From the IMG/VR virus record IMGVR_UViG_3300031857_000010, positions 124,001 to 188,000 of that record: DNA of 64,000 nt; one strand, written 5' to 3'. The stretch comes from a virus. Under the pieces are notes generated by a model. It was given only the letters and a program-made list of their open reading frames with translations. It did not search any database and was not told the origin of the DNA. Shown one piece after another: positions 1-64,000 of this stretch (position 1 is its first letter; every line of letters starts with the position of its first letter). Both the position numbers and the translations under genes were made by a program.

Positions 1-481
1 AAGCACACAATGGATGTAATTGAATATAATCGTCTAAATCAAAATTCCCTACTCCAATGAATGGGTAGTTGAATTCCGGACGCACAAAATTTCCAGAATA
101 AGATTGAGCAAGCATTACATTGGAACAAAATTGTTCAAAATTTAATAGCTCAGTGTTTACAAATAAAAGTTCAACAGTCTTAGTTATTTCGATTTTATTA
201 TTTTGTTTATCATCCTCATAAATAAAATATGAATCATAAACATAGCAATTCAATGTATCACTTAATTTATGATTTATTTTAAGATCGTTGTAGCAAACAA
301 ATTGATCATTGTCTAATAGTGCTGTAATTTCTTTGAGAAGCTTTTTGTCTTTTCTGTCTTTTGAATTATAAAATTGTTTAGCAAGTATGTTTCCATCTGG
401 TGCTACATTAACATTAAATATGTCAGCAACCGGAACCTCCAATTCAAGACCACTTCTTATATTAATACCTGTTAATATCAT
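1..481 (-). CDS. Hypothetical protein, 3' end outside window
   Basis: The frame is open from an ATG at 479-481 down to base 1, giving at least 160 residues, so the C-terminus is cut by the window edge. The protein starts MILTGINIRSGLELEVPVAD and is moderately acidic; I recognise no domain. Its start lies 20 nt inside the end of the preceding gene (462-809), which suggests translational coupling in the same minus-strand transcript. The function is unknown. Confidence 0.75.
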   Translation of the reverse strand, partial: MILTGINIRSGLELEVPVADIFNVNVAPDGNILAKQFYNSKDRKDKKLLKEITALLDNDQFVCYNDLKINHKLSDTLNCYVYDSYFIYEDDKQNNKIEITKTVELLFVNTELLNFEQFCSNVMLAQSYSGNFVRPEFNYPFIGVGNFDLDDYIQLHPLCA

Positions 482-809
482 TTTTATTTAAGTTATTATA
501 AAGTTCTTTTTTGAAATTCTTAATTAAGAATTTCTTTTTCCCACCTTCAAATCTCAGGCAATTATCAGAATTGTCAGGATGAAAAACTATTTTGTATTTG
601 GTTCCAATCATTCCAGTGTTCTTATCAAAATAAACTATACTGTTGAAAATATCAAAATATTTTTTTGGAGACTCAATCAGTATTGGACTTTCTTTGATAT
701 TAAACCTTTCTACGAACTCATTTAATTTATAGATTAATGTTTTGTTCCAATCTGTCTGAGTGCTATACAAACAGTTTTCTTTTTTAAAACTAAAATCCCA
801 GTTATACAT
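462..809 (-). CDS. Hypothetical protein (115 aa)
   Basis: This is a small soluble protein with a lysine-rich C-terminal third (residues about 88-110) and no signal peptide or membrane segment. It sits between two minus-strand genes, 5 nt downstream of the 93-aa gene and overlapping the next gene by 20 nt, so it is probably co-transcribed. No family is recognised. Confidence 0.75.
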   Translation of the reverse strand: MYNWDFSFKKENCLYSTQTDWNKTLIYKLNEFVERFNIKESPILIESPKKYFDIFNSIVYFDKNTGMIGTKYKIVFHPDNSDNCLRFEGGKKKFLIKNFKKELYNNLNKNDINRY

Positions 810-814
810 GTGTC

Positions 815-1096
815 TTAGAAAATATCGTCGACAAATATAGGAGTTTTTTCTCCCATATAAGCACCTTTTATATTATAGTAAAAATGTTCCAAAGCATCTT
901 CATATTCCATTTCATCATCTTCCATTAAAATGGATAAAACCTTTTTTGTAGAATATATTATAATCATTTTATCATCATCAACACCTAGTATCGCTCTCTC
1001 AAAACCATCTGCAGAAAGAAATTCTTCGTCTGGATATTTATCATAAATAGCTTGTAAATTGATGCTATCGGATAAAAGTTCATTTAAAAATGGCAT
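815..1096 (-). CDS. Hypothetical acidic protein (93 aa)
   Basis: This is a short, strongly acidic protein with a run of Asp/Glu near residues 60-68 (DDEMEYEDALEH). It has no Cys pair, membrane segment or recognised motif. It lies just after the infC terminator on the minus strand, so it may need its own promoter or readthrough. The compact acidic shape is common among phage accessory or inhibitor proteins, but no function can be assigned. Confidence 0.75.
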   Translation of the reverse strand: MPFLNELLSDSINLQAIYDKYPDEEFLSADGFERAILGVDDDKMIIIYSTKKVLSILMEDDEMEYEDALEHFYYNIKGAYMGEKTPIFVDDIF

Positions 1097-1145
1097 AAAT
1101 AAATTTTTGAAAAATAAAGATAAGTAAAAATGTTTTGAAAAACAA

Positions 1146-1167
1146 AACCCCCAATTATTTGGGGGTT
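1146..1167 (-). terminator. Intrinsic terminator overlapping infC stop
   Basis: On the minus strand the hairpin CCCCC-AAATAATT-GGGGG is followed by TTTTGTTTTT. The 5' arm of the stem is coding: it supplies the last codons of infC (Thr-Pro), and the TAA stop lies in the loop. Coding and termination signals are therefore merged, which is economical packing. Confidence 0.8.
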
Positions 1168-1694
1168 ATAATTACAAACATATTTTTACCTTCTAATTTA
1201 GGTAAGCTTTCTGGTTTACCTATATCGCTTAACGATTCTATGAATTTAAGTAGAATAAGTTCTCCTTGTTCTTTATAAACTATTTCCCTTCCTTTAAATT
1301 GTATATAAGCTTTAACTTTATCACCGTGTTCTAGAAATTTTCTTGTATTTTTTAATTTAAAATCAACATCATGTTGTTGAATGTGGGCACCAAGCTTTAC
1401 TTCTTTTAAAGTATGTTTGTTAGAGTTTTTCTTTTCTTTATCTTTTTTCTTTTTTTCATAAAGAAATTTAGAATAGTCACATACTTTACAAATTACTGGA
1501 TTAGAAGTGCTGTTGATTTCAACTAGATCAAGACCAAGTTGTTCTGATATGTTTAAAGCTTCTTGTAATGACACTATTTTACTTTCAATGTCATCACCTA
1601 TTATTCTTACTGTTTGTGAGGTAATAGCCCGGTTTATTTTAAAAAGAGGCTCTTTTGTAAATCTTTTTCTTTGAAAATTGGGATTTTGACTCAT
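1155..1694 (-). CDS. infC: Translation initiation factor IF-3
   Basis: IF-3 binds the 30S subunit, prevents premature 50S joining and proofreads start-codon/initiator-tRNA pairing. The whole protein aligns with bacterial IF-3 at the usual length (179 aa). The N-domain (about 18-85) has the pattern NRAI..VRIIGDD, IVSLQEALNISEQLGLDLVEI and NPVICKVCDYSKFLYE, followed by a lysine-rich linker. The C-domain (about 100-179) has the VKLGAHIQQHDVDFKLKN and FLEHGDKVKAYIQFKGRE blocks. The start is a normal ATG, unlike the ATT of many bacterial infC genes, so the usual autoregulation by start-codon discrimination is not evident. It overlaps the upstream 137-aa gene by ATGA. A phage-borne IF-3 could bias initiation toward the Shine-Dalgarno-less phage messages (inference). 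Confidence 0.96.
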   Translation of the reverse strand: MSQNPNFQRKRFTKEPLFKINRAITSQTVRIIGDDIESKIVSLQEALNISEQLGLDLVEINSTSNPVICKVCDYSKFLYEKKKKDKEKKNSNKHTLKEVKLGAHIQQHDVDFKLKNTRKFLEHGDKVKAYIQFKGREIVYKEQGELILLKFIESLSDIGKPESLPKLEGKNMFVIITPK

Positions 1695-2104
1695 CGATTA
1701 TATTTATTTTCTTTCAATATTTCTTCATGCATAATTTCTGCAACCTCTTCGTTTATCTGCCCAATCAATGATTCAATATTAGTAGAAAATTTGTAAAATA
1801 AAAAAAGATCATCATAATCGGTTTTATAGTCATAATCGATTTCATTGTGATTAAAATCATGAAACCTTGCTTTATAAACCTTACAGATAAATACGTTTGG
1901 ATAGTTTTTGATAAAATATTCAACCTGAGTACCATTTTGGTACTGTTCCAGAACATCTTGGAGAATATTTTCATCATTGTCTTCAAAAAGACATTCCCAG
2001 TCTTCTTTGTCAAGTTGGGATAGAAATTTATTCAATTGTAAAGTATTTTTCTGTAAAAGTGTAGAATAAATTTCAGAAATATAAACCCCTTCAATAATTT
2101 TCAT
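1691..2104 (-). CDS. Hypothetical acidic protein (137 aa)
   Basis: This is an acidic soluble protein with no recognised domain. It is the first gene after a TGTAAC/CGTTT promoter-like element (2122-2148), and its stop overlaps the infC start as ATGA, so the two are probably translated together. A function connected with translation is only a guess from that coupling. Confidence 0.75.
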   Translation of the reverse strand: MKIIEGVYISEIYSTLLQKNTLQLNKFLSQLDKEDWECLFEDNDENILQDVLEQYQNGTQVEYFIKNYPNVFICKVYKARFHDFNHNEIDYDYKTDYDDLFLFYKFSTNIESLIGQINEEVAEIMHEEILKENKYNR

Positions 2105-2117
2105 ATCTTTTTTTTAA

Positions 2118-2148
2118 ATTTAAACGAATTTTCTATGAAAAAGTTACA
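2118..2148 (-). promoter_or_regulatory. Putative phage promoter, TGTAAC-N-CGTTTAAAT type
   Basis: On the minus strand TGTAACTTTT starts at 2148 and CGTTTAAAT at 2126, a 22-nt offset, preceded by an AT tract TTTTTAATTTAAAA. The same arrangement recurs upstream of genes starting at 16630, 27982, 34126 and 47931. It lies 22 nt before the ATG at 2104 and would drive the 137-aa gene and infC. Confidence 0.6.
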
Positions 2149-2162
2149 TTTTAAATTAAAAA

Positions 2163-2693
2163 TTAGACTAAATCCCATCCAAATATTTTGCCATCTGGAC
2201 CACAATAAATTACATGGGGTTCCGGCTCAATAGTTCTTTCACCATTGATATTTCCTGTACAAATTTCCAATAATTCTTCACTAGATATTTTTTGAATTAC
2301 TACCAAGTTAAGAAATAAATTAGCTTTATAACCCCATAACTCAATTATCTCTTTTTTGCCATCTGAATACTTCTGGTTGGTTAAATTATTGAGAGATAAA
2401 AGAACAACCCCACTCTTTCTTAAGAGATAGAGTAGATTGTTTTTAAATTCAAAATCATTGATAATTTTTTTGCCTTCTAAAATGATTGTTTTTTTTCCTA
2501 ATTTTTTTATGTTCCAATCAAAAAATTCTGGGACATCATTTTTATTATCATTAGTTATTAAAGGTGATGCTGTCAAATAAGATCTATAAATTACTTTTTT
2601 TCTTATGTCTTTGAGTAATTCATTTATGTGATTGGAGAAAAAAAATTTATTCTTTCTGAAGTTTGTAAATCTATTTTTTTTGGTAAATTTCAT
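2163..2693 (-). CDS. Hypothetical protein (176 aa)
   Basis: The N-terminus is very basic and aromatic (residues 1-40, many Lys/Arg/Phe), which could contact nucleic acid. The remainder is mixed alpha/beta in appearance. The C-terminus reads HVIYCGPDGKIFGWDLV. It overlaps the start of this gene with the end of the zinc-peptidase-like gene by 4 nt (ATGA), so the two belong to one operon. No family is recognised. Confidence 0.75.
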   Translation of the reverse strand: MKFTKKNRFTNFRKNKFFFSNHINELLKDIRKKVIYRSYLTASPLITNDNKNDVPEFFDWNIKKLGKKTIILEGKKIINDFEFKNNLLYLLRKSGVVLLSLNNLTNQKYSDGKKEIIELWGYKANLFLNLVVIQKISSEELLEICTGNINGERTIEPEPHVIYCGPDGKIFGWDLV

Positions 2694-3148
2694 TTTCTTG
2701 TCTTTTTCAAATTACAAAACCTCAGAGCTTGAGTGCTAATATCTTTGACTTTCAATCCTATTTCAATATCATAAAGAATATTTGTCATTACATAATATTT
2801 TGCTCTTTCATGAACCTCTTTATATTCTAATGGATATTGTTGTTTAATACCTATTTTTCTTAACTGAGATAAAGCATAAGATTCAGCTTGAAGTTCTTGT
2901 AGGTAATTCCATTTTTTATCATCATGATTATGTCTTATGTGACCTATTTCATGAAAAATTATATATATAGATTCGATGTCGTAAATAAATGGAATTTTTA
3001 CCAAATTCAGATGTACCCAAGCTCTTCCAACATTAGTTCTAAATTTTTTCTTATGAATTCTAATGTTATATTTTTTAATTTGCTTTTGTATTTCCTGATT
3101 AGCTTTTTTATAAATCCTTAAATCATATGTGAATAACTTAATTGACAT
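2690..3148 (-). CDS. Putative zinc metallopeptidase-like protein (HEIGH)
   Basis: An HExxH zinc motif is present (H66-E67-I-G-H70), with a downstream E89 in QAESYA placed as the third ligand of gluzincins such as the ImmA/IrrE (M78) group. At 152 aa it is a minimal domain without a DNA-binding N-terminus. Phage proteins of this kind may act as anti-repressors or in processing of virion proteins; the substrate here is unknown. It is in an operon with its neighbours (4-nt overlap downstream, 1-nt gap upstream). Confidence 0.65.
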   Translation of the reverse strand: MSIKLFTYDLRIYKKANQEIQKQIKKYNIRIHKKKFRTNVGRAWVHLNLVKIPFIYDIESIYIIFHEIGHIRHNHDDKKWNYLQELQAESYALSQLRKIGIKQQYPLEYKEVHERAKYYVMTNILYDIEIGLKVKDISTQALRFCNLKKTRK

Positions 3149-3149
3149 T

Positions 3150-3353
3150 TTAATCTTTGAATTTCCATATAAACCAATAAGATTTTTTTTGCTTTCCTTT
3201 ACAACATCTTAATATTGCATTTCTATCAAAACCTAACTCTCTTTGAATGACGTGTGAGTTTTTCCATTCTTTAATAAACTCTCCATTCATTTTAAATTGA
3301 AGTATTGGTTTTCTATCATAATAATTACTGTGTTTCCTAGTATATTGTGGCAC
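3150..3353 (-). CDS. NUMOD1-like small DNA-binding protein (67 aa)
   Basis: Residues about 15-65 follow the NUMOD1 pattern, a helix-turn-helix-like DNA-binding module usually found at the C-terminus of homing endonucleases (KPILQFKMNGEFIKEWKN, then a helix, CCKGKQKKSYWFIWKF). No nuclease domain is present, so this is either a stand-alone DNA binder or the remnant of a homing endonuclease. It is packed between genes with gaps of 1-3 nt. Confidence 0.65.
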   Translation of the reverse strand: MPQYTRKHSNYYDRKPILQFKMNGEFIKEWKNSHVIQRELGFDRNAILRCCKGKQKKSYWFIWKFKD

Positions 3354-3356
3354 TTT

Positions 3357-3611
3357 TTAATCTTTGAGTAATGATTTTTTTTGCTGATCAGAATCATTGA
3401 TTATTTCTACTTCTGATTCAAATTCAGTTGAGAAAAGTCTAATGTAAGACTTAAATCTGTTGTATTGATCTTCAGTTTTAAATTTAAATTTAATTAATTC
3501 GAAATTGATATCCAGTATTACGGTGTAGTCATCATCTTCAAGAGTCATAGAACTAATCATATGAATATTGAATGATTTATTGCCTAATTTGATAAATGGT
3601 TTGTTGTTCAT
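3357..3611 (-). CDS. Hypothetical protein (84 aa)
   Basis: The N-terminus reads as a small beta-rich domain (KPFIKLGNKSFNIHMI, DYTVILDINFELIKFKFKTED) with an acidic/lysine tail. It lies 1 nt from the PcfJ-like gene upstream and is probably cotranscribed with it. The function is unknown. Confidence 0.75.
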   Translation of the reverse strand: MNNKPFIKLGNKSFNIHMISSMTLEDDDYTVILDINFELIKFKFKTEDQYNRFKSYIRLFSTEFESEVEIINDSDQQKKSLLKD

Positions 3612-3612
3612 T

Positions 3613-5298
3613 TTAAAATGGTAGAATTTCGTTGTTGTTCAAATCGTTGAGGAAATCAAAGGATTCATTATTATTTTTTGGACTGTTTTTCTTTTTACTT
3701 TCTTTTAAAACTTTGTGTTGTTTTTTTGCCATCTCGAAATTCGGAAAAATGTTATTTCTTAATAAAATTCCATAAATCTCGAATAAAATATGTGATTCTG
3801 GATTAGCATTAAATTTACCTTTGATTTGGTTTAAAATGAATACTAGCTTATCAGTTTCATCATATCTTTTTTGTATTTCAAGAGTATACCTTTTATTGTC
3901 TCTATGATCTAAAAAACTGTATATACAGCATCTTCCTGAATTTATTGAATTAGAGTAAGTCTTGACACAATGTTTTTGTATTTCAGATTCTATTATTAAT
4001 CTTTTTTTATCAGATATTTTTTCAATTTCGAAATTTCCTTCTGATTTAATATCGGGGTATTTCTTGAAAACTTTTATTTCTGGGATGTTTTTTGCTGTGA
4101 TATTAAAAGCAATCCTGTCATGTTCTTGGGTCAATCTATTCACTGATTTTATTTTGAGATTCAATTTTAAATTCTGCATCTCACACATATTTACATAATC
4201 ATGAATAATTTGAGAATTGGACATAGTTGGAGTAAGTTGAATTTGATTCAAAAAACTTCTATTTTCAATGTATGGGTTGATGAATTCTTTTTTGTTTTTA
4301 TCTGGGATTAGACTGCCAAACTTTACACACAAATAATCTGTAATTATAGACCTAATTGTGTTTTCAAAATATACAGGGTCTTTGCTTCTTATATCATTTC
4401 TTTTGTTTCTCTCCTCTTTTTCATTGTAAATTTCTAGATTTTCATAAATGAATTTTATTATTTTGTCTACCTCATCGTAATCTATAATATTATATAAGTA
4501 TACTACCTCACTTTTTGGAAATTTATCTAATAAAATTTTCGGTACAGGTCTATTTTTTGTTATTTTGTTTATAACATCATCAAAAGTATTTGAGTTAAAC
4601 ATAAATTTATTACTGATGTACTTTATGTCTAAAACGCTTTTTAAGAAGTTTTTATCATTATATACTTTGGATTTTTGGTGAATGGATAAAAGCATTCTGT
4701 TTATTTTATAAACATATTTTTGATAATCTCCTAAATTATAATTATATCTACTATAAGGGTTTAGAAACGCAGCGTTCTTATTTGAGACATATCTTGGCAT
4801 ATTATTATTAATGTAGAAAAGAACAAAGTTTTTTTCATTAATCATAAAATACTTATGTTTTATATGTTGAACTAAACACAAATCTCTTTTTTTGACACAT
4901 CTTATAGAACTTATGTTCGTATAATACTCTAATTTATTGTATTTTTTGGAGTACCTGAGAAAAAATTCACGTCTCCCAAGATTAAAATTACCGTTAAAAA
5001 TTTTTGATAATTCTTTTTCGCTTTTTACCTCTATTGTAAGTTTTGCTATACCTTCAAAGGTATTAAGGTCAAATTCCTTTTCGTTGATATTAAAAATAAA
5101 AGGTTTTTTATCATATTGAAGGAATCCGAAATTGTCTCTTAAAACTTTTTCTTCCTTATGGAACCAATAATAAAAATGTTCTGTCTCGTCGAAAGAATTT
5201 AAACCTTCATTTTGAATAAGAAATTCAATTAGTTCAGATTTAGAATCATCAATCCCCAATCTGGAAATAGATTGTTTACTAAAATTATTAACTGTCAT
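3613..5298 (-). CDS. PcfJ-like protein (561 aa)
   Basis: The C-terminal half carries the PcfJ-like pattern: an E(I/S)xxHCVxxY segment (EIQKHCVKTYSNSI, about residues 440-455), then GRCCIYSF, RYTLEIQKRY and a Q-I-K-G-K-F-N-A-N-P stretch. PcfJ-like proteins occur on conjugative plasmids, integrative elements and phages; their biochemical role is not established. The N-terminal 400 residues are divergent and basic. It is among the larger genes in this operon and is followed by small genes with 1-4 nt gaps. The start ATG at 5298 is 1 nt from the preceding stop. Confidence 0.75.
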   Translation of the reverse strand: MTVNNFSKQSISRLGIDDSKSELIEFLIQNEGLNSFDETEHFYYWFHKEEKVLRDNFGFLQYDKKPFIFNINEKEFDLNTFEGIAKLTIEVKSEKELSKIFNGNFNLGRREFFLRYSKKYNKLEYYTNISSIRCVKKRDLCLVQHIKHKYFMINEKNFVLFYINNNMPRYVSNKNAAFLNPYSRYNYNLGDYQKYVYKINRMLLSIHQKSKVYNDKNFLKSVLDIKYISNKFMFNSNTFDDVINKITKNRPVPKILLDKFPKSEVVYLYNIIDYDEVDKIIKFIYENLEIYNEKEERNKRNDIRSKDPVYFENTIRSIITDYLCVKFGSLIPDKNKKEFINPYIENRSFLNQIQLTPTMSNSQIIHDYVNMCEMQNLKLNLKIKSVNRLTQEHDRIAFNITAKNIPEIKVFKKYPDIKSEGNFEIEKISDKKRLIIESEIQKHCVKTYSNSINSGRCCIYSFLDHRDNKRYTLEIQKRYDETDKLVFILNQIKGKFNANPESHILFEIYGILLRNNIFPNFEMAKKQHKVLKESKKKNSPKNNNESFDFLNDLNNNEILPF

Positions 5299-5299
5299 A

Positions 5300-5950
5300 T
5301 TATTTCTTTTTAATTAAAATTTGATTCTTTTTATTTAAAAATCTTTTGTAAACAATTATTTGTGCTTTCCAGTCCTCTAGATCTTTTATTTCTTCAACAG
5401 TAGACCAGTAATGTCCGGAATTAATTTTATATCCAATGGTCACATCTCTCTTTACTTGCCTCAGTTTATCAACAGCTACTCCGAAAAGGTGACAAAATTC
5501 ACTCATTTTAGAGGATACTAAACATTTGCCAAGATATTCTATCTCATCAATACCAACAATAAATCCTGATTGTTTTTTCACTTCATTTATAACCAATTCT
5601 CTGATGTCATTCACATATTCATTGTTAATTGAACTAGTGAAAGCTTTTATGATAGATTTATTTATACTTGGTTGATGATCATAAGCCAAGCCTATTCTTT
5701 TTTCATCGTCAATGTTTCTAGCAAACAATACAAATGCAAAAGAGTCAATGTTTTTTCTTTCTGTATAAAAAAAATTATTTATTTTTTTCAAAGACAAAAA
5801 TTCTCCTTGAAGAACTAATTCAGAATCTTTATTATTTTCTGAAATGTGCTTTATCAGACCATCTTCACTGATGTGATTAGTTCTGAGGTTAAAATCAGTT
5901 ACATCTCTCTGTTCTGATTCAGAACCTATTAAAATACCATCGTTATTCAT
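5300..5950 (-). CDS. Phage protein with degenerate Nudix-like fold (216 aa)
   Basis: Residues about 85-195 resemble a Nudix-like phage family: an AFTSS segment, a helix NEVKKQSGF at the place of the Nudix box, then EYLGKCLVSSKMSEFCHLFGV and SGHYWSTVEEIKDLEDWKAQ. The metal-binding EE pair of the box reads K-Q, so hydrolase activity is doubtful. It lies directly downstream of the OmpA-gene terminator. The family assignment is tentative. Confidence 0.6.
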   Translation of the reverse strand: MNNDGILIGSESEQRDVTDFNLRTNHISEDGLIKHISENNKDSELVLQGEFLSLKKINNFFYTERKNIDSFAFVLFARNIDDEKRIGLAYDHQPSINKSIIKAFTSSINNEYVNDIRELVINEVKKQSGFIVGIDEIEYLGKCLVSSKMSEFCHLFGVAVDKLRQVKRDVTIGYKINSGHYWSTVEEIKDLEDWKAQIIVYKRFLNKKNQILIKKK

Positions 5951-6003
5951 ATTTAATTAAATATTTGATTTGTAAAAATAATAAAAAAAAATAATAAAAA
6001 AAA

Positions 6004-6040
6004 GTCCCTCTAAAAAAATAGAGGGACCTTTAATTTTAAT
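6004..6040 (-). terminator. Intrinsic terminator of OmpA-like gene
   Basis: An 8-bp perfect stem GTCCCTCT/AGAGGGAC (6004-6011 with 6020-6027) is followed on the minus strand by a TTTTTTTT tract. It lies just 3' of the OmpA-like gene stop at 6048 and separates it from the gene at 5300-5950. Confidence 0.85.
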
Positions 6041-6047
6041 TAAAATA

Positions 6048-7193
6048 TTATTTAATTAAGTATACGATTGATTTTCTATTCTCTGCATCTGTAGGCATTA
6101 TTGCATCATTTTCATCGTGAAGCTTGATATCAATTAATTCTTTGGGTACTCCAATATTTATTAAATATTCCATGATTTGATTGGAACGTCTCTCAACAAT
6201 AATTCTATTGTTTTCTGGGCTTCCTATTGTGTCTGTAAAAGATTCAATTACTAATCTTGTATTTTTTCTATTTATGGCTTCTAAAGATATATTTTGTAAT
6301 TTGTAATGATATAGAATGGGTAATTTATGTTTATTGAAATCATAATAGATTGTAACTTTTGCATTAGAGAATGTAATTGAATCCATTTTAATGGAATCAT
6401 TCATTAAATTAGAGATTGTATTTTGTGATTCTAATTTAGTAGAATCTGTAGTTGGAATTTTTTGCACGATTACGACAGTATCAACTCTATTTGGAATTCT
6501 TGAAGGAGTTGGTCTGGGATCATGCCATTCAAGCTCTCTATGAAAACTCTTTCCAATTGAATAACTAATACCAATTGAAAATCTAGAGTAATTATCATAG
6601 TTAGTCAAACTATTTTCATAACCATCTAATTTATCTCCATTAACACTATTGTAAGAGTATTCTAAATTAGCAGTAAAATCAGGAGCGATATGATATTTTA
6701 TACCTACTCCAACTGGAATTACTTGATAATTACCTTTGAAGGATGTGTTTAATTCTGGTCGCAATGAATTTTGTGATTGAGATGTGTAATTAAGCACACC
6801 ATATCCTAAATACCCATAAAGTTGAAAGTTTTTTAATTCATCAAAATATCTTACATTGCCAGTTTGAGCAATAAGTAAAATTGAGGGTTGATAGTTTATT
6901 TTACTTTCATAACTCCACTTTCCATCATCTCCAGATAGTTTGGAATTATACAAGTCAAATGCTACTACAAAATTGTTTGAAATAAATTTATTTAATCTTA
7001 ATCCATATCCTAAATTCATGGATGTTTTAGAATAAAATGGAGTATTTTTTGCAATATCTCCGTTCCCAATATTGGAATTAATGTTTCCTTGAACAGACCA
7101 AGTTTTAAAATCTTTTAAGGTGAGCTTTCTTGTTTGAGCAATACCTGCTAAACAAAATAAAGTTAGAGCAAGTGTAATAATAGTTTTTTTCAT
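6048..7193 (-). CDS. OmpA-family outer membrane protein (381 aa)
   Basis: There is a signal peptide at residues 1-19 (MKKTIITLALTLFCLAGIAQ). Residues about 30-210 alternate in beta-barrel fashion (NLGYGLRLNKF, GVGIKYHIAPDFTANLEYSY, FSIGISYSIG). A linker follows, then a C-terminal OmpA peptidoglycan-binding-like domain (about 275-381) with YYDFNKHKL, IESFTDTIGSPENN, an RRSNQI segment and ENRKSIVYLIK. The length is typical of flavobacterial OmpA-like proteins. It would sit in the outer membrane and bind peptidoglycan. This is a host-type gene and is unusual in a phage. It could alter the surface of infected cells, for example by superinfection exclusion (inference). It ends in its own terminator. 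Confidence 0.85.
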   Translation of the reverse strand: MKKTIITLALTLFCLAGIAQTRKLTLKDFKTWSVQGNINSNIGNGDIAKNTPFYSKTSMNLGYGLRLNKFISNNFVVAFDLYNSKLSGDDGKWSYESKINYQPSILLIAQTGNVRYFDELKNFQLYGYLGYGVLNYTSQSQNSLRPELNTSFKGNYQVIPVGVGIKYHIAPDFTANLEYSYNSVNGDKLDGYENSLTNYDNYSRFSIGISYSIGKSFHRELEWHDPRPTPSRIPNRVDTVVIVQKIPTTDSTKLESQNTISNLMNDSIKMDSITFSNAKVTIYYDFNKHKLPILYHYKLQNISLEAINRKNTRLVIESFTDTIGSPENNRIIVERRSNQIMEYLINIGVPKELIDIKLHDENDAIMPTDAENRKSIVYLIK

Positions 7194-7195
7194 GA

Positions 7196-7603
7196 TTAAA
7201 GTTTTATAAATGCGTATGGTTTGGTTTTATTTTTTAAGCAACTTTCGTTTGTATGTAAACAATTTTCAAGATCTCTAGAATTCTTTTCACAAGCAGGACA
7301 TATAGTCGAAAACTCTAGTTTATCTCTCGAAATTTCCATTTTATTCTCTAATTCTAAATTGACGTTGTAAACCTCAATAATAGGAAAAAAACAGTTTTCA
7401 ACTTTTACATCTATAATTTGATTTTTATGAATAACCTTAACAAATTGATTATCACTACTAAAATTATCAACAATTCCCTCTAATATTGTGTTATCAGAAC
7501 CATCTTCGAAAAATATTTTATCATCTAAAAATATATTTCTAGAACACAAATAAGGAGTCATATTATCTCCTATAAAATGTTTTATTATTATAAACTTTTC
7601 CAT
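7196..7603 (-). CDS. Hypothetical protein with Cys cluster (135 aa)
   Basis: The N-terminal part looks beta-rich; the C-terminal third has CPACEKN...ENCLHTNESCLKN (about residues 102-125), which could bind one zinc ion. There is no signal peptide. It lies 2 nt upstream of the OmpA-like gene and may share its transcript. Confidence 0.7.
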   Translation of the reverse strand: MEKFIIIKHFIGDNMTPYLCSRNIFLDDKIFFEDGSDNTILEGIVDNFSSDNQFVKVIHKNQIIDVKVENCFFPIIEVYNVNLELENKMEISRDKLEFSTICPACEKNSRDLENCLHTNESCLKNKTKPYAFIKL

Positions 7604-7665
7604 ATTTTAAAGCAGAAACGAAAATAATAAAAAAAATTAAATTATAAAATTATAATTATTATTTT

Positions 7666-8079
7666 TTATTTTATTAGAAAATAATACATTAAAAACAATT
7701 GAGCAAAATGGAGTAATTGATCAAATCCAATTACAACAAAAAAATCATGAGTTTTTTCTTCTTGCCATAATTTTTTGGTTAATCGACTTGTAAAATAATC
7801 TGTAAAAAAATGAAATATAAAAGTTAAAACAAAAACATCAATTGCATTTATTTTACCGGCAGGTATATTAGCAATCAAAGGGAAAGCCAGAACACAATCG
7901 AATAAAAAAACCCAACAAATTGTTGTAAGAAGAGAGTAGTTAAATACATGTTCTGCAAGATATTTATTACTTGTACTTTTATTTGTTGCTTGATCTTGTG
8001 TTTGCAAGATAAAATCTGAAACAAAATGAACCGAAAGTATTGAAAATATTATTTGAAGATTGAAAATTTGATCATTCAT
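7666..8079 (-). CDS. DUF3307-like membrane protein (137 aa)
   Basis: Three to four membrane segments are visible (about 7-25, 45-70, 80-97 and 115-135). The polar pattern of DUF3307 is present: HFVSDFILQTQDQA near residue 18, AEHVFNY near 43, FHFFTDYFTSRL near 92 and FDQLLHFAQ near 118. DUF3307 proteins occur in bacteria and phages; the conserved His/Asp/Gln residues sit at membrane edges, but the function is unknown. It overlaps the Cys-rich gene upstream by 8 nt. Confidence 0.75.
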   Translation of the reverse strand: MNDQIFNLQIIFSILSVHFVSDFILQTQDQATNKSTSNKYLAEHVFNYSLLTTICWVFLFDCVLAFPLIANIPAGKINAIDVFVLTFIFHFFTDYFTSRLTKKLWQEEKTHDFFVVIGFDQLLHFAQLFLMYYFLIK

Positions 8080-8383
8080 TTTTCGACTCTTTTAAATCAT
8101 TTCCTTTATTAAAATACTTTTCCCAATAGATATCAAAAAAATAATCAAAGCTGTTTCTTAATTCTTTGTATTTCTCTTCGTTTCCTTCTTCAAAAATTTT
8201 ATCTGATATTTTATTAAGTATTGAATGCGAAAGTTTCAATTCCTTAAGGTAAGTTTCACAATAGTGGCCTTCCGGACTTTGTTTACATACTGTTGCAGAA
8301 CAACATCCATCTTCGCCACAACCACTACAAACTGGACAATATGGAGAATGTTCTTTTTCTATATTTTGTAAATCTAAATTCAT
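8072..8383 (-). CDS. Cys-rich conserved phage protein (103 aa)
   Basis: The N-terminal region holds a dense cysteine pattern, CPVCSGCGEDGCCSATVC, then CETYLKELK (residues about 16-52), like small phage proteins that bind one or two zinc ions. The C-terminal half is helical and charged. The start overlaps the preceding stop by 4 nt. The function is unknown, but the motif recurs among phage proteins. Confidence 0.75.
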   Translation of the reverse strand: MNLDLQNIEKEHSPYCPVCSGCGEDGCCSATVCKQSPEGHYCETYLKELKLSHSILNKISDKIFEEGNEEKYKELRNSFDYFFDIYWEKYFNKGNDLKESKNE

Positions 8384-8631
8384 ACTAATCTATCACATAT
8401 TTTGAGTAAAATATTTTCTTCTTCAACAGTAAGTTGGTGTCTATTAATTTTCAATTTATCTAAAGAATTTTCCCATTCATTATCTTTAGTTGATTTTTTG
8501 TTATCAATAACGTTCTGATCTAAATGTCCATCCTCTCTCAAACATTGTATAATGTAATCAACATCCCTTTTACTGCAATTCGATAAAAACTCATCAATAT
8601 CAATGTCAACATCTAAGGTGATCCAGCTCAT
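8380..8631 (-). CDS. Hypothetical acidic protein (83 aa)
   Basis: This small acidic protein starts MSWITLDVDIDIDEFLSNCS and has predicted helices throughout. It overlaps the Cys-rich gene by 4 nt and lies 11 nt downstream of the adenylosuccinate-synthetase-like gene, so it is in the same transcript. Confidence 0.75.
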   Translation of the reverse strand: MSWITLDVDIDIDEFLSNCSKRDVDYIIQCLREDGHLDQNVIDNKKSTKDNEWENSLDKLKINRHQLTVEEENILLKICDRLV

Positions 8632-8642
8632 ATTATTTTTTT

Positions 8643-9641
8643 TTATACTGTTAAGGGACTTTTACTAAACTCTATTTTAATTCCTTCACCTTCTAATTCA
8701 GAAATTAAATACATACAGAAATCTTCTGAAGAGGCAAATTTTTTCAAACTACCTTTGTAATTTAGTTTAAAGATACCTATTTCCTCTAATATATCTAATT
8801 TGTTTATTATTAAATGATTTACTCCATTAATTTTCATCCCCATTTTAACAACATCAAGATCCATCCAATTTATTTGTCTTGGTCTTCCGGTTGTTGCACC
8901 ATATTCATTGCCCAATTCTCTAATATTTTCAAATATTTCTTCATCACCTTCAAAGTTTTTGCTTCCAACATATGTTGCATAAACTTTAGCAATTCCTATT
9001 GTGTTGCGTATGTATTTAGGTGGAACTCCATTTAATATTGCACCTCCAACAGTACAATGAGAACTAGTTACATAAGGATAATCCCCCCAATCAATATCTA
9101 ATTCAAAACCTTGAGCTCCTTCAAAAAGAATTTTTACTTCCTTATCTCCGTAAAATTCTTTATAAGTATCAATCACAAATTCTTGAAGTTCGGGGATATC
9201 TCCAGCCCTTGTTCCTTTGCGAGAATACTTATCACGATATGCAGGACCATTTCCTTTTTTGGTGGTTCCTATTTTATTTTCAGATAATTCTTCAAACAAA
9301 TGTTCATCAGTAATTACATGTGTCCTTTTGTCAATACGAAGATATTTTCTTACTTCCAATCCTTTTGATTCTATTTCTTGAATTTCTTTAAATAGGTCTT
9401 TGACATTTACTACACATCCAACCCCTATAACACTTTTTAAACCATATGCAAATCCAATAGGAATATAATGTGTTACAATTTTTTGGCCTTTATGGTAAAC
9501 TGTATGTCCAGCATTTCCTCCTCCGTTATATCTAACAACGTGAGTGTATTCATCTTCTTTTGAAGCAAGAAAATGTGCAACTTTTCCTTTACCAGTATCA
9601 CCAGCTTGAAGGTCTACAATAATATCTGCGTATTTTATCAT
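8643..9641 (-). CDS. purA: Short adenylosuccinate synthetase, PurA/PurZ type (332 aa)
   Basis: PurA joins IMP and aspartate using GTP; phage PurZ makes the analogous diaminopurine precursor from (d)GMP. The P-loop reads DLQAGDTGKGK (residues 10-20) where PurA has GTQWGDEGKGK, so the catalytic Asp is kept (D15) but the next Glu is Thr, as in PurZ (GST). H46 in GGGNAGHT matches the catalytic His. Other PurA blocks are IGTTKKGNGPAY (124-135), EGAQG, YPYVTSS, GATTGRPRQINW (248-259) and the base-specificity NKLD (280-283). It is about 100 residues shorter than cellular PurA (about 430) and near PurZ size (about 345). It therefore looks like an intermediate or PurZ0-like enzyme. No DatZ, MazZ or PolA partner is seen in this window. 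Confidence 0.88.
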   Translation of the reverse strand: MIKYADIIVDLQAGDTGKGKVAHFLASKEDEYTHVVRYNGGGNAGHTVYHKGQKIVTHYIPIGFAYGLKSVIGVGCVVNVKDLFKEIQEIESKGLEVRKYLRIDKRTHVITDEHLFEELSENKIGTTKKGNGPAYRDKYSRKGTRAGDIPELQEFVIDTYKEFYGDKEVKILFEGAQGFELDIDWGDYPYVTSSHCTVGGAILNGVPPKYIRNTIGIAKVYATYVGSKNFEGDEEIFENIRELGNEYGATTGRPRQINWMDLDVVKMGMKINGVNHLIINKLDILEEIGIFKLNYKGSLKKFASSEDFCMYLISELEGEGIKIEFSKSPLTV

Positions 9642-9647
9642 ATTTTT

Positions 9648-10346
9648 TTAATTATATTCTTCGTAAAATTCATCTATATCTAGAAGAATGTGTTTAGTAT
9701 CGTTTATGTATTCGGTATTAGGAAAATGAAAATGACCATACAAATGTAATTTTATTTTGTTTCCATTTTCATTTAATTGTTTCCACATGAGATCAACAAA
9801 ATTTCGCTCCTTATCTAACTCTTCAATCAACGTATCATCTTTCATAGCATATGAATAAACTAAGCCATTGAAAAAAGTTGGTTTGTTGAAGCTCATGCAT
9901 GTATGAGTTACAAGAACATCTATTTCATTTATGTTTTTTAATTTTTCTTCATCATAAATAAAAATTTCATCTTTCCAATAACTTATTCCTTCTTGTCTGA
10001 GTTTCCTATCAATGCTTACGGCACCACCAACAAATAAGTGATTATAACCATTTAGATTCATGGTGGTATAATCCGGTAAGAATTTAATATTATCATAATC
10101 GTGATTACCATCAAAATAATCTGGATTATCATGATTGCCTCTTATGACTAATATTGTATGATTTTTCTTTTTTAATTTTTTACTTATGTTTTTTAATTCA
10201 TGGTGTTCGTAGTTAGGTTTAAATCCAATTCCAAAATCACCAACTTGAATTATGTTACAATTTTCACGATCTTTATTGTGATGCATCCAACCAATCAATT
10301 GATTGAAATTGCCATGTATGTCCCCTAAGTAAATTGTATCTTTCAT
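9648..10346 (-). CDS. Calcineurin-like metallophosphoesterase (232 aa)
   Basis: The metal-binding motifs are in canonical order: GDIHGN (D9, H11), GDFGIGF (D37), RGNHD (N71, H72), THTCM and YGHFHF near the C-terminus. The fold is that of serine/threonine phosphatases, cyclic-nucleotide phosphodiesterases and phage lambda phosphatase. The substrate cannot be told from sequence; nucleotide, RNA-end or protein phosphatase are all possible. It lies 6 nt upstream of the PurA/PurZ-like gene. Confidence 0.88.
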   Translation of the reverse strand: MKDTIYLGDIHGNFNQLIGWMHHNKDRENCNIIQVGDFGIGFKPNYEHHELKNISKKLKKKNHTILVIRGNHDNPDYFDGNHDYDNIKFLPDYTTMNLNGYNHLFVGGAVSIDRKLRQEGISYWKDEIFIYDEEKLKNINEIDVLVTHTCMSFNKPTFFNGLVYSYAMKDDTLIEELDKERNFVDLMWKQLNENGNKIKLHLYGHFHFPNTEYINDTKHILLDIDEFYEEYN

Positions 10347-10375
10347 AATAAGTTTTTGTAAAAATATAAAAAAAA

Positions 10376-10942
10376 TTATAATATCTCGTCAATTACGGAT
10401 AATTTAAGAGCTTCCTCGGCAGTCATAAACCAGTCAATTTTCTTTTCATAAACTTCTTTCAATCTTTCTTTAGATATTTTTGTTTTTTCTAAAGTAATTT
10501 TTTCAATTAATTTCTGTAATCTTTTTGTTTCTTGGACATCCTCTTCAATACTTTTAATTGTACCCATGGTAATGCTACTGGCTTGATGATAAAGAGGTGT
10601 AGAATATTTATAAGCAAATCTTTTATGTCCGGAAATCAAAATTATAAAACCACAAGACATTGCAGCACCCATACAAATTGTGTGAATTGGAATCTCTGAT
10701 TTCTCCATTACAGAAATTAAACTCATACATTGGTAAATACTTCCACCATAAGAATCTATGTATAATTTAATTGGTTGTGGATCGTATTTAAAACCGAAAT
10801 ATTCAGCTTGTTTAACTAGAAATTGATCGTCCTCATTTATTTCTATAATTTTTTTTGTCAATGAAGAAACTGAAGATTGATCAACCTGTTCTGAAAAAAA
10901 TAAATTTCTATCCTTGGGCAATCTTAAAACGCTATTTTCCAT
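10376..10942 (-). CDS. clpP: ClpP-family serine protease (188 aa)
   Basis: The catalytic triad of ClpP is complete: S96 in MGAAMSCGF, H119 in LYHQASS and D170 in KKIDWFMTAEEA. The substrate-binding strand YIDSYGGSIYQC is also present. Phage ClpP-like enzymes act either as prohead/capsid maturation proteases or as independent proteases; no AAA+ partner is visible here. The length is typical for the core domain, and there is no long propeptide. A bidirectional-looking terminator lies upstream (10990-11019), so this gene starts a new transcript. Confidence 0.9.
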   Translation of the reverse strand: MENSVLRLPKDRNLFFSEQVDQSSVSSLTKKIIEINEDDQFLVKQAEYFGFKYDPQPIKLYIDSYGGSIYQCMSLISVMEKSEIPIHTICMGAAMSCGFIILISGHKRFAYKYSTPLYHQASSITMGTIKSIEEDVQETKRLQKLIEKITLEKTKISKERLKEVYEKKIDWFMTAEEALKLSVIDEIL

Positions 10943-10989
10943 ATATTTTTTTATTTAATTATAAAATTAGAAAAAAAATATGTTAAATC

Positions 10990-11019
10990 AAAAAGGCCCC
11001 AAAAAAATGGAGCCTTTTT
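10990..11019 (-). terminator. Intrinsic terminator after 602-aa structural gene
   Basis: A strong stem AAAAAGGCTCC / GGGGCCTTTTT is present with T tracts on both sides, so it could terminate either strand. It follows the stop of the minus-strand 602-aa gene at 11042. Confidence 0.85.
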
Positions 11020-11041
11020 ATTATAGATTAATCTAAATTAA

Positions 11042-12850
11042 TTAAATTAAATTTCTTTTATGAAGTTGATTAAATAAAACTTTAAAAGCTTCATTTAGAT
11101 TTCTATTAAAACCTATTCTATTTCTTTTGTAATCTGTTCCAGTAGTTTCCTCTCCGGGTTTTGCAGTTACTACTTTTTGTTTAGATCCAGTTTGTGCAGC
11201 CATTTCAGGTTCCTTTTTTGCTGTTTTTTTAGATGCAGGTTTCTTCTTAGTTACTTTTGCACCTGTAGAAGTGGCTTTCTTAGCTTTTGTTGGCTCTGCT
11301 TTTGCTGTTTGTTGTGTTGTAGTTGCATCAGCATTTCCAAATGTTGGAACATTTCCTGATACAGTATAACTTGATGTGGATTTATCTGAGCCGGGCTGAG
11401 TGTAATTAATTTGAGTTTCCCCTTTTTTATTTTTAGTTACTTTACTCTTTTTAGTGTCAGCTACTGGTTCTTCTTTTGTTTTAGTTTTTTTGACTGTTTT
11501 TGGAACTGCTAAATCATTCATACTAACCAGTAAATCTTTTAAAGTCTTCATTCTAGAAGATTTTAAACCTTTATATCTAAGACCTTTTACCAAAGCTCCG
11601 GCAGCTACGAGTCCTATTCCTAATGGACCCAAAACACCACCTAAACCTTTAGCAGCTGCATAGCCAGCACCAGTTTTTATAACTGTCATCATAGCAATTT
11701 TTGGAACCATACTAGTAATTGCTCCTACAATAACACCTCCGGGTTTTGTAACTAAAACATCTCCTATTTCTTTTCCAGTTCCTGCTATTTTACCTTTAAA
11801 AATTTCTCCTAAAGTGTCACCTTGACCATGAGGATTTTTTACAATGTCTGTCAAAGCCATTTTTGCTCCAGCAGCATCAGGAAACAAACCGCCTTTTTGT
11901 GTCAAAAGATCAATACCTTTTTGAGCGTTACCATTTCCAAGTTTTTCTAATCCTTTTATAAAATCTTCTGGTGAAGAAGCAGCAGTTAATTTGCTACCTA
12001 GAGTAGCATTCAAAGTCTGTGTTAATCCATTTCCCGGTTGAACTGAACCTAATACTTTTGTGGTATCTTGGGACATCCAATCAGTAACTGGAACTTGGGA
12101 TTTAGCAGCAAAAAGATTTTTGAACCAATCTGTATTAACTAACCAACTAAATGCACCTAAAGCTGTTCCAATACCTAAAAGAGTTAAAGGTGCTTTATTG
12201 CTCTTGTATACTTTTTCTGTTTCCGTCTCTTTAGAACCAGTTAATGGACCTGCTACTGCTTTAGCTTCTAGTAAAATGTGTTGATTTTCTTGATAAAATT
12301 TTTCATCATTCTCATTAAACATTCTATAAACTGAAGCCAAATCATAATCTACAGTCTTTTGAATATACATTCTCAAAGATTTGATTATGTTATTTGCTTT
12401 TTTTGGACTTAAATAACCTTTGGAATCTGGTGGTAATTTTGTTGCTGCTACTACACTCTCATAAACTTGTCCTATGGCTTGAACTCCTGCAATGAATTGT
12501 TCTTTGTCTTTGACGTTAGGAAAACCCGGAAATTGGGATTTTAAGGTTTTATCTAAATCTCTAATCATTTTGTTGCCTCTTTTACTCATTTCTGAGTCAA
12601 TCTGAGTTTGAGCTGCTGCTTTAGCTTTACTTTGACCAAAATATTTTCCCCCTGCAGTTATTGTTCCTAATTTACTTGCACCATATTTAGCTTTTGTAAA
12701 TAAATTTGACAAACCTTGTTTTATTTTACTAAAAAGCCCTTCGTTTAACATTTTTTCTGCTTCTTGTTGGTCAGAGGCAATTTTATTATTAATAAGATAA
12801 TTAACAATATTTTGTCTTAATTGTATTTCGCTTAATAATTTATTTTCCAT
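11042..12850 (-). CDS. Putative virion-associated protein (602 aa)
   Basis: The N-terminus carries an amphipathic helix (LSEIQLRQNIVNYLINNK) like other proteins in this window, followed by LFSKIKQGLSNLFTKAKYG. Two to three hydrophobic Gly/Ala-rich segments are seen at about 222-240, 370-400 and 402-425, which could be membrane-interacting. The C-terminal 150 residues are a low-complexity Lys/Thr/Ala tail (TKKKPASKKTAKKEP). Its large size, the helix tag, the repetitive tail and the next-door candidate virion genes suggest a structural or ejected protein. No enzymatic motif is found. Divergent promoters probably lie in 12851-12924. Confidence 0.6.
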   Translation of the reverse strand: MENKLLSEIQLRQNIVNYLINNKIASDQQEAEKMLNEGLFSKIKQGLSNLFTKAKYGASKLGTITAGGKYFGQSKAKAAAQTQIDSEMSKRGNKMIRDLDKTLKSQFPGFPNVKDKEQFIAGVQAIGQVYESVVAATKLPPDSKGYLSPKKANNIIKSLRMYIQKTVDYDLASVYRMFNENDEKFYQENQHILLEAKAVAGPLTGSKETETEKVYKSNKAPLTLLGIGTALGAFSWLVNTDWFKNLFAAKSQVPVTDWMSQDTTKVLGSVQPGNGLTQTLNATLGSKLTAASSPEDFIKGLEKLGNGNAQKGIDLLTQKGGLFPDAAGAKMALTDIVKNPHGQGDTLGEIFKGKIAGTGKEIGDVLVTKPGGVIVGAITSMVPKIAMMTVIKTGAGYAAAKGLGGVLGPLGIGLVAAGALVKGLRYKGLKSSRMKTLKDLLVSMNDLAVPKTVKKTKTKEEPVADTKKSKVTKNKKGETQINYTQPGSDKSTSSYTVSGNVPTFGNADATTTQQTAKAEPTKAKKATSTGAKVTKKKPASKKTAKKEPEMAAQTGSKQKVVTAKPGEETTGTDYKRNRIGFNRNLNEAFKVLFNQLHKRNLI

Positions 12851-12924
12851 TTAAAAGAGTGTATAATATATCAAATAAATAGTATAAAATCTTAAAAATT
12901 ATTCTATTTATTTTAAAAAATAAG

Positions 12925-14418
12925 ATGTTAAGGGATTTAGTAAGAAAAATATTAATTAATGAGGTTTTTGATAGTTTATTACTTGAAGGACCAGAGGAAA
13001 TTCAAAAAATAAAGGATACATATTATCCTAATTTGAAAATTAAGGAAGATACTATTAACTCCATATATAATTCACTGAAAGACAATCAAATACTTAAAAA
13101 AAGTTATATTAATTGGATTTTCTTACTTATTAAAAATAGAGTCCCTAGAGTTGTCGAAGACCTTGACACAATAGCAAAAAATTTAAAAATTTTTAATTCA
13201 AAATCCTCTCAGATTGCAGCTGACGGTATTCCCACAATGCTTTATAAACAGAATGGGGATTTGGTTTATTCTAAACAACAAGATCTTTATGATGTTGTAG
13301 CAAAATATGCTAAAACAGAGGAGGGTGGCGAAAAAAACCTGATAACAAAAGGTGAATATTTAGTTTCTAAAGGTCAAGCAAGAAAAATTTATGAAGATTC
13401 AAATTATGTAGTCTTTTCACCTGATACATACGATGCTTCAAAGGAATTGGCTTGTCTTTCTCAATGGTGTACAAGATTTCCTGATATGTATAAACATTAT
13501 TCTAGTCAAGGGCCTTTATATATTATTTTAGATAAAAATACATTAGGTACTCAGGATAAGAATAGAATGATTCAATTCCATATCCCTTCAAAACAATTTA
13601 AGGATGTTAATGATAGGGAAGTTCCAAATAGAAGAGAATTTATGAATAATCTAAAAGGATTATTTAATACGATGTTTCCATCTGCCTTGAAAGAATTTCA
13701 ACTAGTTCAAGATGGAAAGAGAGAGATTGATGATTTGACAGATTCAACAAAACAATCAAGGTATATAATGCCTTCAGAATATTGGGATGAATTAGATATA
13801 CCTTGTGATGAAATACAAGAAAAAGTTGCAAGAGAATTAGGGGTGGACTGTAAAGATGTTGAAGAAGGTGATTATGGATATGTAGTAGATGATAAGGTTT
13901 ATAGAGTGGAATCAGTATCAGATGCTACTGATGGTGCAATAGATTCAATGTTAAATTCTGGAATGGAAGATGAATGGTTTATTGATTGGGTATTATCTGA
14001 TTATACTTGGGAAAATGTGTATCCAAAAGGAGAAATAGACATATCTAGAGCAGTGGAGAATGAATTTGGTGATGATTGGAAAAATGTTTATAATACTTTT
14101 GAAAATGGTCTCAAAGATCGTGATTTAGAGTACACAGAAGAACAAATAGAAAATGGTGATTTCATTGAAGATATAACCTACAATATGTTCTTAGATGTCA
14201 TGGAAGCATATCGTGGAGATAATCCCGTAAAATATTATACCTCTGAGATGGGAATGAAATTAAGTGATTTGAATTTCATTGATCTAGATGAAGATGCCAA
14301 AAGATATTTTGAAAATTGTTATGATGATTGCTTGGCAAGTTGGGTGAGTGGATATGACGGCTCTGCTTATTATTTTGATATAGATGGAGTTGATCACATA
14401 ATGTACAGAACTGATTAA
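12925..14418 (+). CDS. Large-phage conserved protein with WCT motif (497 aa)
   Basis: The N-terminus MLRDLVRKILINEVF is the same type of short amphipathic tag seen in several proteins of this window. Around residues 176-202 a block ACLSQWCTRFPDMYKHYSSQ followed by GPLYIILD resembles a motif I associate with large-phage proteins of unknown function. The C-terminal 200 residues are very acidic (many Asp/Glu) and Tyr/Trp-rich. It is divergent from the 602-aa gene and converges on the 119-aa gene with a 4-nt overlap of stops. A virion role is suggested by context only. Confidence 0.7.
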   Translation: MLRDLVRKILINEVFDSLLLEGPEEIQKIKDTYYPNLKIKEDTINSIYNSLKDNQILKKSYINWIFLLIKNRVPRVVEDLDTIAKNLKIFNSKSSQIAADGIPTMLYKQNGDLVYSKQQDLYDVVAKYAKTEEGGEKNLITKGEYLVSKGQARKIYEDSNYVVFSPDTYDASKELACLSQWCTRFPDMYKHYSSQGPLYIILDKNTLGTQDKNRMIQFHIPSKQFKDVNDREVPNRREFMNNLKGLFNTMFPSALKEFQLVQDGKREIDDLTDSTKQSRYIMPSEYWDELDIPCDEIQEKVARELGVDCKDVEEGDYGYVVDDKVYRVESVSDATDGAIDSMLNSGMEDEWFIDWVLSDYTWENVYPKGEIDISRAVENEFGDDWKNVYNTFENGLKDRDLEYTEEQIENGDFIEDITYNMFLDVMEAYRGDNPVKYYTSEMGMKLSDLNFIDLDEDAKRYFENCYDDCLASWVSGYDGSAYYFDIDGVDHIMYRTD

Positions 14419-14774
14419 AATAAATCATTATCGTTCTCTACATCTTTTAAAAATTCCAACATATATTCTTTTAATTCTTCTAATTGACTTTCTTTAAGTT
14501 TTATGGGTTTTTTCTTTATTTTTTTTTCAGATAGAGACAATTCACCATCTTTTCCAACATAATAATTTGAATTAATAATTATTTCGTGTTCTAAAGAATA
14601 ATGTAGTCTAACCCTGTCAATACAAGAATCAATATCTTCTTTTATTTCTGTATATGTAAATCTTAATCCATCGAAATCGCATATTTCAAAAATTTGATCA
14701 TCTTTATAAACATCTCCAGACTCTGAAGACCAGAATGTATACCAGTAGGAGCTAAACCAACGAGAATAACTCAT
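14415..14774 (-). CDS. Hypothetical protein (119 aa)
   Basis: The N-terminus is aromatic (MSYSRWFSSYWYTFWSSESG). The middle is polar and contains EICDFDGLRFTYTEIKEDID; the C-terminal helix is acidic. It is convergent with the 497-aa plus-strand gene (stops overlap by 4 nt) and 3 nt from the upstream gene. No family is recognised. Confidence 0.7.
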   Translation of the reverse strand: MSYSRWFSSYWYTFWSSESGDVYKDDQIFEICDFDGLRFTYTEIKEDIDSCIDRVRLHYSLEHEIIINSNYYVGKDGELSLSEKKIKKKPIKLKESQLEELKEYMLEFLKDVENDNDLF

Positions 14775-14777
14775 AAA

Positions 14778-15044
14778 TTATTTTTTTTGGATACCTATGA
14801 TTTTTCTTAAAAAACTTTTTACTTTTTTATCGTCCATTTTTACCCAGATTTGATTACCAATCAATTGAATTCTGTTTGTTATAAACCAATTATAAACCGT
14901 GGGATTTCTTCCAATAAAAGCTAAATTATCATTTGATACAGAATCTAACATTTCAGTATCCGGCATTTGATTAAAAGGAGTCATAAAATTCTCCTTAATT
15001 AAATCTCTAATTATTTCTCTTATTTTTTTTCGGTCAGACATCAA
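14778..15044 (-). CDS. Hypothetical protein with N-terminal phage tag helix (88 aa)
   Basis: The N-terminus KKIREIIRDLIKENF matches the recurrent amphipathic helix pattern hxRxhhRxhIxE found in other products here. The rest (residues 25-88) is a small domain ending in a basic helix (KKVKSFLRKIIGIQKK). A structural or packaged protein is possible, by analogy only. Confidence 0.7.
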   Translation of the reverse strand: MMSDRKKIREIIRDLIKENFMTPFNQMPDTEMLDSVSNDNLAFIGRNPTVYNWFITNRIQLIGNQIWVKMDDKKVKSFLRKIIGIQKK

Positions 15045-15055
15045 AAGTAAATAGT

Positions 15056-15379
15056 TTACATTTTATCTTTTTTGTCTATGAATTTCAAATACGGAATTTT
15101 TGAATGAGGTGTAAGCCTACTATATTTTTCATCCTTTTCATAAAATGTTCCTATTTCATTTGGGTGAAATAAGATTATTTTGAGATTTATATTTGGAATA
15201 TCGTTTTCTTCTGAGTCTATAGGTTCTACTAACAATCCAGTCAAAACAACATCTCCTATTTCTATTTTTTGTCCACTAGTGTATTTCTTGTTTCCTAATT
15301 TTTTATGACGATCATGATCTAATGGTATGGATTTTTTCACCATATCAAATAACCAATCGGGTATCATTTCATTTATCAT
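15056..15379 (-). CDS. Hypothetical protein (107 aa)
   Basis: Residues 35-100 look like a beta-barrel-type small domain (GQKIEIGDVVLTGLLVEPI, NLKIILFHPNEIG). It sits in a run of four small minus-strand genes with 7-11 nt spacing. No motif is recognised. Confidence 0.7.
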   Translation of the reverse strand: MINEMIPDWLFDMVKKSIPLDHDRHKKLGNKKYTSGQKIEIGDVVLTGLLVEPIDSEENDIPNINLKIILFHPNEIGTFYEKDEKYSRLTPHSKIPYLKFIDKKDKM

Positions 15380-15386
15380 GTTTGTT

Positions 15387-15665
15387 CTAAATTATAAGAT
15401 CATCAACATTAATGTTTTGGTCATTATATAATTCTGAAATTTGCTCAAAAATAATTTCAAATGCTTCCCAAGGATCAATTTGATCGTCTTTCTCCGTTTT
15501 CGCTTCAATTATATGTTCACACTTTTTCTTTAAGTTAGTTTGTATTTCCCATAAAACAATTGCCATGTCAGTAGATTTAACACATCTAAGATGCTCTCTT
15601 CTGTCATCTGGATCATTAAGATTAAATTCTAATGTTGCTTTCATAAAATAAATATTTTTTTTCAA
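15387..15665 (-). CDS. Hypothetical conserved-type phage protein (92 aa)
   Basis: It starts MKKNIYFMKATLEFNLNDPDD; residue 8 is an alternative start that gives MKATLEFNLNDPDDRREHLR, a form common among phage proteins of this kind. It is acidic at the C-terminus, with no catalytic motif. It is first in its group after the terminator of the 153-aa gene. Confidence 0.75.
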   Translation of the reverse strand: MKKNIYFMKATLEFNLNDPDDRREHLRCVKSTDMAIVLWEIQTNLKKKCEHIIEAKTEKDDQIDPWEAFEIIFEQISELYNDQNINVDDLII

Positions 15666-15689
15666 ATATAGTTATTTTTTAAAAAATAA

Positions 15690-15722
15690 AAAAGGGAAGA
15701 TATTTCTTCCCTTTTAATTTTT
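15690..15722 (-). terminator. Intrinsic terminator
   Basis: The stem AAAGGGAAGA / TCTTCCCTTT has a short loop and is followed on the minus strand by TTTTTTATTTTTT. It lies just after the stop of the 153-aa secreted protein gene at 15739. Confidence 0.85.
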
Positions 15723-15738
15723 TATTTATTTGTTTTTT

Positions 15739-16200
15739 TTATAATCCTTGGTCCAATCTACCAATCATTTCTTGGACAAACAGAATGCCTTTGATTATCT
15801 CAGATTTATCAGAATAGGGGATAATTTCATTAAGATTTTCATTTACTGTGCTGTTGTAGTTCTCTGCTTTCTCAGACACCCTGTTTCTCTTTGCATTTGT
15901 GTACTTGCTTTTTGGAATATCAATTTGTTTTACTCCGGAAGCTTGACCCTTAATGTTAAATGAAGCATAAGGAAGAATGTTGTTTAATGACTGGACTTGT
16001 TCAAGATAAATTTTTGTCAAATCCAATTTATTCATTTTTGACAAAGAGTCTTGCGAGTAAACTACACGACCATTTTGATTGTTTGCTAGTTTTGAAAACG
16101 AGCCAAGATTTGAAGTTTGACCAAAACACGCAGAAGATATGGTCAAAATTGCGATGAGTGAAAGGATTTTGTTTTTCATTTTGTTTTTAGGTTTGTTCAT
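15739..16200 (-). CDS. Secreted hypothetical protein (153 aa)
   Basis: A clear signal peptide with a charged start (MNKPKNKMKNKI) and hydrophobic core ends near ACFGQ (residue 28). The mature part is polar, with helix-rich segments (KLDLTKIYLEQVQSLNNIL, NENLNEIIPYSDKSEIIKGI). An alternative start is M8. It would be periplasmic or secreted. It shares a transcript with the next secreted protein gene upstream and ends in its own terminator. Confidence 0.75.
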   Translation of the reverse strand: MNKPKNKMKNKILSLIAILTISSACFGQTSNLGSFSKLANNQNGRVVYSQDSLSKMNKLDLTKIYLEQVQSLNNILPYASFNIKGQASGVKQIDIPKSKYTNAKRNRVSEKAENYNSTVNENLNEIIPYSDKSEIIKGILFVQEMIGRLDQGL

Positions 16201-16210
16201 TTTTAAAGTT

Positions 16211-16630
16211 TTAATTATTGTTTATTGAATTTAAGTTGTTGTATGTTGCTTTGGGATAAAAATAAAAATTATAGTATCCCTCTTTGAAATCTGATTTTAC
16301 AATATTATCGAGACTCTCCCAATTATTATTATTAATTTTCGTAAAATGCTTATCAATTAATTTTTTTAGTGGTTTTACCTTTTTTGGGTTCAGAACAGTA
16401 ATTTTATAAAGATAACACACGTTAAATTCAACATACCACCTTTTAATATAATCTTTTTCATTATGGATAAAAACTGTATTGGATTTAACATTATATTGAA
16501 CAGTATAATCTATATCATTTTCTTTGAGAGTTTCTTTAAGCTCTTCTAAAGGGCAATAATTACAAATTTGTGCATTAGCCTCAAAATTAAGGCAAAACAG
16601 CGTAAATATAAGAAATTTAACAATATCCAT
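16211..16630 (-). CDS. Secreted hypothetical protein (139 aa)
   Basis: The signal peptide spans residues 1-20 (MDIVKFLIFTLFCLNFEANA), followed by QICNYCP. The mature domain resembles in layout the 129-aa secreted protein at 32776-33165 (Cys pair, a helix LKKLIDKHFTKINNNNWE, then GYYNFYFYP), suggesting distant paralogy. A TGTAAC/CGTTT promoter-like element lies immediately upstream. Confidence 0.75.
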   Translation of the reverse strand: MDIVKFLIFTLFCLNFEANAQICNYCPLEELKETLKENDIDYTVQYNVKSNTVFIHNEKDYIKRWYVEFNVCYLYKITVLNPKKVKPLKKLIDKHFTKINNNNWESLDNIVKSDFKEGYYNFYFYPKATYNNLNSINNN

Positions 16631-16645
16631 ATCGCTAATTTTCGA

Positions 16646-16676
16646 ATTTAAACGAAATTAATTATAAAAAGTTACA
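16646..16676 (-). promoter_or_regulatory. Putative phage promoter, TGTAAC-N-CGTTTAAAT type
   Basis: On the minus strand TGTAACTTTT starts at 16676 and CGTTTAAAT at 16654 (offset 22), preceded by TTTTTAATTTAAAAT. It is placed 24 nt upstream of the ATG at 16630 and is nearly identical to the copies at 2118 and 34149. Confidence 0.65.
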
Positions 16677-16684
16677 ATTTTAAA

Positions 16685-18796
16685 TTAAAAATCGATATCC
16701 AGTTGCAAAGTAAGCCATCTAATGTTACTTTTCAGTATGGGATAGGTAGGTTTTCCGGCTGCTACAACGTTGCCTAATTCGTCTAAAACCGCTATTTCTG
16801 TTATGTAGGTTGCAGTGTCGATTTCTGGGTCAAAAGTTGGATTGTTTGAGCCATTCAGTTCAGAATCATCTAAATATGCTTGAATCCTTGTTTTATAAAC
16901 GACTGCAGCAATTCCAGTTTTGATTGTTCCGTAAACAAAACATTCATCACCAAAATTTAAATAACTCTGATTTGCTGTCAATCCTGAATTTATTGTATAT
17001 GTAGACCCTGTATTAAAATCTTCTTCAGAAATAACAAATTCATATGAATTAAAAACTTTTGGATCGATTGTGTTTAATCCATAATCTGATGCCCTATAAA
17101 CTCCGTTCCCACCAACTGAGGAATCAGATACTCTTTTCCAATCTTGGTAAGGGACATTTCCAATATCATAATTTTTATAACTTAACTGTTTGTTTACCAA
17201 AAGTTGAACAGTGTTTGCATTCCAACCAGTACCATTATATAAGATATTAAGTAATTCTGAGTCATCTCTCATATATGGAAATGAATTTGAATTTGGAAAT
17301 CTAACTTTTAAATATTGTTTGTTTCCATTAGAATCTGTAAAGCCTGTTATTTTTTTTATATATCCACATGGAAGTGCAGGAGCATGTCCCATACTGACTG
17401 AGCTACTATATGTGCTATTTTCAGCTATATAAGTTACAAAATAATCATAACCATTTTCAACCAAACCATTCGCTGTATATCCAGACATTGTTGTTGCAGA
17501 ATAACCATTAGCAGGATATAAACCTATTTGTGGAGTTCTACTTAAACTAACTTCAAAATCAGGCAAAGTGTAGTTCCTGTTAGATTTATAAGTAAGGGCA
17601 GTTAAAAGTTCTTGATCAGTGACCACAATCAATTGTAATTTGTGATATACTCTACCGACAGAAAATGAATTAATACTTCTTCCATCTCTTAATTCTCTAT
17701 AAGTAGATTTTACAACTGGATCATAATAAGTATCACCTGCGAAATCAGATAAATATAAACCCCAAGTTTCTCCTGACGAATTAAAAGATGTAAAACTTGA
17801 ACTTAAAATATTGTTATAATAAGCATTCAAATTATGATGCCACATGATCCCGGGCAAATTCATTTCAAATGTTTTCTCTACGAATTGTTCTCCGTAGGTA
17901 TTTCCAGTCCATTTGTTTGTATAGTGAATCACTCCAAAAATTGGTAAATTATCACTGAAGCCAAAATACTTTTTTGTACCATTGTATTCTATGGAACCAT
18001 AAGTTGTATAGCCAGAAACTTTATTAGGAACACTAAGTTGAGTTCCCATAACAGTTTTTGTTCTGACTATATTCATATTCCAAACACCCGGATCAGATGT
18101 TTTACCAGAACCATAAAAAGATTCAATCATGTTGTCTCTGAAAAATTGACAAGTTAAAGTGGGAAAAGCACCCGTTGCAAAATTGGGAATTGGTCTATCT
18201 ACTAAATATACTGAACCTGCCGTAACTGCTGAAATTATTTTGTAAAAAGAAAGAACACAAGGATCATTTTGTGGCATTGTTGTGGGATTATAAGAACCTG
18301 ATGAATAATCAGGAGAAACCCAAGGTATTGTAACAACATCATTGACAACAGGCGAATAGCCACCACCAGCAAACGTTATTTTGTTTGTTCCCCAGTTTGA
18401 AGAATTGGAACTATAAGCTAAAGTTTTTGTTCCTTTAACAAAATTTGAAATTGTAGTGCTAGAACTTGATCCAGTTATGGTTATTTTTTCAGTCCCGACA
18501 TTAAAATTGGTAGTTGCATTGTAAATTAAACCATCACCTTGAGGTTGGAAAACAGTGCTTGTTGGAGGAATATTGCCAAAATTTTCACCCGGAACATCTG
18601 GATAGAATTCAGATAAATCCAATACTCTATTATTGAAAATATTGTAATTTCCATCCCTATCAATCGAATAATCGATTTCTCTATCACTCAAAATTATTTT
18701 GCTAAAGGTAATTTTACCTTGTGAAGCAGCCCTTCTACCATGATCGGTAAATTTAATATTGAAAAAAGTAAATGGTTCGGGTTGTATAAACGGCAT
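16685..18796 (-). CDS. Putative tail/baseplate or fibre structural protein (703 aa)
   Basis: The N-terminal 50 residues (FFNIKFTDHGRRAASQGKITFSKIILSDREIDYS) follow the LTDxGRxxxSxGxhxFxxhxhGDSEIDY pattern seen at the N-terminus of phage tail and baseplate-associated proteins. The body is Ser/Thr/Gly/Asn/Tyr-rich and beta-dominated (for example ITGSSSSTTISNF, GTEKITI), typical of fibre or adhesin-like structural proteins. There is no signal peptide and no enzyme motif. It is the strongest structural candidate in the window. It is preceded by AT-rich DNA at 18797-18855 that likely holds its promoter. Confidence 0.7.
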   Translation of the reverse strand: MPFIQPEPFTFFNIKFTDHGRRAASQGKITFSKIILSDREIDYSIDRDGNYNIFNNRVLDLSEFYPDVPGENFGNIPPTSTVFQPQGDGLIYNATTNFNVGTEKITITGSSSSTTISNFVKGTKTLAYSSNSSNWGTNKITFAGGGYSPVVNDVVTIPWVSPDYSSGSYNPTTMPQNDPCVLSFYKIISAVTAGSVYLVDRPIPNFATGAFPTLTCQFFRDNMIESFYGSGKTSDPGVWNMNIVRTKTVMGTQLSVPNKVSGYTTYGSIEYNGTKKYFGFSDNLPIFGVIHYTNKWTGNTYGEQFVEKTFEMNLPGIMWHHNLNAYYNNILSSSFTSFNSSGETWGLYLSDFAGDTYYDPVVKSTYRELRDGRSINSFSVGRVYHKLQLIVVTDQELLTALTYKSNRNYTLPDFEVSLSRTPQIGLYPANGYSATTMSGYTANGLVENGYDYFVTYIAENSTYSSSVSMGHAPALPCGYIKKITGFTDSNGNKQYLKVRFPNSNSFPYMRDDSELLNILYNGTGWNANTVQLLVNKQLSYKNYDIGNVPYQDWKRVSDSSVGGNGVYRASDYGLNTIDPKVFNSYEFVISEEDFNTGSTYTINSGLTANQSYLNFGDECFVYGTIKTGIAAVVYKTRIQAYLDDSELNGSNNPTFDPEIDTATYITEIAVLDELGNVVAAGKPTYPILKSNIRWLTLQLDIDF

Positions 18797-18855
18797 TATA
18801 TTTATTTATTCTTCTAAATCATAAATATATGACGTTTATTTTTTTTATGAATAAT

Positions 18856-19608
18856 TCAATCCCACCAAGCCTCAATTTTTTGGGTTAATATCAAAAATAG
18901 TATTTTTATTGCTTTTTGATGTCTCATGGTGGACATCACAACGCAAATTGAACTTCTACTTTCTTCATTTTCTGCATAATCAGAAACATCGCAATTTCTG
19001 TATTTTTTTAAATAATTAATCGCTTTATCTCTGTCTAATGGATATTTATTTATAAAATCTACTCTATTATCAGTGATGTACTCTGTTTCCATTCTGTAAA
19101 GTTTTTTACTTTCAGAATTTGAAATTATTTCATGATAATCAGATTCATTTTCTTCAGTGATTTCTACGAAATCGTGTTTGGAATCTTGGTATTCAAAATA
19201 TTCTACCTCATAATGACTCTTTTGTATTCTCTCGATTAAATTTAAACAAACTGTCATCCAATGATTGTCCTGTGGAATATTTGTGTGTCTATTATTTCTA
19301 ACTAGATAATTCCTCTGTTGTAGAATTTTTTGTTTTAAAATTTCAAAAATAAAATAATCATCATAATCTCTGTCTTTCCAAATTATTGGTATCCATACAT
19401 ATAATTTCTTAAAAAAACTGAAAAAGTTTATAAGCCAATTTTTTAAGTTAAAGTATGGATCAAAAAAATATTTCTCTAACCATTGGGGATATTCTTTTTC
19501 TTTATCTTTTAAATGATATAGCCATCTAATTGGATCATAATGTTTTTTATCCCATGCATTTTTTTCTGGCATTGGATATTTTTTAAATTCTTTTATCTCA
19601 GACCACAT
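18856..19608 (-). CDS. Conserved phage hypothetical protein (250 aa)
   Basis: The middle holds a Trp/Phe-rich amphipathic segment (NLKNWLINFFSFFKKLYVWIPIIWKDRDYDDYFIFEIL, in pieces at about 55-90), then a helix KQKILQQRNYLVRNN. The W..DRD(W/Y)D..(Y/F)....L pattern recurs in proteins of diverse phages with unknown role. The C-terminus ends with a hydrophobic helix and EAWWD. It is 2 nt from the 120-aa gene upstream. Confidence 0.75.
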   Translation of the reverse strand: MWSEIKEFKKYPMPEKNAWDKKHYDPIRWLYHLKDKEKEYPQWLEKYFFDPYFNLKNWLINFFSFFKKLYVWIPIIWKDRDYDDYFIFEILKQKILQQRNYLVRNNRHTNIPQDNHWMTVCLNLIERIQKSHYEVEYFEYQDSKHDFVEITEENESDYHEIISNSESKKLYRMETEYITDNRVDFINKYPLDRDKAINYLKKYRNCDVSDYAENEESRSSICVVMSTMRHQKAIKILFLILTQKIEAWWD

Positions 19609-19610
19609 AA

Positions 19611-19973
19611 CTAAATTCCTTTATTACGTAATAATAATTTTTTTATTAATTCATCTTGCTCCTCTTGATCTATTTCGTCTTGGGATTTGACAAGATTATT
19701 TGCAATTTTGTTTTTATCACTATTTTCTTTCATGAATACTGATATTTTTTGATCGGAAATAATATCCCTAAAGTCTTTGACTTTTAAAATGGGACCTTCA
19801 TTCATCTCATCATATTCACTACCATCAGTTGCAACAATTATATCGACATCAAGATTGATGTGATTTTTCAAATCAACAACAACTCTTTTTTTAATGTGAT
19901 CTACTCTAGAAATGATTACTTCACCATCTTTTTTTTTCAAAAAGAAGAAATCATCAGGTTCTAATTTTGACAT
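19611..19973 (-). CDS. Hypothetical protein (120 aa)
   Basis: The N-terminal half appears beta-rich (DDFFFLKKKDGEVIISRVDHIKK), the C-terminal half acidic and helical (DEIDQEEQDELIKKLLLRNKGI). It is the first gene downstream of the unexplained structured RNA region 19985-20235 on this strand, so that RNA could be its leader. Confidence 0.7.
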   Translation of the reverse strand: MSKLEPDDFFFLKKKDGEVIISRVDHIKKRVVVDLKNHINLDVDIIVATDGSEYDEMNEGPILKVKDFRDIISDQKISVFMKENSDKNKIANNLVKSQDEIDQEEQDELIKKLLLRNKGI

Positions 19974-19984
19974 ATTCTTATTTT

Positions 19985-20235
19985 TTATTTTAAATAAACC
20001 GAACTCACAGCACTAATCTTAAGTTCAGAAGGTCATCTAGATATTCCACATTAGTATATTACAATTGGTAGAAATTTTACGACATTGTAGTTTCGTGTTT
20101 TATGCTCGGACTTATACACGTTATCAACCATTAAAGAAGCAGGTCTATCGTAAACTCTTACTCAAAGGATGGACTTCTCCGGAGCCTAATCCCCAGTGGG
20201 TTTAACCATGAGCCGGTTTTGAATACAAAAATAAC
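19985..20235 (-). ncRNA. Unidentified structured RNA region (~240 nt)
   Basis: This intergenic stretch has no open frame and is visibly more GC-rich and more structured than its surroundings. A closing helix joins the two ends: on the plus strand AAACCG-ACTCA (from 19989) pairs with TGAG-CGGTTT (ending 20227). Internal hairpins include CGTGT...ACACG and GTAA...TTAC. Because the pairing is symmetric the strand is not certain; minus is preferred from neighbouring genes. It lies 3' of the TonB-receptor gene and 5' of the gene at 19611-19973. I could not match it to RNase P, tmRNA, 6S, SRP, group I intron or cobalamin riboswitch consensus. Confidence 0.5.
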
Positions 20236-20250
20236 TTAAATAATTTAAAA

Positions 20251-22698
20251 TCAAAATTTATACCTTAAGTTAACTGAAAAATCTTGACCCAACCTATAGT
20301 AGTTTGAAACAACATAACCAGAATCAGAATTTTGAATAAATTCATATTTTGCATTTAATAAATTATTGATTCTCAATGAAATAGAGTACTTATTTTTTTC
20401 AATATTATAGATTAAATTTAAAAAGTTTTGTGGTATTTGATAAATATCACCGAGTCCAAAAACACCTACTGCGTTAAGTTTTTTACCTATGAAATTATAA
20501 GTTATTCCAATGTTGTTGTTTTCATTAATTGAATAAAATAAATCAGCATTAGATAGTATTGGCGAAGATCCTTGCAATGGTCTTTTTAAATTACTTACAA
20601 CAACTGTAGAATTACCTTCATTAGAAATAATTATTTGAGACCATAAGACGGATAAATTATAGTCTATTATAAACTTATTAATTCTCTTTTTTATTTCAAT
20701 TTCTCCACCAAAAACATTTGATCTTTCACTATTTTGAAAAGTTTCCAATCTACCACTTGCGGTAGCGATATTAACTCTTTCTATTGGATTATCTATTGTT
20801 TTACTAAATAAAGCTATTGAATAAATTTGGTTATTAGATGGATAAAACTCATAACCTAAATCAAAATTAATGACTTTAGAAACTGTAAGATTTGGATTGC
20901 CTTGAATTTTAGAACCTGCAAAAACTTCAGTATATATAAAAGGAACAGTTTCTCTAAATCTTGGTCTTATATTAGTGATTGAAGCGACAAACTTTAATTG
21001 TTTTTTGTCATTTATTCTATATTTTATTGATAAGAATGGAAGTAAATCTAAATTATCTATTTTATTATTTTTCAAAAATACTGGTGAAAGTTGATCTCTG
21101 TAATTTACTACTTGTTCTACATCTTCAACTCTTAATCCATAACTTAAATCAGTTTTATTACTGTTAAAATTAGATTTAATAAAAAAACCATTAATATTTG
21201 TGTATCCTTCTGTTTTTGAAGCTGGATTATTAACCCATAATTCTGTAGTTTGATCACTATTAAGATATTGATTTGGATTGGAAGGATCAATGTATCCATA
21301 AATTGAATTTATTTTTCCTAAATCATAATATTTTTGTTTATAATCAAATAAATTTCTAGAACTTAAATAACTGTATCCAAAATAGTGATCTAATTTTTTT
21401 CCTTTATGAGAAATTGTAAAATTAAAATTTATCGTGTTTTCTCTGTTTGTGTTCCAGAAAATGTGATTGTCGAGTTTATCTATGTTATTAAATGAATATT
21501 GACCATCATATAGGTAAACAAACTGTTCTCTTGCACTTTCTCCACTTTCCACTAAAGAAAATCCTCCTATACCATCTATTGTCCAATTTCCTAATCTATA
21601 ATTTGCATTTATTTGATCGGTAAATAAAGAATGTGAAAATGGTGTGTTTCTGGTTGTAAAAATATCTTTACTATAATCAAAATGAGTTCCAAATGTTTCT
21701 CTGTAAAGTGTGTTTTTTTGATTTATATATAATGAGGTATTTTTTATACTAAAATTTTTTGATTCATGGTGTAAAACAAAAATACCAGAGGGAGTAAATT
21801 GGTTTATCCTGTCTTTAAATTTATAGTCGAGAACATAATTTCCTTGTTTATTTATTAATCTTAGTATTCCATCTAAATTTTGATTATCATTTATTAAGTT
21901 TAAATTGAGATAGTAGCTTAATTTTTTGTTTTCTTTTCCTATCTGAAAATTAAAATTGTAATTAGGGGTGGGTGTCAATGAGTTTAAAGAACCCCTTAAA
22001 GAAACACTTTTTATTGTTTTTATTTCACTAGTTAAAATATCAATTTGAGCACCACAAACATTTCCCCATTGATCTGAAGAATATGTTTTCCTAATCTTCA
22101 TATTATCCATAATTCCAACAGGTAAAATATTTAAATCAATATTCTTTTTATCTGCATTGTTGGATGGAATTGGAATTCCATTAAGGGTTACTTGATTATA
22201 TCTATCGTCAAGACCCCTAATATTTAATTTAGAATTTGTAAATGATATGCCCGACACCTTTTTTAACCCATCTTCTGCATTTGAAATCCCTTTTCTGGTC
22301 ATTTCTGAAGATCCTATTGAAGACTCAATGCCATTAGCATTTTTTTTATCCATTAAAAGTATAGTTTCTGAAGAATTATTCTTTTTAGCTGATATCTCAA
22401 CTTCATTCATAGAAACAGATTTCGATTTTAATATAATATTAAATTGATTGTTGTTTGCATTTATTTTCTGTTCTTCAAACCCAAGACAATAAAAAACAAT
22501 CAAAGATTCATTTGATTTTATTTTCAAATAAAAATTACCATCGAAATCTGTTTGAGTTCCGTTTTGAGTATTTTCTTCAATTATAGAAACAAAAGGTAGT
22601 GGTTGATTTGATTCATCCACTACCTTTCCTTTTATTTCTTGACTAAATGCTTGAGTAAAACTTACAAATAAGTAAATTAATATGATTATTGCTCTCAT
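20251..22698 (-). CDS. TonB-dependent outer membrane receptor (815 aa)
   Basis: The signal peptide begins at MRAIIILIYLFVSFTQAFS; this start at 22698 is preferred over an ATG six codons upstream because it lies 2 nt after the preceding stop. An N-terminal carboxypeptidase-regulatory-like domain (about 22-100: GKVVDESNQPLPFVSI, GTQTDFDGNFYLKI) is followed by the plug (about 115-230: DGLKKVSGISF, LNIRGLDDRYNQVTLNGIPIP) and a long beta-barrel to the terminal RYKF. It would import a ligand using TonB energy. No SusD partner is present; instead a beta-helix lipoprotein gene precedes it. This is typical Bacteroidetes host machinery and atypical phage cargo. It may supply a nutrient or modify receptor availability (inference). 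Confidence 0.93.
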   Translation of the reverse strand: MRAIIILIYLFVSFTQAFSQEIKGKVVDESNQPLPFVSIIEENTQNGTQTDFDGNFYLKIKSNESLIVFYCLGFEEQKINANNNQFNIILKSKSVSMNEVEISAKKNNSSETILLMDKKNANGIESSIGSSEMTRKGISNAEDGLKKVSGISFTNSKLNIRGLDDRYNQVTLNGIPIPSNNADKKNIDLNILPVGIMDNMKIRKTYSSDQWGNVCGAQIDILTSEIKTIKSVSLRGSLNSLTPTPNYNFNFQIGKENKKLSYYLNLNLINDNQNLDGILRLINKQGNYVLDYKFKDRINQFTPSGIFVLHHESKNFSIKNTSLYINQKNTLYRETFGTHFDYSKDIFTTRNTPFSHSLFTDQINANYRLGNWTIDGIGGFSLVESGESAREQFVYLYDGQYSFNNIDKLDNHIFWNTNRENTINFNFTISHKGKKLDHYFGYSYLSSRNLFDYKQKYYDLGKINSIYGYIDPSNPNQYLNSDQTTELWVNNPASKTEGYTNINGFFIKSNFNSNKTDLSYGLRVEDVEQVVNYRDQLSPVFLKNNKIDNLDLLPFLSIKYRINDKKQLKFVASITNIRPRFRETVPFIYTEVFAGSKIQGNPNLTVSKVINFDLGYEFYPSNNQIYSIALFSKTIDNPIERVNIATASGRLETFQNSERSNVFGGEIEIKKRINKFIIDYNLSVLWSQIIISNEGNSTVVVSNLKRPLQGSSPILSNADLFYSINENNNIGITYNFIGKKLNAVGVFGLGDIYQIPQNFLNLIYNIEKNKYSISLRINNLLNAKYEFIQNSDSGYVVSNYYRLGQDFSVNLRYKF

Positions 22699-22699
22699 T

Positions 22700-23851
22700 C
22701 TATTTCGTCCAACCATTCATCCAAGCATTACCTGATCCAACATTTGAATCTTGAATGAACCAAGAATCGTTTAAAGTGGCTGTTAAACCAGCAAAAGAAT
22801 TACAATCTTTAAAATCAGTACCATTTCCTGATATGATAGAATTTGCAACAAATAATTCACCAGTTGTAATGTGATTAAGGGTTGTTTGCTCGCTAACTCT
22901 TACTCCATATTTAGCAAAACCAGTAACATTTGCATAAAATATTTTACCCTTTGTTCCTTCTCTTAGTCTAATTCCTTCATTTAATCCATCTCCATCATTA
23001 ACACCATTTAATGTTATATTTGATAATGTTGGTTCTGAATAAGGAGAAGCTGTATTATCATCTCCATTATTATCCGCTTCAATACCTCTATCACCACCAT
23101 CTATACCTTGTTGCACAAACCAATATTGACCTTTTCCTCTCCATCCATGAGTCCAATCAAAAGAATCATCTTGATTCTCCGTTGAAACTGCATATCTTAT
23201 ATTTAATGTTCCTCCAAACAATTCGATTCCATCATCAGAACCCCTATATGCCTGTATGTATTCAACAATTGTACTTGATCCAACCCCATTAAAAGAAAAT
23301 CCATTTAATTCATTATCTGTTCCAAGTATTTTACCAGCATATTCGACTCTTATATATTTTAAAATTCCGGAATTGTCTTGATCGTTACTTCCTCCATAAA
23401 CACCTGTACCCCCTTCGCCTTCTGCAGTTAGACCAGTGTTTATGTCAGCATATCCATTGACAATTATTCCTCCCCAATCACCATAGGTAGGATTGCTTTT
23501 TAATGGTGTGAAAATTATAGGATTAGTACTAGAACCTTCTGCGAAAATTTTTGCACCTTGTTTTATTGATAAAAAGGTTGTTACAGATGGATCAGCGTAT
23601 ATTGTTTGTCCACCATTTATATAAAGTGAATAACCCTCTTCAATAAATACACCACCAGAAAGAAGCCATTTTTTAGACGAATCCAAAGTAAAATTTTCAT
23701 TTATGACACCCTCTATTTTTTGAAATAAATCTCCATTTATATTTACTTCTGTAACTATAAATGATTTATTTTCTGGAATTTGATTATCGTCTTTTTTGCA
23801 AGACGTAACAAGTACAGCGAATGCTGTAATAATAAATAATAGTTTTTTCAT
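22700..23851 (-). CDS. Secreted beta-helix-like lipoprotein, TonB-receptor partner (383 aa)
   Basis: A lipoprotein signal ends at VTSC (Cys17), so it should be anchored in a membrane, in Bacteroidetes often the outer leaflet. The body is Gly/Asn/Asp-rich with regular short strands (TFLSIKQGAKIFAEGS, GDWGGIIVNGYADI, ILKYIRVEYAG, EYIQAYRGSDDGIELFGG), consistent with a right-handed parallel beta-helix, plus many acidic turns that could bind calcium. It is translated 1-2 nt before the TonB receptor, indicating an operon and a joint surface function. A promoter is expected in 23852-23970. Confidence 0.85.
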   Translation of the reverse strand: MKKLLFIITAFAVLVTSCKKDDNQIPENKSFIVTEVNINGDLFQKIEGVINENFTLDSSKKWLLSGGVFIEEGYSLYINGGQTIYADPSVTTFLSIKQGAKIFAEGSSTNPIIFTPLKSNPTYGDWGGIIVNGYADINTGLTAEGEGGTGVYGGSNDQDNSGILKYIRVEYAGKILGTDNELNGFSFNGVGSSTIVEYIQAYRGSDDGIELFGGTLNIRYAVSTENQDDSFDWTHGWRGKGQYWFVQQGIDGGDRGIEADNNGDDNTASPYSEPTLSNITLNGVNDGDGLNEGIRLREGTKGKIFYANVTGFAKYGVRVSEQTTLNHITTGELFVANSIISGNGTDFKDCNSFAGLTATLNDSWFIQDSNVGSGNAWMNGWTK

Positions 23852-23971
23852 CTTATTGTTTTTGCCAATAATTAGAAGTCAAAAAAGACAAAAACAAAAA
23901 TTAACTATTTGTTACTAAAAAGTTAACAAAAACATAATAACTTAAATTTAAAGCTATTTTAAATAAAAATG

Positions 23972-24114
23972 GGATCGGGACGGGATTCGAACCCGCATAC
24001 CAACACTTGTTATGATACTGGAATTTTCATCTTCCGTTGGGGGGGAATCCCGATACAAGTATAAGGGACCCCATTGCCGACGATGAGAGCCTACCAATTC
24101 AGCCACACCGATCC
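23972..24114 (-). tRNA. tRNA-Leu-like gene with inserted hairpin (143 nt)
   Basis: The ends form a tRNA: acceptor GGATCGG/CCGATCC, D-arm GGC-TGAATTGGTAG-GCT (Leu-type D-loop), and T-arm GCGGG-TTCGAAT-CCCGT. A long variable arm pairs CCAGTAT with GTGTTGG. The anticodon stem can form from TCATC and GATGA, but about 50 nt lie between instead of 7. That insert is itself a strong hairpin, GGGGTCCC..ATAC-TT-GTAT..GGGA-TT-CCCC. No anticodon can be assigned without removing the insert. It may be an interrupted, degenerate or decoy tRNA; tRNA-like ends are certain, the rest is inference. Confidence 0.7.
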
Positions 24115-24147
24115 TTAATAATAAATATATAATATTTTAACGAAATA

Positions 24148-24417
24148 TCAACCAACAAAATCAGTACGATAAACAATAAATCTTTCTATGTATTTATTGC
24201 CATCATCAGTTGTTATCTCATAATTATATGAGCCCAAAAGTTCTTCTGATTGTTCTAGTGTATTTGGTTGAAAACCTATGAATTCGACTAATTCATCTTC
24301 TTCGTACAAACCAGTCAAATCGTCTAACATACTTTTTAGTGTTTCTAGATCAGTTGAAGATGCCACTGGTTTATGTTCCAATTCACTAACTGCTATATTT
24401 ATTGAGCTGTAAATCAT
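24148..24417 (-). CDS. Hypothetical acidic protein (89 aa)
   Basis: This is an acidic helical protein with no motif. It ends with FIVYRTDFVG. It lies directly upstream of the anomalous tRNA gene and 4 nt from the membrane-protein gene. Confidence 0.7.
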   Translation of the reverse strand: MIYSSINIAVSELEHKPVASSTDLETLKSMLDDLTGLYEEDELVEFIGFQPNTLEQSEELLGSYNYEITTDDGNKYIERFIVYRTDFVG

Positions 24418-24421
24418 TTTT

Positions 24422-24673
24422 TTAATTTGACAATTCTTTTATATGATTTAGATAATTTTCTTTTATGAATTTTCCAAGATAACAAATTGCCACGTATGCA
24501 ACTGGTCCAATAATAAGCCAGATCCCAAATACTTTCCATAGCCAAATCCCAAGACCAATTGCAGCAATGATCATTGAACCAACAAATATGTTGTTGAGAT
24601 TCGTGATTGTTGATTTGAATTCTTCTTTGTTGAGGTTGTATTTCATGTTTTGTTTTTTTTCTGGATTTATCAT
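24422..24673 (-). CDS. Small membrane protein (83 aa)
   Basis: The first 30 residues are polar; two adjacent membrane segments follow (about 33-50 and 52-68: SMIIAAIGLGIWLWKVFGIW, IIGPVAYVAICYLG). An alternative start is M10 (MKYNLNKEEFKST). It is placed 6 nt downstream of the SPFH lipoprotein, so the two may work together at a membrane. Confidence 0.75.
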   Translation of the reverse strand: MINPEKKQNMKYNLNKEEFKSTITNLNNIFVGSMIIAAIGLGIWLWKVFGIWLIIGPVAYVAICYLGKFIKENYLNHIKELSN

Positions 24674-24679
24674 TTTTTT

Positions 24680-25492
24680 TTATTTTATGGACTTCATGAG
24701 AGTTACCGGAACCTGATTACCATAAAGAGCAGTTTTTCCATCCCACTTATCAATGAACTGTTTTGTTAGAATTTGCTCAGTGAGTCCTTCAGAAATAATT
24801 TTATTGTATTCAGTTTGTAGACGTGCCAATTCATTCTTTTTCTTTTGCTCGATTATTTGTTGATCAAGAACAGAAACGTTTGTGTTGACTTCATTTCTTG
24901 TATCAATTTTCTGTTTTACTTTGTCTGAGAAATCTAGGTTTGCACTAAATGTAAGAAGCTCAAGTCCTTTTTCTTCGAATGCTTTCCTTACGAGTTGCTC
25001 TATTGTCTTCTCAAATTTAAGTGAACCACCAGATGCCATGAGAGTATCAGTAATATATTTTCTTGATTCTTCTTTGATCAAATCATAAATGTGAGGTTCA
25101 AGAACATTGTCTTCCAATGCAGTCATGAAATTATCAGCATTTCCCAAACGAGCATTTTGAAATACAAGATCTACAACACGGTTTTCGATTGCTTTATAAG
25201 AATAAAGTGGCTTTGCTGTGAACTCAGTGTTATCTGCAGCCTTGAGGTGTAAAACTTGTTCACCAAAATTTGCTCTTTGTTCATACAACGGAACTTGAAA
25301 CAATTCTGTTCCCGGACCCATTGTGTTTACTCTACCTTGAACACGAGAATAATCGGATTTACCGTCTTTTCCATAATTTTCCATCAATACTCCAGCAAAA
25401 TTAGGTGCAACCCTTTCACATGAAGTCATTGTGGTCATTGTTGTAATAATTGCAAGTGCTGCAATCAAATACGATAATTTGTTTTTTTTCAT
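24680..25492 (-). CDS. SPFH/Band-7 domain lipoprotein (270 aa)
   Basis: A lipoprotein signal ends at TMTSC (Cys25). The SPFH/prohibitin-like core spans about residues 28-200: RVAPNFAGVLMENYGKDG, GRVNTMGPGTELFQVPLYEQ, then a helix-rich region ending at NLDFSDKVKQKID. A coiled coil (about 205-250, DQQIIEQKKKNELARLQTEYNK) follows, as in stomatin/prohibitin proteins that form oligomeric membrane microdomains. It is periplasmic or outer-membrane anchored. The role in a phage is unknown; membrane remodelling or lysis control are possibilities. Confidence 0.8.
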   Translation of the reverse strand: MKKNKLSYLIAALAIITTMTTMTSCERVAPNFAGVLMENYGKDGKSDYSRVQGRVNTMGPGTELFQVPLYEQRANFGEQVLHLKAADNTEFTAKPLYSYKAIENRVVDLVFQNARLGNADNFMTALEDNVLEPHIYDLIKEESRKYITDTLMASGGSLKFEKTIEQLVRKAFEEKGLELLTFSANLDFSDKVKQKIDTRNEVNTNVSVLDQQIIEQKKKNELARLQTEYNKIISEGLTEQILTKQFIDKWDGKTALYGNQVPVTLMKSIK

Positions 25493-25504
25493 TTTTTTTG
25501 ATTT

Positions 25505-25666
25505 TTATTTTTTATAGATTTTTTCAATTATAACTAGACTAAAATAACCAATCATGAAAGTTGCAAATATTGCAATCCAAGGATTTATGTGGTTAAATGT
25601 CCAAATACATCCGTATATCAAAACGGAATATATTAGAATGTAAATTAAAATTTTAGATGGTTTCAT
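25505..25666 (-). CDS. Small membrane protein (53 aa)
   Basis: This ORF is short but well placed, between the SPFH gene and the 191-aa gene with 11-12 nt gaps. The translation MKPSKILIYILIYSVLIYG... has two membrane segments (about 6-24 and 29-47) and a basic end (KIYKK). Its packing and composition support a real gene. It could be a holin-type or accessory membrane protein; there is no specific evidence. Confidence 0.65.
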   Translation of the reverse strand: MKPSKILIYILIYSVLIYGCIWTFNHINPWIAIFATFMIGYFSLVIIEKIYKK

Positions 25667-25677
25667 TTTATAATTTA

Positions 25678-26253
25678 TTAAGGTATGTACAGAATTGTAG
25701 GATTGTTTTTATGTATATCAATTTCAGGAAATTTAAATTCCCTGAGGTCGAATGGTAAAGATATTAAATGATAACCATTTTTCGTAGGAATTTGACAAAT
25801 TATTTTCATTCCTTCTGGTGGACAGTTATTAATATTACGTTCAACATCTTCAATGAATTCTTCATCGATTGTATCAATATCAATAACCCAAGATTTATTT
25901 TTTCCTGCACCAAACTCTCCACAAACAGAATCATAAGCTGACATTACGGATTTGAAATCTCTGTTCATTATTATATCAGATATTTTCTTCATTGTATGAA
26001 ATGCAGTTTTCTCAAAAGATCTTACATTTAAATTTATACAAGCCCTTGCATTGTGAAAATTACAAATAGCAATTATCTCCGGCATCAAGAACTCTAATTG
26101 ATCTTGTGAACGAATGTAATACGTTTTAATAACTATTGAATTGCTACCTACTTCTGGATTATCTTTTTTTCTTTTTATAATTTGAAGAAAATAAAAATCA
26201 TCTGTAGAATCAAATTTTAAAATTGGATTAATTGCGTAAATGTTATTTATCAT
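25678..26253 (-). CDS. Phage protein, possibly primase-polymerase related (191 aa)
   Basis: It contains KSWVIDIDTID (about 118-128) and GYHLISLPFDLREF (about 161-174). The D-x-D followed by a G-x-H element is the order found in archaeo-eukaryotic primase-like folds, but other motifs are not clear. ARACINLNVRSFEKTAFHTMKK and FGAGKNKSW are reminiscent of conserved phage proteins. The assignment is tentative. It overlaps the upstream 117-aa gene by 11 nt. Confidence 0.7.
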   Translation of the reverse strand: MINNIYAINPILKFDSTDDFYFLQIIKRKKDNPEVGSNSIVIKTYYIRSQDQLEFLMPEIIAICNFHNARACINLNVRSFEKTAFHTMKKISDIIMNRDFKSVMSAYDSVCGEFGAGKNKSWVIDIDTIDEEFIEDVERNINNCPPEGMKIICQIPTKNGYHLISLPFDLREFKFPEIDIHKNNPTILYIP

Positions 26254-26596
26254 TTTGTTTTTTTTCTAAATCGTCAAGTTCTTCTTTTAATCTTCTCAAG
26301 AAACTTTCTTCTCCGTCATCCCCCGACACAAGCCAATCAATGCGTTGGGCATATATCTCTGCTTTGCGAAGAATTACAATTGCTTCTTTGAATTTTTCTA
26401 TTACTTCATCAGGATACTTGTGATGATGTAACTCTTCCGGAAACCTTTCATACCAATCATTGCCGTACCAACGCATGTTTTCCTTCATTAGCTCCTCAGA
26501 TATTTTCTGCCCGTTTTTTTCAACGAGCTTTTCTATCTGGTCTGCTATTTGACCGATTTTGTATTGATTGTAATCAAAAAATCCTCCACTACACAT
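26243..26596 (-). CDS. Conserved-type phage protein (117 aa)
   Basis: This is a helical charged protein with a central WYGNDWYERFPEELHHHKYP segment (about residues 42-62) and a coiled-coil-like C-terminus (SFLRRLKEELDDLEKKQNDK). No catalytic motif is visible. It overlaps the following gene by 11 nt and lies 9 nt downstream of the GIY-YIG gene. Confidence 0.72.
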   Translation of the reverse strand: MCSGGFFDYNQYKIGQIADQIEKLVEKNGQKISEELMKENMRWYGNDWYERFPEELHHHKYPDEVIEKFKEAIVILRKAEIYAQRIDWLVSGDDGEESFLRRLKEELDDLEKKQNDK

Positions 26597-26605
26597 AATT
26601 TTTTT

Positions 26606-27343
26606 TTATTTTTTAGTTTTTATATAATTATCATCATTAATGATTCTACAAATATGAGATTGATGGACATTGAAAATTTTTGCAATTTCTGATTTTGATA
26701 AACCTGAATTATGTAATTCTTTTATTTTATCATAATCTGAAATCTCTAATTTTACATATAATTTTTGGCTTTTACTGAGATTAATATCCTTTCCTATTGA
26801 ACTATAAGTTTTACCTATATTAATGTTGTTGATTATTTTTCTTGATACACCATATAAATCACCAATTTGTTTTTGAGTTAATTCGTTTTCAATTAATAAA
26901 TTTTTTATTTCTACAACTTCTTTTATGGTCAATTTTTTTAATTTTGATTCATAAAAATTGTGTTTTTTTCCTATATTTTTAATTTTATTGCTTTCTCCAA
27001 TTTTTCTTTTTGTTTCCTCTGACATATAAATATAGTGTTCACCTGATTTTGGCAATCTACAATTTAATCCCTTTTTTTTGTCTAAAACTTCAAATAAAAT
27101 GCCATAATATAGTTCTCTTTCAAGTAAAATTTTTACATCACACTCTTCAATGATTTCAAATTTATGTTCTTCAAATCCATATTTTTTTAATGAGTTGAAT
27201 AATTTGGATTGGTTTTCGCATTTTAAATTTTTATATTTACAAAAACGATTTTCGATGTCATTTGAAGAACCAATGTAGATTTTACCATTAGGTGAAGTTA
27301 TTTTGTATATGCCAATCATACATATAAATATGTAGATTTTCAT
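26606..27343 (-). CDS. GIY-YIG homing endonuclease (237-245 aa)
   Basis: The catalytic GIY-YIG domain is near the N-terminus: GIYKITSPNGKIYIGSS, R28 of NRF (numbered from the first Met), then LFNSLKKYGFEEHKFEII and the metal-binding Glu of LLERELYYG. A NUMOD3-like SEETKRKIGESNK segment (about 109-121) and two helix-turn-helix repeats (LTQKQIGDLYGVSRKIINNI; LSKSEIAKIFNVHQSHICRI) bind DNA. M9 (27319) starts directly at the domain and is an equally good start. Free-standing endonucleases like this mobilise themselves between related phages. It is inserted between small phage genes. Confidence 0.92.
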   Translation of the reverse strand: MKIYIFICMIGIYKITSPNGKIYIGSSNDIENRFCKYKNLKCENQSKLFNSLKKYGFEEHKFEIIEECDVKILLERELYYGILFEVLDKKKGLNCRLPKSGEHYIYMSEETKRKIGESNKIKNIGKKHNFYESKLKKLTIKEVVEIKNLLIENELTQKQIGDLYGVSRKIINNINIGKTYSSIGKDINLSKSQKLYVKLEISDYDKIKELHNSGLSKSEIAKIFNVHQSHICRIINDDNYIKTKK

Positions 27344-27358
27344 TAAAATGTCCTCCGC

Positions 27359-27736
27359 TCATATTTTATTTTTATTTTTTACAAATTCGATCAATTTTTT
27401 AATACAAGCAAGTTCTGCTTCTTCGTAGGTATTATATCCTTGTTTAAAATGTCTTTCTTCATACACTCCATATTCATGTAATATATCCCATCTGTATGAA
27501 TAGCCACCATCAGCTACTCCATGTCTGCATACACTACCATCGCATAATTTCTTTTCTCTAAACCAACGGAATGCTTGTTGGTTTAGAATGGCAGGTATTG
27601 TTTTGCCTTCTTTGATTGAATCATTATCATAAACTCTGGTTTGATCATATTCAGAATAAACTGCATAACATGGTTCGTTAAAACCCAATTCCTCACAAAG
27701 GATAAAAGATTCTTGATATGGTAAAAAATCGCTCAT
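27359..27736 (-). CDS. Conserved-type phage hypothetical protein (125 aa)
   Basis: Features include EECEELGFNEPCYAVY-like aromatic/acidic N-terminus (SFILCEELGFNEPCYAVYSE), AFRWFREKK, YSYRWDI and a C-terminal helix EAELACIKKLIEFVK. This layout is common in small phage proteins of unknown role. It lies 3 nt from the 80-aa gene and 15 nt from the GIY-YIG gene. Confidence 0.75.
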   Translation of the reverse strand: MSDFLPYQESFILCEELGFNEPCYAVYSEYDQTRVYDNDSIKEGKTIPAILNQQAFRWFREKKLCDGSVCRHGVADGGYSYRWDILHEYGVYEERHFKQGYNTYEEAELACIKKLIEFVKNKNKI

Positions 27737-27739
27737 ATT

Positions 27740-27982
27740 TTATTTGTTATTAAACTCTTCAAAAAATGGATTTTCTAATTCTTTAAAACCTTCTTCTCTG
27801 TTATCGTACATATAAGCCAAGGTTACAATGCACTGACGCATAACTTCCATATTACCTTCAATATCGTAAGTTTCAACCGTTGTAGTGGTTTTATCTTCTG
27901 ACAATCCTTTATTAAGTTTTCTGGTGAGTGCATTATAATTACTTAATAGTTGCAATCTCAAGCCATCCATCGATACTTTCAT
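27740..27982 (-). CDS. Hypothetical protein (80 aa)
   Basis: This is an all-helical small protein (MKVSMDGLRLQLLSNYNALTR, then GNMEVMRQCIVTLAYMYDNR). It is the first gene after a TGTAAC/CGTTT promoter-like element at 27997-28028 and would lead the transcript that includes the GIY-YIG gene. Confidence 0.75.
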   Translation of the reverse strand: MKVSMDGLRLQLLSNYNALTRKLNKGLSEDKTTTTVETYDIEGNMEVMRQCIVTLAYMYDNREEGFKELENPFFEEFNNK

Positions 27983-27996
27983 ATTTGGTTTTTTGT

Positions 27997-28028
27997 ATTT
28001 AAACGTAAAATTCCACTTTTAAGTTACA
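27997..28028 (-). promoter_or_regulatory. Putative phage promoter, TGTAAC-N-CGTTTAAAT type
   Basis: On the minus strand TGTAACTT starts at 28028 and CGTTTAAAT at 28005 (offset 23). It lies 23 nt upstream of the ATG at 27982 in the divergent region facing the plus-strand gene at 28074. Confidence 0.6.
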
Positions 28029-28073
28029 TATTTATTTAAAAGAACAATTTCTAATATAAAGAAAATCAAAAAA

Positions 28074-28628
28074 TTGACACAAGGGCTTGAAAATAATGAA
28101 AAAAGTCATAAAAATTTAGAAATCAATGACTTAAATGAGCAAATCTGGGTTAAAAGACTAGATATGGTTTTTGATTTGTCTAATTTTAAAGGACTAAAAT
28201 TAAATGAAAAAGAAATTTCTGAATATGTCAATTTTAATAAAAAATATCTGGATAAAATAGAAAAATTGTTAGATAACGTAAAAAAACTAGGTTACTTATT
28301 TGTTTGCGAACCTCAACAAATTGTTTTTGAAAGTGAAAGTTTTTATGAAGAAAAAACTTTTAAATCTGATATTATTTTGACCAAATTAAATAAAATAGAT
28401 TTTCTTGATGTAAACATCTTAAATTATGGATACGGTGATCCAAATAAAATTCATGACATTTACGAATTAGAGTTAACCTCTAATAAAGGAAAAGTTTATA
28501 ACTATGAATTTACTGGCACTGACATGGTGAGATTCTATCATCAAGGTTCAATTATTGATAAGAATGGAGACATAATTGCAATCAATGTTCAAAAAGTCAT
28601 GGATGCGTTGAATAAATATTATTCATGA
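28074..28628 (+). CDS. Hypothetical protein (184 aa, TTG start or shorter)
   Basis: The open frame begins at a TTG (28074); the first in-frame ATG is at 28164 (residue 31). The region between is well composed for coding, so the start is uncertain. The protein is acidic with alternating beta/helix regions (FNKKYLDKIEKLLDNVKKLGYLFVCEPQQIVFESE). No family is recognised. It is one of only six plus-strand genes, followed 30 nt later by the 103-aa gene. Confidence 0.7.
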   Translation: MTQGLENNEKSHKNLEINDLNEQIWVKRLDMVFDLSNFKGLKLNEKEISEYVNFNKKYLDKIEKLLDNVKKLGYLFVCEPQQIVFESESFYEEKTFKSDIILTKLNKIDFLDVNILNYGYGDPNKIHDIYELELTSNKGKVYNYEFTGTDMVRFYHQGSIIDKNGDIIAINVQKVMDALNKYYS

Positions 28629-28658
28629 AAATTTTCATATTTATATACAAAAACTAAA

Positions 28659-28970
28659 ATGGCAAAAAATAAACTAAACATCAACGAATTAAGAAATCTT
28701 GTAAATAAAATCATAAATGAAAATGATATGTTTGTTCGTCCAAAGCGTTTAGATATTTATTCTTTACTTGAGGATCATCTTAAGAATAAAGGTGGAGAAT
28801 TTGCAATTGTATATCAAATCCTTACTACAAGTGACGGTTGGAAAGAGTATAGGAATTTGACTGAAGAACAATATCAAGAAATATTAAACGAGTTAAGGGA
28901 AGATCATCGAAAAAATCATGATGTTGATATTGTAAGAAAAGAGGGATCCGAGATTGTTTTAGGTTTTTAA
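28659..28970 (+). CDS. Hypothetical protein with N-terminal phage tag helix (103 aa)
   Basis: The N-terminus KLNINELRNLVNKIINEND matches the amphipathic helix seen in other candidate virion proteins of this window. The rest is helical and charged (YQEILNELREDHRKNHDVD). It ends shortly before the tRNA array, with which it converges. Confidence 0.7.
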   Translation: MAKNKLNINELRNLVNKIINENDMFVRPKRLDIYSLLEDHLKNKGGEFAIVYQILTTSDGWKEYRNLTEEQYQEILNELREDHRKNHDVDIVRKEGSEIVLGF

Positions 28971-29043
28971 TTACCCTATAACTTTTTTTATATCATTTTA
29001 GTCAGGTTGAAGCTGACTACTTAACTATAAAACATAGTTTTTG

Positions 29044-29120
29044 TACTCCCAAAGGGAATCGAACCCTTATGTGACCAATTACCCTTTCTACTGTGTATAA
29101 GACAGAGGGGATATGGGAGC
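29044..29120 (-). tRNA. tRNA-Ile(UAU)-like gene with displaced D-arm
   Basis: The acceptor GCTCCCA/TGGGAGT (all 7 paired, one G-U) and T-arm AAGGG-TTCGATT-CCCTT are normal. The anticodon arm CTGT-CTTATAC-ACAG gives TAT. Only 7 nt (TATCCCC) separate the acceptor from the anticodon stem, while 21 nt holding the D-loop-like TAATTGGT follow it. CCC before and GGG after the anticodon arm can pair. The layout matches the second Ile-like tRNA at 30146 with a compensatory CTC/GAG change. The 3' end of the endonuclease CDS at 29088 runs into it. Confidence 0.7.
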
Positions 29121-29774
29121 AATTATGTTTTCAATTAATTTATCATCAAAATTTTTACCTCTTATAAAAATCAAATTTATTTTATTTTGAGATGTGACTA
29201 AGTTCAATTTTATTTTATCTTCATCGCTAAAATATCCTTTAATTTCTAAATATCTGTTAAAATCCGGTAAATAAAAATCAGGAGTATAAGTCTTTTTAAC
29301 CCCGTTATTATCAACATAAGAAATATATATTTTTCTTTTCCAAATTATTTTATTCTCATTTAAAATATTTGCTACTTTCAATTCCCACGTACCCCTAACA
29401 ATAAATTTTTCATTATTTATATTGCTAACTTTATACCATTTTATATTTTTAAATCCACCTACACCTAATTCTTCCAAGTTTTTAGACCTAGCCAAAGAAA
29501 GTTTTTCTTTTTGTTCATTGGAAATTTTTTTACCCTTATGCTTTAATCCTATTTTTTTCTTAATTTCATCAGTTAAAATATAATCGACTCCTTTTTTTCT
29601 TGTTTTATCCCATTGGTTTACTGGTTTTTTTATTATTCCATCTTTTACTTTTTGATTATAAATTTCAAAATTACTTTTACGAATTACTCTATTTGGGTTT
29701 AATTTACATGTTTTTTGGTGTGAAATTAAAGAACCTTTATTCGTTATTTCTCTATCACAAAAAATACAATTCAT
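29088..29774 (-). CDS. Homing-type endonuclease, zinc finger + NUMOD3 + PD-(D/E)xK (228 aa)
   Basis: The N-terminal C2H2-like finger CIFCDREITNKGSLISHQKTC (in part, residues 3-23) is followed by a NUMOD3-like helix pair (KKKIGLKHKGKKISNEQKEKLSLARS, about 75-95). A nuclease core follows: YTPDFYLPDFNRYLEIKGYFSDEDK (about 165-190), where D...ExK is the PD-(D/E)xK signature of the EDxHD/very-short-patch-like phage homing nucleases. The last ten codons (APISPLSYTQ) are read from the acceptor and anticodon region of the tRNA-Ile-like gene, so the gene abuts and overlaps its probable target. It is likely a free-standing mobile endonuclease inside the tRNA array. Confidence 0.85.
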   Translation of the reverse strand: MNCIFCDREITNKGSLISHQKTCKLNPNRVIRKSNFEIYNQKVKDGIIKKPVNQWDKTRKKGVDYILTDEIKKKIGLKHKGKKISNEQKEKLSLARSKNLEELGVGGFKNIKWYKVSNINNEKFIVRGTWELKVANILNENKIIWKRKIYISYVDNNGVKKTYTPDFYLPDFNRYLEIKGYFSDEDKIKLNLVTSQNKINLIFIRGKNFDDKLIENIIAPISPLSYTQ

Positions 29775-29813
29775 CTTTTTTAATTATAAATATTTTATAT
29801 AATTAAATTTTGA

Positions 29814-29892
29814 GCCGATGGAGGGACTCGAACCCCCGGTGTTTGTGTTCCAGTTTACAAAACTGGTGCTGTCGCCACTGAGCCACATCGGC
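29814..29892 (-). tRNA. tRNA-Thr(UGU)
   Basis: The acceptor is GCCGATG/CATCGGC, the D-stem GCT/AGC, and the anticodon arm CCAGT-TTTGTAA-ACTGG (anticodon TGT). The T-arm has TTCGAGT. The variable region is 12 nt (AACACAAACACC), longer than the usual 4-5. No CCA is encoded. Confidence 0.88.
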
Positions 29893-29901
29893 AATAATAA
29901 G

Positions 29902-29973
29902 TTCATCCAGAGGAAGTCGAATTCCCATCTTCTGGTTCGTAGCCAGATATTCTCTCCGTTAAACTACAGGTGA
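29902..29973 (-). tRNA. tRNA-Arg(ACG)
   Basis: The anticodon arm is TCTGG-CTACGAA-CCAGA (anticodon ACG, expected to be deaminated to inosine by host TadA). The acceptor TCACCTG/TGGATGA has one mismatch, the D-stem is GTTT/GAAT, the T-loop TTCGACT and the discriminator A. It lies 9 nt from tRNA-Thr. Confidence 0.85.
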
Positions 29974-29980
29974 ATTTTTG

Positions 29981-30054
29981 TACCCCCAGTGGAAGTCGAA
30001 TCCACAAACACCAGATCCTAAGTCTAGCCGCTTTGCCAGTTTGCGTACAGGGGC
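29981..30054 (-). tRNA. tRNA-Leu(UAG) with short variable arm
   Basis: The acceptor is GCCCCTG/TGGGGGT, the D-stem CGC/GCG, and the anticodon arm CTAGA-CTTAGGA-TCTGG (anticodon TAG, reading CUA). The T-arm is GTGGA-TTCGACT-TCCAC and the discriminator is A. The variable region is only 5 nt, whereas leucine tRNAs normally have a long variable arm. Confidence 0.85.
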
Positions 30055-30060
30055 ATTTTA

Positions 30061-30134
30061 TGGAGGTAGGAGATGGGATCAAACCATCGTAGAAGGTTTT
30101 GCAGACCTCCACCTAGTCACTCGGTCATCCTACC
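30061..30134 (-). tRNA. tRNA-Cys(GCA), CCA encoded
   Basis: The acceptor is GGTAGGA/TCCTACC with discriminator T, a cysteine identity element. The anticodon arm is GAGGT-CTGCAAA-ACCTT (GCA), the D-stem ACC/GGT, and the T-loop TTTGATC. It is the only tRNA in the array with a genomically encoded CCA end. Confidence 0.9.
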
Positions 30135-30145
30135 TTACATTATTG

Positions 30146-30222
30146 TTGGGATGGAGGGGATCGAACCCACATGTCACCAATTACTCTTTCAACACGTTAT
30201 CAGCGTGAGGAGATACAACCCA
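30146..30222 (-). tRNA. tRNA-Ile(GAU)-like gene with displaced D-arm
   Basis: The acceptor TGGGTTG/CATCCCA has one T-T mismatch; the T-loop is TTCGATC. The anticodon arm CACG-CTGATAA-CGTG gives GAT. As in the gene at 29044, only TATCTCC precedes the anticodon stem, and a 21-nt segment containing TAATTGGT follows it. CTC and GAG can pair around the arm, co-varying with CCC/GGG in the other copy. The arms appear in the order acceptor, anticodon, D-loop, T. Confidence 0.7.
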
Positions 30223-30283
30223 ATAAAGAAATATTTTGCGTAAAGTATCAGAAATTAATACTTTCTGCAAAAAATTTATTTTG

Positions 30284-30356
30284 ATGTCCCAGCTGGAATC
30301 GAACCAACATCATCAGAGTCAAATTCTGATATAATTAACCGTTATACTATAGGACA
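30284..30356 (-). tRNA. tRNA-Gln(UUG)
   Basis: The acceptor is TGTCCTA/TGGGACA. The anticodon arm TCAGA-ATTTGAC-TCTGA gives TTG. The T-arm is GTTGG-TTCGATT-CCAGC. The D-stem is weak. The 60-nt spacer on its 3' side holds an AAAGTAT/ATACTTT hairpin that may guide processing. Confidence 0.87.
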
Positions 30357-30370
30357 ATATAATATTAGAG

Positions 30371-30440
30371 TGGGATAGGAAGTAATCGAAACTTCGCACC
30401 TATGATTTACAGTCATTGTGAACTCCCCGGTCTCTATCCC
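30371..30440 (-). tRNA. tRNA-Tyr(GUA)
   Basis: The acceptor is GGGATAG/CTATCCC with discriminator A. The anticodon arm ATGA-CTGTAAA-TCAT gives GTA. The T-arm is GAAGT-TTCGATT-ACTTC. The variable region is short, unlike the long-arm bacterial tRNA-Tyr. Confidence 0.85.
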
Positions 30441-30449
30441 AGATATTTG

Positions 30450-30524
30450 TACTCCCGACGGGACTCGAACCCGCAATGACCACCTTGAAAGGGTGGTGAC
30501 TTAAACCAATTTGTCCACAGGAGC
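30450..30524 (-). tRNA. tRNA-Glu(UUC)
   Basis: The acceptor is GCTCCTG/CGGGAGT, the D-stem GAC/GTC, and the anticodon arm CCACC-CTTTCAA-GGTGG (TTC). The T-arm is GCGGG-TTCGAGT-CCCGT and the discriminator A. The cloverleaf is canonical. Confidence 0.93.
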
Positions 30525-30530
30525 ATTAAG

Positions 30531-30611
30531 AGCGAGTAGAGAGAATCGAACTCTCATCTCTGGTTTGGAAGACCAGCATAATTTACTTTCGTTCCACTAT
30601 ACGATACTCGC
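30531..30611 (-). tRNA. tRNA-Gly(UCC) with enlarged D-arm
   Basis: The acceptor is GCGAGTA/TACTCGC with discriminator T (typical of Gly). The anticodon arm is CTGGT-CTTCCAA-ACCAG (TCC) and the T-arm GAGAG-TTCGATT-CTCTC. About 28 nt lie between acceptor and anticodon stem instead of 19, so the D-arm is expanded. Confidence 0.87.
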
Positions 30612-30663
30612 AATTGTGCCAACATGTCAAAGAACAACAACAGATACTCATGTTGTTTTATTG

Positions 30664-30738
30664 TTGCGGGAATGGGAATCGAACCCATGTGATTCAGCTT
30701 ATGAGACTGAGCTGGAACCATCTCCAGTCCATCCCGCA
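30664..30738 (-). tRNA. tRNA-Met(CAU) or Ile2
   Basis: The acceptor is TGCGGGA/TCCCGCA, fully paired, so it is not an initiator. The anticodon arm TCAGT-CTCATAA-GCTGA gives CAT. The D-stem is CTGG/CCAG and the T-arm ATGGG-TTCGATT-CCCAT. If C34 were lysidinylated it would read AUA; this cannot be told here. Confidence 0.88.
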
Positions 30739-30747
30739 ATTTTTAGG

Positions 30748-30820
30748 AGGAGCTACCGAGCTTTGAACTCGGGACTTAACATTGCAAATGTTATGTGTTC
30801 GCCATCTATACCATAGCCCC
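30748..30820 (-). tRNA. tRNA-Ala(UGC)
   Basis: The acceptor GGGGCTA/TAGCTCC carries G3-U70, the alanine identity pair. The anticodon arm is TAACA-TTTGCAA-TGTTA (TGC), and the T-arm CCGAG-TTCAAAG-CTCGG. The discriminator is T rather than the usual A. Confidence 0.9.
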
Positions 30821-30824
30821 ATTG

Positions 30825-30900
30825 TCTGGTAAGCCGGACTCGAACCGACATCAGCTCCTACTTCCAAGGTAGGCGAGGCAACCAATTCCTCCATTACCAG
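30825..30900 (-). tRNA. tRNA-Pro(UGG)
   Basis: The acceptor is CTGGTAA/TTACCAG, the D-stem GAGG/CCTC, and the anticodon arm CCTAC-CTTGGAA-GTAGG (TGG). The T-arm is GTCGG-TTCGAGT-CCGGC and the discriminator A. Confidence 0.93.
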
Positions 30901-30905
30901 TTTAG

Positions 30906-30978
30906 CGGTCTATGAGAGAATCGAACTCTCACCACCCGATAGACAGTCGGGTATCCTTAGCCGTTGGACCAATAGACC
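30906..30978 (-). tRNA. tRNA-Asp(GUC)
   Basis: The acceptor is GGTCTAT/ATAGACC with discriminator G, an aspartate identity element. The anticodon arm is CCCGA-CTGTCTA-TCGGG (GTC; base 37 is T, unusual), and the T-arm GAGAG-TTCGATT-CTCTC. Confidence 0.92.
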
Positions 30979-30990
30979 TTTTTTACTTTG

Positions 30991-31065
30991 TGTACCCGGA
31001 GAGATTCGAACTCTCGACTCCTGCATTAAAAGTGCAGTACTCTAATCCAGCTGAGTTACGGATAC
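30991..31065 (-). tRNA. tRNA-Lys(UUU)
   Basis: The acceptor is GTATCCG/CGGGTAC, the D-stem ACTC/GAGT, and the anticodon arm CTGCA-CTTTTAA-TGCAG (TTT). The T-arm is GAGAG-TTCGAAT-CTCTC and the discriminator A. The cloverleaf is canonical. Confidence 0.95.
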
Positions 31066-31205
31066 ATTTTGAATGCACCCGTAGGCACATTCAGTTATTT
31101 ACGTTTTCGTTTTAATTTATTTTTTGTTTTCATTTCATTTCCAGTTTTCTGGGGACTGAGCCCAGCAGGTATTTGACTCAGCCCCCAACATCATCATTTT
31201 TTTTG
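31066..31205 (-). other. Structured spacer inside tRNA array
   Basis: This 140-nt stretch lies between tRNA-Asn and tRNA-Lys. It holds two hairpins on the minus strand, one with arms GGGGGCTGAG / CTCAG-CCCC-type complement near 31150-31190 and one TGAATGTGCC-TACG-GGTGCATTCA at 31070-31093. Only a 12-codon Lys/Arg-rich frame lies between them. It may be a degenerate tRNA, a processing signal or a small RNA. Confidence 0.45.
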
Positions 31206-31278
31206 CGGGGAATGTGGGCAACGATCCCACACCCTTCTGCTTAACAGGCAGTTGCTCTTCCACTTGAGCTTCTTCCCC
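31206..31278 (-). tRNA. tRNA-Asn(GUU) with atypical T-loop
   Basis: The acceptor is GGGGAAG/ATTCCCC (6 of 7 paired), the D-stem GCTC/GAGC, and the anticodon arm CTGC-CTGTTAA-GCAG (GTT). The discriminator is G, as expected for Asn. The T-loop reads ATCGTTG instead of TTCRANN, so T54 and A58 are lost. Confidence 0.85.
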
Positions 31279-31284
31279 CCTTTG

Positions 31285-31357
31285 TGGAACCGGAGGCTTT
31301 CGAGTCCTCGACCTTTGGATTTTCAGTCCAACGCTCTTCCATCTGAGCTACGGTTCC
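31285..31357 (-). tRNA. tRNA-Phe(GAA)
   Basis: The acceptor is GGAACCG/CGGTTCC, the D-stem GCTC/GAGC, and the anticodon arm TTGGA-CTGAAAA-TCCAA (GAA). The T-loop is CTCGAAA (T54 replaced by C) and the discriminator is A. It is the first tRNA of the array after the terminator at 31369. Confidence 0.93.
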
Positions 31358-31360
31358 AAA

Positions 31361-31393
31361 ACAAAAAACCCCTGAACTTTTTGGGTTCAGGGG
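31361..31393 (-). terminator. Intrinsic terminator between leader ORF and tRNA array
   Basis: A 9-bp perfect stem CCCCTGAAC/GTTCAGGGG (31369-31377 with 31385-31393) is followed on the minus strand by TTTTTTGTTTT. It lies downstream of the 59-aa ORF and just ahead of tRNA-Phe, so it could attenuate transcription into the array. T-rich DNA on the other side also permits plus-strand termination. Confidence 0.85.
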
Positions 31394-31422
31394 CTTCCTT
31401 TATTTTTTTGGTTTTGTGTTTT

Positions 31423-31602
31423 TTACATCACCTTATTTTTAAAGTTATTTGTTCCCCTGAACCCGGTTGGTTTCTCGCTTTGTGTATTATACCCAAAATC
31501 AAATGAACGAGAATCCACTACGGGTAGACATATTGACGCAATAGGCGTACTTATGGCTGCCTGCCAGTTATTCTTGTTAATATGATTATGAAGCGTGTTC
31601 AT
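31423..31602 (-). CDS. Candidate small ORF ahead of the tRNA array (59 aa)
   Basis: This frame of 59 codons starts at ATG 31602 and ends with TAA at 31423, in a region otherwise empty of genes. Its codons are noticeably less AT-biased than neighbouring genes (for example NWQAAISTPIASICLPVVDS). It follows a good Bacteroidetes-type promoter (31673-31703) and precedes an intrinsic terminator, so the transcript is real even if translation is not. It may instead be a small RNA. No relative is recognised. Confidence 0.45.
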   Translation of the reverse strand: MNTLHNHINKNNWQAAISTPIASICLPVVDSRSFDFGYNTQSEKPTGFRGTNNFKNKVM

Positions 31603-31672
31603 TTTTGAAGACTTTATAACTTTTTTTATTCTTGTTTATTAAATAGTAAGAAATTTTATTTTTTCTTGAATG

Positions 31673-31703
31673 CAAATTTAGTCATTATTTATTTAAAAAC
31701 AAA
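31673..31703 (-). promoter_or_regulatory. Bacteroidetes primary-sigma-type promoter for tRNA array
   Basis: On the minus strand TTTG (31703-31700), a 19-nt spacer and TAAATTTG (31680-31673) match the TTTG-N19-21-TAnnTTTG promoter of Bacteroidetes. It would start transcription near 31668, ahead of the 59-aa ORF and the tRNAs, and implies use of the host primary sigma factor. Confidence 0.7.
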
Positions 31704-31760
31704 TTTCTATATTAATAAATTCATAAGTAATTGAAAATCAATTTAAAAAATTATATATAA

Positions 31761-32210
31761 TTAGAAAAATTGATTATTACTTTTTGCCAAAAATATATTA
31801 GAGTATTTTTTTTGGCCTGTAATTTCTTCTCCGCAGTAATCAGGAATATCATTTAAAAATTCATCAAACTCTATTTCAACAATACTTAGACCAGAAGGAT
31901 AAATGTCAATATCCACTTTATGATTATTAAAGACAGTAACAAAACGATTTTTTTCGAGTTTGAATTCTGAAAGATCATATAATTTAAACCCTTCTTCTTT
32001 TGGTATTAAGTATTCGAATTCATATTTAGAATAATTATTAATTTTCTGTTTATAACAAATGTGGCAATAAAAATTATTAGTAATTCTAATTCTTAATTGT
32101 TTCTTCTTATCAAGAATTAAATATCCCTGCTTGATCAATTTTGGTTCATTAAAATATGAGCCTAGATCCGGCATATATTTTAAAAGAAATTTTCTTTCTT
32201 TTTCAATCAT
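31761..32210 (-). CDS. CYTH-domain phosphatase (149 aa)
   Basis: It starts MIEKERKFLLK, the ExExK signature of CYTH/triphosphate-tunnel metalloenzymes, followed by the IKQGYLI strand, RIRITNN, a CHICYKQKINNYSKYEFEYLI block and VDIYPSGLSIVEIEFDEF. These enzymes hydrolyse triphosphates (inorganic tripolyphosphate, thiamine triphosphate, RNA 5'-triphosphate) inside a beta tunnel. Given the nearby tRNA array and RNA-repair-type genes, an RNA 5'-end role is possible but unproven. It overlaps the downstream end of the 82-aa gene by 4 nt. Confidence 0.88.
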   Translation of the reverse strand: MIEKERKFLLKYMPDLGSYFNEPKLIKQGYLILDKKKQLRIRITNNFYCHICYKQKINNYSKYEFEYLIPKEEGFKLYDLSEFKLEKNRFVTVFNNHKVDIDIYPSGLSIVEIEFDEFLNDIPDYCGEEITGQKKYSNIFLAKSNNQFF

Positions 32211-32455
32211 GTTAAATAATCAAACTTTTCTCCTAAGGAATTAAATTTTTCGTGTATCTCTAAATTTTTATCAATATTTGAAATCAGGAATTTGAGAGTA
32301 AAATTTTTCCCTGTTTCTTTACTTTCAAAATATAATTCTTCATGTAGAAGTGGTATCTGTCCTTGGTATTTTCTAAGAACAATTATATCACCTTTTTTTA
32401 AATTATCATTGTGTTTTTTTACAATGAATGATTTGATTAATTTAATGTTGTCCAT
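32207..32455 (-). CDS. Hypothetical protein (82 aa)
   Basis: This is a small beta-rich protein (KGDIIVLRKYQGQIPLLHEELYFES) with no motif. It overlaps the CYTH gene start by 4 nt, so it is translationally coupled to it and precedes it in the operon. Confidence 0.72.
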   Translation of the reverse strand: MDNIKLIKSFIVKKHNDNLKKGDIIVLRKYQGQIPLLHEELYFESKETGKNFTLKFLISNIDKNLEIHEKFNSLGEKFDYLT

Positions 32456-32514
32456 TTTAATTAATTTTATTTATTGATTGTTTATGACAAATCTATAAAA
32501 AAAAATAATAACTA

Positions 32515-32772
32515 TCAATCAAAAAATCTTTTATAAAGTATATATGGTAAGACTAAAGGCCAAAAAATACATGCAAACATGCTCAATAATAAATAAACTA
32601 ATTGTAAATTATCAGTGTTGAAATTACCTAAAACTTCGTGAAGTTCATCGATTGAATTTTTGGTTCCATCATCTAATTTATTATAAACACTCTCTTCGAA
32701 AACTAGAAATGCTAAAATTCCCCACCATATTATCATTAAAATCAGACCAATTAAATATATATAATATAGCAT
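32515..32772 (-). CDS. Small membrane protein (85 aa)
   Basis: It has two membrane segments at about residues 2-27 and 56-80, separated by an acidic linker (SVYNKLDDGTKNSIDELHEVLG). It lies 3 nt from the secreted 129-aa gene. The function is unknown. Confidence 0.75.
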   Translation of the reverse strand: MLYYIYLIGLILMIIWWGILAFLVFEESVYNKLDDGTKNSIDELHEVLGNFNTDNLQLVYLLLSMFACIFWPLVLPYILYKRFFD

Positions 32773-32775
32773 AAT

Positions 32776-33165
32776 TTATAGATTAAAAACAAAAGTAGGA
32801 GTGCCATTTATTTCTACAAGTGAAATATAAATTATACCTCCATTACCTGTATAATATTTCCATTTAGTATCATCAATAACAACATATTGTTTATTGAATA
32901 TTTCTACCATATAATTTAGGGTGCCACTATTTAGTGGAGTTGCAGAGCATAAATTACATACACCCTTTGAATCGAAGAAATACATTGAAATGATTCTTTC
33001 GTCTTTAAAATAAATGTATTTTGCTCCTTGTTCAGTTTTTCCAGTGTAGAAATATTCTTTTGAAAAATCTTTTCTTATTTCGTACTCCGTGTAACCTAAT
33101 CTAGATTGACTAAAACCACATAAAGAAAATAAGATAAATAATAGAGATAATATTGTTTTTTTCAT
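32776..33165 (-). CDS. Secreted hypothetical protein (129 aa)
   Basis: A clear signal peptide is present (MKKTILSLLFILFSLCGFSQ). The mature domain contains VCNLCSATPL and NYMVEIFNKQYVVIDDTKW, then a beta-rich end. It resembles in layout the 139-aa secreted protein at 16211-16630. It is predicted to be periplasmic. Confidence 0.75.
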   Translation of the reverse strand: MKKTILSLLFILFSLCGFSQSRLGYTEYEIRKDFSKEYFYTGKTEQGAKYIYFKDERIISMYFFDSKGVCNLCSATPLNSGTLNYMVEIFNKQYVVIDDTKWKYYTGNGGIIYISLVEINGTPTFVFNL

Positions 33166-33208
33166 TCTATTAAATTAGAAAAATAAAATGAAAAAGAAAA
33201 GTATAATT

Positions 33209-33523
33209 TTATTTATCGTCTATCAATTCGGCATTGAAAATGAAATTTTCTACATATAATTCCATAGTATCGCATCCTCTGGAATAAACAATGTTACCAT
33301 CATCTTTTATGTCAATGACTTTTACATAATATTCTACAGAAACTTCTGGCTCAGGATGATTATTATCAAACGGAATAACGTTTTGTCTAATGATCCACGT
33401 TTGTCCAATATGAACCGGAAAGGGTTTTCTAGAAGAATTAAATGAATAGATTAAAATTACAAGTAAAATGAAACCTATTATTATAAAATATTTTTTTCTT
33501 TTTGAATCTTTGATGTTGATCAT
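33209..33523 (-). CDS. Hypothetical membrane-anchored protein (104 aa)
   Basis: The N-terminal basic stretch MINIKDSKRKK is followed by a membrane segment (about 12-28, FIIIGFILLVILIYSF) and a beta-rich outer domain (IGQTWIIRQNVI, EYYVKVIDIKDDGNIVYSRG). The topology is probably N-in. It overlaps the 84-aa gene upstream by 4 nt. Confidence 0.75.
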   Translation of the reverse strand: MINIKDSKRKKYFIIIGFILLVILIYSFNSSRKPFPVHIGQTWIIRQNVIPFDNNHPEPEVSVEYYVKVIDIKDDGNIVYSRGCDTMELYVENFIFNAELIDDK

Positions 33524-33774
33524 GATTTCAAAGAATTAATAAATTCAAGAACAAATTTTTCTTTTTCATACGAAGTTGTGAGATCCCTACTTAAATTTAT
33601 CAAAAGAGATTGAATTTTATCTGCGTCACTTTTTACGTCAAGTTTTTCAATATCCTCTATTGTGTTTTTTCTCTTTTCATTTCGAGAAACCTCTTCTTCT
33701 TGAACAAGTTTTGCTAAGCACTCATTCATGTGTTCATAGGATGAAGCACCTATCAATCTATAAAAATATTTCAT
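33520..33774 (-). CDS. Hypothetical protein (84 aa)
   Basis: It is charged and helical, with EEEVSRNEKRKNTIEDIEKLDV in the middle. It is coupled by ATGA overlap to the membrane-anchored gene downstream. No family is recognised. Confidence 0.72.
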   Translation of the reverse strand: MKYFYRLIGASSYEHMNECLAKLVQEEEVSRNEKRKNTIEDIEKLDVKSDADKIQSLLINLSRDLTTSYEKEKFVLEFINSLKS

Positions 33775-33781
33775 ATGTAAA

Positions 33782-34126
33782 TTATTTAAGTGTATATACA
33801 GTTTGAATTTCTTTTTTCATTAGTCCTTTTTCAACCCAATATTCTGCCCAATAAGATTCCGGACTTTCGAAAGGAGTTCTGTTTTTGTAGTTCACATACC
33901 ACTCAAAAGCAATTAATGATAGATCGTGAAAACTCTCTATTTCATCAACTGTTTCATATCTTGTTTCACAAATTATTTTCCCTTTGCTGATATATAATGT
34001 GGCAATACCAGATTTAGAGAAACCGCTAACTTCATAACAAATCTTACCTGAACTATCTTTTGTTATAGAAACAGGAATGTTGTGTTTGACACAATCTTCA
34101 ATGATTTGATCGATTATTTTTTTCAT
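33782..34126 (-). CDS. Hypothetical protein (114 aa)
   Basis: An alpha/beta small domain (MKKIIDQIIEDCVKHNIPVSI, YEVSGFSKSGIATLYISKGKIIC) is followed by an aromatic C-terminal part (ESYWAEYWVEKGLM). It is the first gene after a TGTAAC/CGTT promoter-like element. Confidence 0.75.
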   Translation of the reverse strand: MKKIIDQIIEDCVKHNIPVSITKDSSGKICYEVSGFSKSGIATLYISKGKIICETRYETVDEIESFHDLSLIAFEWYVNYKNRTPFESPESYWAEYWVEKGLMKKEIQTVYTLK

Positions 34127-34144
34127 GATTGCTAAATTTCAGCA

Positions 34145-34175
34145 ATTATAACGAAAAAAAATAATAAAAGTTACA
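34145..34175 (-). promoter_or_regulatory. Putative phage promoter, TGTAAC-N-CGTTATAAT type
   Basis: On the minus strand TGTAACTTTT starts at 34175 and CGTTATAAT at 34153 (offset 22), preceded by TTTTTAAATTTAAAAT. It lies 27 nt upstream of the ATG at 34126 and would drive the genes from 34126 downwards. Confidence 0.6.
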
Positions 34176-34191
34176 ATTTTAAATTTAAAAA

Positions 34192-34470
34192 TTAATTAAC
34201 GGGGGTTTCTATCAAATCTTTTACAAAGTGATTCCACTTATCCTCAGCGAATTGCTGAGCAGAATCTATGGACAAAAAAGTACCCAAATTTTTAGAATTT
34301 GTTGAATTATTGAAGGTTTCATTTCTGAATGCCCAACTTTGTAGGATCCATTGACCTGAATTTTTTCCAACAGGTTTTATTGTAAAAACTTCTTGACCCT
34401 CAAAAACTCCTTGTATCTCAGTAGGAAATTCGGAGTGGTTTTTCCAAAGTATGTTTTTTATTTTATACAT
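34192..34470 (-). CDS. Hypothetical protein (92 aa)
   Basis: The protein reads as a small mixed domain (EIQGVFEGQEVFTIKPVGK, SGQWILQSWAF) with a C-terminal helix (SIDSAQQFAEDKWNHFVKDLI). It ends before the TGTAAC promoter element. The function is unknown. Confidence 0.72.
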   Translation of the reverse strand: MYKIKNILWKNHSEFPTEIQGVFEGQEVFTIKPVGKNSGQWILQSWAFRNETFNNSTNSKNLGTFLSIDSAQQFAEDKWNHFVKDLIETPVN

Positions 34471-34474
34471 TTTT

Positions 34475-34609
34475 TTATATTATTTTAGACACTAAGTACA
34501 CTATTAATTTATTCAATAAAGAAAAAAAAGTTGCCATTAAACTAAATGCTATAAAAAGCATTAGCGTAAAATTGAAACAATAATTAAATTTTTCTTTAAT
34601 CTTATTCAT
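34475..34609 (-). CDS. Small membrane protein (44 aa)
   Basis: This short ORF fits an otherwise empty gap, with an ATGA overlap to the stop of the 242-aa gene upstream and 4 nt before the next start. The translation MNKIKEKFNYCFNFTLMLFIAFSLMATFF... has one long membrane segment (about 13-38). Coupling and composition support it. Confidence 0.6.
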   Translation of the reverse strand: MNKIKEKFNYCFNFTLMLFIAFSLMATFFSLLNKLIVYLVSKII

Positions 34610-35334
34610 TTTCTAAACCACCAAATTTTACCATCATTAAGTGCATCACCCCAATTAATCATATCATTATCGTAATACTCTTTAGTGTTTTCTTGGAACA
34701 ATTCATAATCAGCTTCATATTCTTCTTGATCTAACTCATCCTCAAATTCTTCAAAACTTTTCTCTTCATGATTCGAGTTGAAAAAATCATATCTCTTCCA
34801 CCATAATTCTTTGCTAATAGATGAATAATCCGGTTCAATTTTGATTTCACCAACTTCATAGCCTCTATGTACAAAAGCAGGTAAGCCACAAAAAAATATT
34901 TTTCTCCCATCATCTTTTTCCGGTTCAAGTAGATTGTATGGATGAGATATTATTTCACCAACTAATGTTTGAACACGAGCCATTGCGTACATAAGATCTG
35001 ATGTGTGAAATTTATATACATCCCTTCCATTTGCTTTTAAATTACAAACACCAGAATCCCTTATATCAGCTTCATCCCACTTATATTTAATTCTATTCGT
35101 TTGTTTGTAATTTATTTCCCAGCAAATCCTATGAACACCCCTATCAATATATGGTATAAGATTAGGATTTTCATCCATTTCATTGAGAAATTTTATTGAA
35201 CTGGTATCTTCTTCATAATGCAACCACCAATTTGCAGGACATCCATTGTTAATACCTAAACTGTGTTCCTTACCTTCTATACTATAGACAGTATATGGTT
35301 TATCGTTGATTAAAATATCAAATACCTTTCTCAT
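34606..35334 (-). CDS. Hypothetical protein with acidic tail (242 aa)
   Basis: The N-terminal 170 residues form a Trp/Tyr/Cys-containing domain (NNGCPANWWLHYEED, GVHRICWEINYK, IFFCGLPAFVHRGYEV); residues about 190-228 are extremely acidic (SFEEFEDELDQEEYEADYELF). No catalytic motif is identified. DNA mimicry by the tail is conceivable but untested. It lies 2 nt from the 67-aa gene. Confidence 0.75.
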   Translation of the reverse strand: MRKVFDILINDKPYTVYSIEGKEHSLGINNGCPANWWLHYEEDTSSIKFLNEMDENPNLIPYIDRGVHRICWEINYKQTNRIKYKWDEADIRDSGVCNLKANGRDVYKFHTSDLMYAMARVQTLVGEIISHPYNLLEPEKDDGRKIFFCGLPAFVHRGYEVGEIKIEPDYSSISKELWWKRYDFFNSNHEEKSFEEFEDELDQEEYEADYELFQENTKEYYDNDMINWGDALNDGKIWWFRK

Positions 35335-35336
35335 TT

Positions 35337-35540
35337 TTAAATAATCGATAATACAGTATTCTCAACAGGAAAAAAAACTTGTTTAATTTTTAATTTATGA
35401 TGTTCATCAATATCGAAAACATATCTATTTTCAACAATTGAAAACATTTTAACTTTAAAAGTAACTCTATCGATTATTGTAGTCAAATTGTCTCGATAAT
35501 GAAGTTCTTTTTTTTCTCTATCAAATGTTATAAATTCCAT
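35337..35540 (-). CDS. Hypothetical protein (67 aa)
   Basis: This is an all-beta small protein (MEFITFDREKKELHYRDNL, VTFKVKMFSIVENRYVFDID). It is the first minus-strand gene of the group after the divergent region 35541-35615. Confidence 0.7.
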   Translation of the reverse strand: MEFITFDREKKELHYRDNLTTIIDRVTFKVKMFSIVENRYVFDIDEHHKLKIKQVFFPVENTVLSII

Positions 35541-35615
35541 AAATTAAATATTTATTACTATTCTCTATAAATTTAATAAATTAAAATTATATTTACAAAC
35601 ATATTAAGAATAAAA

Positions 35616-36236
35616 ATGAAAGAAGAGGAACTGCTTTTTGAATTAAATAAATTAGAGAATTTCACAAAAAAAATAAATTTTTTGAATGATCATTTGAAAA
35701 GATTGTCTTATGGATCAGCTAGGATTGTATATATTCTAGATAATTCAAGAGTTTTAAAACTAGCAAAAAATAAAAAAGGTTTGGTCCAAAATAGAAAAGA
35801 ATATGATTTATACGATAATGGTAACGAAATTCTAGCTAAAATACTAAGGAGTGATGAAAAATATTTTTGGATTATAGTGGAAAAAGCTGATGTAATAAAT
35901 GAATCTGAATTTGAAAAAATAACTGGATTGAATTACGAATGTTATTGTGATTATTTGACTTACATTAGGAGAAAAATTGATCCAAGAAAATATATGAACT
36001 TAGGTAATAAATTAGATGAAATAATTATTACTCAGATGATAAATCATACTTTTGTGAGTAAGCTCGTTGATTTTATTAAAGTCAGTGATATTGATATAAA
36101 AGACTTATACAAAGTAAGTTCATATGGTTTAACATATAGAGAAAATGAAGAAAAAATAGTATTAATAGATTATGGAATTACTAATGAAATATATTTTAAA
36201 TACTATAAAAACTATGAAAAAAGATTATTAAGATGA
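35616..36236 (+). CDS. Protein-kinase-fold-like phage protein (206 aa)
   Basis: The N-lobe-like segment RLSYGSARIVYILDNSRVLKLAKNKKG (about 29-55) resembles the glycine-loop, VYhL and invariant Lys of kinase folds. IIVEKAD could be the hinge, and IVLIDYGITNE (about 184-194) resembles the DFG region. A canonical HRD loop is not evident. Such kinase-like genes occur in phages that modify host proteins, but activity is uncertain here. It is plus-strand, and its 3' end overlaps the end of the DUF4326 gene by 25 nt. Confidence 0.65.
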   Translation: MKEEELLFELNKLENFTKKINFLNDHLKRLSYGSARIVYILDNSRVLKLAKNKKGLVQNRKEYDLYDNGNEILAKILRSDEKYFWIIVEKADVINESEFEKITGLNYECYCDYLTYIRRKIDPRKYMNLGNKLDEIIITQMINHTFVSKLVDFIKVSDIDIKDLYKVSSYGLTYRENEEKIVLIDYGITNEIYFKYYKNYEKRLLR

Positions 36237-36562
36237 TTTAATTTTTCATCTAAAATTCTTTTTATTATATCTCCGTGACAACTTTTTGGTTTGCAAAAAC
36301 AAACTAGATTTATATCTTGTTTAAGTGCTAAATAAAAAATTCTATTTAATTCTTTGCAAATTTCTTGATCTTTATTTTCTATTTTAGAAATTATATATTT
36401 TTCATAAGAAAATATGGATTCTTCTCTTGAAGAACAATGGAATTCTGCTTTTGTTTTATCTATTTCCAAATGAGTAAACGGATTTCCTAAAACAGACCCT
36501 CTACCGATATATATATCGTTTTTTTCTGGTTTTGATTTGCGTTTGTTTTTTACTCTAATCAT
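36212..36562 (-). CDS. DUF4326 family protein (116 aa)
   Basis: The family pattern is clear: DIYIGRGSVLGNPFTH near residue 17, SYEKYI in the middle, and LVCFCKPKSCHGDIIKRIL near the C-terminus. DUF4326 proteins are common in phages and bacteria; structural relationship to nucleotide-binding folds has been suggested, but the role is unknown. It overlaps the 47-aa gene upstream by 8 nt. Confidence 0.88.
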   Translation of the reverse strand: MIRVKNKRKSKPEKNDIYIGRGSVLGNPFTHLEIDKTKAEFHCSSREESIFSYEKYIISKIENKDQEICKELNRIFYLALKQDINLVCFCKPKSCHGDIIKRILDEKLNHLNNLFS

Positions 36563-36698
36563 TTTTTAAAGCAAACATTATCATATTAGCTTTATATAAA
36601 CTGTCATAATCCGCAACATTGATCCATTTAAAAAATAGAAATCTTCTTTGCACGAAATACTTATTTTTTGATTTTTTGATTCTGTATTTTGTAAACAT
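36555..36698 (-). CDS. Small phage protein (47 aa)
   Basis: This short ORF, MFTKYRIKKSKNKYFVQRRF..., fits the gap between two genes and overlaps the DUF4326 start by 8 nt. It matches a common small phage protein form, a YxIKK...YFVQ strand pair followed by a Trp and a helix ending the protein; the 83-aa gene at 61001 has the same opening. Probably real. Confidence 0.6.
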   Translation of the reverse strand: MFTKYRIKKSKNKYFVQRRFLFFKWINVADYDSLYKANMIMFALKND

Positions 36699-36703
36699 AT
36701 CTT

Positions 36704-37129
36704 TTAGTAATGTAGGTCAAGATATAGGTTTTTATCTCCTTCATAAACTACAGGACACCATATTGGATGATATTGTTCTTTTGAATTTTCCATTTCTTCC
36801 TCACTTATTTTATTTAAAAAAGGTTCATCTCCTTTTATTTTAGGATATTGTTCTTTGTTCAAATAATGACCATCTTCTATTTTATTATTATGGTTTAAAC
36901 AATAGTGATAATGCTCACCTTCTTTTTTAACAACACCCCATCCATTTTTTTCAAAATAAACATCTTCTATCCTTTGGGATAAGACCAAAGAATCATGAGT
37001 CAATTCACCGGAGGCAATTTTTGTTTGAATGTACTCTAGTAATTGACCAACAGTATAATAGCCATTAAAAGCGTATCTTTTTAAATCTTCCTGATTTATT
37101 TCTTCCGGTTTATTTTTTAAGATATCCAT
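36704..37129 (-). CDS. Hypothetical protein (141 aa)
   Basis: It contains YTVGQLLEYIQTKIASGELTHDSLVLSQRIEDVYFEKNGW in segments at about 25-65, a pattern I associate with phage accessory proteins, and a His-rich middle (EGEHYHYCLNHNNK). It ends HPIWCPVVYEGDKNLYLDLHY. The function is unknown. It is 1 nt from the lipoprotein gene upstream. Confidence 0.75.
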   Translation of the reverse strand: MDILKNKPEEINQEDLKRYAFNGYYTVGQLLEYIQTKIASGELTHDSLVLSQRIEDVYFEKNGWGVVKKEGEHYHYCLNHNNKIEDGHYLNKEQYPKIKGDEPFLNKISEEEMENSKEQYHPIWCPVVYEGDKNLYLDLHY

Positions 37130-37130
37130 A

Positions 37131-37418
37131 TTATTTTTTATTATTATATCTTGATGAACCGAATAAAATACCTGAACCTAAAACAAATCCAAAGTCATAC
37201 CAGCCACCATTGTTATTTAATGCATACATTGCAATATCATCCCATATAAGACTCCCAATAAAGGACCAAGGAGAAATAAACCCATGCCATAAACCACCCC
37301 AAAAACCATATGGTTCATCTTTTATACATTCGTTTACGATTGTTACATCTGCACAAGACGATAATGCAAATATAATAATAAATAAAATAAATAATTTTAT
37401 GTTCATTGCTTTTTTCAT
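37131..37418 (-). CDS. Conserved lipoprotein with membrane-like patches (95 aa)
   Basis: A lipoprotein signal ends at LSSC (Cys22 or nearby). The body has the pattern FWGGLWHGFISPWSFIGSL and NNGGWYDFGFVLGSGI, shared by a widespread bacterial family of unknown function. It is probably acquired from a bacterial host. It overlaps the aminotransferase gene by 4 nt, so they share a transcript. Confidence 0.8.
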   Translation of the reverse strand: MKKAMNIKLFILFIIIFALSSCADVTIVNECIKDEPYGFWGGLWHGFISPWSFIGSLIWDDIAMYALNNNGGWYDFGFVLGSGILFGSSRYNNKK

Positions 37419-38524
37419 ATTTTATCTAAGAATTTTGTAAATTTTTCATAGGGTACAGATACACATATTCTAGAGTAAGAAGACCATATATCTTTATCGT
37501 GATAAACAAATTTATCTAAACCGACAGCACCAATTTTATTTTGAAATAGAAAATCTTCCGATTTGTTTATAACAGCAAATATTCCTAAAGGCTTTTCAAT
37601 CTCTCCATAAATTTCTTTAACCAACAAGCCTCTATCATATAAATAATTAATATTCATTTCTATGTGTTTTGTTGTTTCATTTCTGAAATCATCCAAAACT
37701 TGTCTTCCTCCTTTAGTTTCTAATATTCTTTCAATAATCAATTGGGGTGGAGATGAAACAGCATTAAATTCATAAAGCAATCTAATGTTTAATTCAGCAT
37801 TAAAATCTTTATTGTTACAAAAAATGAAACCCATTCTAAGTCCGGATAATCCTATCCATTTTGAAAAAGATTCAGTTATAATTACATTATCTAAACTTGA
37901 CAATATATTAAACATTCTATCATCAGAAAAAAGTTTTCTATACGGACTATCAAATATAATTATCGCACCTGTTGAGTTTATTTTATAGATACTCTCATAA
38001 AGAAAATCATCTTCTAATTTTATTCCTGTAGGATTATTTGGATCGCAAATAAAAATACAGGACGATTCATTTAATTTTGAAATATCTAAATCATTTAAAG
38101 AGTCATAGAATGAAAATTTTTTATTTCTTATAGTGGCCATTTTTGAGTAAGAACCCCAATAGAATTTTGGAAAATAAATATTTTCTACATTTAAAATTTG
38201 AATTGCTAAGTCTATTGCTGGCATTCCACCGGGAGTAATAGCAATTTTATTTAAAATATCTTCTTCCCTGTATCTGGTAGGAAAATATTCTTTTGCTATG
38301 GCCTGTCTAAAAGATTCAATTCCTAAATTAGGTGCATACACTTGAAATTCTTTTGAATTATAATTTATTGTAGGATATATACATGATAAATTAATTTCTG
38401 TTACTGCATTAACACCACGATTAAGCTCCAAATATTCTTTCCCTGAATCCTTAGATGCTTTTTTAACTTTTTGACCAATACCCACTATTGAAGAAAATGT
38501 AGCATTTGAGATGTTAATTTTCAT
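37415..38524 (-). CDS. Class I/II PLP-dependent aminotransferase (369 aa)
   Basis: PLP-binding features are in order: CDPNNPTG (residues 160-167), FDSPY with D192, the Schiff-base lysine K222 in SFSKWIGLSGLRMGF, and the phosphate-binding R230. The N-terminal PGGMPAIDLAI helix follows. The size is slightly shorter than typical aspartate or histidinol-phosphate aminotransferases. The substrate is unclear; a sugar or amino-acid transamination for nucleotide or surface modification is possible. The end overlaps the lipoprotein start by 4 nt. Confidence 0.88.
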   Translation of the reverse strand: MKINISNATFSSIVGIGQKVKKASKDSGKEYLELNRGVNAVTEINLSCIYPTINYNSKEFQVYAPNLGIESFRQAIAKEYFPTRYREEDILNKIAITPGGMPAIDLAIQILNVENIYFPKFYWGSYSKMATIRNKKFSFYDSLNDLDISKLNESSCIFICDPNNPTGIKLEDDFLYESIYKINSTGAIIIFDSPYRKLFSDDRMFNILSSLDNVIITESFSKWIGLSGLRMGFIFCNNKDFNAELNIRLLYEFNAVSSPPQLIIERILETKGGRQVLDDFRNETTKHIEMNINYLYDRGLLVKEIYGEIEKPLGIFAVINKSEDFLFQNKIGAVGLDKFVYHDKDIWSSYSRICVSVPYEKFTKFLDKI

Positions 38525-38638
38525 AATTTTATGAAATCATATGTTAATGAAACAAAGATATAAAAATATTTTAAAATTTAAAAAATTAAATTTATAAAAA
38601 GTGTGCTATATTTATACAAAATTTAAAAATTTATAAAA

Positions 38639-39685
38639 ATGAAAAAAATTTTTTCTACTATCTTACTCGTCTTTATTATGAGTATTAATTTATTGGCTCA
38701 AAACCATAACAATGTAAAAATTTTACCAAAACAAGATACGGTTTGTTTTGGGACTACAGCAAGTCTTTGGACTGCCGGAAACAGTTTTATCCCCATCAGT
38801 TATTTTTGGAGTAATGGAGAAACTACACCTACTATTTCAATTAATTCTAGTGGTACATATACTTTAACGGTTACAGGTTATTTAGGTCAGTCAAATCAAC
38901 AAGTAATTATTAATAAATCAAAAAATTTTATAGTTCTAGATAAACCTAAAATAAACCCTTTGACACCTATTTGGGTTTGTAAATTTGATACTGTTAAACT
39001 TGAAGCAGATGCAGGATATAATAATTACTTATGGATGAATGGAACAACAAATCAAATATTCAGTAGACAAATGACTGGATCTGGTGGTGGTCCTATATTA
39101 GATACAGTTTCAGTTTGGTATACTGCATCTATTAACAATCTTTGTCAAGTAAATTCTGATACTGTTGTCATAAGAGGAATTAGATTGCCAAATGGTGTTG
39201 GTGTAAATTATGAAGGAAGAACAAATTTAAATTTGAGTGATTCTGTTCCAGCTGGTTTGGTATTAACTTACATATATCCTCCCCAGTATGAAATGGAATT
39301 TACAAAAGTAAATGATCCTAATTACGTTGTGACTTGGATTACCCCAACAACCTCGAGAAAGGCACCTTTAAATATTTTGGATCCGGGTAACAATTACTAT
39401 GTTAGAACTAGACCAATAATTAATGGTATAACATATTGCTGGGGTAGTAATTCTTTAATTGGTATTTTACCTAGTCCATCCAATAGAATTTCATTAGATA
39501 ATGTTGATAACGATAATTCAATAAAAAACTTTCAATTTTATGATTTAAGTGGAAGGCTGATTTTTGAAAAACAAGATTTTCAATTTAATGATCAATGGTT
39601 AAATGATTATCCTAATCAAACTTTTATTGTAATTGATAAAAACAATATTCAAGGAGGATATAAATTAAAAATGAATTTAAGATAA
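38639..39685 (+). CDS. Secreted protein with type-IX-secretion-like C-terminus (348 aa)
   Basis: A signal peptide is present (MKKIFSTILLVFIMSINLLAQ). Ig/PKD-like beta-sandwich segments follow (DTVCFGTTASLWTAGN, SYFWSNGETTPTISINSSGTYTLTV; FDTVKLEADAGYNNYLWMNG). The last about 70 residues (IKNFQFYDLSGRLIFEK, GGYKLKMNL) resemble a type-A T9SS sorting domain. It is plus-strand with its own terminator at 39707. A host-derived or host-adapted exoprotein is likely; it may decorate the cell surface. Confidence 0.8.
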   Translation: MKKIFSTILLVFIMSINLLAQNHNNVKILPKQDTVCFGTTASLWTAGNSFIPISYFWSNGETTPTISINSSGTYTLTVTGYLGQSNQQVIINKSKNFIVLDKPKINPLTPIWVCKFDTVKLEADAGYNNYLWMNGTTNQIFSRQMTGSGGGPILDTVSVWYTASINNLCQVNSDTVVIRGIRLPNGVGVNYEGRTNLNLSDSVPAGLVLTYIYPPQYEMEFTKVNDPNYVVTWITPTTSRKAPLNILDPGNNYYVRTRPIINGITYCWGSNSLIGILPSPSNRISLDNVDNDNSIKNFQFYDLSGRLIFEKQDFQFNDQWLNDYPNQTFIVIDKNNIQGGYKLKMNLR

Positions 39686-39706
39686 AAAAAATTATTATTA
39701 ATGTAG

Positions 39707-39734
39707 AAAGGCATCTTAATGATGCCTTTTTAAT
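39707..39734 (+). terminator. Intrinsic terminator, likely bidirectional
   Basis: The stem AAAGGCATC/GATGCCTTT (39707-39715 with 39721-39729) is followed by TTTTTAATTTTT. It lies 3' of the secreted protein gene and at the 3' end of the convergent P-loop gene. Confidence 0.85.
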
Positions 39735-40368
39735 TTTTAATAAATTCTCCTTTTAATTCAGTTAATTCTCTTTCTATGTCTGGAAAATAACTTACATTTT
39801 CTAAATTAAATATTCTTTCGTTATAGAAAAATTTATCATGAATAATTTTAGTTTCAGGATCAGTCAAATAATTATAGTAAAGATCCCAAATTTCATTGTG
39901 TAATTGAGCTGATGTTTTTATTTTTAAATCATTTATCTCAATTAATAATTGATTTTTAGACATATACTCTTCAACTATTAAAATCCTTTTATCTTTCTTT
40001 ACTTGAGTAACAAAGTCTAAAACATTTTTATCATATAGTTTACTGGGTGTTGAAAAACAATAAATTTTCTCCACATTAGCTGCATGTATATTAATATCTA
40101 TTTCACTTCTAAATTCAGTATTTGTTAGAAGATAATCATCGAAAATCACTATTTTGAAACTTCTACCCATTATTTTTGAGCTAAAATTTTCATAGTGAAA
40201 AATCCTATCCAAAAACTTATCAGGAATTACCTTTTTATCTAAAATATTTTTTATTTGTTTATTATCATAAACAATTAAGAGGCTATTATCTGGATCTTTC
40301 ATAAACTCATAAATTGCCAAATGAGTTTTTCCAGATTGTCTATTGCTTATAAAAAAATATTTTTTCAT
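39730..40368 (-). CDS. P-loop ATPase-like protein (212 aa)
   Basis: The N-terminal Walker A-like motif is SNRQSGKTHLA (residues 7-17), and a Walker B-like FKIVIFDDYLL lies near residue 75. These resemble the ATPase part of phage terminases and small DNA-manipulation ATPases, but the protein is short and has no nuclease domain. It is 4 nt downstream of the HAD phosphatase gene. Confidence 0.75.
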   Translation of the reverse strand: MKKYFFISNRQSGKTHLAIYEFMKDPDNSLLIVYDNKQIKNILDKKVIPDKFLDRIFHYENFSSKIMGRSFKIVIFDDYLLTNTEFRSEIDINIHAANVEKIYCFSTPSKLYDKNVLDFVTQVKKDKRILIVEEYMSKNQLLIEINDLKIKTSAQLHNEIWDLYYNYLTDPETKIIHDKFFYNERIFNLENVSYFPDIERELTELKGEFIKN

Positions 40369-40372
40369 TTTT

Positions 40373-40963
40373 TTAATTACGTGTCAAAAAATCAATTATT
40401 TTATTCTTGATACTGCATTGTTTTATGCCTTCATTGTATTTTGAAGTCCAAACAAAATTTTCTAAACCCCAATCTCTTACTTCGATTATTTCAGATTTTT
40501 TATTAGATAAGAACTTTCTTAAATCCATATCATCAACTGCAACCCAATTCTTAATTATTGGATTAGAATTTAAATATTGAATTATTTCAAGACTTCTTGT
40601 TTGTTCGGACTCAAATTTTGATTGCCAATTAAAATTATCTGGTATTTCTAATCCGTCGATGGTTGTGTAATCAAAAGGTAATTTTAAAATGCCTCTTTTT
40701 AAGTACAATTCTTGCATGAGATCTATTTTGCAATGAAATCTCCAGTCTGAACTAATTACAATCTCACAATTTGTTTTCTCTATTATTTCATTTAAAATTT
40801 TAATTGATTTTTTATCGAATTTATCAAAATATTTATCAATTTCTAATGAACCTTCACTTCTTCTACCCCATTGATCGGGAAGACAAATTACTCCATCATG
40901 ATCTAAAAATAGTACATTTATCTTTTCACCCATTTTAATTCTTTTTTTAGATCGTTGTAACAA
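40373..40963 (-). CDS. HAD-like phosphatase of the RNA-repair (SAK) type (186-196 aa)
   Basis: It has the DxD nucleophile motif VLFLDHDGVICLP, then IVISSDWRF (motif II Ser), and a late acidic VAVDDMDL (motif IV). This form matches HAD domains found in Swiss-army-knife RNA repair proteins, where it removes 3'-phosphates. M11 (40933) begins directly at the domain and is a better start, reducing overlap with the next gene. Together with the kinase-like gene at 43284 it could reconstitute a split Pnkp-like 3'-phosphatase/5'-kinase (inference). Confidence 0.82.
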   Translation of the reverse strand: MLQRSKKRIKMGEKINVLFLDHDGVICLPDQWGRRSEGSLEIDKYFDKFDKKSIKILNEIIEKTNCEIVISSDWRFHCKIDLMQELYLKRGILKLPFDYTTIDGLEIPDNFNWQSKFESEQTRSLEIIQYLNSNPIIKNWVAVDDMDLRKFLSNKKSEIIEVRDWGLENFVWTSKYNEGIKQCSIKNKIIDFLTRN

Positions 40964-41337
40964 TCTTTTTTTCTTTCCTGTGCTATTCTTTCAGCTTCAG
41001 CCTCATATGGGTGGTCATAATAATTTCTATGTCTAGGTAATTTTATTTCTATCTCTTCATATTTTGAAAAATCTTGTTGAAAATGTATATATTCATGAAT
41101 TATAGTAACAACCAAATCAAGATGATTCTTGATCTTATTTGGATTTATAAAAATGCAATTTTTTTCTATATCAAAAACACCAACAAAATAATTTAAGTTG
41201 GATTGAAATCTTATTTGAAGACTCCTTATTGAAAAGTACTTTGACCTTCCTATGTTTTTTTTACACCAGCCAAGAATTGCGATTAAATCTTTTCTTGTTA
41301 TTTGCTTTCCATTTTCCAGACTATATTTTTTTGACAT
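40918..41337 (-). CDS. Putative zinc metalloprotease-like protein (139 aa)
   Basis: An HEYIH motif (H81-E82-H85) is followed about 30 residues later by acidic YEAEAERIAQ, consistent with a minimal zincin. Upstream strands FVGVFDIEKNCIFINP resemble small phage metallopeptidase-like proteins. The C-terminus is basic (KKELKWVKR). The target is unknown. Confidence 0.68.
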   Translation of the reverse strand: MSKKYSLENGKQITRKDLIAILGWCKKNIGRSKYFSIRSLQIRFQSNLNYFVGVFDIEKNCIFINPNKIKNHLDLVVTIIHEYIHFQQDFSKYEEIEIKLPRHRNYYDHPYEAEAERIAQERKKDCYNDLKKELKWVKR

Positions 41338-41348
41338 TTTAATTAAAA

Positions 41349-41591
41349 TTATTTACTGTTGTTTTCGAGTATAATACTCTCGATTATTTTTTTAATAAAT
41401 AATAATCCATTTTTTTCTTTCTCAACAATTTTACAAAATTCTAATAAATTAATCAAATTATTGTTATAATCTCTTTTTATTTCATTAATGATAGAACTCC
41501 TTAATTGTTCTTTGAGTGGAGTTGAATTGAGGCCAAATGTTTTAAAATTATCATCTAATAATTTTTCAATTTTAAATTCTAAATTTTTCAT
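41349..41591 (-). CDS. Hypothetical helical protein (80 aa)
   Basis: This is an entirely helical charged protein (KIEKLLDDNFKTFGLNS, LINLLEFCKIVEKEKNGLLFIKKIIESII). It overlaps the lipoprotein gene upstream by 4 nt and is 11 nt from the zincin-like gene. Confidence 0.72.
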   Translation of the reverse strand: MKNLEFKIEKLLDDNFKTFGLNSTPLKEQLRSSIINEIKRDYNNNLINLLEFCKIVEKEKNGLLFIKKIIESIILENNSK

Positions 41592-41806
41592 CTTAATTTA
41601 TTACAACGACAGTGTCCTGCGTGGGTTAAACTGATATTATTTTTACTTTTAAGTATTATATAAGTATGGTTTTTGTAAACCCATTCATAAGTAGATATCT
41701 TTTCATAATAGCCATCAATGTTTATTTCCTGATTTATACTTTTAACATTGGGCTCTTTACACCCGAAACAACTAAGGATAAAAATAAAAGATAATATTTT
41801 TTTCAT
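41588..41806 (-). CDS. Small lipoprotein (72 aa)
   Basis: A lipoprotein signal ends at SCFGC (Cys16), followed by KEPNV. The C-terminus is ISLTHAGHCRCNKLR. It resembles the 70-aa lipoprotein at 63594-63806 in both the CxEPNV start and the THxGxC ending, so the two are probably paralogues. The role at the cell surface is unknown. Confidence 0.78.
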   Translation of the reverse strand: MKKILSFIFILSCFGCKEPNVKSINQEINIDGYYEKISTYEWVYKNHTYIILKSKNNISLTHAGHCRCNKLR

Positions 41807-41834
41807 TTTTTAAAAGTGAATTGAAGAAATATAA

Positions 41835-41860
41835 AAACCGGTTTTATAAAAAACCGGTTT
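41835..41860 (-). terminator. Intrinsic terminator after zinc-ribbon-like gene
   Basis: The stem AAACCGG/CCGGTTT with a T/A loop is followed on the minus strand by TTTTATATTT. It lies 3' of the 66-aa Cys-rich gene. Confidence 0.75.
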
Positions 41861-41898
41861 GTGAATTTTGTTTTTTAAATTAATATTACAAAATAACG

Positions 41899-42099
41899 TT
41901 AACAAGTTCCATCACACTTTCCAGATTCTCTACAGTATTCAGAACAATGACCTGTTATATCACCTCTAGTGTTTATGTATTCAGAACATTTACAACAAAC
42001 ATTATTGTAAATCCTGTTAAACTTTTTAGAAACTTTATCAGCAGGAAATTTTTGTTCGCAACACTCACATTTAACAGAGTTAATCTCTTTGTTTTCCAT
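41899..42099 (-). CDS. Cys-rich zinc-binding-like small protein (66 aa)
   Basis: Ten cysteines occur in the order CECC (11-14), CCKC (35-38), CSEYC, C and C at the end, enough for two zinc sites. Charged residues lie between. It is probably monocistronic: a terminator follows, and a weak variant of the TGTAAC/CGTTT element lies about 75 nt upstream. The function is unknown. Confidence 0.75.
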   Translation of the reverse strand: MENKEINSVKCECCEQKFPADKVSKKFNRIYNNVCCKCSEYINTRGDITGHCSEYCRESGKCDGTC

Positions 42100-42250
42100 T
42101 TTTAGATTTAATTAATTTTATTAGTTCTGATTTTAGTTTTTTTTATAATGATAATATGTTTACAAAACGAAAATATTGAAAAAAAATAGTTATTGATATC
42201 AAACCAAGATCAAATTTATTAACAATCAAATGTTAATTAATTTAAGAAGA

Positions 42251-42493
42251 CTAAAGATTTTGTTTTGATCTTTGAGCATTCTCAATAATTTCTTGTTTTT
42301 TATCTTCCATCTCTTGTTTGATTTTATCAACTTCAGGAAATAAACTTTCTTCAATTTTGAAAGCTAAGTTAGCTAATTCGTCTAATTGCTCATCAGTTAA
42401 GTTATCAACATTATCCTCTAAAAATTTTATTCTATCATCTATCCTTTTTTGTAATTCGATAGCATTTTTTAATTTTTCTTCAAGATTATCCAT
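42251..42493 (-). CDS. Coiled-coil protein (80 aa)
   Basis: The whole protein is predicted helical with heptads (LEEKLKNAIELQKRIDDRIKFLEDNV) and is very acidic/lysine-rich. It lies 4 nt from the membrane-anchored gene upstream. It could be an oligomerisation or inhibitor protein; there is no evidence for a specific role. Confidence 0.72.
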   Translation of the reverse strand: MDNLEEKLKNAIELQKRIDDRIKFLEDNVDNLTDEQLDELANLAFKIEESLFPEVDKIKQEMEDKKQEIIENAQRSKQNL

Positions 42494-42497
42494 AATG

Positions 42498-43046
42498 TTA
42501 TTTTTTTATATTAAAGTGAAATTTAAAATTATTTTTATTATTTAGAAATTTAAAGAGTTTTTCATAACCATAAAACAACATGTAAACTTTAAATTGATTA
42601 ATTAATTTGCTAGGCTTACTTTTTTTATTTCCACCTAATATATTAAACCAATAATTTAGAAACATTCTAAGATTTCTTTTTGAAATCATCCCGGATTCAG
42701 CCAAGATGATAAATTCAGTTAACTTATCAAAATATTCATCAAATGAATTTCTTAAGAAAATTTCAGTTTTATCAAATTTGTGCTTTATATCATGTGTTTG
42801 TAATGCTTCAAATAAAATATCATCATCTATTAAATAATTTTCTTGACCGTCATTTATTTTTATTTTATTCCAATCAAGAACTAATTGAATGTTCTTGGTA
42901 TTTGTATCATTAAAAAAAACCTCAAGTCTGTCAATCAAAAATTTATTTTTTTCCCAATTTAATTTATTTGAGTATTCATAAACCCATTTAATGCTAGTGA
43001 TGATAGCTGTTATGTATAAAAAATTATCTTTAATAAATTCTATCAT
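42498..43046 (-). CDS. Hypothetical membrane-anchored protein (182 aa)
   Basis: The N-terminus has a short hydrophobic segment (FLYITAIITSIKWVY, about 9-23) followed by a soluble helical/basic domain rich in Phe, Leu and Lys. Its start overlaps the stop of the 71-aa gene by 4 nt. No motif is recognised. Confidence 0.72.
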   Translation of the reverse strand: MIEFIKDNFLYITAIITSIKWVYEYSNKLNWEKNKFLIDRLEVFFNDTNTKNIQLVLDWNKIKINDGQENYLIDDDILFEALQTHDIKHKFDKTEIFLRNSFDEYFDKLTEFIILAESGMISKRNLRMFLNYWFNILGGNKKSKPSKLINQFKVYMLFYGYEKLFKFLNNKNNFKFHFNIKK

Positions 43047-43258
43047 TTAAATGGTGATTTGGATTTTGTTTCTTCACCTCTTTGTCTTTTTTTTCTTGCA
43101 GCACAATGTGCTTTCTGGGAAAAACCTTTTGGATTTGAACAATTTATTGTTTTCTTATAATTTTTAGACCATTTTTCATCTAAAATATCTTCTTCATTTT
43201 TAAAAACAATAGATATTTGATCTCTCACTATTTGCAATAAATCTAAATTATTTTCCAT
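43043..43258 (-). CDS. Small phage protein with NPKGFSQKAHC motif (71 aa)
   Basis: Residues 39-71 read INCSNPKGFSQKAHCAARKK then TKSKSPFK, a Cys/His-containing basic segment I associate with phage structural and head-associated proteins. At 71 aa this is a stand-alone version. DNA or metal binding is plausible. Confidence 0.75.
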   Translation of the reverse strand: MENNLDLLQIVRDQISIVFKNEEDILDEKWSKNYKKTINCSNPKGFSQKAHCAARKKRQRGEETKSKSPFK

Positions 43259-43283
43259 GATAATAAATATATCTATAAAAACA

Positions 43284-43991
43284 TTAATTTTCTAAAGCTT
43301 TTATCAAATTTTCAGTGTTGTCGACATTTATTATTTCATCAAAACCTTCATCAGATGTTACTTCACGATAAGAAGCAAACATTTTATCAAATACTTCTGG
43401 ACCTATTGTTTTTGATTTTCCCTCTGATTTAGCAATTTCAGCTCTCTTAGCAGCAACTCTTTTAATTAATTCTTCTATACCTTCAAAATTAAAAACAACT
43501 GCTATTTTTTTATATTCGCTCTCTCTTCCAGAAATTGCATCAAGAGCTCTCTTTCTAGAATTTGCATTCATGTTAGTCATGTCAACTACAATATTATCTT
43601 GACCCTTTGCTTTTTGAACCCTACTACTAAATATATTTTGAACTTTATTATTAGCTTCTAGAACTTTTGAATATGAAAGTGGTTGCCACGTCATAAATGA
43701 CGGTGATTTTACTACTTCGCCATATTTTGAATTAAAATCACCTAGTGAAGAACCTACGGGCGGTGACATAAACATATCGTCATAAGTCCAACCATATTGA
43801 GATGCAACACTTTCAGCGATGTCATCTCTATTTATGATAAAAGGACTAACATCACTAAAAAAATTATTAATCCAAGTGGATTTACCGACAGAAGGGGGAC
43901 CTATAAGTACAAATATTTTTTTTGTTTTAATGGTTTCATCGTCGTTTGACAAACCAGCAAGTTCTTTCATTCTTTTTAATTCTTCTTTCAT
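43284..43991 (-). CDS. Polynucleotide-kinase-like P-loop protein (235 aa)
   Basis: After the N-terminal tag MKEELKRMKELAGLS, the kinase core has Walker A GPPSVGKSTW (31-40), NRDD (54-57) as in T4 Pnkp, VVDMTNMN (about 139-146) similar to the T4 DTNL element, a helix SRKRALDAI, and a lid-like RVAAKRAEIAKSEGK. T4 Pnkp uses this domain to phosphorylate 5'-OH RNA ends made by anticodon nucleases. No phosphatase domain is fused; a separate HAD phosphatase is encoded at 40373. Zeta-toxin-like kinase is the alternative. No RNA ligase is visible in this window. Confidence 0.8.
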   Translation of the reverse strand: MKEELKRMKELAGLSNDDETIKTKKIFVLIGPPSVGKSTWINNFFSDVSPFIINRDDIAESVASQYGWTYDDMFMSPPVGSSLGDFNSKYGEVVKSPSFMTWQPLSYSKVLEANNKVQNIFSSRVQKAKGQDNIVVDMTNMNANSRKRALDAISGRESEYKKIAVVFNFEGIEELIKRVAAKRAEIAKSEGKSKTIGPEVFDKMFASYREVTSDEGFDEIINVDNTENLIKALEN

Positions 43992-44015
43992 AATTATATT
44001 TTATAATAAATAGTT

Positions 44016-44213
44016 TCATTTACTTTCAGGCTTCCAATTTAAAGACCATTTTGCTGAAGTGCTAAAAACATAATCATATTTTTCTTTTTCCAGATCTTTT
44101 ATAATTGATTCTGCCCTTCCAAGAATCTGTTGAAGAGTGTCTATTACGACTAGCATTTCTGTTCTCTCTGTACTGAGATTTTTAATTTCTTTTCTTAATT
44201 CTTTTTCTTCCAT
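44016..44213 (-). CDS. Coiled-coil protein (65 aa)
   Basis: The helix-forming MEEKELRKEIKNLSTERTEM has heptads up to about residue 50, followed by a Trp-containing tail (SAKWSLNWKPESK). It is divergent from the plus-strand gene at 44311. The function is unknown. Confidence 0.7.
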   Translation of the reverse strand: MEEKELRKEIKNLSTERTEMLVVIDTLQQILGRAESIIKDLEKEKYDYVFSTSAKWSLNWKPESK

Positions 44214-44310
44214 TTTATAATTTTTTATAAAATTAACTAAAATTAACTTAATTTATAGTTTTTTTAAAAAAGATTCATTAAATTTGGATTTAATATGAAT
44301 AATTATATGT

Positions 44311-44706
44311 ATGGTCAACTATAACTCTATAGATTATTATGAAAATTTTGATAAAAATATCAGAGTTTCTGACTGTGAATCAATATTATTAAAAAGATTA
44401 CCTGACAACACGGTTATGATTTCCTATTTAGACGCACTTGTAGGATCAACCACCAAACTAGCATTCTACAATTCTGGAAGATGGTCTGGGTATAATTCTG
44501 TAAACTTCAATAAGTTATTTGTGCTATTCAGAAGACACAAAAACCTGAAACCTAATTTAATTAGATTTCTTACACCAAACGATCATTTGCCCGAAATAAA
44601 AAGATTCGAGAGAGTGATAGTTTGTTTCAGAAAAAGATTCCATATTACAATTAGAAAAACAAAGAAAAATTTAGATAATCTAGATATCCTTAATAAGTTT
44701 ACCTAG
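44311..44706 (+). CDS. Hypothetical protein (131 aa)
   Basis: The protein is basic, with an internal segment MISYLDALVGSTTKLAFYNSGRWSGYNSV followed by Arg/Lys-rich LFRRHKNLKP and CFRKRFHITIRKTKK. A nucleic-acid contact is plausible from the charge. It is a plus-strand gene with no plus-strand neighbours. Confidence 0.7.
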   Translation: MVNYNSIDYYENFDKNIRVSDCESILLKRLPDNTVMISYLDALVGSTTKLAFYNSGRWSGYNSVNFNKLFVLFRRHKNLKPNLIRFLTPNDHLPEIKRFERVIVCFRKRFHITIRKTKKNLDNLDILNKFT

Positions 44707-44727
44707 CTGCTTTTTTATAGATGTGTA

Positions 44728-45294
44728 TTAAAAAGGATAAATCATTACTTTTCCACTCTTTAATATAACTTTTGTTTTTCCTTCACCCCATGCTACATTT
44801 TGATATTCTTCAGGATTTGTGAACTCATCTTTACACAGAACATAACAGTCACCTTTACTAGATAATATTTTGTTTAAGAAAAAATGTCTATCATCATCAA
44901 AAATATCAAAACACTTTTTTTGCTCAACTTTATAATTCAAATGAGAATCTTTTTCTGTTAGTGCTATTTGATCCGGTGTGGCTACTATCATTTTTACATT
45001 TTCAATTTCATGGCCAAGTAAATCATCAAAATTTGCAGCAACAGGCTCACTACCGTTGTTGAAATCGAACAGAAATAAACTGTCTACTTCAGATTCAAAA
45101 TTATCATACTCATCAACTAGGTACGGTAAAACAGGTTGGTGTTGATTGGATTTATTTGAAAGGTCTAAAGCTTCTGTCAACCTATAATAGTCAGTTGGAT
45201 TTTCCCCATCTCTATTAGGATAACAAATCATTCCCGGTAATAATTTCTCAGGATGGTCTTTTACAAAAACCAATTTAACTTTTTTTAAAATCAT
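44728..45294 (-). CDS. Hypothetical protein (188 aa)
   Basis: It starts MILKKVKLVFVKDHPEKLLPGMICY; a large part appears beta/loop with many acidic residues, and the end has KTKVILKSGKVMIYPF. No recognised family. It lies 2 nt from the 93-aa gene upstream. Confidence 0.72.
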   Translation of the reverse strand: MILKKVKLVFVKDHPEKLLPGMICYPNRDGENPTDYYRLTEALDLSNKSNQHQPVLPYLVDEYDNFESEVDSLFLFDFNNGSEPVAANFDDLLGHEIENVKMIVATPDQIALTEKDSHLNYKVEQKKCFDIFDDDRHFFLNKILSSKGDCYVLCKDEFTNPEEYQNVAWGEGKTKVILKSGKVMIYPF

Positions 45295-45296
45295 AA

Positions 45297-45578
45297 TTAC
45301 ATTTCTTTCATAAATTCTTCGTTGAAATAATCATCAAAATTGTTATAAGTCAATGTTTCGTTATTGAAAATATCGTCCCATACTTTACTAGCTGTTAAGT
45401 ATCTTTCCTGACCAATCAAAAAATCAAACATTAAATCAATTGTTCCAACTTCATTAAGCAATACTTCTGTAGTATCGCCATCTAAATTGAGATATTTTAA
45501 TTTCTCAACTATCTCTTCAAATATTTTTGCTTTTTCTTCACAGTCTAATTGCGGTGATAAGTTAAGGTATTTGCTCAT
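45297..45578 (-). CDS. Hypothetical acidic protein (93 aa)
   Basis: The open frame extends further upstream, but M at 45578 (MSKYLNLSPQLDCEEKAKIF) is the best start because it falls just after the stop of the 104-aa gene. The protein is acidic and helical, ending DDYFNEEFMKEM. The function is unknown. Confidence 0.72.
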   Translation of the reverse strand: MSKYLNLSPQLDCEEKAKIFEEIVEKLKYLNLDGDTTEVLLNEVGTIDLMFDFLIGQERYLTASKVWDDIFNNETLTYNNFDDYFNEEFMKEM

Positions 45579-45585
45579 AATATAT

Positions 45586-45900
45586 TTATATTTTATATTC
45601 TCTAATTTTTTTGCCACAATCATTGCATTTATCGCTGTAAAAATCATAATGAGAGTCATTTCCAGTTAAAATGTCTTCAGTTATTGATGTGTGTTCGCAA
45701 TGAACGTATTTTTCTAATTCATAAATTTCTTGAACCAGAACATCTTTGATTAGTCTAGCTTTACTAGACAACTGATAGAGATCAAAATCATCAATGTGGA
45801 ATTCCTGATCACATATATCCATTATTTGATCCAGTTTATTAATTTTGACCTTATACTGTAATTTTTTAATAGATAATAATTCTAAATCTTCCTTTGCCAT
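45586..45900 (-). CDS. Hypothetical protein with C-terminal Cys pairs (104 aa)
   Basis: The helical N-terminal 65 residues are followed by HCEHTS and SDKCNDCGKKIREYKI, giving a C-H...CxxC pattern that may bind zinc. It lies 2 nt from the 81-aa gene upstream. Confidence 0.73.
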   Translation of the reverse strand: MAKEDLELLSIKKLQYKVKINKLDQIMDICDQEFHIDDFDLYQLSSKARLIKDVLVQEIYELEKYVHCEHTSITEDILTGNDSHYDFYSDKCNDCGKKIREYKI

Positions 45901-45902
45901 AT

Positions 45903-46148
45903 TTATAAAGTATAATATTTAATTGAAGGATATTCCTTTATCATAACAGCATCTAAACTTAGTCCATAATGTTGTTTTACAACATCCTCCAATAATATTT
46001 TTTTGTCCTTATTAAAATAATTGTTTTTTTGAATTTGACCTTGAATCTCAAATGTCATTTGAATGTATTCCCATCCAAACATGGTTTTTGTCTGAATATA
46101 GAAACCACCAGATCTTTCAATAAATCTAATTTTGATTAACTTACTCAT
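45903..46148 (-). CDS. Hypothetical protein (81 aa)
   Basis: It opens IKIRFIERSGGFYIQTKTMFGWEYIQMTF, the common small phage form in which two strands carry a YxIQ...GW pair, followed by a helix and YYTL. It overlaps the 63-aa gene upstream by 8 nt. The role is unknown. Confidence 0.72.
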   Translation of the reverse strand: MSKLIKIRFIERSGGFYIQTKTMFGWEYIQMTFEIQGQIQKNNYFNKDKKILLEDVVKQHYGLSLDAVMIKEYPSIKYYTL

Positions 46149-46332
46149 TTTTACTTATTGAAATTATTGAAGTCATGTTGGCAGGGAATCCACAAATCAA
46201 TTCACCTTCTGAGTCATAAAAGAATAGATAGTTGCTGGTTAAATTAAAACTAGCTGCAACTATTGATGTGTTTATATTCCCGTTCGATGAGAATATTGTG
46301 AGACTGTATTTTTTCATATTTTTTATATCCAA
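46141..46332 (-). CDS. Hypothetical protein (63 aa)
   Basis: This beta-rich small protein (KKYSLTIFSSNGNINTSIVAA, YLFFYDSEGELICGFP) overlaps the membrane gene upstream by 10 nt and the 81-aa gene downstream by 8 nt, supporting it as a real coupled gene. Confidence 0.7.
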   Translation of the reverse strand: MDIKNMKKYSLTIFSSNGNINTSIVAASFNLTSNYLFFYDSEGELICGFPANMTSIISISKNE

Positions 46333-46541
46333 TCTGGAGGATCTGAGTCAAAGTATGCGTATAAGTATAAAATTATTATTAATAGAATAGTTATTCCCAA
46401 TGTAATCCAAGAACCAAAAGATAATAACAAGCAGATTACTACCCAAAACCAAGAATTACTATATACTTTATTTCTTATATAGATCAATAGAATAGAACTT
46501 AAAACAACACCAATAAAATAAATTATAATTTTAGAGATCAT
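46323..46541 (-). CDS. Small membrane protein (72 aa)
   Basis: It has three membrane segments (about 3-22, 29-44 and 46-64) and an acidic end DSDPPDWI. It lies next to a small coiled-coil lipoprotein and a signal-peptide/membrane protein, so a holin-like role in a lysis cluster is possible (inference). Confidence 0.73.
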   Translation of the reverse strand: MISKIIIYFIGVVLSSILLIYIRNKVYSNSWFWVVICLLLSFGSWITLGITILLIIILYLYAYFDSDPPDWI

Positions 46542-46716
46542 AATTAATTAATAAACTATCTAAAGAATCATTTTCATGTTTTATTTCCTCCTCCAATATT
46601 TTAATTTTTTTATCTATTGAATCTAATATTTTTTTCTCATCTTCTAATTGCTTATACTCTTCATTTAGACAAGAACAAAATATCAATAAAAATAAAAAAA
46701 AATAATTCTTTTTCAC
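46531..46716 (-). CDS. Small coiled-coil lipoprotein, spanin-like candidate (61 aa)
   Basis: A lipoprotein signal ends at FCSC (Cys16), followed by a charged coiled coil (YKQLEDEKKILDSIDKKIKILEEEIK). The size and architecture resemble o-spanins (Rz1), although it is not proline-rich. Its neighbours are a multi-membrane-span protein (46323) and a periplasmic coiled-coil protein (46743), which fits a lysis cassette. Confidence 0.65.
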   Translation of the reverse strand: MKKNYFFLFLLIFCSCLNEEYKQLEDEKKILDSIDKKIKILEEEIKHENDSLDSLLINYDL

Positions 46717-46742
46717 AAAAACAAATATAATAAAAATTTTAA

Positions 46743-47111
46743 TTATTGTGTAAAAGAAATAAAAATAATTGAAACTGATAGACTTATTGATAAAATGACA
46801 TTTTTTAACTTTAATTTTTTAGTTTCCTTTTTTCTTTTGTCCTCTATGTAATTAAATTTATCCAACATAGAATAAACTATACTATCTCGTAATATTTGAC
46901 TGTTTTTTCTATACATTTTCAGCTCTACATTCTTGAGACTGTCAATCTTGAATTGACTAACTATAAACCTGTCTTTCATTTCATTAAGGGATTTATAGAA
47001 GTTCAAATCCCTTTCATAAGATTTATCTAAAGATATAGAATCATTATCCAGAGAATACACCATTAATGGCAATGTATTAATTACGATGAATAAAAACATA
47101 ATTTTTCTCAT
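46743..47111 (-). CDS. Coiled-coil protein with two membrane segments (122 aa)
   Basis: An N-terminal signal or anchor (MRKIMFLFIVINTLPLMVYS) is followed by a long helical charged region (SLNEMKDRFIVSQFKIDSLKN...) and a C-terminal membrane segment (LKNVILSISLSVSIIFISF). It could be an i-spanin or other envelope-spanning component; the assignment is tentative. Confidence 0.7.
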   Translation of the reverse strand: MRKIMFLFIVINTLPLMVYSLDNDSISLDKSYERDLNFYKSLNEMKDRFIVSQFKIDSLKNVELKMYRKNSQILRDSIVYSMLDKFNYIEDKRKKETKKLKLKNVILSISLSVSIIFISFTQ

Positions 47112-47140
47112 GCTATAAATTTAAAATAAAAATCAATAAA

Positions 47141-47174
47141 AAACAAAAACCACCCCCTGAATACAGAAGGTGGT
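47141..47174 (-). terminator. Intrinsic terminator after 245-aa gene
   Basis: The stem ACCACC/GGTGGT (47149-47154 with 47169-47174) is followed on the minus strand by TTTTTGTTTTTT. It lies 3' of the gene ending at 47194. Confidence 0.8.
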
Positions 47175-47193
47175 CTTTTACATGAGATATTAT

Positions 47194-47931
47194 TTATAAG
47201 CTTAAATCTCTGTTATTTTTATAGATGAATTTGAATATCTTTTTCAGATCTCTGGAAAAGGTTGTTTTGTTCACTTTGGAATCATGGTCGATATCACACG
47301 AATCCATTATATGATAAATAAAATTTGATATGTGTTCATAAAAAATGTCAAAATCCATCTCTGAATCTGGATCAATTATTTCCTGAAGATACATAGACCC
47401 TCCAATGAAACTCAATGCGTCTATGTTGGACATTATCCAGTCCTTGTAAACCGCTAATTTTTTTCCTTGGTGAATTGCAGGATTGTACTTGTAAAAATTT
47501 GAGAACTCTTTACTGAACACATCAATGTCAAGGGAATGAAAATGCATCCCTGACAATCCGTCCAAACTACAAGCTAACTCATCCCTAAGTGATAGGACGG
47601 CATCCATCTCGTTATATATGCCGTCACAAGCAATGAAGTTAAAAATGTCTTCTGGATCAGGTGAAAATTTTATACTATCTGAAGCACAATCCATAAATTC
47701 ATTGAATTCGCTCATAATAATTTCTGTAATTTCACCCATTGGTATTTTTTCGCTAATGGGCTTACCTTCGTATTTTACTCTCAAATAAAATGCATTTGCA
47801 TAAATAAATCTTGTTACCTCATCATCCGTAGAGAAAGCCTCCACGAAATCTTTAATAAATTTTTTGTTTTTGTAGAATTTGTAAAGTCTTCTACTGCTCC
47901 AAGCCGTCGATGTTTCTACTATAATTTCCAT
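47194..47931 (-). CDS. Hypothetical protein (245 aa)
   Basis: The longer open frame begins at 48012, but its first 27 codons cover a terminator and a promoter-like element, so M at 47931 (MEIIVETSTAWSSRRLY) is preferred. The protein is helical and acidic with no motif. Its codon use is less AT-biased than neighbours. It forms a one-gene unit: promoter 47957-47988 and terminator 47141-47174. Confidence 0.8.
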   Translation of the reverse strand: MEIIVETSTAWSSRRLYKFYKNKKFIKDFVEAFSTDDEVTRFIYANAFYLRVKYEGKPISEKIPMGEITEIIMSEFNEFMDCASDSIKFSPDPEDIFNFIACDGIYNEMDAVLSLRDELACSLDGLSGMHFHSLDIDVFSKEFSNFYKYNPAIHQGKKLAVYKDWIMSNIDALSFIGGSMYLQEIIDPDSEMDFDIFYEHISNFIYHIMDSCDIDHDSKVNKTTFSRDLKKIFKFIYKNNRDLSL

Positions 47932-47956
47932 ATTTACAAATTTAAAGAATGAATCA

Positions 47957-47988
47957 TATAAAACGTAAAAACCCGCGTTCAAGTTACA
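47957..47988 (-). promoter_or_regulatory. Putative phage promoter, TGTAAC-N-CGTTTTATAT type
   Basis: On the minus strand TGTAACTT starts at 47988 and CGTTTTATAT at 47965 (offset 23). It lies 34 nt upstream of the ATG at 47931. The TGTAAC box sits in the loop of the terminator hairpin at 47971-47993. Confidence 0.6.
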
Positions 47989-47993
47989 CGGGC
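47971..47993 (-). terminator. Weak terminator overlapping the promoter
   Basis: On the minus strand GCCCG / CGGGT form a 5-bp stem with a 13-nt loop, followed by TTTTTACG. It ends the transcript containing the genes from 48590 to 48016 and contains the TGTAAC box of the next promoter in its loop. Confidence 0.6.
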
Positions 47994-48015
47994 TTTTCAA
48001 CATACTGTTCAAATG

Positions 48016-48198
48016 TTAGTATCTTAATATATTATAATGAACGGTAAGTATCCATCCATTATTGTTAGCAACCATGTGTGAGTTAATAATGTCTATACTA
48101 TTGTTACCGAAACTTTTTTTCCAATCTTCGATCTGTTGATTTAATTCATTTGCAGCATTTTCAGCTACAACTGAAGAGGAGCCAAATATTTTAATCAT
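48016..48198 (-). CDS. Hypothetical protein (60 aa)
   Basis: It starts MIKIFGSSSVVAENAANELNQQIEDW and ends with a strand VANNNGWILTVHYNI. This form (strand, helix, strand) is common for small phage proteins. It lies 5 nt from the cREC gene. Confidence 0.7.
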   Translation of the reverse strand: MIKIFGSSSVVAENAANELNQQIEDWKKSFGNNSIDIINSHMVANNNGWILTVHYNILRY

Positions 48199-48203
48199 AT
48201 TTT

Positions 48204-48590
48204 TTATTTGAATAAATTAATAATGTTCTGTGTTCCAGCAGGATTCATCGAATGTACAAACATTTGTGGATAATCAATATGATTTGTATCATAAAGTTGT
48301 TTCATAAACTTGGCAGCATCATAACCTGTCTTTGAGGATCCTTCTATAGCGTTGTAGTATGCTTCAATGGACTCATACATTTCTCCAACATAATGTTCTT
48401 CAGCAAGATCGTGGTCATAAGAAATGTGGGTAATTTGTTTAATGTTTTTTTCTAAAACTTCAACAAATTGTTCGTAATTCCTTACAACAATCCATTCCTT
48501 CAAATATATTTCCTGTAAGTTACCTATTCTGGCAAACATATATCCAAAACAATCTTTTGGTTCTCTAACATCATCTAAAAATAACTTCAT
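48204..48590 (-). CDS. Cyclic-phosphate-processing receiver (cREC) domain protein (128 aa)
   Basis: It starts MKLFLDDVREPKD with the D6-D7 pair, then ISYDHDLAEEH (D59-H60-D61), TGYDAAKFMKQL and the terminal VHSMNPAGTQNI. This is the pattern of the receiver-like domain predicted, from comparative genomics of RNA-repair systems, to process 2',3'-cyclic phosphates. The family link is strong, the biochemical role is predicted. With the kinase-like and HAD proteins it completes an RNA-end-healing set. Confidence 0.85.
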   Translation of the reverse strand: MKLFLDDVREPKDCFGYMFARIGNLQEIYLKEWIVVRNYEQFVEVLEKNIKQITHISYDHDLAEEHYVGEMYESIEAYYNAIEGSSKTGYDAAKFMKQLYDTNHIDYPQMFVHSMNPAGTQNIINLFK

Positions 48591-48940
48591 AATTTTTTGC
48601 TTCTTTTTGTTTTGGGGTCAATTATATTACCCACATGAGCAGGGTAGTGTCCAATAAGTTTAAGATTATCTGTAAACAAAACAAAATGTTCTGCCTCCTC
48701 TCTTTTGTCTGTATAATAAATTACAGTGTCAGCATTAGAAATATGATCCACAAAGTACCAGTGATGCGGTTCACTTCTTTTTTGGTAATCATTTGTTTTC
48801 TTTATGACCCAATCTGCTTCACTAAAATATCGCACTTTATAAACTAAAAAATGAGCGTATTTTTTATTGTCAGCGACAAATATTTTTTGTCCTAATCCCA
48901 AACTAGGAATCAGTAACAAAATAAAAAATATCTTATTCAT
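48587..48940 (-). CDS. Secreted small protein, DUF6150-like (117 aa)
   Basis: The signal peptide is MNKIFFILLLIPSLGLG. The mature chain KIFVADNKKYAHFLVYKVRYFSEADWVIKK and later FVLFTDNLKLIGH resembles small periplasmic proteins of Bacteroidetes. It ends in a Lys-rich tail. It overlaps the cREC start by 4 nt and the 59-aa gene upstream by 4 nt. Confidence 0.72.
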   Translation of the reverse strand: MNKIFFILLLIPSLGLGQKIFVADNKKYAHFLVYKVRYFSEADWVIKKTNDYQKRSEPHHWYFVDHISNADTVIYYTDKREEAEHFVLFTDNLKLIGHYPAHVGNIIDPKTKRSKKL

Positions 48941-49116
48941 TTTTTTGTTTTCTTAGAAGCTTTGAAATTATCTAAAATTTCTTTTACTGTCCACGGATGA
49001 GCTAAATAATCGTTTTTGAAAGGTATCAAATTAAAATTTTTTTTAATTAAAAAACTTCTTAACTCCTCCTCCTTCAATGAATTTTGTCTGGCAACAGTTT
49101 TAATACTCCTGAGCAT
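48937..49116 (-). CDS. Small hypothetical protein (59 aa)
   Basis: This ORF fills a gap and overlaps the next start as ATGA. The translation MLRSIKTVARQNSLKEEELR...HPWTVKEILDNFKASKKTKK has a helical, basic character. Coupling on the downstream side and 2-nt spacing upstream support it. Confidence 0.65.
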   Translation of the reverse strand: MLRSIKTVARQNSLKEEELRSFLIKKNFNLIPFKNDYLAHPWTVKEILDNFKASKKTKK

Positions 49117-49118
49117 TT

Positions 49119-49280
49119 TTATTTTTTAGGTTTCATTTGCTTGGTAGGCTTTTTTCTAACACGGTGACTGGTGTTTTTTGGATTGGTATCGAAATTCTCC
49201 TCGACCCATTCATCTTTACCCAACTTTTTGTTCGGTCTTGATCCAAGCGAATCTTTTTCTGAGTGAATGTTATTTGACAT
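49119..49280 (-). CDS. Small basic protein (53 aa)
   Basis: This ORF (MSNNIHSEKDSLGSRPNKKL...) is hydrophilic and rich in Lys/Asn/Arg, ending KKPTKQMKPKK; it is probably unstructured. It sits 2 nt before the 59-aa gene and 9 nt after the DHFR gene, so it belongs to the same transcript. Confidence 0.65.
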   Translation of the reverse strand: MSNNIHSEKDSLGSRPNKKLGKDEWVEENFDTNPKNTSHRVRKKPTKQMKPKK

Positions 49281-49289
49281 TTTTTTAAT

Positions 49290-49655
49290 TTAAAATCTAT
49301 AATTAAATATTTTACAAAACTTATTTAGATTGGTTAGATCCGGAAAAGTCACGTTTCCTATACTATTATCATCAATATGTGATATGTGAAGTTCAGTAAA
49401 CATATGACAGTATTTTTCATAGGTTTTTTTGCCACCAATACACCAATCAACATCAGTAATAAATTCACCTCTGATGTCCTGAATAAGCTGTCTGCCTTTT
49501 AACGTAGGTAGACTTTGAAAAGTTACATATCCGGCCAGTAATCTGCTATTGTAAGTTAAATTCTTAAAATGTTTTAGGTCTTCACTGTTATGCCATAACA
49601 ATTTATCATCAATTCCGATGAATCCTAAATTATTAATCGCTAGGATGGCTTTCAT
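49290..49655 (-). CDS. folA: Dihydrofolate reductase (121 aa)
   Basis: DHFR reduces dihydrofolate to tetrahydrofolate with NADPH for thymidylate synthesis. The order of motifs is kept: AINNLGFIGIDDKLLWHNSEDLKHFKNL, in which the catalytic Asp corresponds to D27 of E. coli, then CIGGKKTYEKY (NADPH-binding GG) and ELHISHIDD..GNVTFPD. At 121 aa it is about 40 residues shorter than the usual 159, with the central region compressed. No thymidylate synthase is seen in this window. Confidence 0.9.
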   Translation of the reverse strand: MKAILAINNLGFIGIDDKLLWHNSEDLKHFKNLTYNSRLLAGYVTFQSLPTLKGRQLIQDIRGEFITDVDWCIGGKKTYEKYCHMFTELHISHIDDNSIGNVTFPDLTNLNKFCKIFNYRF

Positions 49656-50047
49656 ACTATTTCTATACAGATTTTTTTTTCTTCGGTTAAATTTAATTTA
49701 GGTCTAAAATCATCAAGAACCATGACAATTAATGCATCACGAAAATCTGGTTCCATATCTTTCCAATACAAACAATGTTGAGTTCTGTAAAATACTATTC
49801 TTTTTTCAGATAATTTTAAGTCAAGAATTTCTGCACAGTCTTTAATCGTACAAATATCAAAAAACTCTTTATTAAACATTTTTTTAAGAGAATTTATTAC
49901 ACCCTCTATTTTTAAATTTGGAGGTATGTTTCCCTCAGATATCATGAATTTTTCAATTAGGATATCTACTTCCTCATAAAGAGTTTTGAACTCTTTATTT
50001 TTATTTGAACCTCCTAAGTGTTTTAGAAAAATATTTAATAATGACAT
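49652..50047 (-). CDS. Hypothetical protein (131 aa)
   Basis: This is a mixed alpha/beta protein without recognised motif (FKTLYEEVDILIEKFMISE; RIVFYRTQHCLYWKDMEP). Its end overlaps the DHFR start by 4 nt, so it is translationally coupled with DHFR. Confidence 0.72.
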   Translation of the reverse strand: MSLLNIFLKHLGGSNKNKEFKTLYEEVDILIEKFMISEGNIPPNLKIEGVINSLKKMFNKEFFDICTIKDCAEILDLKLSEKRIVFYRTQHCLYWKDMEPDFRDALIVMVLDDFRPKLNLTEEKKICIEIV

Positions 50048-50053
50048 ATATAA

Positions 50054-50611
50054 TTAAATTATTTTTTTTAATTGTTCTATGTTGTTGAAATGTATCAAAT
50101 GCTCAAAACCATAGAATCCTGTTTTGGTTCCTCTTTCTCTTAGTTTAGGATCCATGATCAAATCATCTGATTGATACTTATTTAATATTTCTTTTTTTGC
50201 TAAACCACACACATAAACATATCTACTCTGCCATCTTATCATAATTATTTCATGATTGTAACTCTTCTTGAATATTACTGGAAACTGCCCATATCTCACG
50301 GTTTTTATTCCAACATTTAAACCTATTTTCTTCAAATCAGATTTATGAAAATCTTTAGAATCTCCAACATCCCAATTAACTATTCCCTCTACTCCAAGAA
50401 ACTTCTCTAAAGCCAATTCACCCAAAGTGCCGGTGAAAAATCTTTGATATAAAGATGAATTATCTATCTTGTGATTATTTTCTGATGGTTTAACTCGCTT
50501 GATTTCTTTTATAAAACGGTCTATTTTTTTTATGTCTTCCAAATCAATTTTAATTAATTTAAAATTTGAAGAATAAGGTTTTATAAAATTATCATAATTA
50601 ATTTCAATCAT
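50054..50611 (-). CDS. PD-(D/E)xK-nuclease-like phage protein (185 aa)
   Basis: Residues about 58-125 have FFTGTLGELALEKFLG, then NWDVGDSKDFHKSD and VGIKTVRYGQFPVIFK. A Glu in the first helix, an Asp and an (I)KT at the end of a strand are laid out like restriction-endonuclease-fold proteins. The catalytic E is not certain. It may be a nuclease or a non-catalytic relative. Confidence 0.65.
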   Translation of the reverse strand: MIEINYDNFIKPYSSNFKLIKIDLEDIKKIDRFIKEIKRVKPSENNHKIDNSSLYQRFFTGTLGELALEKFLGVEGIVNWDVGDSKDFHKSDLKKIGLNVGIKTVRYGQFPVIFKKSYNHEIIMIRWQSRYVYVCGLAKKEILNKYQSDDLIMDPKLRERGTKTGFYGFEHLIHFNNIEQLKKII

Positions 50612-50622
50612 ATAAAATACTA

Positions 50623-50835
50623 TTAATCTATTAATTCGTAAAAAGAATTTTTTGTTTCTGCTAATTTAGTTTCAAAATCAATTCTAATTATTCTTGAAGT
50701 TATCAACACTTCACCTTCATAAAAACCCTCTCTTTTTCCAATTAGTTTTCCCATTAAACAATAACTTGTTCCAATGTCATTTAATTTCCAATCAACCAAT
50801 TGATATTTTGGTTTATTAATTATTTCATCTATCAT
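50623..50835 (-). CDS. Hypothetical protein (70 aa)
   Basis: This beta-rich small protein (PKYQLVDWKLNDIGTSYCLMG, GEVLITSRIIRIDFETKLAET) ends YELID. It lies 11-13 nt from its neighbours in the same operon. No family is recognised. Confidence 0.7.
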   Translation of the reverse strand: MIDEIINKPKYQLVDWKLNDIGTSYCLMGKLIGKREGFYEGEVLITSRIIRIDFETKLAETKNSFYELID

Positions 50836-50848
50836 TTTTTTAAAACTA

Positions 50849-51610
50849 TTAATAATTATTTTTGTATATGTGTATAGAGTTAAAGATATTAAAAATAGTA
50901 AATTCTATTTTGAATGATGGTGTATGTTCTGAAACAAATCTATCCCAGTTTATATCGAAATTAAAAAATGTAATTCCATCCTTGAAGCTTCTTACTATTG
51001 CGAATAATTGAATTTCCCAAAAAATTCTTTTTTTATTAGAAATTGCACCATTTCTGCAAAGTCCCAATCTTAAATTTAATTCATTTCCACCTGTCTCTTC
51101 AAAATCAAATTCTGGCATTGAAAGGTTCTCTATATTTTCATAATCATAGAGGTCTGTAAAATAAACAAAAACAACTTGTTCTTCGACACCTTGGTCTTCT
51201 ACTACCTCAGAATAAACTATTTTACCGATCAATTGACTTCCGTCATCTTGATCTGATTCTTCCCAAGAAATTCTCTTGGAGGAATTGTTGTATTTATCAC
51301 AGGCTCCAAAATAATTATCTGTAGCTTTTAATAAATTTGTAATATTAGAAGCAGATACAATTGGATTGTTTTCCCATACTGAAACATAAACTACCTTATT
51401 TTTATTCATTTTTATTTTTTTTATTTCTTTAAAATTATTATCATTATAAATGTTGTAAAGTTTCTCTGTAATTTTTGACATTTGTTCAAGAAAAAACTTT
51501 TGCTGTTCCTTCTCATCAAAAATTTCTATAATAAGTCCCTTGTCTGAATTTTTTTTGTGCTTTTCAAACAAAGAATCTATTTTATAATAATTATCTCTTA
51601 TTGTGCTCAT
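50849..51610 (-). CDS. Hypothetical protein (253 aa)
   Basis: The preferred start is MSTIRDNYYKIDSLFEKH (51610); the frame continues 7 codons upstream. Residues about 75-120 hold KNKVVYVSVWENNPIVSASNI and NYFGACDKY, and the rest has an acidic beta-rich look. No motif is known. It overlaps the 50-aa membrane gene by 20 nt. Confidence 0.72.
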   Translation of the reverse strand: MSTIRDNYYKIDSLFEKHKKNSDKGLIIEIFDEKEQQKFFLEQMSKITEKLYNIYNDNNFKEIKKIKMNKNKVVYVSVWENNPIVSASNITNLLKATDNYFGACDKYNNSSKRISWEESDQDDGSQLIGKIVYSEVVEDQGVEEQVVFVYFTDLYDYENIENLSMPEFDFEETGGNELNLRLGLCRNGAISNKKRIFWEIQLFAIVRSFKDGITFFNFDINWDRFVSEHTPSFKIEFTIFNIFNSIHIYKNNY

Positions 51611-51743
51611 TCCTTTTAAATAAAAACACAATAAAATCTACAGTGAAAAGAAATATATATATAAAAACAGAGGACACAAGAGCACATATTACAAATATTA
51701 CAATAAACAAAAAATATAGAGATGATTTTATTTTTTCTAACAT
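51591..51743 (-). CDS. Small membrane protein (50 aa)
   Basis: The translation MLEKIKSSLYFLFIVIFVICALV... has one or two tightly spaced membrane segments (about 8-42) and a basic tail (FKRNEHNKR). It fits the gap between two genes, 3 nt after the preceding stop, and overlaps the next start by 20 nt. Confidence 0.6.
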   Translation of the reverse strand: MLEKIKSSLYFLFIVIFVICALVSSVFIYIFLFTVDFIVFLFKRNEHNKR

Positions 51744-51746
51744 ATT

Positions 51747-51953
51747 CTATTGCCATTTAAAAGGATTTCTTTTTCCTCTGATATCCATTTCATCTGATAA
51801 TCCACGTATCCCGTAATACAAAAGACCTGAAATAAATGCTAATAACAAATATAGATAACTTAATGGATTATACGGATTTATCCTATGTCTTAAAAATCCG
51901 TTTTCATTTTTCTTTTCTTGAAGTATGTAAATTTTTGTCAGAATTTTTCTCAT
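51747..51953 (-). CDS. Small membrane protein (68 aa)
   Basis: A basic N-terminus (MRKILTKIYILQEKK) is followed by a membrane segment (about 33-50, LYLLLAFISGLLYYGI) and a short polar tail. It lies 3 nt from the PEP synthase stop and may share its transcript. Confidence 0.7.
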   Translation of the reverse strand: MRKILTKIYILQEKKNENGFLRHRINPYNPLSYLYLLLAFISGLLYYGIRGLSDEMDIRGKRNPFKWQ

Positions 51954-51956
51954 ATT

Positions 51957-54356
51957 TTATTTACTTAATATTTTTAAAACTTTTAATATTGAATCTGGTG
52001 TCACAGAAATACTATCTATACCCTCTTCAACCAGAAACTTTGCAAATTCAGGAAAATCAGATGGTGCTTGACCGCAAATTCCAACTTTAGTGCCGGTTTT
52101 TTTACCAACTTTTATAAGATGAGATATAGCTCTTTTTACTGCAATATTCCTTTCATCATAAATGTGAGCGACTAATGCAGAATCCCTATCCAACCCTAAA
52201 ATTAATTGAGTTAAATCATTAGACCCTATTGAAAAACCATCTATATGTTCGGCAAATTCCTCAGCCATAAATATATTAGATGGAAGTTCAGCCATTAAAT
52301 AAATCTCTAGACCCCTTTCACCTCTTTTAAGCCCATACGATTCCATTACCTTATAAACTTTTAGTAATTCCTCTACTGTTCTACAAAATGGGATCATAAT
52401 TACAACATTGGTTAAACCCATTTTTTCCCTTACTCTTTTTAGGGCTTTTAATTCCATACCAAATGCCTCTTTGTATTCAGTGGAATAGTATCTTGAAGCA
52501 CCTCTCCAACCTATCATAGGGTTTTCTTCTTTCGGCTCAAAATAAGTACCTCCTAATAAGTTTTCATATTCATTGGATTTAAAATCTGATAATCTTACAA
52601 TTACTTTATTCGGATAAAATGCTGTAGCAATTTTTGCTATACCATAAGATAATCTTTTAACAAAAAAAGTTTCTTCATCATCATACCCCCTTATTGTTTT
52701 TTCAATTTCATTTGTAAGATTTTCATCACCAATTTGCTTATGTTTTAGAAGAGCAAGTGGATGTACCTTTATATAATTATTAATTATAAATTCTTCTCTG
52801 GCAAGTCCTACACCTGAATTTGGTAGATGTGAAAATTTAAAAGCTATATCCGGAGATGCAACATTTAGCATTATGGGTGTCTTAACCTTGGGCAGATCAT
52901 CAAGGTTTGTTTCTATTTTTTCATAATCTAAAAACCCTTCGTAAACAAATCCAGTATCACCCTCACTACATGATACAGTGACCTTTTGATTATTTTTAAT
53001 TATATCTGTGGCATTTCTACACCCTACTATTGCAGGTAAACCTAACTCTCTGGCAACTATTGCAGCATGACAAGTTCTACCACCTTTGTTAGTAATGATT
53101 GCAGAAGCTTTTTTCATAATTGGCTCCCAATCAGGATCTGTCATATCTGTTACCAAAACTGAACCCTCAACAAATTCAGAAGCATCAAAAGAACCATCTC
53201 TACCATCTAATGAGAACATAATTGTTGCTTCTCCAGAGGCAACCCCGTCTCCAACTGCTATGCCTTTTATTAATGGATTTTGACCTTCTGAATTAATATT
53301 ATATTCTACTAAAGTTCTATTTCTTTTTTGAGAATGAATTGTCTCTGGTCTTGCCTGAACTATATAAAGTTCCCCCGTTAATCCATCTATAGCCCATTCA
53401 ACATCAACAGGACACCATTTATTTTTCAATTTTGAATAGTATCTTTCTATTGAACTAACCCACTTTGCTATCTCTAATACTTGTTTATCAGTTATGCAAA
53501 AATTGTTTTTTTGATCATCGCTTACTTGTATTGTTTTTGTAAGTTTACCATGATCTTCACCATAAATCATTTTTTTATCCTTAAATCCAAGTTTCTTTTC
53601 TATGATTGAAGAATATCCCTTTTCCAACAAAGGTTTAAAAACAATAAATTCATCAGGTGATATTGCACCTTGAACAACCATTTCACCTAGACCATATGAA
53701 CCATTAATTAGTATCACATCTTTAAAACCACTTTCTGTATCTAATGAAAATGCAACACCAGATGAAGCTAAATCTGAACGAACCATTTTTTGTACACAAA
53801 CAGAAAGACCTACATTAAAATGATCATATCCAAAAGTGTTTCTGTAAGATATTGCTCTATCTGTGAATAAAGATGCAAAACAATTTCTTACAGCCTCTAT
53901 TATTGATTCTATTCCTCTAACATTTAAAAATGTTTCTTGTTGACCCGCAAAAGAAGCATCGGGTAAATCCTCAGCTGTTGCGGATGATCTGACTGCAACA
54001 TCTGTCATTTCTTGATCATATTGCTTTGACAACTCTAAATATTTTTCTTTTATTTCATTTTTTAATTCCTCCGGAAATTCTCCATTTCTTATTATTTGTC
54101 TAACCTGAGATCCAACTTTTCTTAACTCTATTATATCTGAGTCATTTAAATTTGAAACTAAATCTTTTATCTTTTTATCCAGTTTATTATGTGTAATATA
54201 ATCAAAATAACCTTTAACATTAATTGCAAAACCATTAGGTACTTTTATATTCATAGAATTAAGGTTTTGCAACATCTCTCCTAAAGAAGCATTTTTGCCA
54301 CCAACTAAATTAATGTCGCCTAATGAAACTTTGTTCAAATCAATAGTGTATTTCAT
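51957..54356 (-). CDS. ppsA: Phosphoenolpyruvate synthase (799 aa)
   Basis: The reaction is pyruvate + ATP + H2O to PEP + AMP + Pi. All three domains are complete. The ATP-binding N-domain has GGKNASLGEM (19-28), VRSSATAEDLPDASFAGQQETFLN (122-145) and PVDVEWAIDG. The swivelling phosphohistidine domain has GGRTCHAAIVARELGLPAIVG with catalytic H430. The C-terminal barrel has IGSNDLTQLILGLDRDS and the general-acid C761 in VGICGQAPSD. The length matches cellular enzymes. It could drain pyruvate into PEP for gluconeogenic, aromatic or cell-wall precursors, or bypass host glycolytic control (inference). A hairpin terminator upstream separates it from the gene at 54457. Confidence 0.96.
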   Translation of the reverse strand: MKYTIDLNKVSLGDINLVGGKNASLGEMLQNLNSMNIKVPNGFAINVKGYFDYITHNKLDKKIKDLVSNLNDSDIIELRKVGSQVRQIIRNGEFPEELKNEIKEKYLELSKQYDQEMTDVAVRSSATAEDLPDASFAGQQETFLNVRGIESIIEAVRNCFASLFTDRAISYRNTFGYDHFNVGLSVCVQKMVRSDLASSGVAFSLDTESGFKDVILINGSYGLGEMVVQGAISPDEFIVFKPLLEKGYSSIIEKKLGFKDKKMIYGEDHGKLTKTIQVSDDQKNNFCITDKQVLEIAKWVSSIERYYSKLKNKWCPVDVEWAIDGLTGELYIVQARPETIHSQKRNRTLVEYNINSEGQNPLIKGIAVGDGVASGEATIMFSLDGRDGSFDASEFVEGSVLVTDMTDPDWEPIMKKASAIITNKGGRTCHAAIVARELGLPAIVGCRNATDIIKNNQKVTVSCSEGDTGFVYEGFLDYEKIETNLDDLPKVKTPIMLNVASPDIAFKFSHLPNSGVGLAREEFIINNYIKVHPLALLKHKQIGDENLTNEIEKTIRGYDDEETFFVKRLSYGIAKIATAFYPNKVIVRLSDFKSNEYENLLGGTYFEPKEENPMIGWRGASRYYSTEYKEAFGMELKALKRVREKMGLTNVVIMIPFCRTVEELLKVYKVMESYGLKRGERGLEIYLMAELPSNIFMAEEFAEHIDGFSIGSNDLTQLILGLDRDSALVAHIYDERNIAVKRAISHLIKVGKKTGTKVGICGQAPSDFPEFAKFLVEEGIDSISVTPDSILKVLKILSK

Positions 54357-54405
54357 TTTATAAAATTTTATGGAATAAAAATAAACTTAAAAATTATAGA
54401 AAACA

Positions 54406-54437
54406 AAAATCCCGACCATTTATTTGATCGGGATTTT
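54406..54437 (-). terminator. Intrinsic terminator upstream of PEP synthase
   Basis: A 10-bp stem AAAATCCCGA/TCGGGATTTT is followed on the minus strand by TTTTTGTTTTC. It ends the transcript of the 186-aa gene and insulates the PEP synthase promoter. A TTTG-N20-TATTTTTA sequence just downstream is a possible promoter for PEP synthase. Confidence 0.85.
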
Positions 54438-54456
54438 ATGAAATGATTTAAATTTA

Positions 54457-55017
54457 TTAATTATCTATTTGAACTTTGATATTACTGTTTTTTGAATTAA
54501 TGTGAACAGATGAATCAACTGTAATGGAAGACCTGTTAGGGTTTGCCTTCCAGAATTCATGCCTGATAACTTGAACTAAATCGTAAGCATCTCTAGCACT
54601 TTGATCAACTTTTGGATTATAAATTCCCATGTTTCCATGTGTTCCAAAATTTTCACCAGAAACTATTTTCTTTAATTCATTACATTTTTTTCTGAATTCA
54701 TCTCTATCAAAATGTACAGAATTCCAATCTGGAGACAATTTGACATTTTCAACATCAGTCCAAGTTTTAATTTCTTCTCCTTTGCCCCAAGATCCTTTTG
54801 TTTTAATTTTTTTCTTGGTCATTTCAACTATTTCACCCCTCATAGTTTTGTCTCCAATTTCTAAATCTTTCTTAGTTGTATTACGATTAATTATAAGATC
54901 TTCAATTGTTGGATGTTCTAATATCATATCAAATTGAAGTATTCCTATTCTAGAATAAAGATCTAAAGCTTTCTGAATTAATCTTAACTGTTCATTATTA
55001 AGTTCTAGTGTTGCCAT
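54457..55017 (-). CDS. Hypothetical phage protein (186 aa)
   Basis: Helical N-terminal part (ELNNEQLRLIQKALDLYSRIGILQFDMI), an internal lysine-rich TKKKIKTKGSWGKGEE, and GENFGTHGNMGIYNP near residue 125. The pattern 'GxxSGxGNMGIYNPKVxxxARxAYDLxQVIRH' is seen in phage proteins of unknown role. The last segment resembles a beta tail. It ends in a strong terminator. Confidence 0.75.
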   Translation of the reverse strand: MATLELNNEQLRLIQKALDLYSRIGILQFDMILEHPTIEDLIINRNTTKKDLEIGDKTMRGEIVEMTKKKIKTKGSWGKGEEIKTWTDVENVKLSPDWNSVHFDRDEFRKKCNELKKIVSGENFGTHGNMGIYNPKVDQSARDAYDLVQVIRHEFWKANPNRSSITVDSSVHINSKNSNIKVQIDN

Positions 55018-55021
55018 GTTT

Positions 55022-55438
55022 TTAATTTATTTTAACCCATTTATTAGATGAATTCAACCTTACAGTAAAAATAAATTCTTTTTTCCATTGACTTGGTTCG
55101 ATTAAAGATAAAAAATAATTTTCATCTTCTTTTTTATATAAATGATAAGTGTGACCAACAACTGGTATAAAATTATACTCTACTTTAGAATAAATGAATT
55201 GATTTAAATCATATTCTAAAATTAATTTTTCGTACTCAGCCTTTATCTCATTAAACTTGGATTCGAAAACGTGATTTGCGTTAACTACCTCTCTTTGTCT
55301 CCAACCCTTAACATCATCAACTTTTATTGCTGGTGCTCCAAGGTCTGATGCATAAGGAAGATTTTTTGCGTAATATCCCTTTTCCTCATCCCAAACTACG
55401 ATGTCAGGTTTTTTTTCTTTCTCCATTTTGTTTATCAA
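55022..55438 (-). CDS. Hypothetical protein, DUF2452-like (138 aa)
   Basis: Contains IVVWDEEKGYYAKNLPYASDLGAPAIKVDDVKGW near the N-terminus and later FIPVVGHTYHLYKKEDENYFLSLIEPSQW and KWVKIN. The PVVGxxYHLYxxxxGxxFLSLIxPxEW layout resembles DUF2452 proteins of marine phages and bacteria. The function is unknown. M5 is an alternative start. Confidence 0.72.
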   Translation of the reverse strand: MINKMEKEKKPDIVVWDEEKGYYAKNLPYASDLGAPAIKVDDVKGWRQREVVNANHVFESKFNEIKAEYEKLILEYDLNQFIYSKVEYNFIPVVGHTYHLYKKEDENYFLSLIEPSQWKKEFIFTVRLNSSNKWVKIN

Positions 55439-55441
55439 GTT

Positions 55442-55927
55442 TTAACAGAAAATCATTTCACTAGCTTTTAAATTCGCCATAATCTGATCAAACTTAATTT
55501 TAAATTTTTTATCTACTTCGAGCCAATTATTTACAGTTTTGCAATGATAAATTACTGTAGCATGATTTTTAGACATCAATCTTCCTATAAAAGAAACAGA
55601 AAAATTTAATTTTTTACACATAATATAAGAAGTCACTCTTCTCATTTGACAATATCTTCCATTTCTGCTTTGGATAAAAATTTCATCAGAAAGATCTTCT
55701 CCATTATAAACTAAAGAAACAACCCGAGCAATGTCTTTCATTAGTTTTAAAACATCTTTATTTTGACCTACCATTATATCACTAATCTCATCAAAAGTAA
55801 TTTCGGGCTTGTGATTAAAATTAATAATATAAGCTTTTATAAACCACTTCTTAAAAAGAACAGGATCATTTATAATTTCTTTGCTTAAATCTTCGAAAGA
55901 AACTATTTTTTTTTCTGAATTTATCAT
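55442..55927 (-). CDS. DnaA domain-IV-like DNA-binding protein (161 aa)
   Basis: Residues about 90-145 follow the DnaA C-terminal helix-turn-helix: CQMRRVTSYIMCKKLNFSVSFIGRLMSKNHATVIYHCKTV, where the KNHATVIYHCK stretch corresponds to the DnaA signature GGRDHTTVLHACRK that reads DnaA boxes. The AAA+ domain is absent. It could bind phage or host origins, either to recruit or to block DnaA (inference). The first 85 residues are helical and unique. It is 3 nt from the 138-aa gene. Confidence 0.82.
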   Translation of the reverse strand: MINSEKKIVSFEDLSKEIINDPVLFKKWFIKAYIINFNHKPEITFDEISDIMVGQNKDVLKLMKDIARVVSLVYNGEDLSDEIFIQSRNGRYCQMRRVTSYIMCKKLNFSVSFIGRLMSKNHATVIYHCKTVNNWLEVDKKFKIKFDQIMANLKASEMIFC

Positions 55928-55930
55928 TTG

Positions 55931-56047
55931 CTATGAATTACCAAACAGTGAATATATTAACAAACAAGTTCCAATCCAAACAAGAATAAAAAAATAACCT
56001 GCCAAATTTTGTTTATTTGATTTTAATTTTAAAAATATTTGTTTCAT
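55931..56047 (-). CDS. Small membrane protein (38 aa)
   Basis: The translation MKQIFLKLKSNKQNLAGYFF... has a basic start, one membrane segment (about 15-34) and a short end (FGNS). It occupies an otherwise empty gap 3 nt from each neighbour. Its length makes it tentative. Confidence 0.55.
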   Translation of the reverse strand: MKQIFLKLKSNKQNLAGYFFILVWIGTCLLIYSLFGNS

Positions 56048-56050
56048 ATT

Positions 56051-56365
56051 TTAATTCTCTAAAAAAAATTTTAAATCTTTTTCTAATGCAACTATTTTTC
56101 TTGTTGGTATCTTGAGTTTATTAAGTAAAATTTTCATGTTTCTTGTACCCATGAAAATGAGAGTAGCTATCCTCTCTTCTTTGTCTGGATAGGCAATCTG
56201 AAGTCTCTCGTCTAATCCCAAAGGTTTAGTCAATTTTTTTCCATATGATCTATTAAAATTAGAATCAATTCTTAATTTATTGAGAAACTCTTCCCTGCTT
56301 ATTGGTATTTCATTTTCAGATAAATCAGTAAGATATTCTCTGTATCTTGATTCTAATCTAGCCAT
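56051..56365 (-). CDS. Hypothetical protein (104 aa)
   Basis: Basic helical protein with REFLNKLRIDSNFNRSYGKKL and EERIATLIFMGTRNMKILLNKLKIPTRKIVALEKDLKFFL. Two helix-turn-helix-like segments could bind DNA. It is 1 nt from the membrane/coiled-coil gene upstream. Confidence 0.72.
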   Translation of the reverse strand: MARLESRYREYLTDLSENEIPISREEFLNKLRIDSNFNRSYGKKLTKPLGLDERLQIAYPDKEERIATLIFMGTRNMKILLNKLKIPTRKIVALEKDLKFFLEN

Positions 56366-56366
56366 T

Positions 56367-56621
56367 TTATTTTTTTCTTAAAGATGCTTTTATAGAGTCG
56401 TATTTCATTCCCCAGTAAGAAACCTCGTCTTCCCTGAGCTGAAGTTCATTTTCTAGAATATTAACTTGATCATCCAAGTTTTTTACCTGTTCAACCAGTT
56501 CCGCTTTTTCTGCCTTTAAGGATTTATTTTTTTTAATAAAATTATAATTGATAAATCCTGAGAAAATAACGTAAAATAATAATGTTATTATTACCAGTTT
56601 ATAAATCGTTTCATTTTTCAT
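56367..56621 (-). CDS. Membrane-anchored coiled-coil protein, spanin-like candidate (84 aa)
   Basis: N-terminal membrane segment (about 7-27, LVIITLLFYVIFSGFINY) followed by a long coiled coil (SLKAEKAELVEQVKNLDDQVNILENELQLREDEV). This is the architecture of i-spanin (Rz) or phage tail/lysis accessory proteins. No lipoprotein partner is adjacent. It begins a transcript after the gap 56622-56721. Confidence 0.7.
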   Translation of the reverse strand: MKNETIYKLVIITLLFYVIFSGFINYNFIKKNKSLKAEKAELVEQVKNLDDQVNILENELQLREDEVSYWGMKYDSIKASLRKK

Positions 56622-56721
56622 ATGATAAAATTATTTCACAAAAATATACAAAATAAATCTAATAAATTAAAAATTTAATGCAATTATTTTAACAATAAAA
56701 TGTTTAAATCTTTTTTTAAAT

Positions 56722-56949
56722 TTAAACTATATTCCCAAACAACTCAACCTGTATCTTTTCGCCTCTTTTTAAGGGAGTTTCTATGTTTAAAACCTTGAGA
56801 ATCAAATCGCAAAAATTTCTCATTCCTACGGGTTCTCCGGGTACAATATAAGCATCTTCAAAATCACGACCATCAACCTTTGTGAAGATTGGTTCTTTGA
56901 CGGTGAGCATATATAACCCATTCCGTTGCCTTGTTAACCATAATTTCAT
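56722..56949 (-). CDS. Conserved-type small phage protein (75 aa)
   Basis: Starts MKLWLTRQRNGLYMLTVKEP, then DAYIVPGEPVGMRNFCDLIL and IQVELFGN. The 'MKLWLxRxxxGxYMLT' opening is common to small phage proteins of unknown role. It stands alone between two AT-rich gaps of 100-120 nt that show no further gene. Confidence 0.75.
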   Translation of the reverse strand: MKLWLTRQRNGLYMLTVKEPIFTKVDGRDFEDAYIVPGEPVGMRNFCDLILKVLNIETPLKRGEKIQVELFGNIV

Positions 56950-57069
56950 TTATTTATGTTTTTATAAGTGATAAATACTTTTCTTTATTATTATCTAAAA
57001 TAATTTATTTTTTTATAAAAACCAAAAAAAATTCATATTTCAAACAATTATTCATTTAGTATCCATTTT

Positions 57070-57315
57070 TTATTGATTGTTTTCGTAAATTGGATTAAAT
57101 GTATCTGGATCGTAACCTATTATCTTATTGCTGATTATCAATCCATCAAAAGGTTCTGGCTTTTTTTCTTCTTCTCTTTTACTTCTAATATATTCTTTAA
57201 TACTTTCAGGTGTGTTGGGATCAACCAACAAAGAAGAATCAAACTCCTCAGCTTTTCTTAACAACTCATCACCTTTTTCTTTTAATTCTCTTAACTTTTG
57301 TTCTAAATTTTCCAT
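57070..57315 (-). CDS. Coiled-coil protein (81 aa)
   Basis: The first 30 residues form a coiled coil (MENLEQKLRELKEKGDELLRKAEEF); the rest is polar with PEPFDGLIISNKIIGYDPDTF. It lies 5 nt from the 106-aa gene upstream. The function is unknown. Confidence 0.7.
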   Translation of the reverse strand: MENLEQKLRELKEKGDELLRKAEEFDSSLLVDPNTPESIKEYIRSKREEEKKPEPFDGLIISNKIIGYDPDTFNPIYENNQ

Positions 57316-57320
57316 TATGT

Positions 57321-57641
57321 TTAATAAATATATTTTTTTAAAAAAACCTCAATTGAATTTATTACTTTCTTTTTTCTTTTTAGAATTGCCTCTGGACTTG
57401 TTCCTTCACCTTTCAAACATTTGAAACAATGCCAAGGTAAATATAAAAAATTACCATTTTTTTTTATGGCGAACTTATACATATTTACATAATAAACCTT
57501 ATAACAACCTTCCCGACTATGAAGATGAATATAATCTCCGGGTAAACAAGGTTTTTTCTTCTTGATTAACTCATAATAATAATAATAGTACCAAGGATTG
57601 TATCCAAGTTTATTATGCTCATCAGGATAAAATGTTTCCAT
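57321..57641 (-). CDS. Hypothetical Tyr-rich protein (106 aa)
   Basis: The frame is open further upstream through the tRNA-like gene; M at 57641 (METFYPDEHNKLGYNP) is the sensible start. It is Tyr-rich (WYYYYYYELIKKKK) with a WHCFKCL zinc-like pair and a basic end. It lies 14 nt downstream of the tRNA-Leu-like gene. Confidence 0.68.
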   Translation of the reverse strand: METFYPDEHNKLGYNPWYYYYYYELIKKKKPCLPGDYIHLHSREGCYKVYYVNMYKFAIKKNGNFLYLPWHCFKCLKGEGTSPEAILKRKKKVINSIEVFLKKYIY

Positions 57642-57655
57642 AATAATTTGTTTTG

Positions 57656-57763
57656 TAGTCAGGACAGGATTCGAACCTGTATGATATCCGCAGATATCTT
57701 TCACTTGCGTTCACTACCTCATCAGGTTTCCGTGATTAGCGTCTACCATTCCGCCACCTGACC
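57656..57763 (-). tRNA. tRNA-Leu-like gene with enlarged centre (108 nt)
   Basis: The acceptor GGTCAGG/CCTGACT, D-arm GCG-GAATGGTAGA-CGC and T-arm ACAGG-TTCGAAT-CCTGT are normal and Leu-like. The 58-nt centre should be about 32 nt. It has a GATATC-TGCG-GATATC hairpin as variable arm and a TCAC/GTGA stem enclosing 27 nt that include an ACCT-GATG-AGGT mini-hairpin. The 5' and 3' parts are identical to the tRNA-like gene at 61953. No anticodon can be assigned. Confidence 0.65.
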
Positions 57764-57773
57764 GTTATTAATT

Positions 57774-58502
57774 TTATTTTATATCATAGTAATTCCAAAT
57801 CTCTTCCAACTGTTTAGGATCAACAATAAAAGATTCCCAATCATCTTTGGCAACCTCCACGTCCCTAACGTCAACATAAAAAGTCTTAGGTGTAAATGGA
57901 AATGATTTTATATATCCTTTTTTGCCGACCATTTTACTTCTATCTCCATTCTTATAATCTTCTTCGCTTAACCAAGCAAATCCACTCCAACATACATTAT
58001 TTTGATCCCTTTTAATTATTGCATCTATATAATAAGGTTTACCATCTTTTCCATCTTTAAATAACGCTGAACACCTTTTGTTTTGATACCATGAATTACC
58101 ATCACCAAATTCTCTTACATCACCCCATTCATCATCCATACCAGTTATAGGTGCAATAGGATGAAACAATAGTAGATTATTAATCGACTCAATCAAATGA
58201 TCAAAATCATTAATTGATTTTGTCTTAATCACTTCAACTATTGAATTGATTTCCTCTGTGAATTCATAAGTTAAAGAATCCGGATCTTTAGCTATTTCTA
58301 AAACTATATTACTAGAAATTTTATTTTTTATTTCATGAATTATGGAACCAGCAGTATATGGTGCTGAACCACCACTTTGTCCTGAATCTCTAAATTTTTT
58401 GCAGAGATTTAATATTTCATTTTTGATTGATAAAATATCAAAATCTGGATTTATTTTAGATATAATATCTAATTCTATTTCAGCAAAAGTCCTATTATTC
58501 AT
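57774..58502 (-). CDS. Conserved phage protein (242 aa)
   Basis: Residues 34-52 have KKFRDSGQSGGSAPYTA and 110-145 LLLFHPIAPITGMDDEWGDV followed by YQNKRCSALFKDGKDGKPYYI; the C-terminal region has KSFPFTPKTFYVDV. The LxPLTGxDDEW-QNxRCxxxFK layout recurs in phage proteins of unknown function across hosts. It overlaps the MTPKEKAE-family gene by 8 nt. Confidence 0.78.
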   Translation of the reverse strand: MNNRTFAEIELDIISKINPDFDILSIKNEILNLCKKFRDSGQSGGSAPYTAGSIIHEIKNKISSNIVLEIAKDPDSLTYEFTEEINSIVEVIKTKSINDFDHLIESINNLLLFHPIAPITGMDDEWGDVREFGDGNSWYQNKRCSALFKDGKDGKPYYIDAIIKRDQNNVCWSGFAWLSEEDYKNGDRSKMVGKKGYIKSFPFTPKTFYVDVRDVEVAKDDWESFIVDPKQLEEIWNYYDIK

Positions 58503-58767
58503 AATTGTTAATATTAATTTTAAATATTTCCTCTTTAACCTGATTCCAATAAGTCAAATACATAGGGTGTGGTGTATAATATACCGATGAAGTTGAATTC
58601 AAAGTATCATCAAATCGACTATCATCTTTCCTACTTTCTATAATCTGATCACAAACATATTCAGCAGCATTTTTTGCAGTTGCTACATTTTTATGATGAG
58701 ACAGCTCATAGCACCAACGCATCATTGCATCCCTGTATAGTTGTTCTGCTTTTTCCTTGGGTGTCAT
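58495..58767 (-). CDS. MTPKEKAE-family small phage protein (90 aa)
   Basis: N-terminus MTPKEKAEQLYRDAMMRW and C-terminal YWNQVKEEIFKI. The same N- and C-terminal signatures occur in the genes at 61694 and 62905, so this is one of three paralogues. The central segment has ATAKNAAEYVCDQII. The function is unknown. Confidence 0.8.
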   Translation of the reverse strand: MTPKEKAEQLYRDAMMRWCYELSHHKNVATAKNAAEYVCDQIIESRKDDSRFDDTLNSTSSVYYTPHPMYLTYWNQVKEEIFKININNYE

Positions 58768-58780
58768 TTCATGAATTATT

Positions 58781-59053
58781 TTATTTTTTATTTATGAATT
58801 CAATACTATCGTCAAATGATTGTGACATACCTTCTTTTAGTTTTTTTAAATCATCAATTGCATCAGATTGTACACGAATGATAAAAAAGGGATTTGACAT
58901 CAGAATTTCAACGTTCATATTATAGAAGTTTCCAAAAACATTTTGCTCTGGATAATCTTCTTTTAATTTGTACCAAAGCTGTTTATATATTTCTAAGCGT
59001 TCAGATTCTGTGTTGCTATATCTCCTTAAAAGGAACATAAATAATTTTTTCAT
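58781..59053 (-). CDS. Hypothetical protein (90 aa)
   Basis: Basic helical start (MKKLFMFLLRRYSNTESERLE), a middle with NFYNMNVEILMSNPFFIIRVQ, and an acidic end. It lies between the MTPKEKAE-family gene and the MENKKTA-family gene. No motif is recognised. Confidence 0.7.
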   Translation of the reverse strand: MKKLFMFLLRRYSNTESERLEIYKQLWYKLKEDYPEQNVFGNFYNMNVEILMSNPFFIIRVQSDAIDDLKKLKEGMSQSFDDSIEFINKK

Positions 59054-59090
59054 ATCTGTTATTCAAATAATAATTTTTTTAGATTAAAAT

Positions 59091-59309
59091 TTAAGAAACA
59101 TCTCCATAAATTTCGTTATAATATTTTTTACAACTGTTTCCATGTACAGGAACATCTTGACCCCCATCCCAATAAGCTTCCTCAACTTGCTCTTGGAACA
59201 ATTCTTTTGCCTTGATTAAAGTATCACTATATCCGTTGTTAATAGAATTTCTTAATCTCTCCGGCAAATTTTCCATAAACCAATCAATTGCAGTTTTTTT
59301 ATTTTCCAT
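59091..59309 (-). CDS. MExKQTA-family small phage protein (72 aa)
   Basis: N-terminus MENKKTAIDWFMENL and C-terminal KKYYNEIYGDVS match the family also found at 62417 and 63104 (MExKQTAVxWL...YYNExYG). A helical KAKELFQEQVEEAYWDGG lies between. Three paralogues in 5 kb suggest repeated duplication. Confidence 0.8.
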   Translation of the reverse strand: MENKKTAIDWFMENLPERLRNSINNGYSDTLIKAKELFQEQVEEAYWDGGQDVPVHGNSCKKYYNEIYGDVS

Positions 59310-59344
59310 ATTAGATATTTACAATATTAATCACAACAAAAATT

Positions 59345-59785
59345 TTAACCTCTCATGTCAACACAATTATCCCTGCCCCATGAAAGTATTTTTTCGTATG
59401 CTTTTTTCATATCAGGTGTTGCCTCATCATAAACTTCTGCATTCTCGTAGCAACTACGACTCAATCCGCAGAGTATACGATAAAGACCCTCTGCAGTCTC
59501 TTTATCAAATTTCAATTTTTCATTCCTGTCACTTGAAAGTAAATCAGAATCCGGTTGATTAGGTAAAGGAAAATTGATAATTGCATCAATTCTTTGATTT
59601 ACGATTTTTATTCTTTCATGATCTGAATCTTTTTGAAATTCATTAAATCTTTGATTGAATTTATTTATATCATCCCAACCACGCATTCCATTGACCCATT
59701 GTTCTTTCTGAAGTAATTTTCCCTCTAATTTGGATTTGAGTAAAATCAAATCTGATAAGGACATTTTATCTAAAATTGAGTTCAT
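59345..59785 (-). CDS. Hypothetical protein (146 aa)
   Basis: Helical charged protein: LSDLILLKSKLEGKLLQKEQW, GWDDINKFNQRFNEFQKDSDHERIKIVNQRI, and ILCGLSRSCYENAEVY. It overlaps the 81-aa gene upstream by 4 nt. The function is unknown. Confidence 0.72.
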   Translation of the reverse strand: MNSILDKMSLSDLILLKSKLEGKLLQKEQWVNGMRGWDDINKFNQRFNEFQKDSDHERIKIVNQRIDAIINFPLPNQPDSDLLSSDRNEKLKFDKETAEGLYRILCGLSRSCYENAEVYDEATPDMKKAYEKILSWGRDNCVDMRG

Positions 59786-60027
59786 ATGTTATTTTTTTTA
59801 AAATTAAAACTCTCTAATAACTCTTGTTTGAGTTGCTCGAATTCAGTTTCATCATGAGGTGAATTTAAACACTGAAATTCTAATTCATCTCTTCTGTTAT
59901 CCATAAGATACAATACATGATAATCAGTTAATTGTTCAGAAATTCTATCGCCAGATTCTTTCATTTCTAATATCTGCGATTGAGATTCGGTGTGTGGAAA
60001 TTTTATTATTAATATTGGCTTGCTCAT
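59782..60027 (-). CDS. Hypothetical protein (81 aa)
   Basis: Starts MSKPILIIKFPHTESQSQILEM and has YHVLYLMDNRRDELEFQCLN, an alpha/beta layout with an acidic C-terminal helix. The stop overlaps the 146-aa start by 4 nt; it lies 3 nt from the HNH gene. Confidence 0.75.
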   Translation of the reverse strand: MSKPILIIKFPHTESQSQILEMKESGDRISEQLTDYHVLYLMDNRRDELEFQCLNSPHDETEFEQLKQELLESFNFKKNNI

Positions 60028-60030
60028 TTT

Positions 60031-60444
60031 TTATTTTATTAATTCTCTCAAAAAACCAACTCGGTCTTTTTTGAATTCTTTATACTGAGATTCACTGAAA
60101 ACATCACTCTTATCATTATTGCAGAAATAACAAGTCAATTCACAGTTTTCTCTTGAATAAATTCCTTTAGGATTCTTCTTGTCCACTTCTAGCCAATATC
60201 CACGATTAACTCCGGCTCTAGTTTCTCCATGAATGGGAAATCTATTAGAAGTTAATAATCCCCTATGAACAATCATTTGACTTTCCTTCTCCGTCAAACC
60301 ACAGTAGTGACAAAACTTGGGTTTGTTATCATACCAATCACGGAAATCCTCATAACTCAAGAATCCGGATTTCTTTTCTCTGACCTTTGACTTGTACCAA
60401 TCAGATAATTGTTTATCCGTTTTTGGTTTATAGATCCATTCCAT
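60031..60444 (-). CDS. HNH-endonuclease-like protein (137 aa)
   Basis: A zinc-framed HNH-like core: CHYCGLTEKES (about 41-51), then WLEVDKKNPKGIYSRENCELTCYFCNNDKSD (about 87-117), in which LEVDKKNP corresponds to the HNH ELDHIxP strand with Asp in place of His, RENCEL to the N element, and CYFCNNDKSD to the last helix. Catalytic His is therefore in doubt. It may be a homing, packaging or defence-related nuclease. Confidence 0.8.
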   Translation of the reverse strand: MEWIYKPKTDKQLSDWYKSKVREKKSGFLSYEDFRDWYDNKPKFCHYCGLTEKESQMIVHRGLLTSNRFPIHGETRAGVNRGYWLEVDKKNPKGIYSRENCELTCYFCNNDKSDVFSESQYKEFKKDRVGFLRELIK

Positions 60445-60449
60445 GGTTT

Positions 60450-60743
60450 TTATTTTTTTGTTTTATCAACACCTAATTCAAGAGTTGGTCCACTGATATC
60501 AACCCACATTTTACAAACAATTAAATTTAAACCCAACATATATCCCCTTACGTGGTTATCATCGCTAAAAATAAATTTTAAAGTGCCTTTGGCATTACCA
60601 ACAGCCTTATATGTTTTTAACCACAAACCGAGTTCGTAGTTGTTTCTCATTCTGAATGATTCATAATGCTCAAGTTTTTTCTCCCAGCGGTGCCGGAAAA
60701 CAAATCTTAACTTGAACCATTTTGTTCTAAAGTTTAATATCAT
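60450..60743 (-). CDS. Hypothetical basic protein (97 aa)
   Basis: The N-terminal third is very basic (KWFKLRFVFRHRWEKKLEHYESFRMRN), then ELGLWLKTYKAVGNAKGTLKFIF and LNLIVCKMWVDISG. The form 'LGLWFKxxKxVG...' is familiar from small phage proteins. It is 5 nt from the HNH gene. Confidence 0.72.
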   Translation of the reverse strand: MILNFRTKWFKLRFVFRHRWEKKLEHYESFRMRNNYELGLWLKTYKAVGNAKGTLKFIFSDDNHVRGYMLGLNLIVCKMWVDISGPTLELGVDKTKK

Positions 60744-60751
60744 TATTTTAT

Positions 60752-60997
60752 TTATTTTAATTTTGCGTAAGCCTGAACTTGGTTTGTGTGAGAATCAATA
60801 TATTCTTTTATAATTTCAAACTCAACATCTTTACCTTCCCAATCAACGGAATAATCACCGTAATCATTACAGGTTTTAACATCTGTTGGATGTAATGGTA
60901 AAGATAATTTTTCTTCTTTATAATTCAAAGGGGGAAAATTATAGTGAATGTAATTCACAAACCAACCACGATCTGTTTTATTTAAAGTTCCTTTCAT
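60752..60997 (-). CDS. Conserved small phage protein (81 aa)
   Basis: MKGTLNKTDRGWFVNYI at the start, LSLPLHPTDVKTCND in the middle, and GKDVEFEIIKEYI plus YAKLK at the end. This beta-rich layout (MKGTLxKTxxGWxVxY, LPLHPxDVK, GKxVEFExV) recurs in phages of many Bacteroidetes. The function is unknown. Confidence 0.82.
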   Translation of the reverse strand: MKGTLNKTDRGWFVNYIHYNFPPLNYKEEKLSLPLHPTDVKTCNDYGDYSVDWEGKDVEFEIIKEYIDSHTNQVQAYAKLK

Positions 60998-61000
60998 AAA

Positions 61001-61252
61001 TTAACAAAAATTATAAGAGTATTTTTTGTAAATATACAAATTTCCCAACACTTGCATCTCGCCATGTCCTGTGTATTTATTTATTAAATATTTTTCTGCT
61101 TCTTCTTGGGTTGCAAAAGATATTCTCTCTGAAGATATTTCTTTTCTCCGTATTTCTTCCCATTTTAAAAATATTTTTTTTTCAATTATAAATTCTGTTT
61201 TGCAATTTTTACCTGCAACATCGTGAATTATTTTTTTTATTCTAAATTTCAT
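61001..61252 (-). CDS. Conserved small phage protein (83 aa)
   Basis: MKFRIKKIIHDVAGKNCKTEFIIEKK then KWEEIRRKEI, RISFATQEEAEKYLINKY. The strand-strand-W-helix plan is the same as the 47-aa protein at 36555. It is 3 nt from its neighbour downstream. The function is unknown. Confidence 0.75.
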   Translation of the reverse strand: MKFRIKKIIHDVAGKNCKTEFIIEKKIFLKWEEIRRKEISSERISFATQEEAEKYLINKYTGHGEMQVLGNLYIYKKYSYNFC

Positions 61253-61263
61253 TTGATCTTTTT

Positions 61264-61611
61264 TTAATATAAATCTTCACTGAATAAACCTATCATGGGA
61301 TTTGACAAGAAATTTCTATAAACCTGCCCAGCTTTTATTGCTATTTCCATCGCTTCTAATCTATTAACAAATCTGTTCTGTGATGTCATAAACCCCTGCT
61401 CAGTTTCTCCAACACCATCTGGTGAAAATCTAACAGTTCTTAATTCAGAAAGGGATTTGACTATATCTATGCAATTTGCATGTCTATGACCACAAACCAC
61501 AATACCCTTATCAATATTTTTCGGTGGATAAACTTGATTGGGTAAATCCTTATACCATATTGCAGCACAGGTTATGTACTCCTCAGGCTTAAATGGTTTG
61601 TTGGGATTCAT
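61264..61611 (-). CDS. Conserved phage protein, CGHRH motif (115 aa)
   Basis: Highly characteristic segments are EYITCAAIWYKDL, KGIVVCGHRHANCIDIV, QGFMTSQNRFVNRLEAMEIAIKAGQV and the terminal GLFSEDLY. This is a familiar phage protein of Bacteroidetes viruses with no assigned function; Cys/His could bind metal. The start overlaps the tiny 29-aa ORF stop by 4 nt. Confidence 0.85.
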   Translation of the reverse strand: MNPNKPFKPEEYITCAAIWYKDLPNQVYPPKNIDKGIVVCGHRHANCIDIVKSLSELRTVRFSPDGVGETEQGFMTSQNRFVNRLEAMEIAIKAGQVYRNFLSNPMIGLFSEDLY

Positions 61612-61697
61612 TGACAGTGGTGAAATAATTTAAATATTAAATATAAAAATAATACACCTACTACAAATCCTTTAAAAAAATCTCCGGGCCTTTTCAT
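61608..61697 (-). CDS. Very small membrane peptide (29 aa)
   Basis: The translation MKRPGDFFKGFVVGVLFLYL... has one membrane segment (about 10-25). It overlaps both neighbours by exactly 4 nt (ATGA on each side), an arrangement typical of translationally coupled real genes. The short length keeps confidence moderate. Confidence 0.5.
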   Translation of the reverse strand: MKRPGDFFKGFVVGVLFLYLIFKLFHHCQ

Positions 61698-61930
61698 AAC
61701 TTTTCTATTTCTTGTTTGACTTGTTTCCAATATTCTCTTGTATCACAATCTTCATAAGACCATTCATCATTACAATCAAACACATCTAATTTGATTATCT
61801 CATCCACAGCTATCAATGCACATTCTTCAGCTAGTTCTTCAATTACAAATCCATCAATGCGATACTTTCCCCTTAGTATTTCTCTTTTATATCTGCTTAC
61901 TAACTCTTCAGCTTTTTCTTTTGGTGTCAT
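61694..61930 (-). CDS. MTPKEKAE-family small phage protein (78 aa)
   Basis: N-terminus MTPKEKAEELVSRYKREI, middle CALIAVDEIIK, C-terminus REYWKQVKQEIEKL. Paralogue of the genes at 58495 and 62905. It lies 22 nt downstream of the second enlarged tRNA-Leu-like gene. Confidence 0.82.
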   Translation of the reverse strand: MTPKEKAEELVSRYKREILRGKYRIDGFVIEELAEECALIAVDEIIKLDVFDCNDEWSYEDCDTREYWKQVKQEIEKL

Positions 61931-61952
61931 AGTGTGTCTGATTTAATGTTTG

Positions 61953-62053
61953 TAGTCAGGACAGGATTCGAACCTGTACGCCTTTCATCCTGAATACCGC
62001 GACAATACGCTGAAAGACCTCGGATAGTGCGTCTACCATTCCGCCACCTGACT
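61953..62053 (-). tRNA. tRNA-Leu-like gene with enlarged centre (101 nt)
   Basis: Acceptor AGTCAGG/CCTGACT, D-arm GCG-GAATGGTAGA-CGC and T-arm ACAGG-TTCGAAT-CCTGT are canonical. The 51-nt centre can form TATCC/GGATG around 31 nt, or CTTTCA/TGAAAG with an inner GCG-TATTGT-CGC hairpin. The ends are the same as in the gene at 57656, but the centre is unrelated. The anticodon is not assignable. Confidence 0.65.
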
Positions 62054-62056
62054 ATT

Positions 62057-62200
62057 TTATTTATAATTTTTATTACACCGGGAACATTTTGCTTTAGAAG
62101 ATATTCTGCCGTTTTCAGGAACAGCTCCGAATTCATCTATGTAATCTTGTAATGAAGCAACCCATTTATGCCAGCCAAAAAAACATAATATCTTTTTCAT
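62057..62200 (-). CDS. Small zinc-ribbon-like protein (47 aa)
   Basis: Start at M (62200): MKKILCFFGWHKWVASLQDY, then CSRCNKNYK at the C-terminus. The W-H-K-W opening and CxxC ending match small phage and bacterial proteins in which a C/H set binds zinc. The longer open frame upstream is not needed. It lies 3 nt from the tRNA-like gene. Confidence 0.68.
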   Translation of the reverse strand: MKKILCFFGWHKWVASLQDYIDEFGAVPENGRISSKAKCSRCNKNYK

Positions 62201-62205
62201 TTTTC

Positions 62206-62427
62206 TTATTTGGTAGAGTTGAAATAATAAAATAGTCCCCAAAGAATCGCAGCGATCAAAACATGCCAAGTCGTTTTGTTGAGCTGTAATTGATTGCGGT
62301 TCATTATTCCAGTGATGGTGTTCGTCACTGCTATAAACGAGATATATAAAGCAAAAATTAACAAAATGCTTGTAAATATTGGCAAGACAAAATGCATCAT
62401 GTTGAATGTTGAGCAATTATTTTCCAT
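62206..62427 (-). CDS. Small membrane protein (73 aa)
   Basis: Start MENNCSTFNMMHFVLPIF at 62427, overlapping the previous stop by 11 nt. Two membrane segments (about 10-34 and 48-66) flank a polar loop (NRNQLQLNKTT). Unknown function; a holin-type role cannot be excluded. Confidence 0.7.
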   Translation of the reverse strand: MENNCSTFNMMHFVLPIFTSILLIFALYISFIAVTNTITGIMNRNQLQLNKTTWHVLIAAILWGLFYYFNSTK

Positions 62428-62659
62428 AGATTTCGTTATAATATTCTTCATCTGTTAAATATGTAGTAACTCTACCCCTGCAATCTCCAAATGATACTGC
62501 TTCCATTATCTGCTCCTTCTCCATTTCTTTGGCTTTATATTTATATTCAGTAGCTCTAATACCATAGAGTGCTGCCGATATATTGCCTTCAGTAAAATCA
62601 ATTAATAAGTCATTTGTCTTTTCAAATAGCCATTCAACTGCGGTCTGTTTTTTTTCCAT
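62417..62659 (-). CDS. MExKQTA-family small phage protein (80 aa)
   Basis: MEKKQTAVEWLFEKTNDL at the N-terminus, KAKEMEKEQIMEAVSFG in the middle and EEYYNEIYGK at the end. Paralogue of the genes at 59091 and 63104. It is a familiar type in Bacteroidetes phages, with unknown function. Confidence 0.82.
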   Translation of the reverse strand: MEKKQTAVEWLFEKTNDLLIDFTEGNISAALYGIRATEYKYKAKEMEKEQIMEAVSFGDCRGRVTTYLTDEEYYNEIYGK

Positions 62660-62662
62660 AGG

Positions 62663-62908
62663 TTATTTTTTTAGTTGTTTTTGCATCCATTTAGCACCTC
62701 TGAAGTAAGCATCTATTTCTGCATCACAGCCACTACCATACATTTCTTCCATTGCTAAGATAGATTGGTTGAATAGTTCCTCATCAGTTGGTAGTTCAAT
62801 GGCGGTTACATATTCATCAATATAATTGATAATATGTTTAGCATCTATCATTGATACTTCGCATTTTTCTGCTGCAATTAAAAACATTTCTTTAGTATAT
62901 AGTTTCAT
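62663..62908 (-). CDS. Hypothetical acidic protein (81 aa)
   Basis: Preferred start MKLYTKEMFLIAAEKCEVS (62908), which overlaps the previous stop by 4 nt; the frame continues 11 codons upstream. C-terminus DAEIDAYFRGAKWMQKQLKK is a common phage ending. Function unknown. Confidence 0.73.
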   Translation of the reverse strand: MKLYTKEMFLIAAEKCEVSMIDAKHIINYIDEYVTAIELPTDEELFNQSILAMEEMYGSGCDAEIDAYFRGAKWMQKQLKK

Positions 62909-63126
62909 AACTTTTCTATTTCTTCTTTTACTTTTATCCAATAGTCATGTTTAGATTCATCAGTATTATTCCTGAATATCTCATCTACTGCTATTAAGGC
63001 ACATTTTTTACCTCCTTCATATCCTATTTCACAAGTTTTATAATTTGCACCCGCATACTCTTGATATTTATAAGTCTGTATGCTCATTTTATCAAGCAAC
63101 TCTTCAGCTTTTTCTTTTGGTGTCAT
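62905..63126 (-). CDS. MTPKEKAE-family small phage protein (73 aa)
   Basis: Preferred start MTPKEKAEELLDKMSIQ (63126), preceded by a relic-like MEKKQTA segment in the same frame at 63147, which shows how the two families are fused or interleaved. Middle KKCALIAVDEIF, end YWIKVKEEIEKL. Third MTPKEKAE paralogue. Confidence 0.8.
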   Translation of the reverse strand: MTPKEKAEELLDKMSIQTYKYQEYAGANYKTCEIGYEGGKKCALIAVDEIFRNNTDESKHDYWIKVKEEIEKL

Positions 63127-63367
63127 AGCGGTCTGTTTCTTTTCCATACGTTTCGTTGTAGTATTGTTCAAATTCTTCTTTGTGGAACTTCAGTGAATGT
63201 TCTCCATTAACATAATTCTTTTTAATGTAGTCAAACATCTGCTCCTTCTCCATCTGCTTGGCTTGGTCAATTACTTGCATCCATTCACTTGCGGATAATG
63301 CTTTTTGTTTTTGGTCACTTTTAATTTGCTCTGTGAGCCAATTAACTGCGGTTTGTTTGGTTTCCAT
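63104..63367 (-). CDS. MExKQTA-family small phage protein (87 aa)
   Basis: METKQTAVNWLTEQI at the N-terminus, IDQAKQMEKEQMFDYIKKNY in the middle and EQYYNETYGKETDRYDTKRKS at the end. It overlaps the MTPKEKAE gene by 23 nt. Third MExKQTA paralogue. Confidence 0.8.
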   Translation of the reverse strand: METKQTAVNWLTEQIKSDQKQKALSASEWMQVIDQAKQMEKEQMFDYIKKNYVNGEHSLKFHKEEFEQYYNETYGKETDRYDTKRKS

Positions 63368-63405
63368 AGGTTATTTAAATGTTACGTTAATAATGTTTTT
63401 AGTCA

Positions 63406-63585
63406 CTATACTATTACCATCTTTGTAAATGGTATCACCTTTTCCAGTTCTATTGTTCTCTTTCGAAGTTCAATAATTTCGTCTTTTTCCTTTAATTCCG
63501 CTTCCTGTATTTTGACAATATTATTGAGCAAGTCGATAACTTCTTTCTGTAAGTCAAATAACTTTTGGAATTCCTCTTGTTCCAT
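63406..63585 (-). CDS. Coiled-coil protein with possible frameshifted tail (59 aa)
   Basis: MEQEEFQKLFDLQKEVIDLL and then a coiled coil (VKIQEAELKEKDEIIELRKRT), ending at TAG 63406. In the minus-one frame a further natural-looking stretch (NRTGKGDTIYKDGNSIV...INVTFK) runs to a TAA near 63373 without its own start codon, suggesting a frameshift, programmed or mutational. The 59-aa product itself is well spaced between neighbours. Confidence 0.62.
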   Translation of the reverse strand: MEQEEFQKLFDLQKEVIDLLNNIVKIQEAELKEKDEIIELRKRTIELEKVIPFTKMVIV

Positions 63586-63593
63586 TTAAAATC

Positions 63594-63806
63594 CTATTTT
63601 GTATGATTTTTACAATTTCCCTTATGTGTCAATACCGTTGCATTTCCCCAAGGACCATACAAGTACTCACAACTATCTATGATCACTATCTCGACATGAT
63701 TACCACCTTCTAAAATATATTTTGTTTTTTGAACCGGAACATTAGGTTCACTACACGAAATGAAACAGATCAATAGTAGACTTATTGCAATAAATATTTT
63801 TTTCAT
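63594..63806 (-). CDS. Small lipoprotein (70 aa)
   Basis: Start MKKIFIAISLLLICFISC at 63806; lipoprotein Cys18 is followed by SEPNV. The C-terminal ATVLTHKGNCKNHTK resembles the lipoprotein at 41588 (same SxEPNV-like start and THxGxC end). It overlaps the stop of the membrane gene upstream by 4 nt. Confidence 0.8.
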   Translation of the reverse strand: MKKIFIAISLLLICFISCSEPNVPVQKTKYILEGGNHVEIVIIDSCEYLYGPWGNATVLTHKGNCKNHTK

Positions 63807-64000
63807 ATTTCTTCTTTTTTGAATATTAATATTGCCAACGAAATAAAAATATGTAAAATCAAAGAAAAAGCTCCGGAAATAATTAAAAGCCACCAAGTTT
63901 TGTAAGGTGTACTTCCGAAGTTTGATAATAAAAAATAAAATAGCCACGCTAAAACAATACTTCTTTTGTGTGAAAGTAAAATTTCCTTGAATAATTTGAA
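63803..64000 (-). CDS. Membrane protein, 5' end outside window
   Basis: The frame is open from the right edge to a TGA at 63803-63805, giving the last 65 residues. Two membrane segments (about residues 15-28 and 38-60 of the visible part: SIVLAWLFYFLLS, WWLLIISGAFSLILHIFISLAILI) and a charged tail FKKEEI are seen. It is coupled to the lipoprotein by an ATGA overlap. Confidence 0.72.
   Translation of the reverse strand, partial: FKLFKEILLSHKRSIVLAWLFYFLLSNFGSTPYKTWWLLIISGAFSLILHIFISLAILIFKKEEI

Follow-up and report, generated by a model that had tools for sequence, protein, structure and literature searches.

The window analysed here (the whole stretch of 64,000 nucleotides, bases 124001-188000 of a 216.7-kb virus record that includes a large-terminase match) contains a minus-strand tRNA array at 28.96-31.36 kb. 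Within this array lie two 77-nt elements in which an initial annotation, made from sequence alone, had seen tRNA-Ile genes with internally rearranged arms. The question raised by this locus is whether these elements are tRNAs in which one D-stem strand and the D-loop follow the anticodon arm. Both elements were present, at 29044-29120 and 30146-30222, and both are encoded on the minus strand. The reported spacings, helix strands (CCC/GGG and CUC/GAG) and isoleucine anticodons (TAT and GAT) were all confirmed. The gap between the acceptor and anticodon stems was exactly 7 nt (UAUCCCC in gene 1, UAUCUCC in gene 2), and the gap between the anticodon arm and the T-stem was 21 nt (AGAAAGGGUAAUUGGUCACAU in gene 1, UGAAAGAGUAAUUGGUGACAU in gene 2). 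The claim that acceptor and T-arms are normal held with the small qualification that gene 2 has one U-U mismatch in its acceptor and one in its T-stem; the structure imposed on gene 2 includes non-standard pairs, for which reason a comparison of folding energies under imposed structures was set aside. Read from the minus strand, the RNA of gene 1 is GCUCCCA UAU CCC CU CUGU CUUAUAC ACAG UAG AAA GGG UAAUUGGUCACAU AAGGGUUCGAUUCCCUU UGGGAGU A and that of gene 2 is UGGGUUG UAU CUC CU CACG CUGAUAA CGUG UUG AAA GAG UAAUUGGUGACAU GUGGGUUCGAUCCCCUC CAUCCCA A. Below, columns refer to A1, a gap-free alignment of 91 distinct Ile-type sequences, and bit scores to R1, a covariance model of the Ile set in the permuted layout, whose training set included genes 1 and 2.

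29044-29120, minus strand: gene 1, permuted tRNA-Ile, anticodon UAU, 77 nt; 93.1 bits with R1
29108-29110, minus strand: gene 1 D-stem 3' strand CCC (tRNA positions 23-25), directly upstream of the anticodon arm; columns 11-13, 100% paired with columns 37-39 (n = 91)
29090-29106, minus strand: gene 1 anticodon arm, loop CUUAUAC, anticodon UAU at 29097-29099; read from the sequence, stem covaries
29082-29084, minus strand: gene 1 D-stem 5' strand GGG (tRNA positions 10-12), displaced 3' of the anticodon arm; covariation
29072-29080, minus strand: gene 1 displaced D-loop AAUUGGUCA (A14 to A21, with G18, G19 and U20); columns 41-49, (nearly) invariant
29052-29068, minus strand: gene 1 T-arm; alignment and covariation
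30146-30222, minus strand: gene 2, permuted tRNA-Ile, anticodon GAU, 77 nt; 90.2 bits with R1
30210-30212, minus strand: gene 2 D-stem 3' strand CUC; covariation
30192-30208, minus strand: gene 2 anticodon arm, loop CUGAUAA, anticodon GAU at 30199-30201; read from the sequence
30184-30186, minus strand: gene 2 D-stem 5' strand GAG, displaced; covariation
30174-30182, minus strand: gene 2 displaced D-loop AAUUGGUGA; alignment
30154-30170, minus strand: gene 2 T-arm, one U-U mismatch; sequence and R1
29812-31357, minus strand: surrounding array of canonical Thr, Arg, Leu, Cys, Gln, Tyr-like, Glu, Gly, Met, Ala, Pro, Asp, Lys and Asn tRNAs and one more; canonical Ile absent

No better standard cloverleaf in the usual order of arms was found for either gene. 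ARAGORN called neither gene in the window. The Rfam tRNA model (RF00005) gave 31.4 bits for gene 1 and 22.8 bits, below the Rfam gathering score, for gene 2, and its fit required the D-arm to be skipped and 18 nt to be inserted after the anticodon arm. No Rfam 15 family other than tRNA matched at gathering score. The canonical order places a D-arm between acceptor and anticodon arm; this was not met, as only 7 nt are available there and covariation favours the other order. R1 scored canonical tRNAs of the same loci below 20 bits, and ARAGORN calls overlapped 5 of 336 permuted genes in the loci examined. Single-sequence folding did not favour the permuted fold (z -1.64 and +0.88), indicating that the fold must lean on tertiary contacts or modifications. 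A further tRNA of the window array, the Tyr-like one (anticodon GUA, minus strand, 30371-30441), has a weak D-stem and was missed by ARAGORN and at the Rfam gathering score.

Without any prior structure, RNAalifold drew the same topology (acceptor, D-stem 3' strand, anticodon arm, D-stem 5' strand plus D-loop, T-arm) for separate alignments of 91 Ile-type and 67 Arg-type sequences, the latter mostly retrieved through a different search pattern. In A1, the 17 highest APC-corrected mutual-information pairs were all acceptor, D', anticodon or T-stem pairs of the model, after which the score fell sharply from 0.60 to 0.27. Paired cells amounted to 97.2%, against 63% after shuffling and 40-46% with partners slid. 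The D' helix (columns 11-13 with 37-39), whose letters had been left unfixed in the looser pattern search, was paired in 100% of the 91 homologues and showed both-side changes at all of its pairs (15, 48 and 13 sequences), with CG, AU and UA at 11-39, UA, CG, GC and AU at 12-38, and CG, GC, UA and AU at 13-37. These results upheld the internal rearrangement of arms and the reading of CCC/GGG versus CUC/GAG as a compensatory change in a maintained helix; homologues in which this helix failed to co-vary would have refuted it and were not observed. Acceptor, anticodon and T stems were paired in 93.7%, 98.6% and 99.1% of cells (n = 91), also with double changes, and acceptor pair 6-71 was mismatched in 26 of the 91 sequences, mostly as U-U (19/91). 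The linker was one nucleotide shorter in 39 Arg genes, most of which retain a 2-bp helix.

Columns 10-13 correspond to tRNA positions 22-25, column 14 to position 26, columns 15-31 to positions 27-43 (anticodon arm), columns 37-40 to positions 10-13, columns 41-49 to D-loop positions 14-21 and column 52 to position 48. The segment of positions 10-21 therefore sits behind the anticodon arm, in an order that is not a circular permutation. The D-loop consensus AAYUGG(U/A)NA is kept beside the helix, with a pyrimidine at position 48, as are U8 and A14, and all 7-nt anticodon loops retain U33 and purine 37. The core of columns 41-49, and in part A14, had been fixed in the search patterns, and U33 and purine 37 were partly demanded by patterns and parser; invariance of the core bases consequently provides no independent evidence. 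Positions 15 and 48 (R15-Y48) covaried slightly, with C48 in 3/4 of G15 sequences (p = 1e-4, kinship not corrected). In both Ile- and Arg-type alignments, RNAalifold also drew a 2-bp hairpin UG-GUNA-CA in the D-loop segment, which cannot be judged because it is invariant.

The class proved to be widespread and to include Arg tRNAs, neither of which was within view of the initial annotation. IMG/VR, a small number of MAG contigs and cultured isolates supplied 207 distinct parsed relatives in total, nearly all of them without annotation. Cultured carriers were Streptomyces, Microbacterium and Xanthomonas phages and Bacteroides crAss-like phages. Queried with the 77-mers, BLAST matched Kehishuvirus tikkala and about 75 Streptomyces phages over the full length, and two crAss-like or gut phages over nearly the full length, for the most part at sites without annotation; matches in Klebsiella and Mycobacterium phages covered the T-arm region only and were dropped. 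A D-loop/T-arm pattern with a wholly free anticodon identified 23 IMG/VR stretches, and the looser one, which fixed neither the letters of the D' helix nor the three bases of the anticodon, gave at least 119 matches. Searches with R1 extended the set to a second Ile subfamily and to more distant relatives carrying Arg anticodons. Scanner false positives, such as L175:565-637 (a canonical tRNA-Glu) and L094:1375-1447, were removed by eye. Among genome assemblies, ten MAG contigs carried permuted genes; some of their neighbour proteins matched phage families, and none of these contigs was demonstrated to be phage. In 396 Bacteroidota genomes, R1 gave a single clear match, in the genome that served as centre, and four matches scoring 32-34 bits; plasmids searched with an Arg-type query gave no match.

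In two permuted tRNA-Ile(UAU) genes of the second subfamily (L170:869-958 and L171:212-300), the region of the displaced D-loop is extended by a long insert that seems to form a hairpin. An odd tRNA-like element of ambiguous layout at G000:C1:204596-204671 (L175:397-472) was called Ile(UAU) by ARAGORN and scored 27.9 Rfam bits. One Saprospiraceae MAG contig (L141) combines 20 canonical tRNAs and two permuted Ile genes with a short TRCF-like helicase and an APP1 phosphatase. In another (L143), a permuted tRNA-Ile(UAU) at 1979-2055 lies amid chromosome-like genes (ECF sigma factor, LepA, Por secretion tail); it may be a chromosomal or integrated copy, and tilS is present in that genome.

Although the searches left the anticodon bases free, all permuted genes except one with a Val anticodon had Ile anticodons (UAU 55, GAU 30, CAU 11) or Arg anticodons (UCU 43, ACG 43, UCG 13, CCU 10, GCG 1), whereas the canonical tRNAs in the same loci covered all isotypes. 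The CAU genes are probably tRNA-Ile2 (lysidine), an inference based on locus L142, where GAU stands together with CAU, much as GAU and UAU occur together in the window. Nucleotide 20 of the displaced D-loop tracks the amino acid of the anticodon: A20 occurred in 110 of 110 Arg-anticodon genes and U20 in 82 of 85 Ile genes. Most of the Ile set was found with patterns that prescribed T20, yet no Arg anticodon surfaced in those searches despite the free anticodon; a pattern allowing any base but T at this position, again with a free anticodon, recovered permuted genes that all had Arg anticodons except one CAU gene (C20). A20 is the main ArgRS determinant and unique to Arg among tRNA families, and D20 and A73 belong to Ile identity (PMC9976931). 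The permuted Arg genes meet the tRNA-Arg identity set A20, C35 and U/G36 (determinants from PMC9976931), and the permuted Ile genes meet the tRNA-Ile set A73 (85/85 genes), U20, A35 U36 and A37. CCA was encoded in 69 of 110 Arg genes and 9 of 85 Ile genes, which is indirect evidence of function only.

The presence of a permuted gene largely excludes a nearby canonical tRNA of the same anticodon. Across 69 loci groups, each containing 10 or more canonical tRNAs, both were found in one locus 3 times versus 24.0 expected (CMH chi2 35.9, p = 2e-9), a statistic that ignores kinship among loci. No canonical tRNA-Ile was among the 13 tRNAs listed by ARAGORN for the window array. In phages Jay2Jay and tikkala, the permuted gene has anticodon GAU and the canonical Ile gene UAU. 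Per thousand codons, the window phage uses 39.8 AUA and 25.7 AGA; the former figure makes the demand for an AUA decoder plain. Streptomyces phage Yaboi (NC_048730) carries three permuted genes:

74542-74618: permuted tRNA-Ile, anticodon GAU; unannotated
86686-86763 (L303, 20687-20764): permuted tRNA-Arg, anticodon UCU; deposited as tRNA-Val(aac)
91004-91080: permuted tRNA-Arg, anticodon CCU; unannotated

In the 46 kb of Yaboi examined, the deposited annotation contains no other AGR-decoding tRNA, and the permuted UCU and CCU genes fill both positions. A canonical Ile GAU is also annotated, alongside the permuted one.

Segment order, covarying secondary structure, coupling of anticodon and nucleotide 20, exclusion of canonical tRNAs and distribution among phages were demonstrated by these analyses. 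The permuted genes are likely to be working Ile and Arg elongator tRNAs with a natural non-circular permutation; in the absence of RNA or structural data, their expression, charging, L-shape and decoding are inferred. In the proposed model, a unit consisting of the D-stem 5' strand and the D-loop would have moved from its usual site to directly after the anticodon arm. The canonical order (acceptor, positions 8 and 9, D5', D-loop, D3', 26, anticodon arm, variable loop, T-arm) would thereby become acceptor, U8 A9, D3', 26, anticodon arm, (N)GAAA, D5', D-loop, C A Y48, T-arm. Only three connections would change: 7-9 to D3', the anticodon arm to D5' via (N)GAAA, and the D-loop to position 48. Local neighbours would be kept, with D3' leading into the anticodon arm and D5' into the D-loop, so that, by inference from tRNA architecture, the D helix could stack on the anticodon stem and G18 G19 could reach the T-loop. 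The predicted outcome is the usual L-shape with other strand connections. CCA would be added by the host where not encoded, IleRS or ArgRS would charge the tRNA by reading the anticodon, A73 (Ile) and nucleotide 20, and the charged tRNA would decode the AUN or AGR/CGN codons needed by the phage.

The rival that survives best, although it is unlikely, is a D-arm-less tRNA in which the 3-bp helix merely extends the anticodon arm and the GG loop remains undocked from the T-loop, giving a shape unlike an L, as in D-armless mitochondrial tRNA-Ser. The secondary-structure data are equally compatible with this reading, the Rfam parse is that of a tRNA without D-arm, and a tRNA lacking the D-arm can function in E. 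coli translation in vitro (PMC11551756). Against it, the full D-loop consensus beside the helix is maintained together with Y48, U8 and A14 (the last partly pattern-fixed), and A20 occurs in every Arg gene, implying, without charging data, that ArgRS reads the D-loop. A D-armless tRNA would lack D-stem and D-loop; here, helix 11-13/37-39 and the D-loop motif are both present.

Non-decoding tRNA mimics, acting for example as decoys for host tRNA nucleases or as sponges for a synthetase or EF-Tu, are slightly less probable still. A role of phage tRNAs against tRNA-cleaving defences is established (PMC11555353, PMC10264068), and the coexistence of permuted and annotated canonical Ile GAU genes in Yaboi would fit such a role. 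However, permuted genes and canonical tRNAs of the same anticodon rarely share a locus, identity nucleotides agree with the anticodon, many genes encode CCA, and several Ile- and Arg-box anticodons are filled as coherent sets.

A permutation at gene level only, with post-transcriptional rearrangement of the RNA into a canonical tRNA, can be practically ruled out. Permuted tRNA genes restored by processing do exist in algae and archaea (Soma 2014, cited in PMC10085705; PMC3218864), but the 3-bp helix covaries in the encoded order and no leader or intron is needed. Circularly permuted genes have the 3' half upstream of the 5' half and termini inside an arm; in the phage genes both acceptor strands are terminal and, since the order is not a circular permutation, circularising and cutting cannot restore a canonical tRNA. 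Decayed tRNAs or assembly artefacts are virtually excluded by hundreds of independent copies, some in cultured isolates, and by strong covariation, even though relics do occur in phage arrays (e.g. L174:313-388, an apparent decayed permuted tRNA with broken D' helix and anticodon loop beside an intact copy).

The non-circularly permuted tRNA remains the preferred reading. That this is not a known tRNA gene type held in so far as no earlier description of a D-arm-transposed tRNA was found in the open-licence PMC literature searched, coverage of which was incomplete; in a 2020 review of non-canonical tRNAs, the terms 'phage', 'permut', 'swap' and 'rearrange' were all absent. Within that literature, the internal piece order is unprecedented for tRNA and represents a new topology of a tRNA whose functioning is inferred. 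Canonical bacterial and phage tRNA-Ile and tRNA-Arg (RF00005) share with the permuted class the 7-bp acceptor, the T-arm, the 7-nt anticodon loop with U33, Ile/Arg anticodons, A73 (Ile), A20 (Arg) and location in phage tRNA arrays; the permuted class differs in having the D5' strand and D-loop 3' of the anticodon arm, in lacking the usual variable loop and in being missed by gene finders. Circularly permuted tRNA genes of red algae and archaea (PMC3218864) also have an unusual segment order, but in those genes the 3' half lies ahead of the 5' half and a canonical tRNA emerges after processing, whereas the phage class has normal ends and a transposed inside. D-armless mitochondrial tRNAs and the artificial mini HisT (PMC7609411, PMC11551756) likewise have no D-arm between acceptor and anticodon arm; the phage class, in contrast, has a covarying D helix and a full D-loop elsewhere in the chain. 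The closest principle is that of the hammerhead ribozyme with non-circular permutation (Eckert 2023, PMC10085705), in which pieces are reordered non-circularly while the fold is presumably kept, although that case is a ribozyme and not a tRNA. Before that study only circular permutations were known, and it mentions tRNA solely for circularly permuted genes. A non-circular RNA permutation retains the same helices and motifs in an order unreachable by circular permutation; this is met here at the level of sequence and secondary structure, with three-dimensional positions inferred. If true, a natural and abundant permuted-D-arm class would mark the first departure from the standard order of tRNA segments, would mean that the tRNA fold is reachable through another strand path, and would imply that the Ile and Arg entries in the tRNA inventories of many phages are wrong.

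Escape from anticodon nucleases, suggested with reservation in the initial annotation, is no more than possible, and the evidence points first to ordinary Ile/Arg decoding. Nuclease-evading phage tRNAs (PMC10264068) are similarly phage-borne and may back up targeted host tRNAs, but they have canonical architecture and evade through anticodon-loop changes, whereas nuclease resistance of the permuted class is only conjectured. A bolder and tentative reading is that this widespread class keeps the L-shape by another strand topology and was favoured by selection for being left untouched by host enzymes or nucleases with specificity for the canonical D-arm or core; if true, phages would sustain Ile and Arg decoding under tRNA-targeting defence.

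The window array also contains a predicted protein-coding gene next to gene 1:

29088-29774, minus strand: endonuclease-like ORF, 228 aa, between tRNA-Thr and gene 1 (PHROG 15137 endonuclease, E 4.8e-17)

The last 33 nt of this ORF overlap the 5' part of gene 1, and similar endonuclease genes occur in other phage tRNA arrays. Elsewhere in the window, phage-borne proteins encoded at 20251-22716, 51957-54356 and 37415-38524 matched CarboxypepD_reg/TonB plug, pyruvate phosphate dikinase and aminotransferase, respectively.
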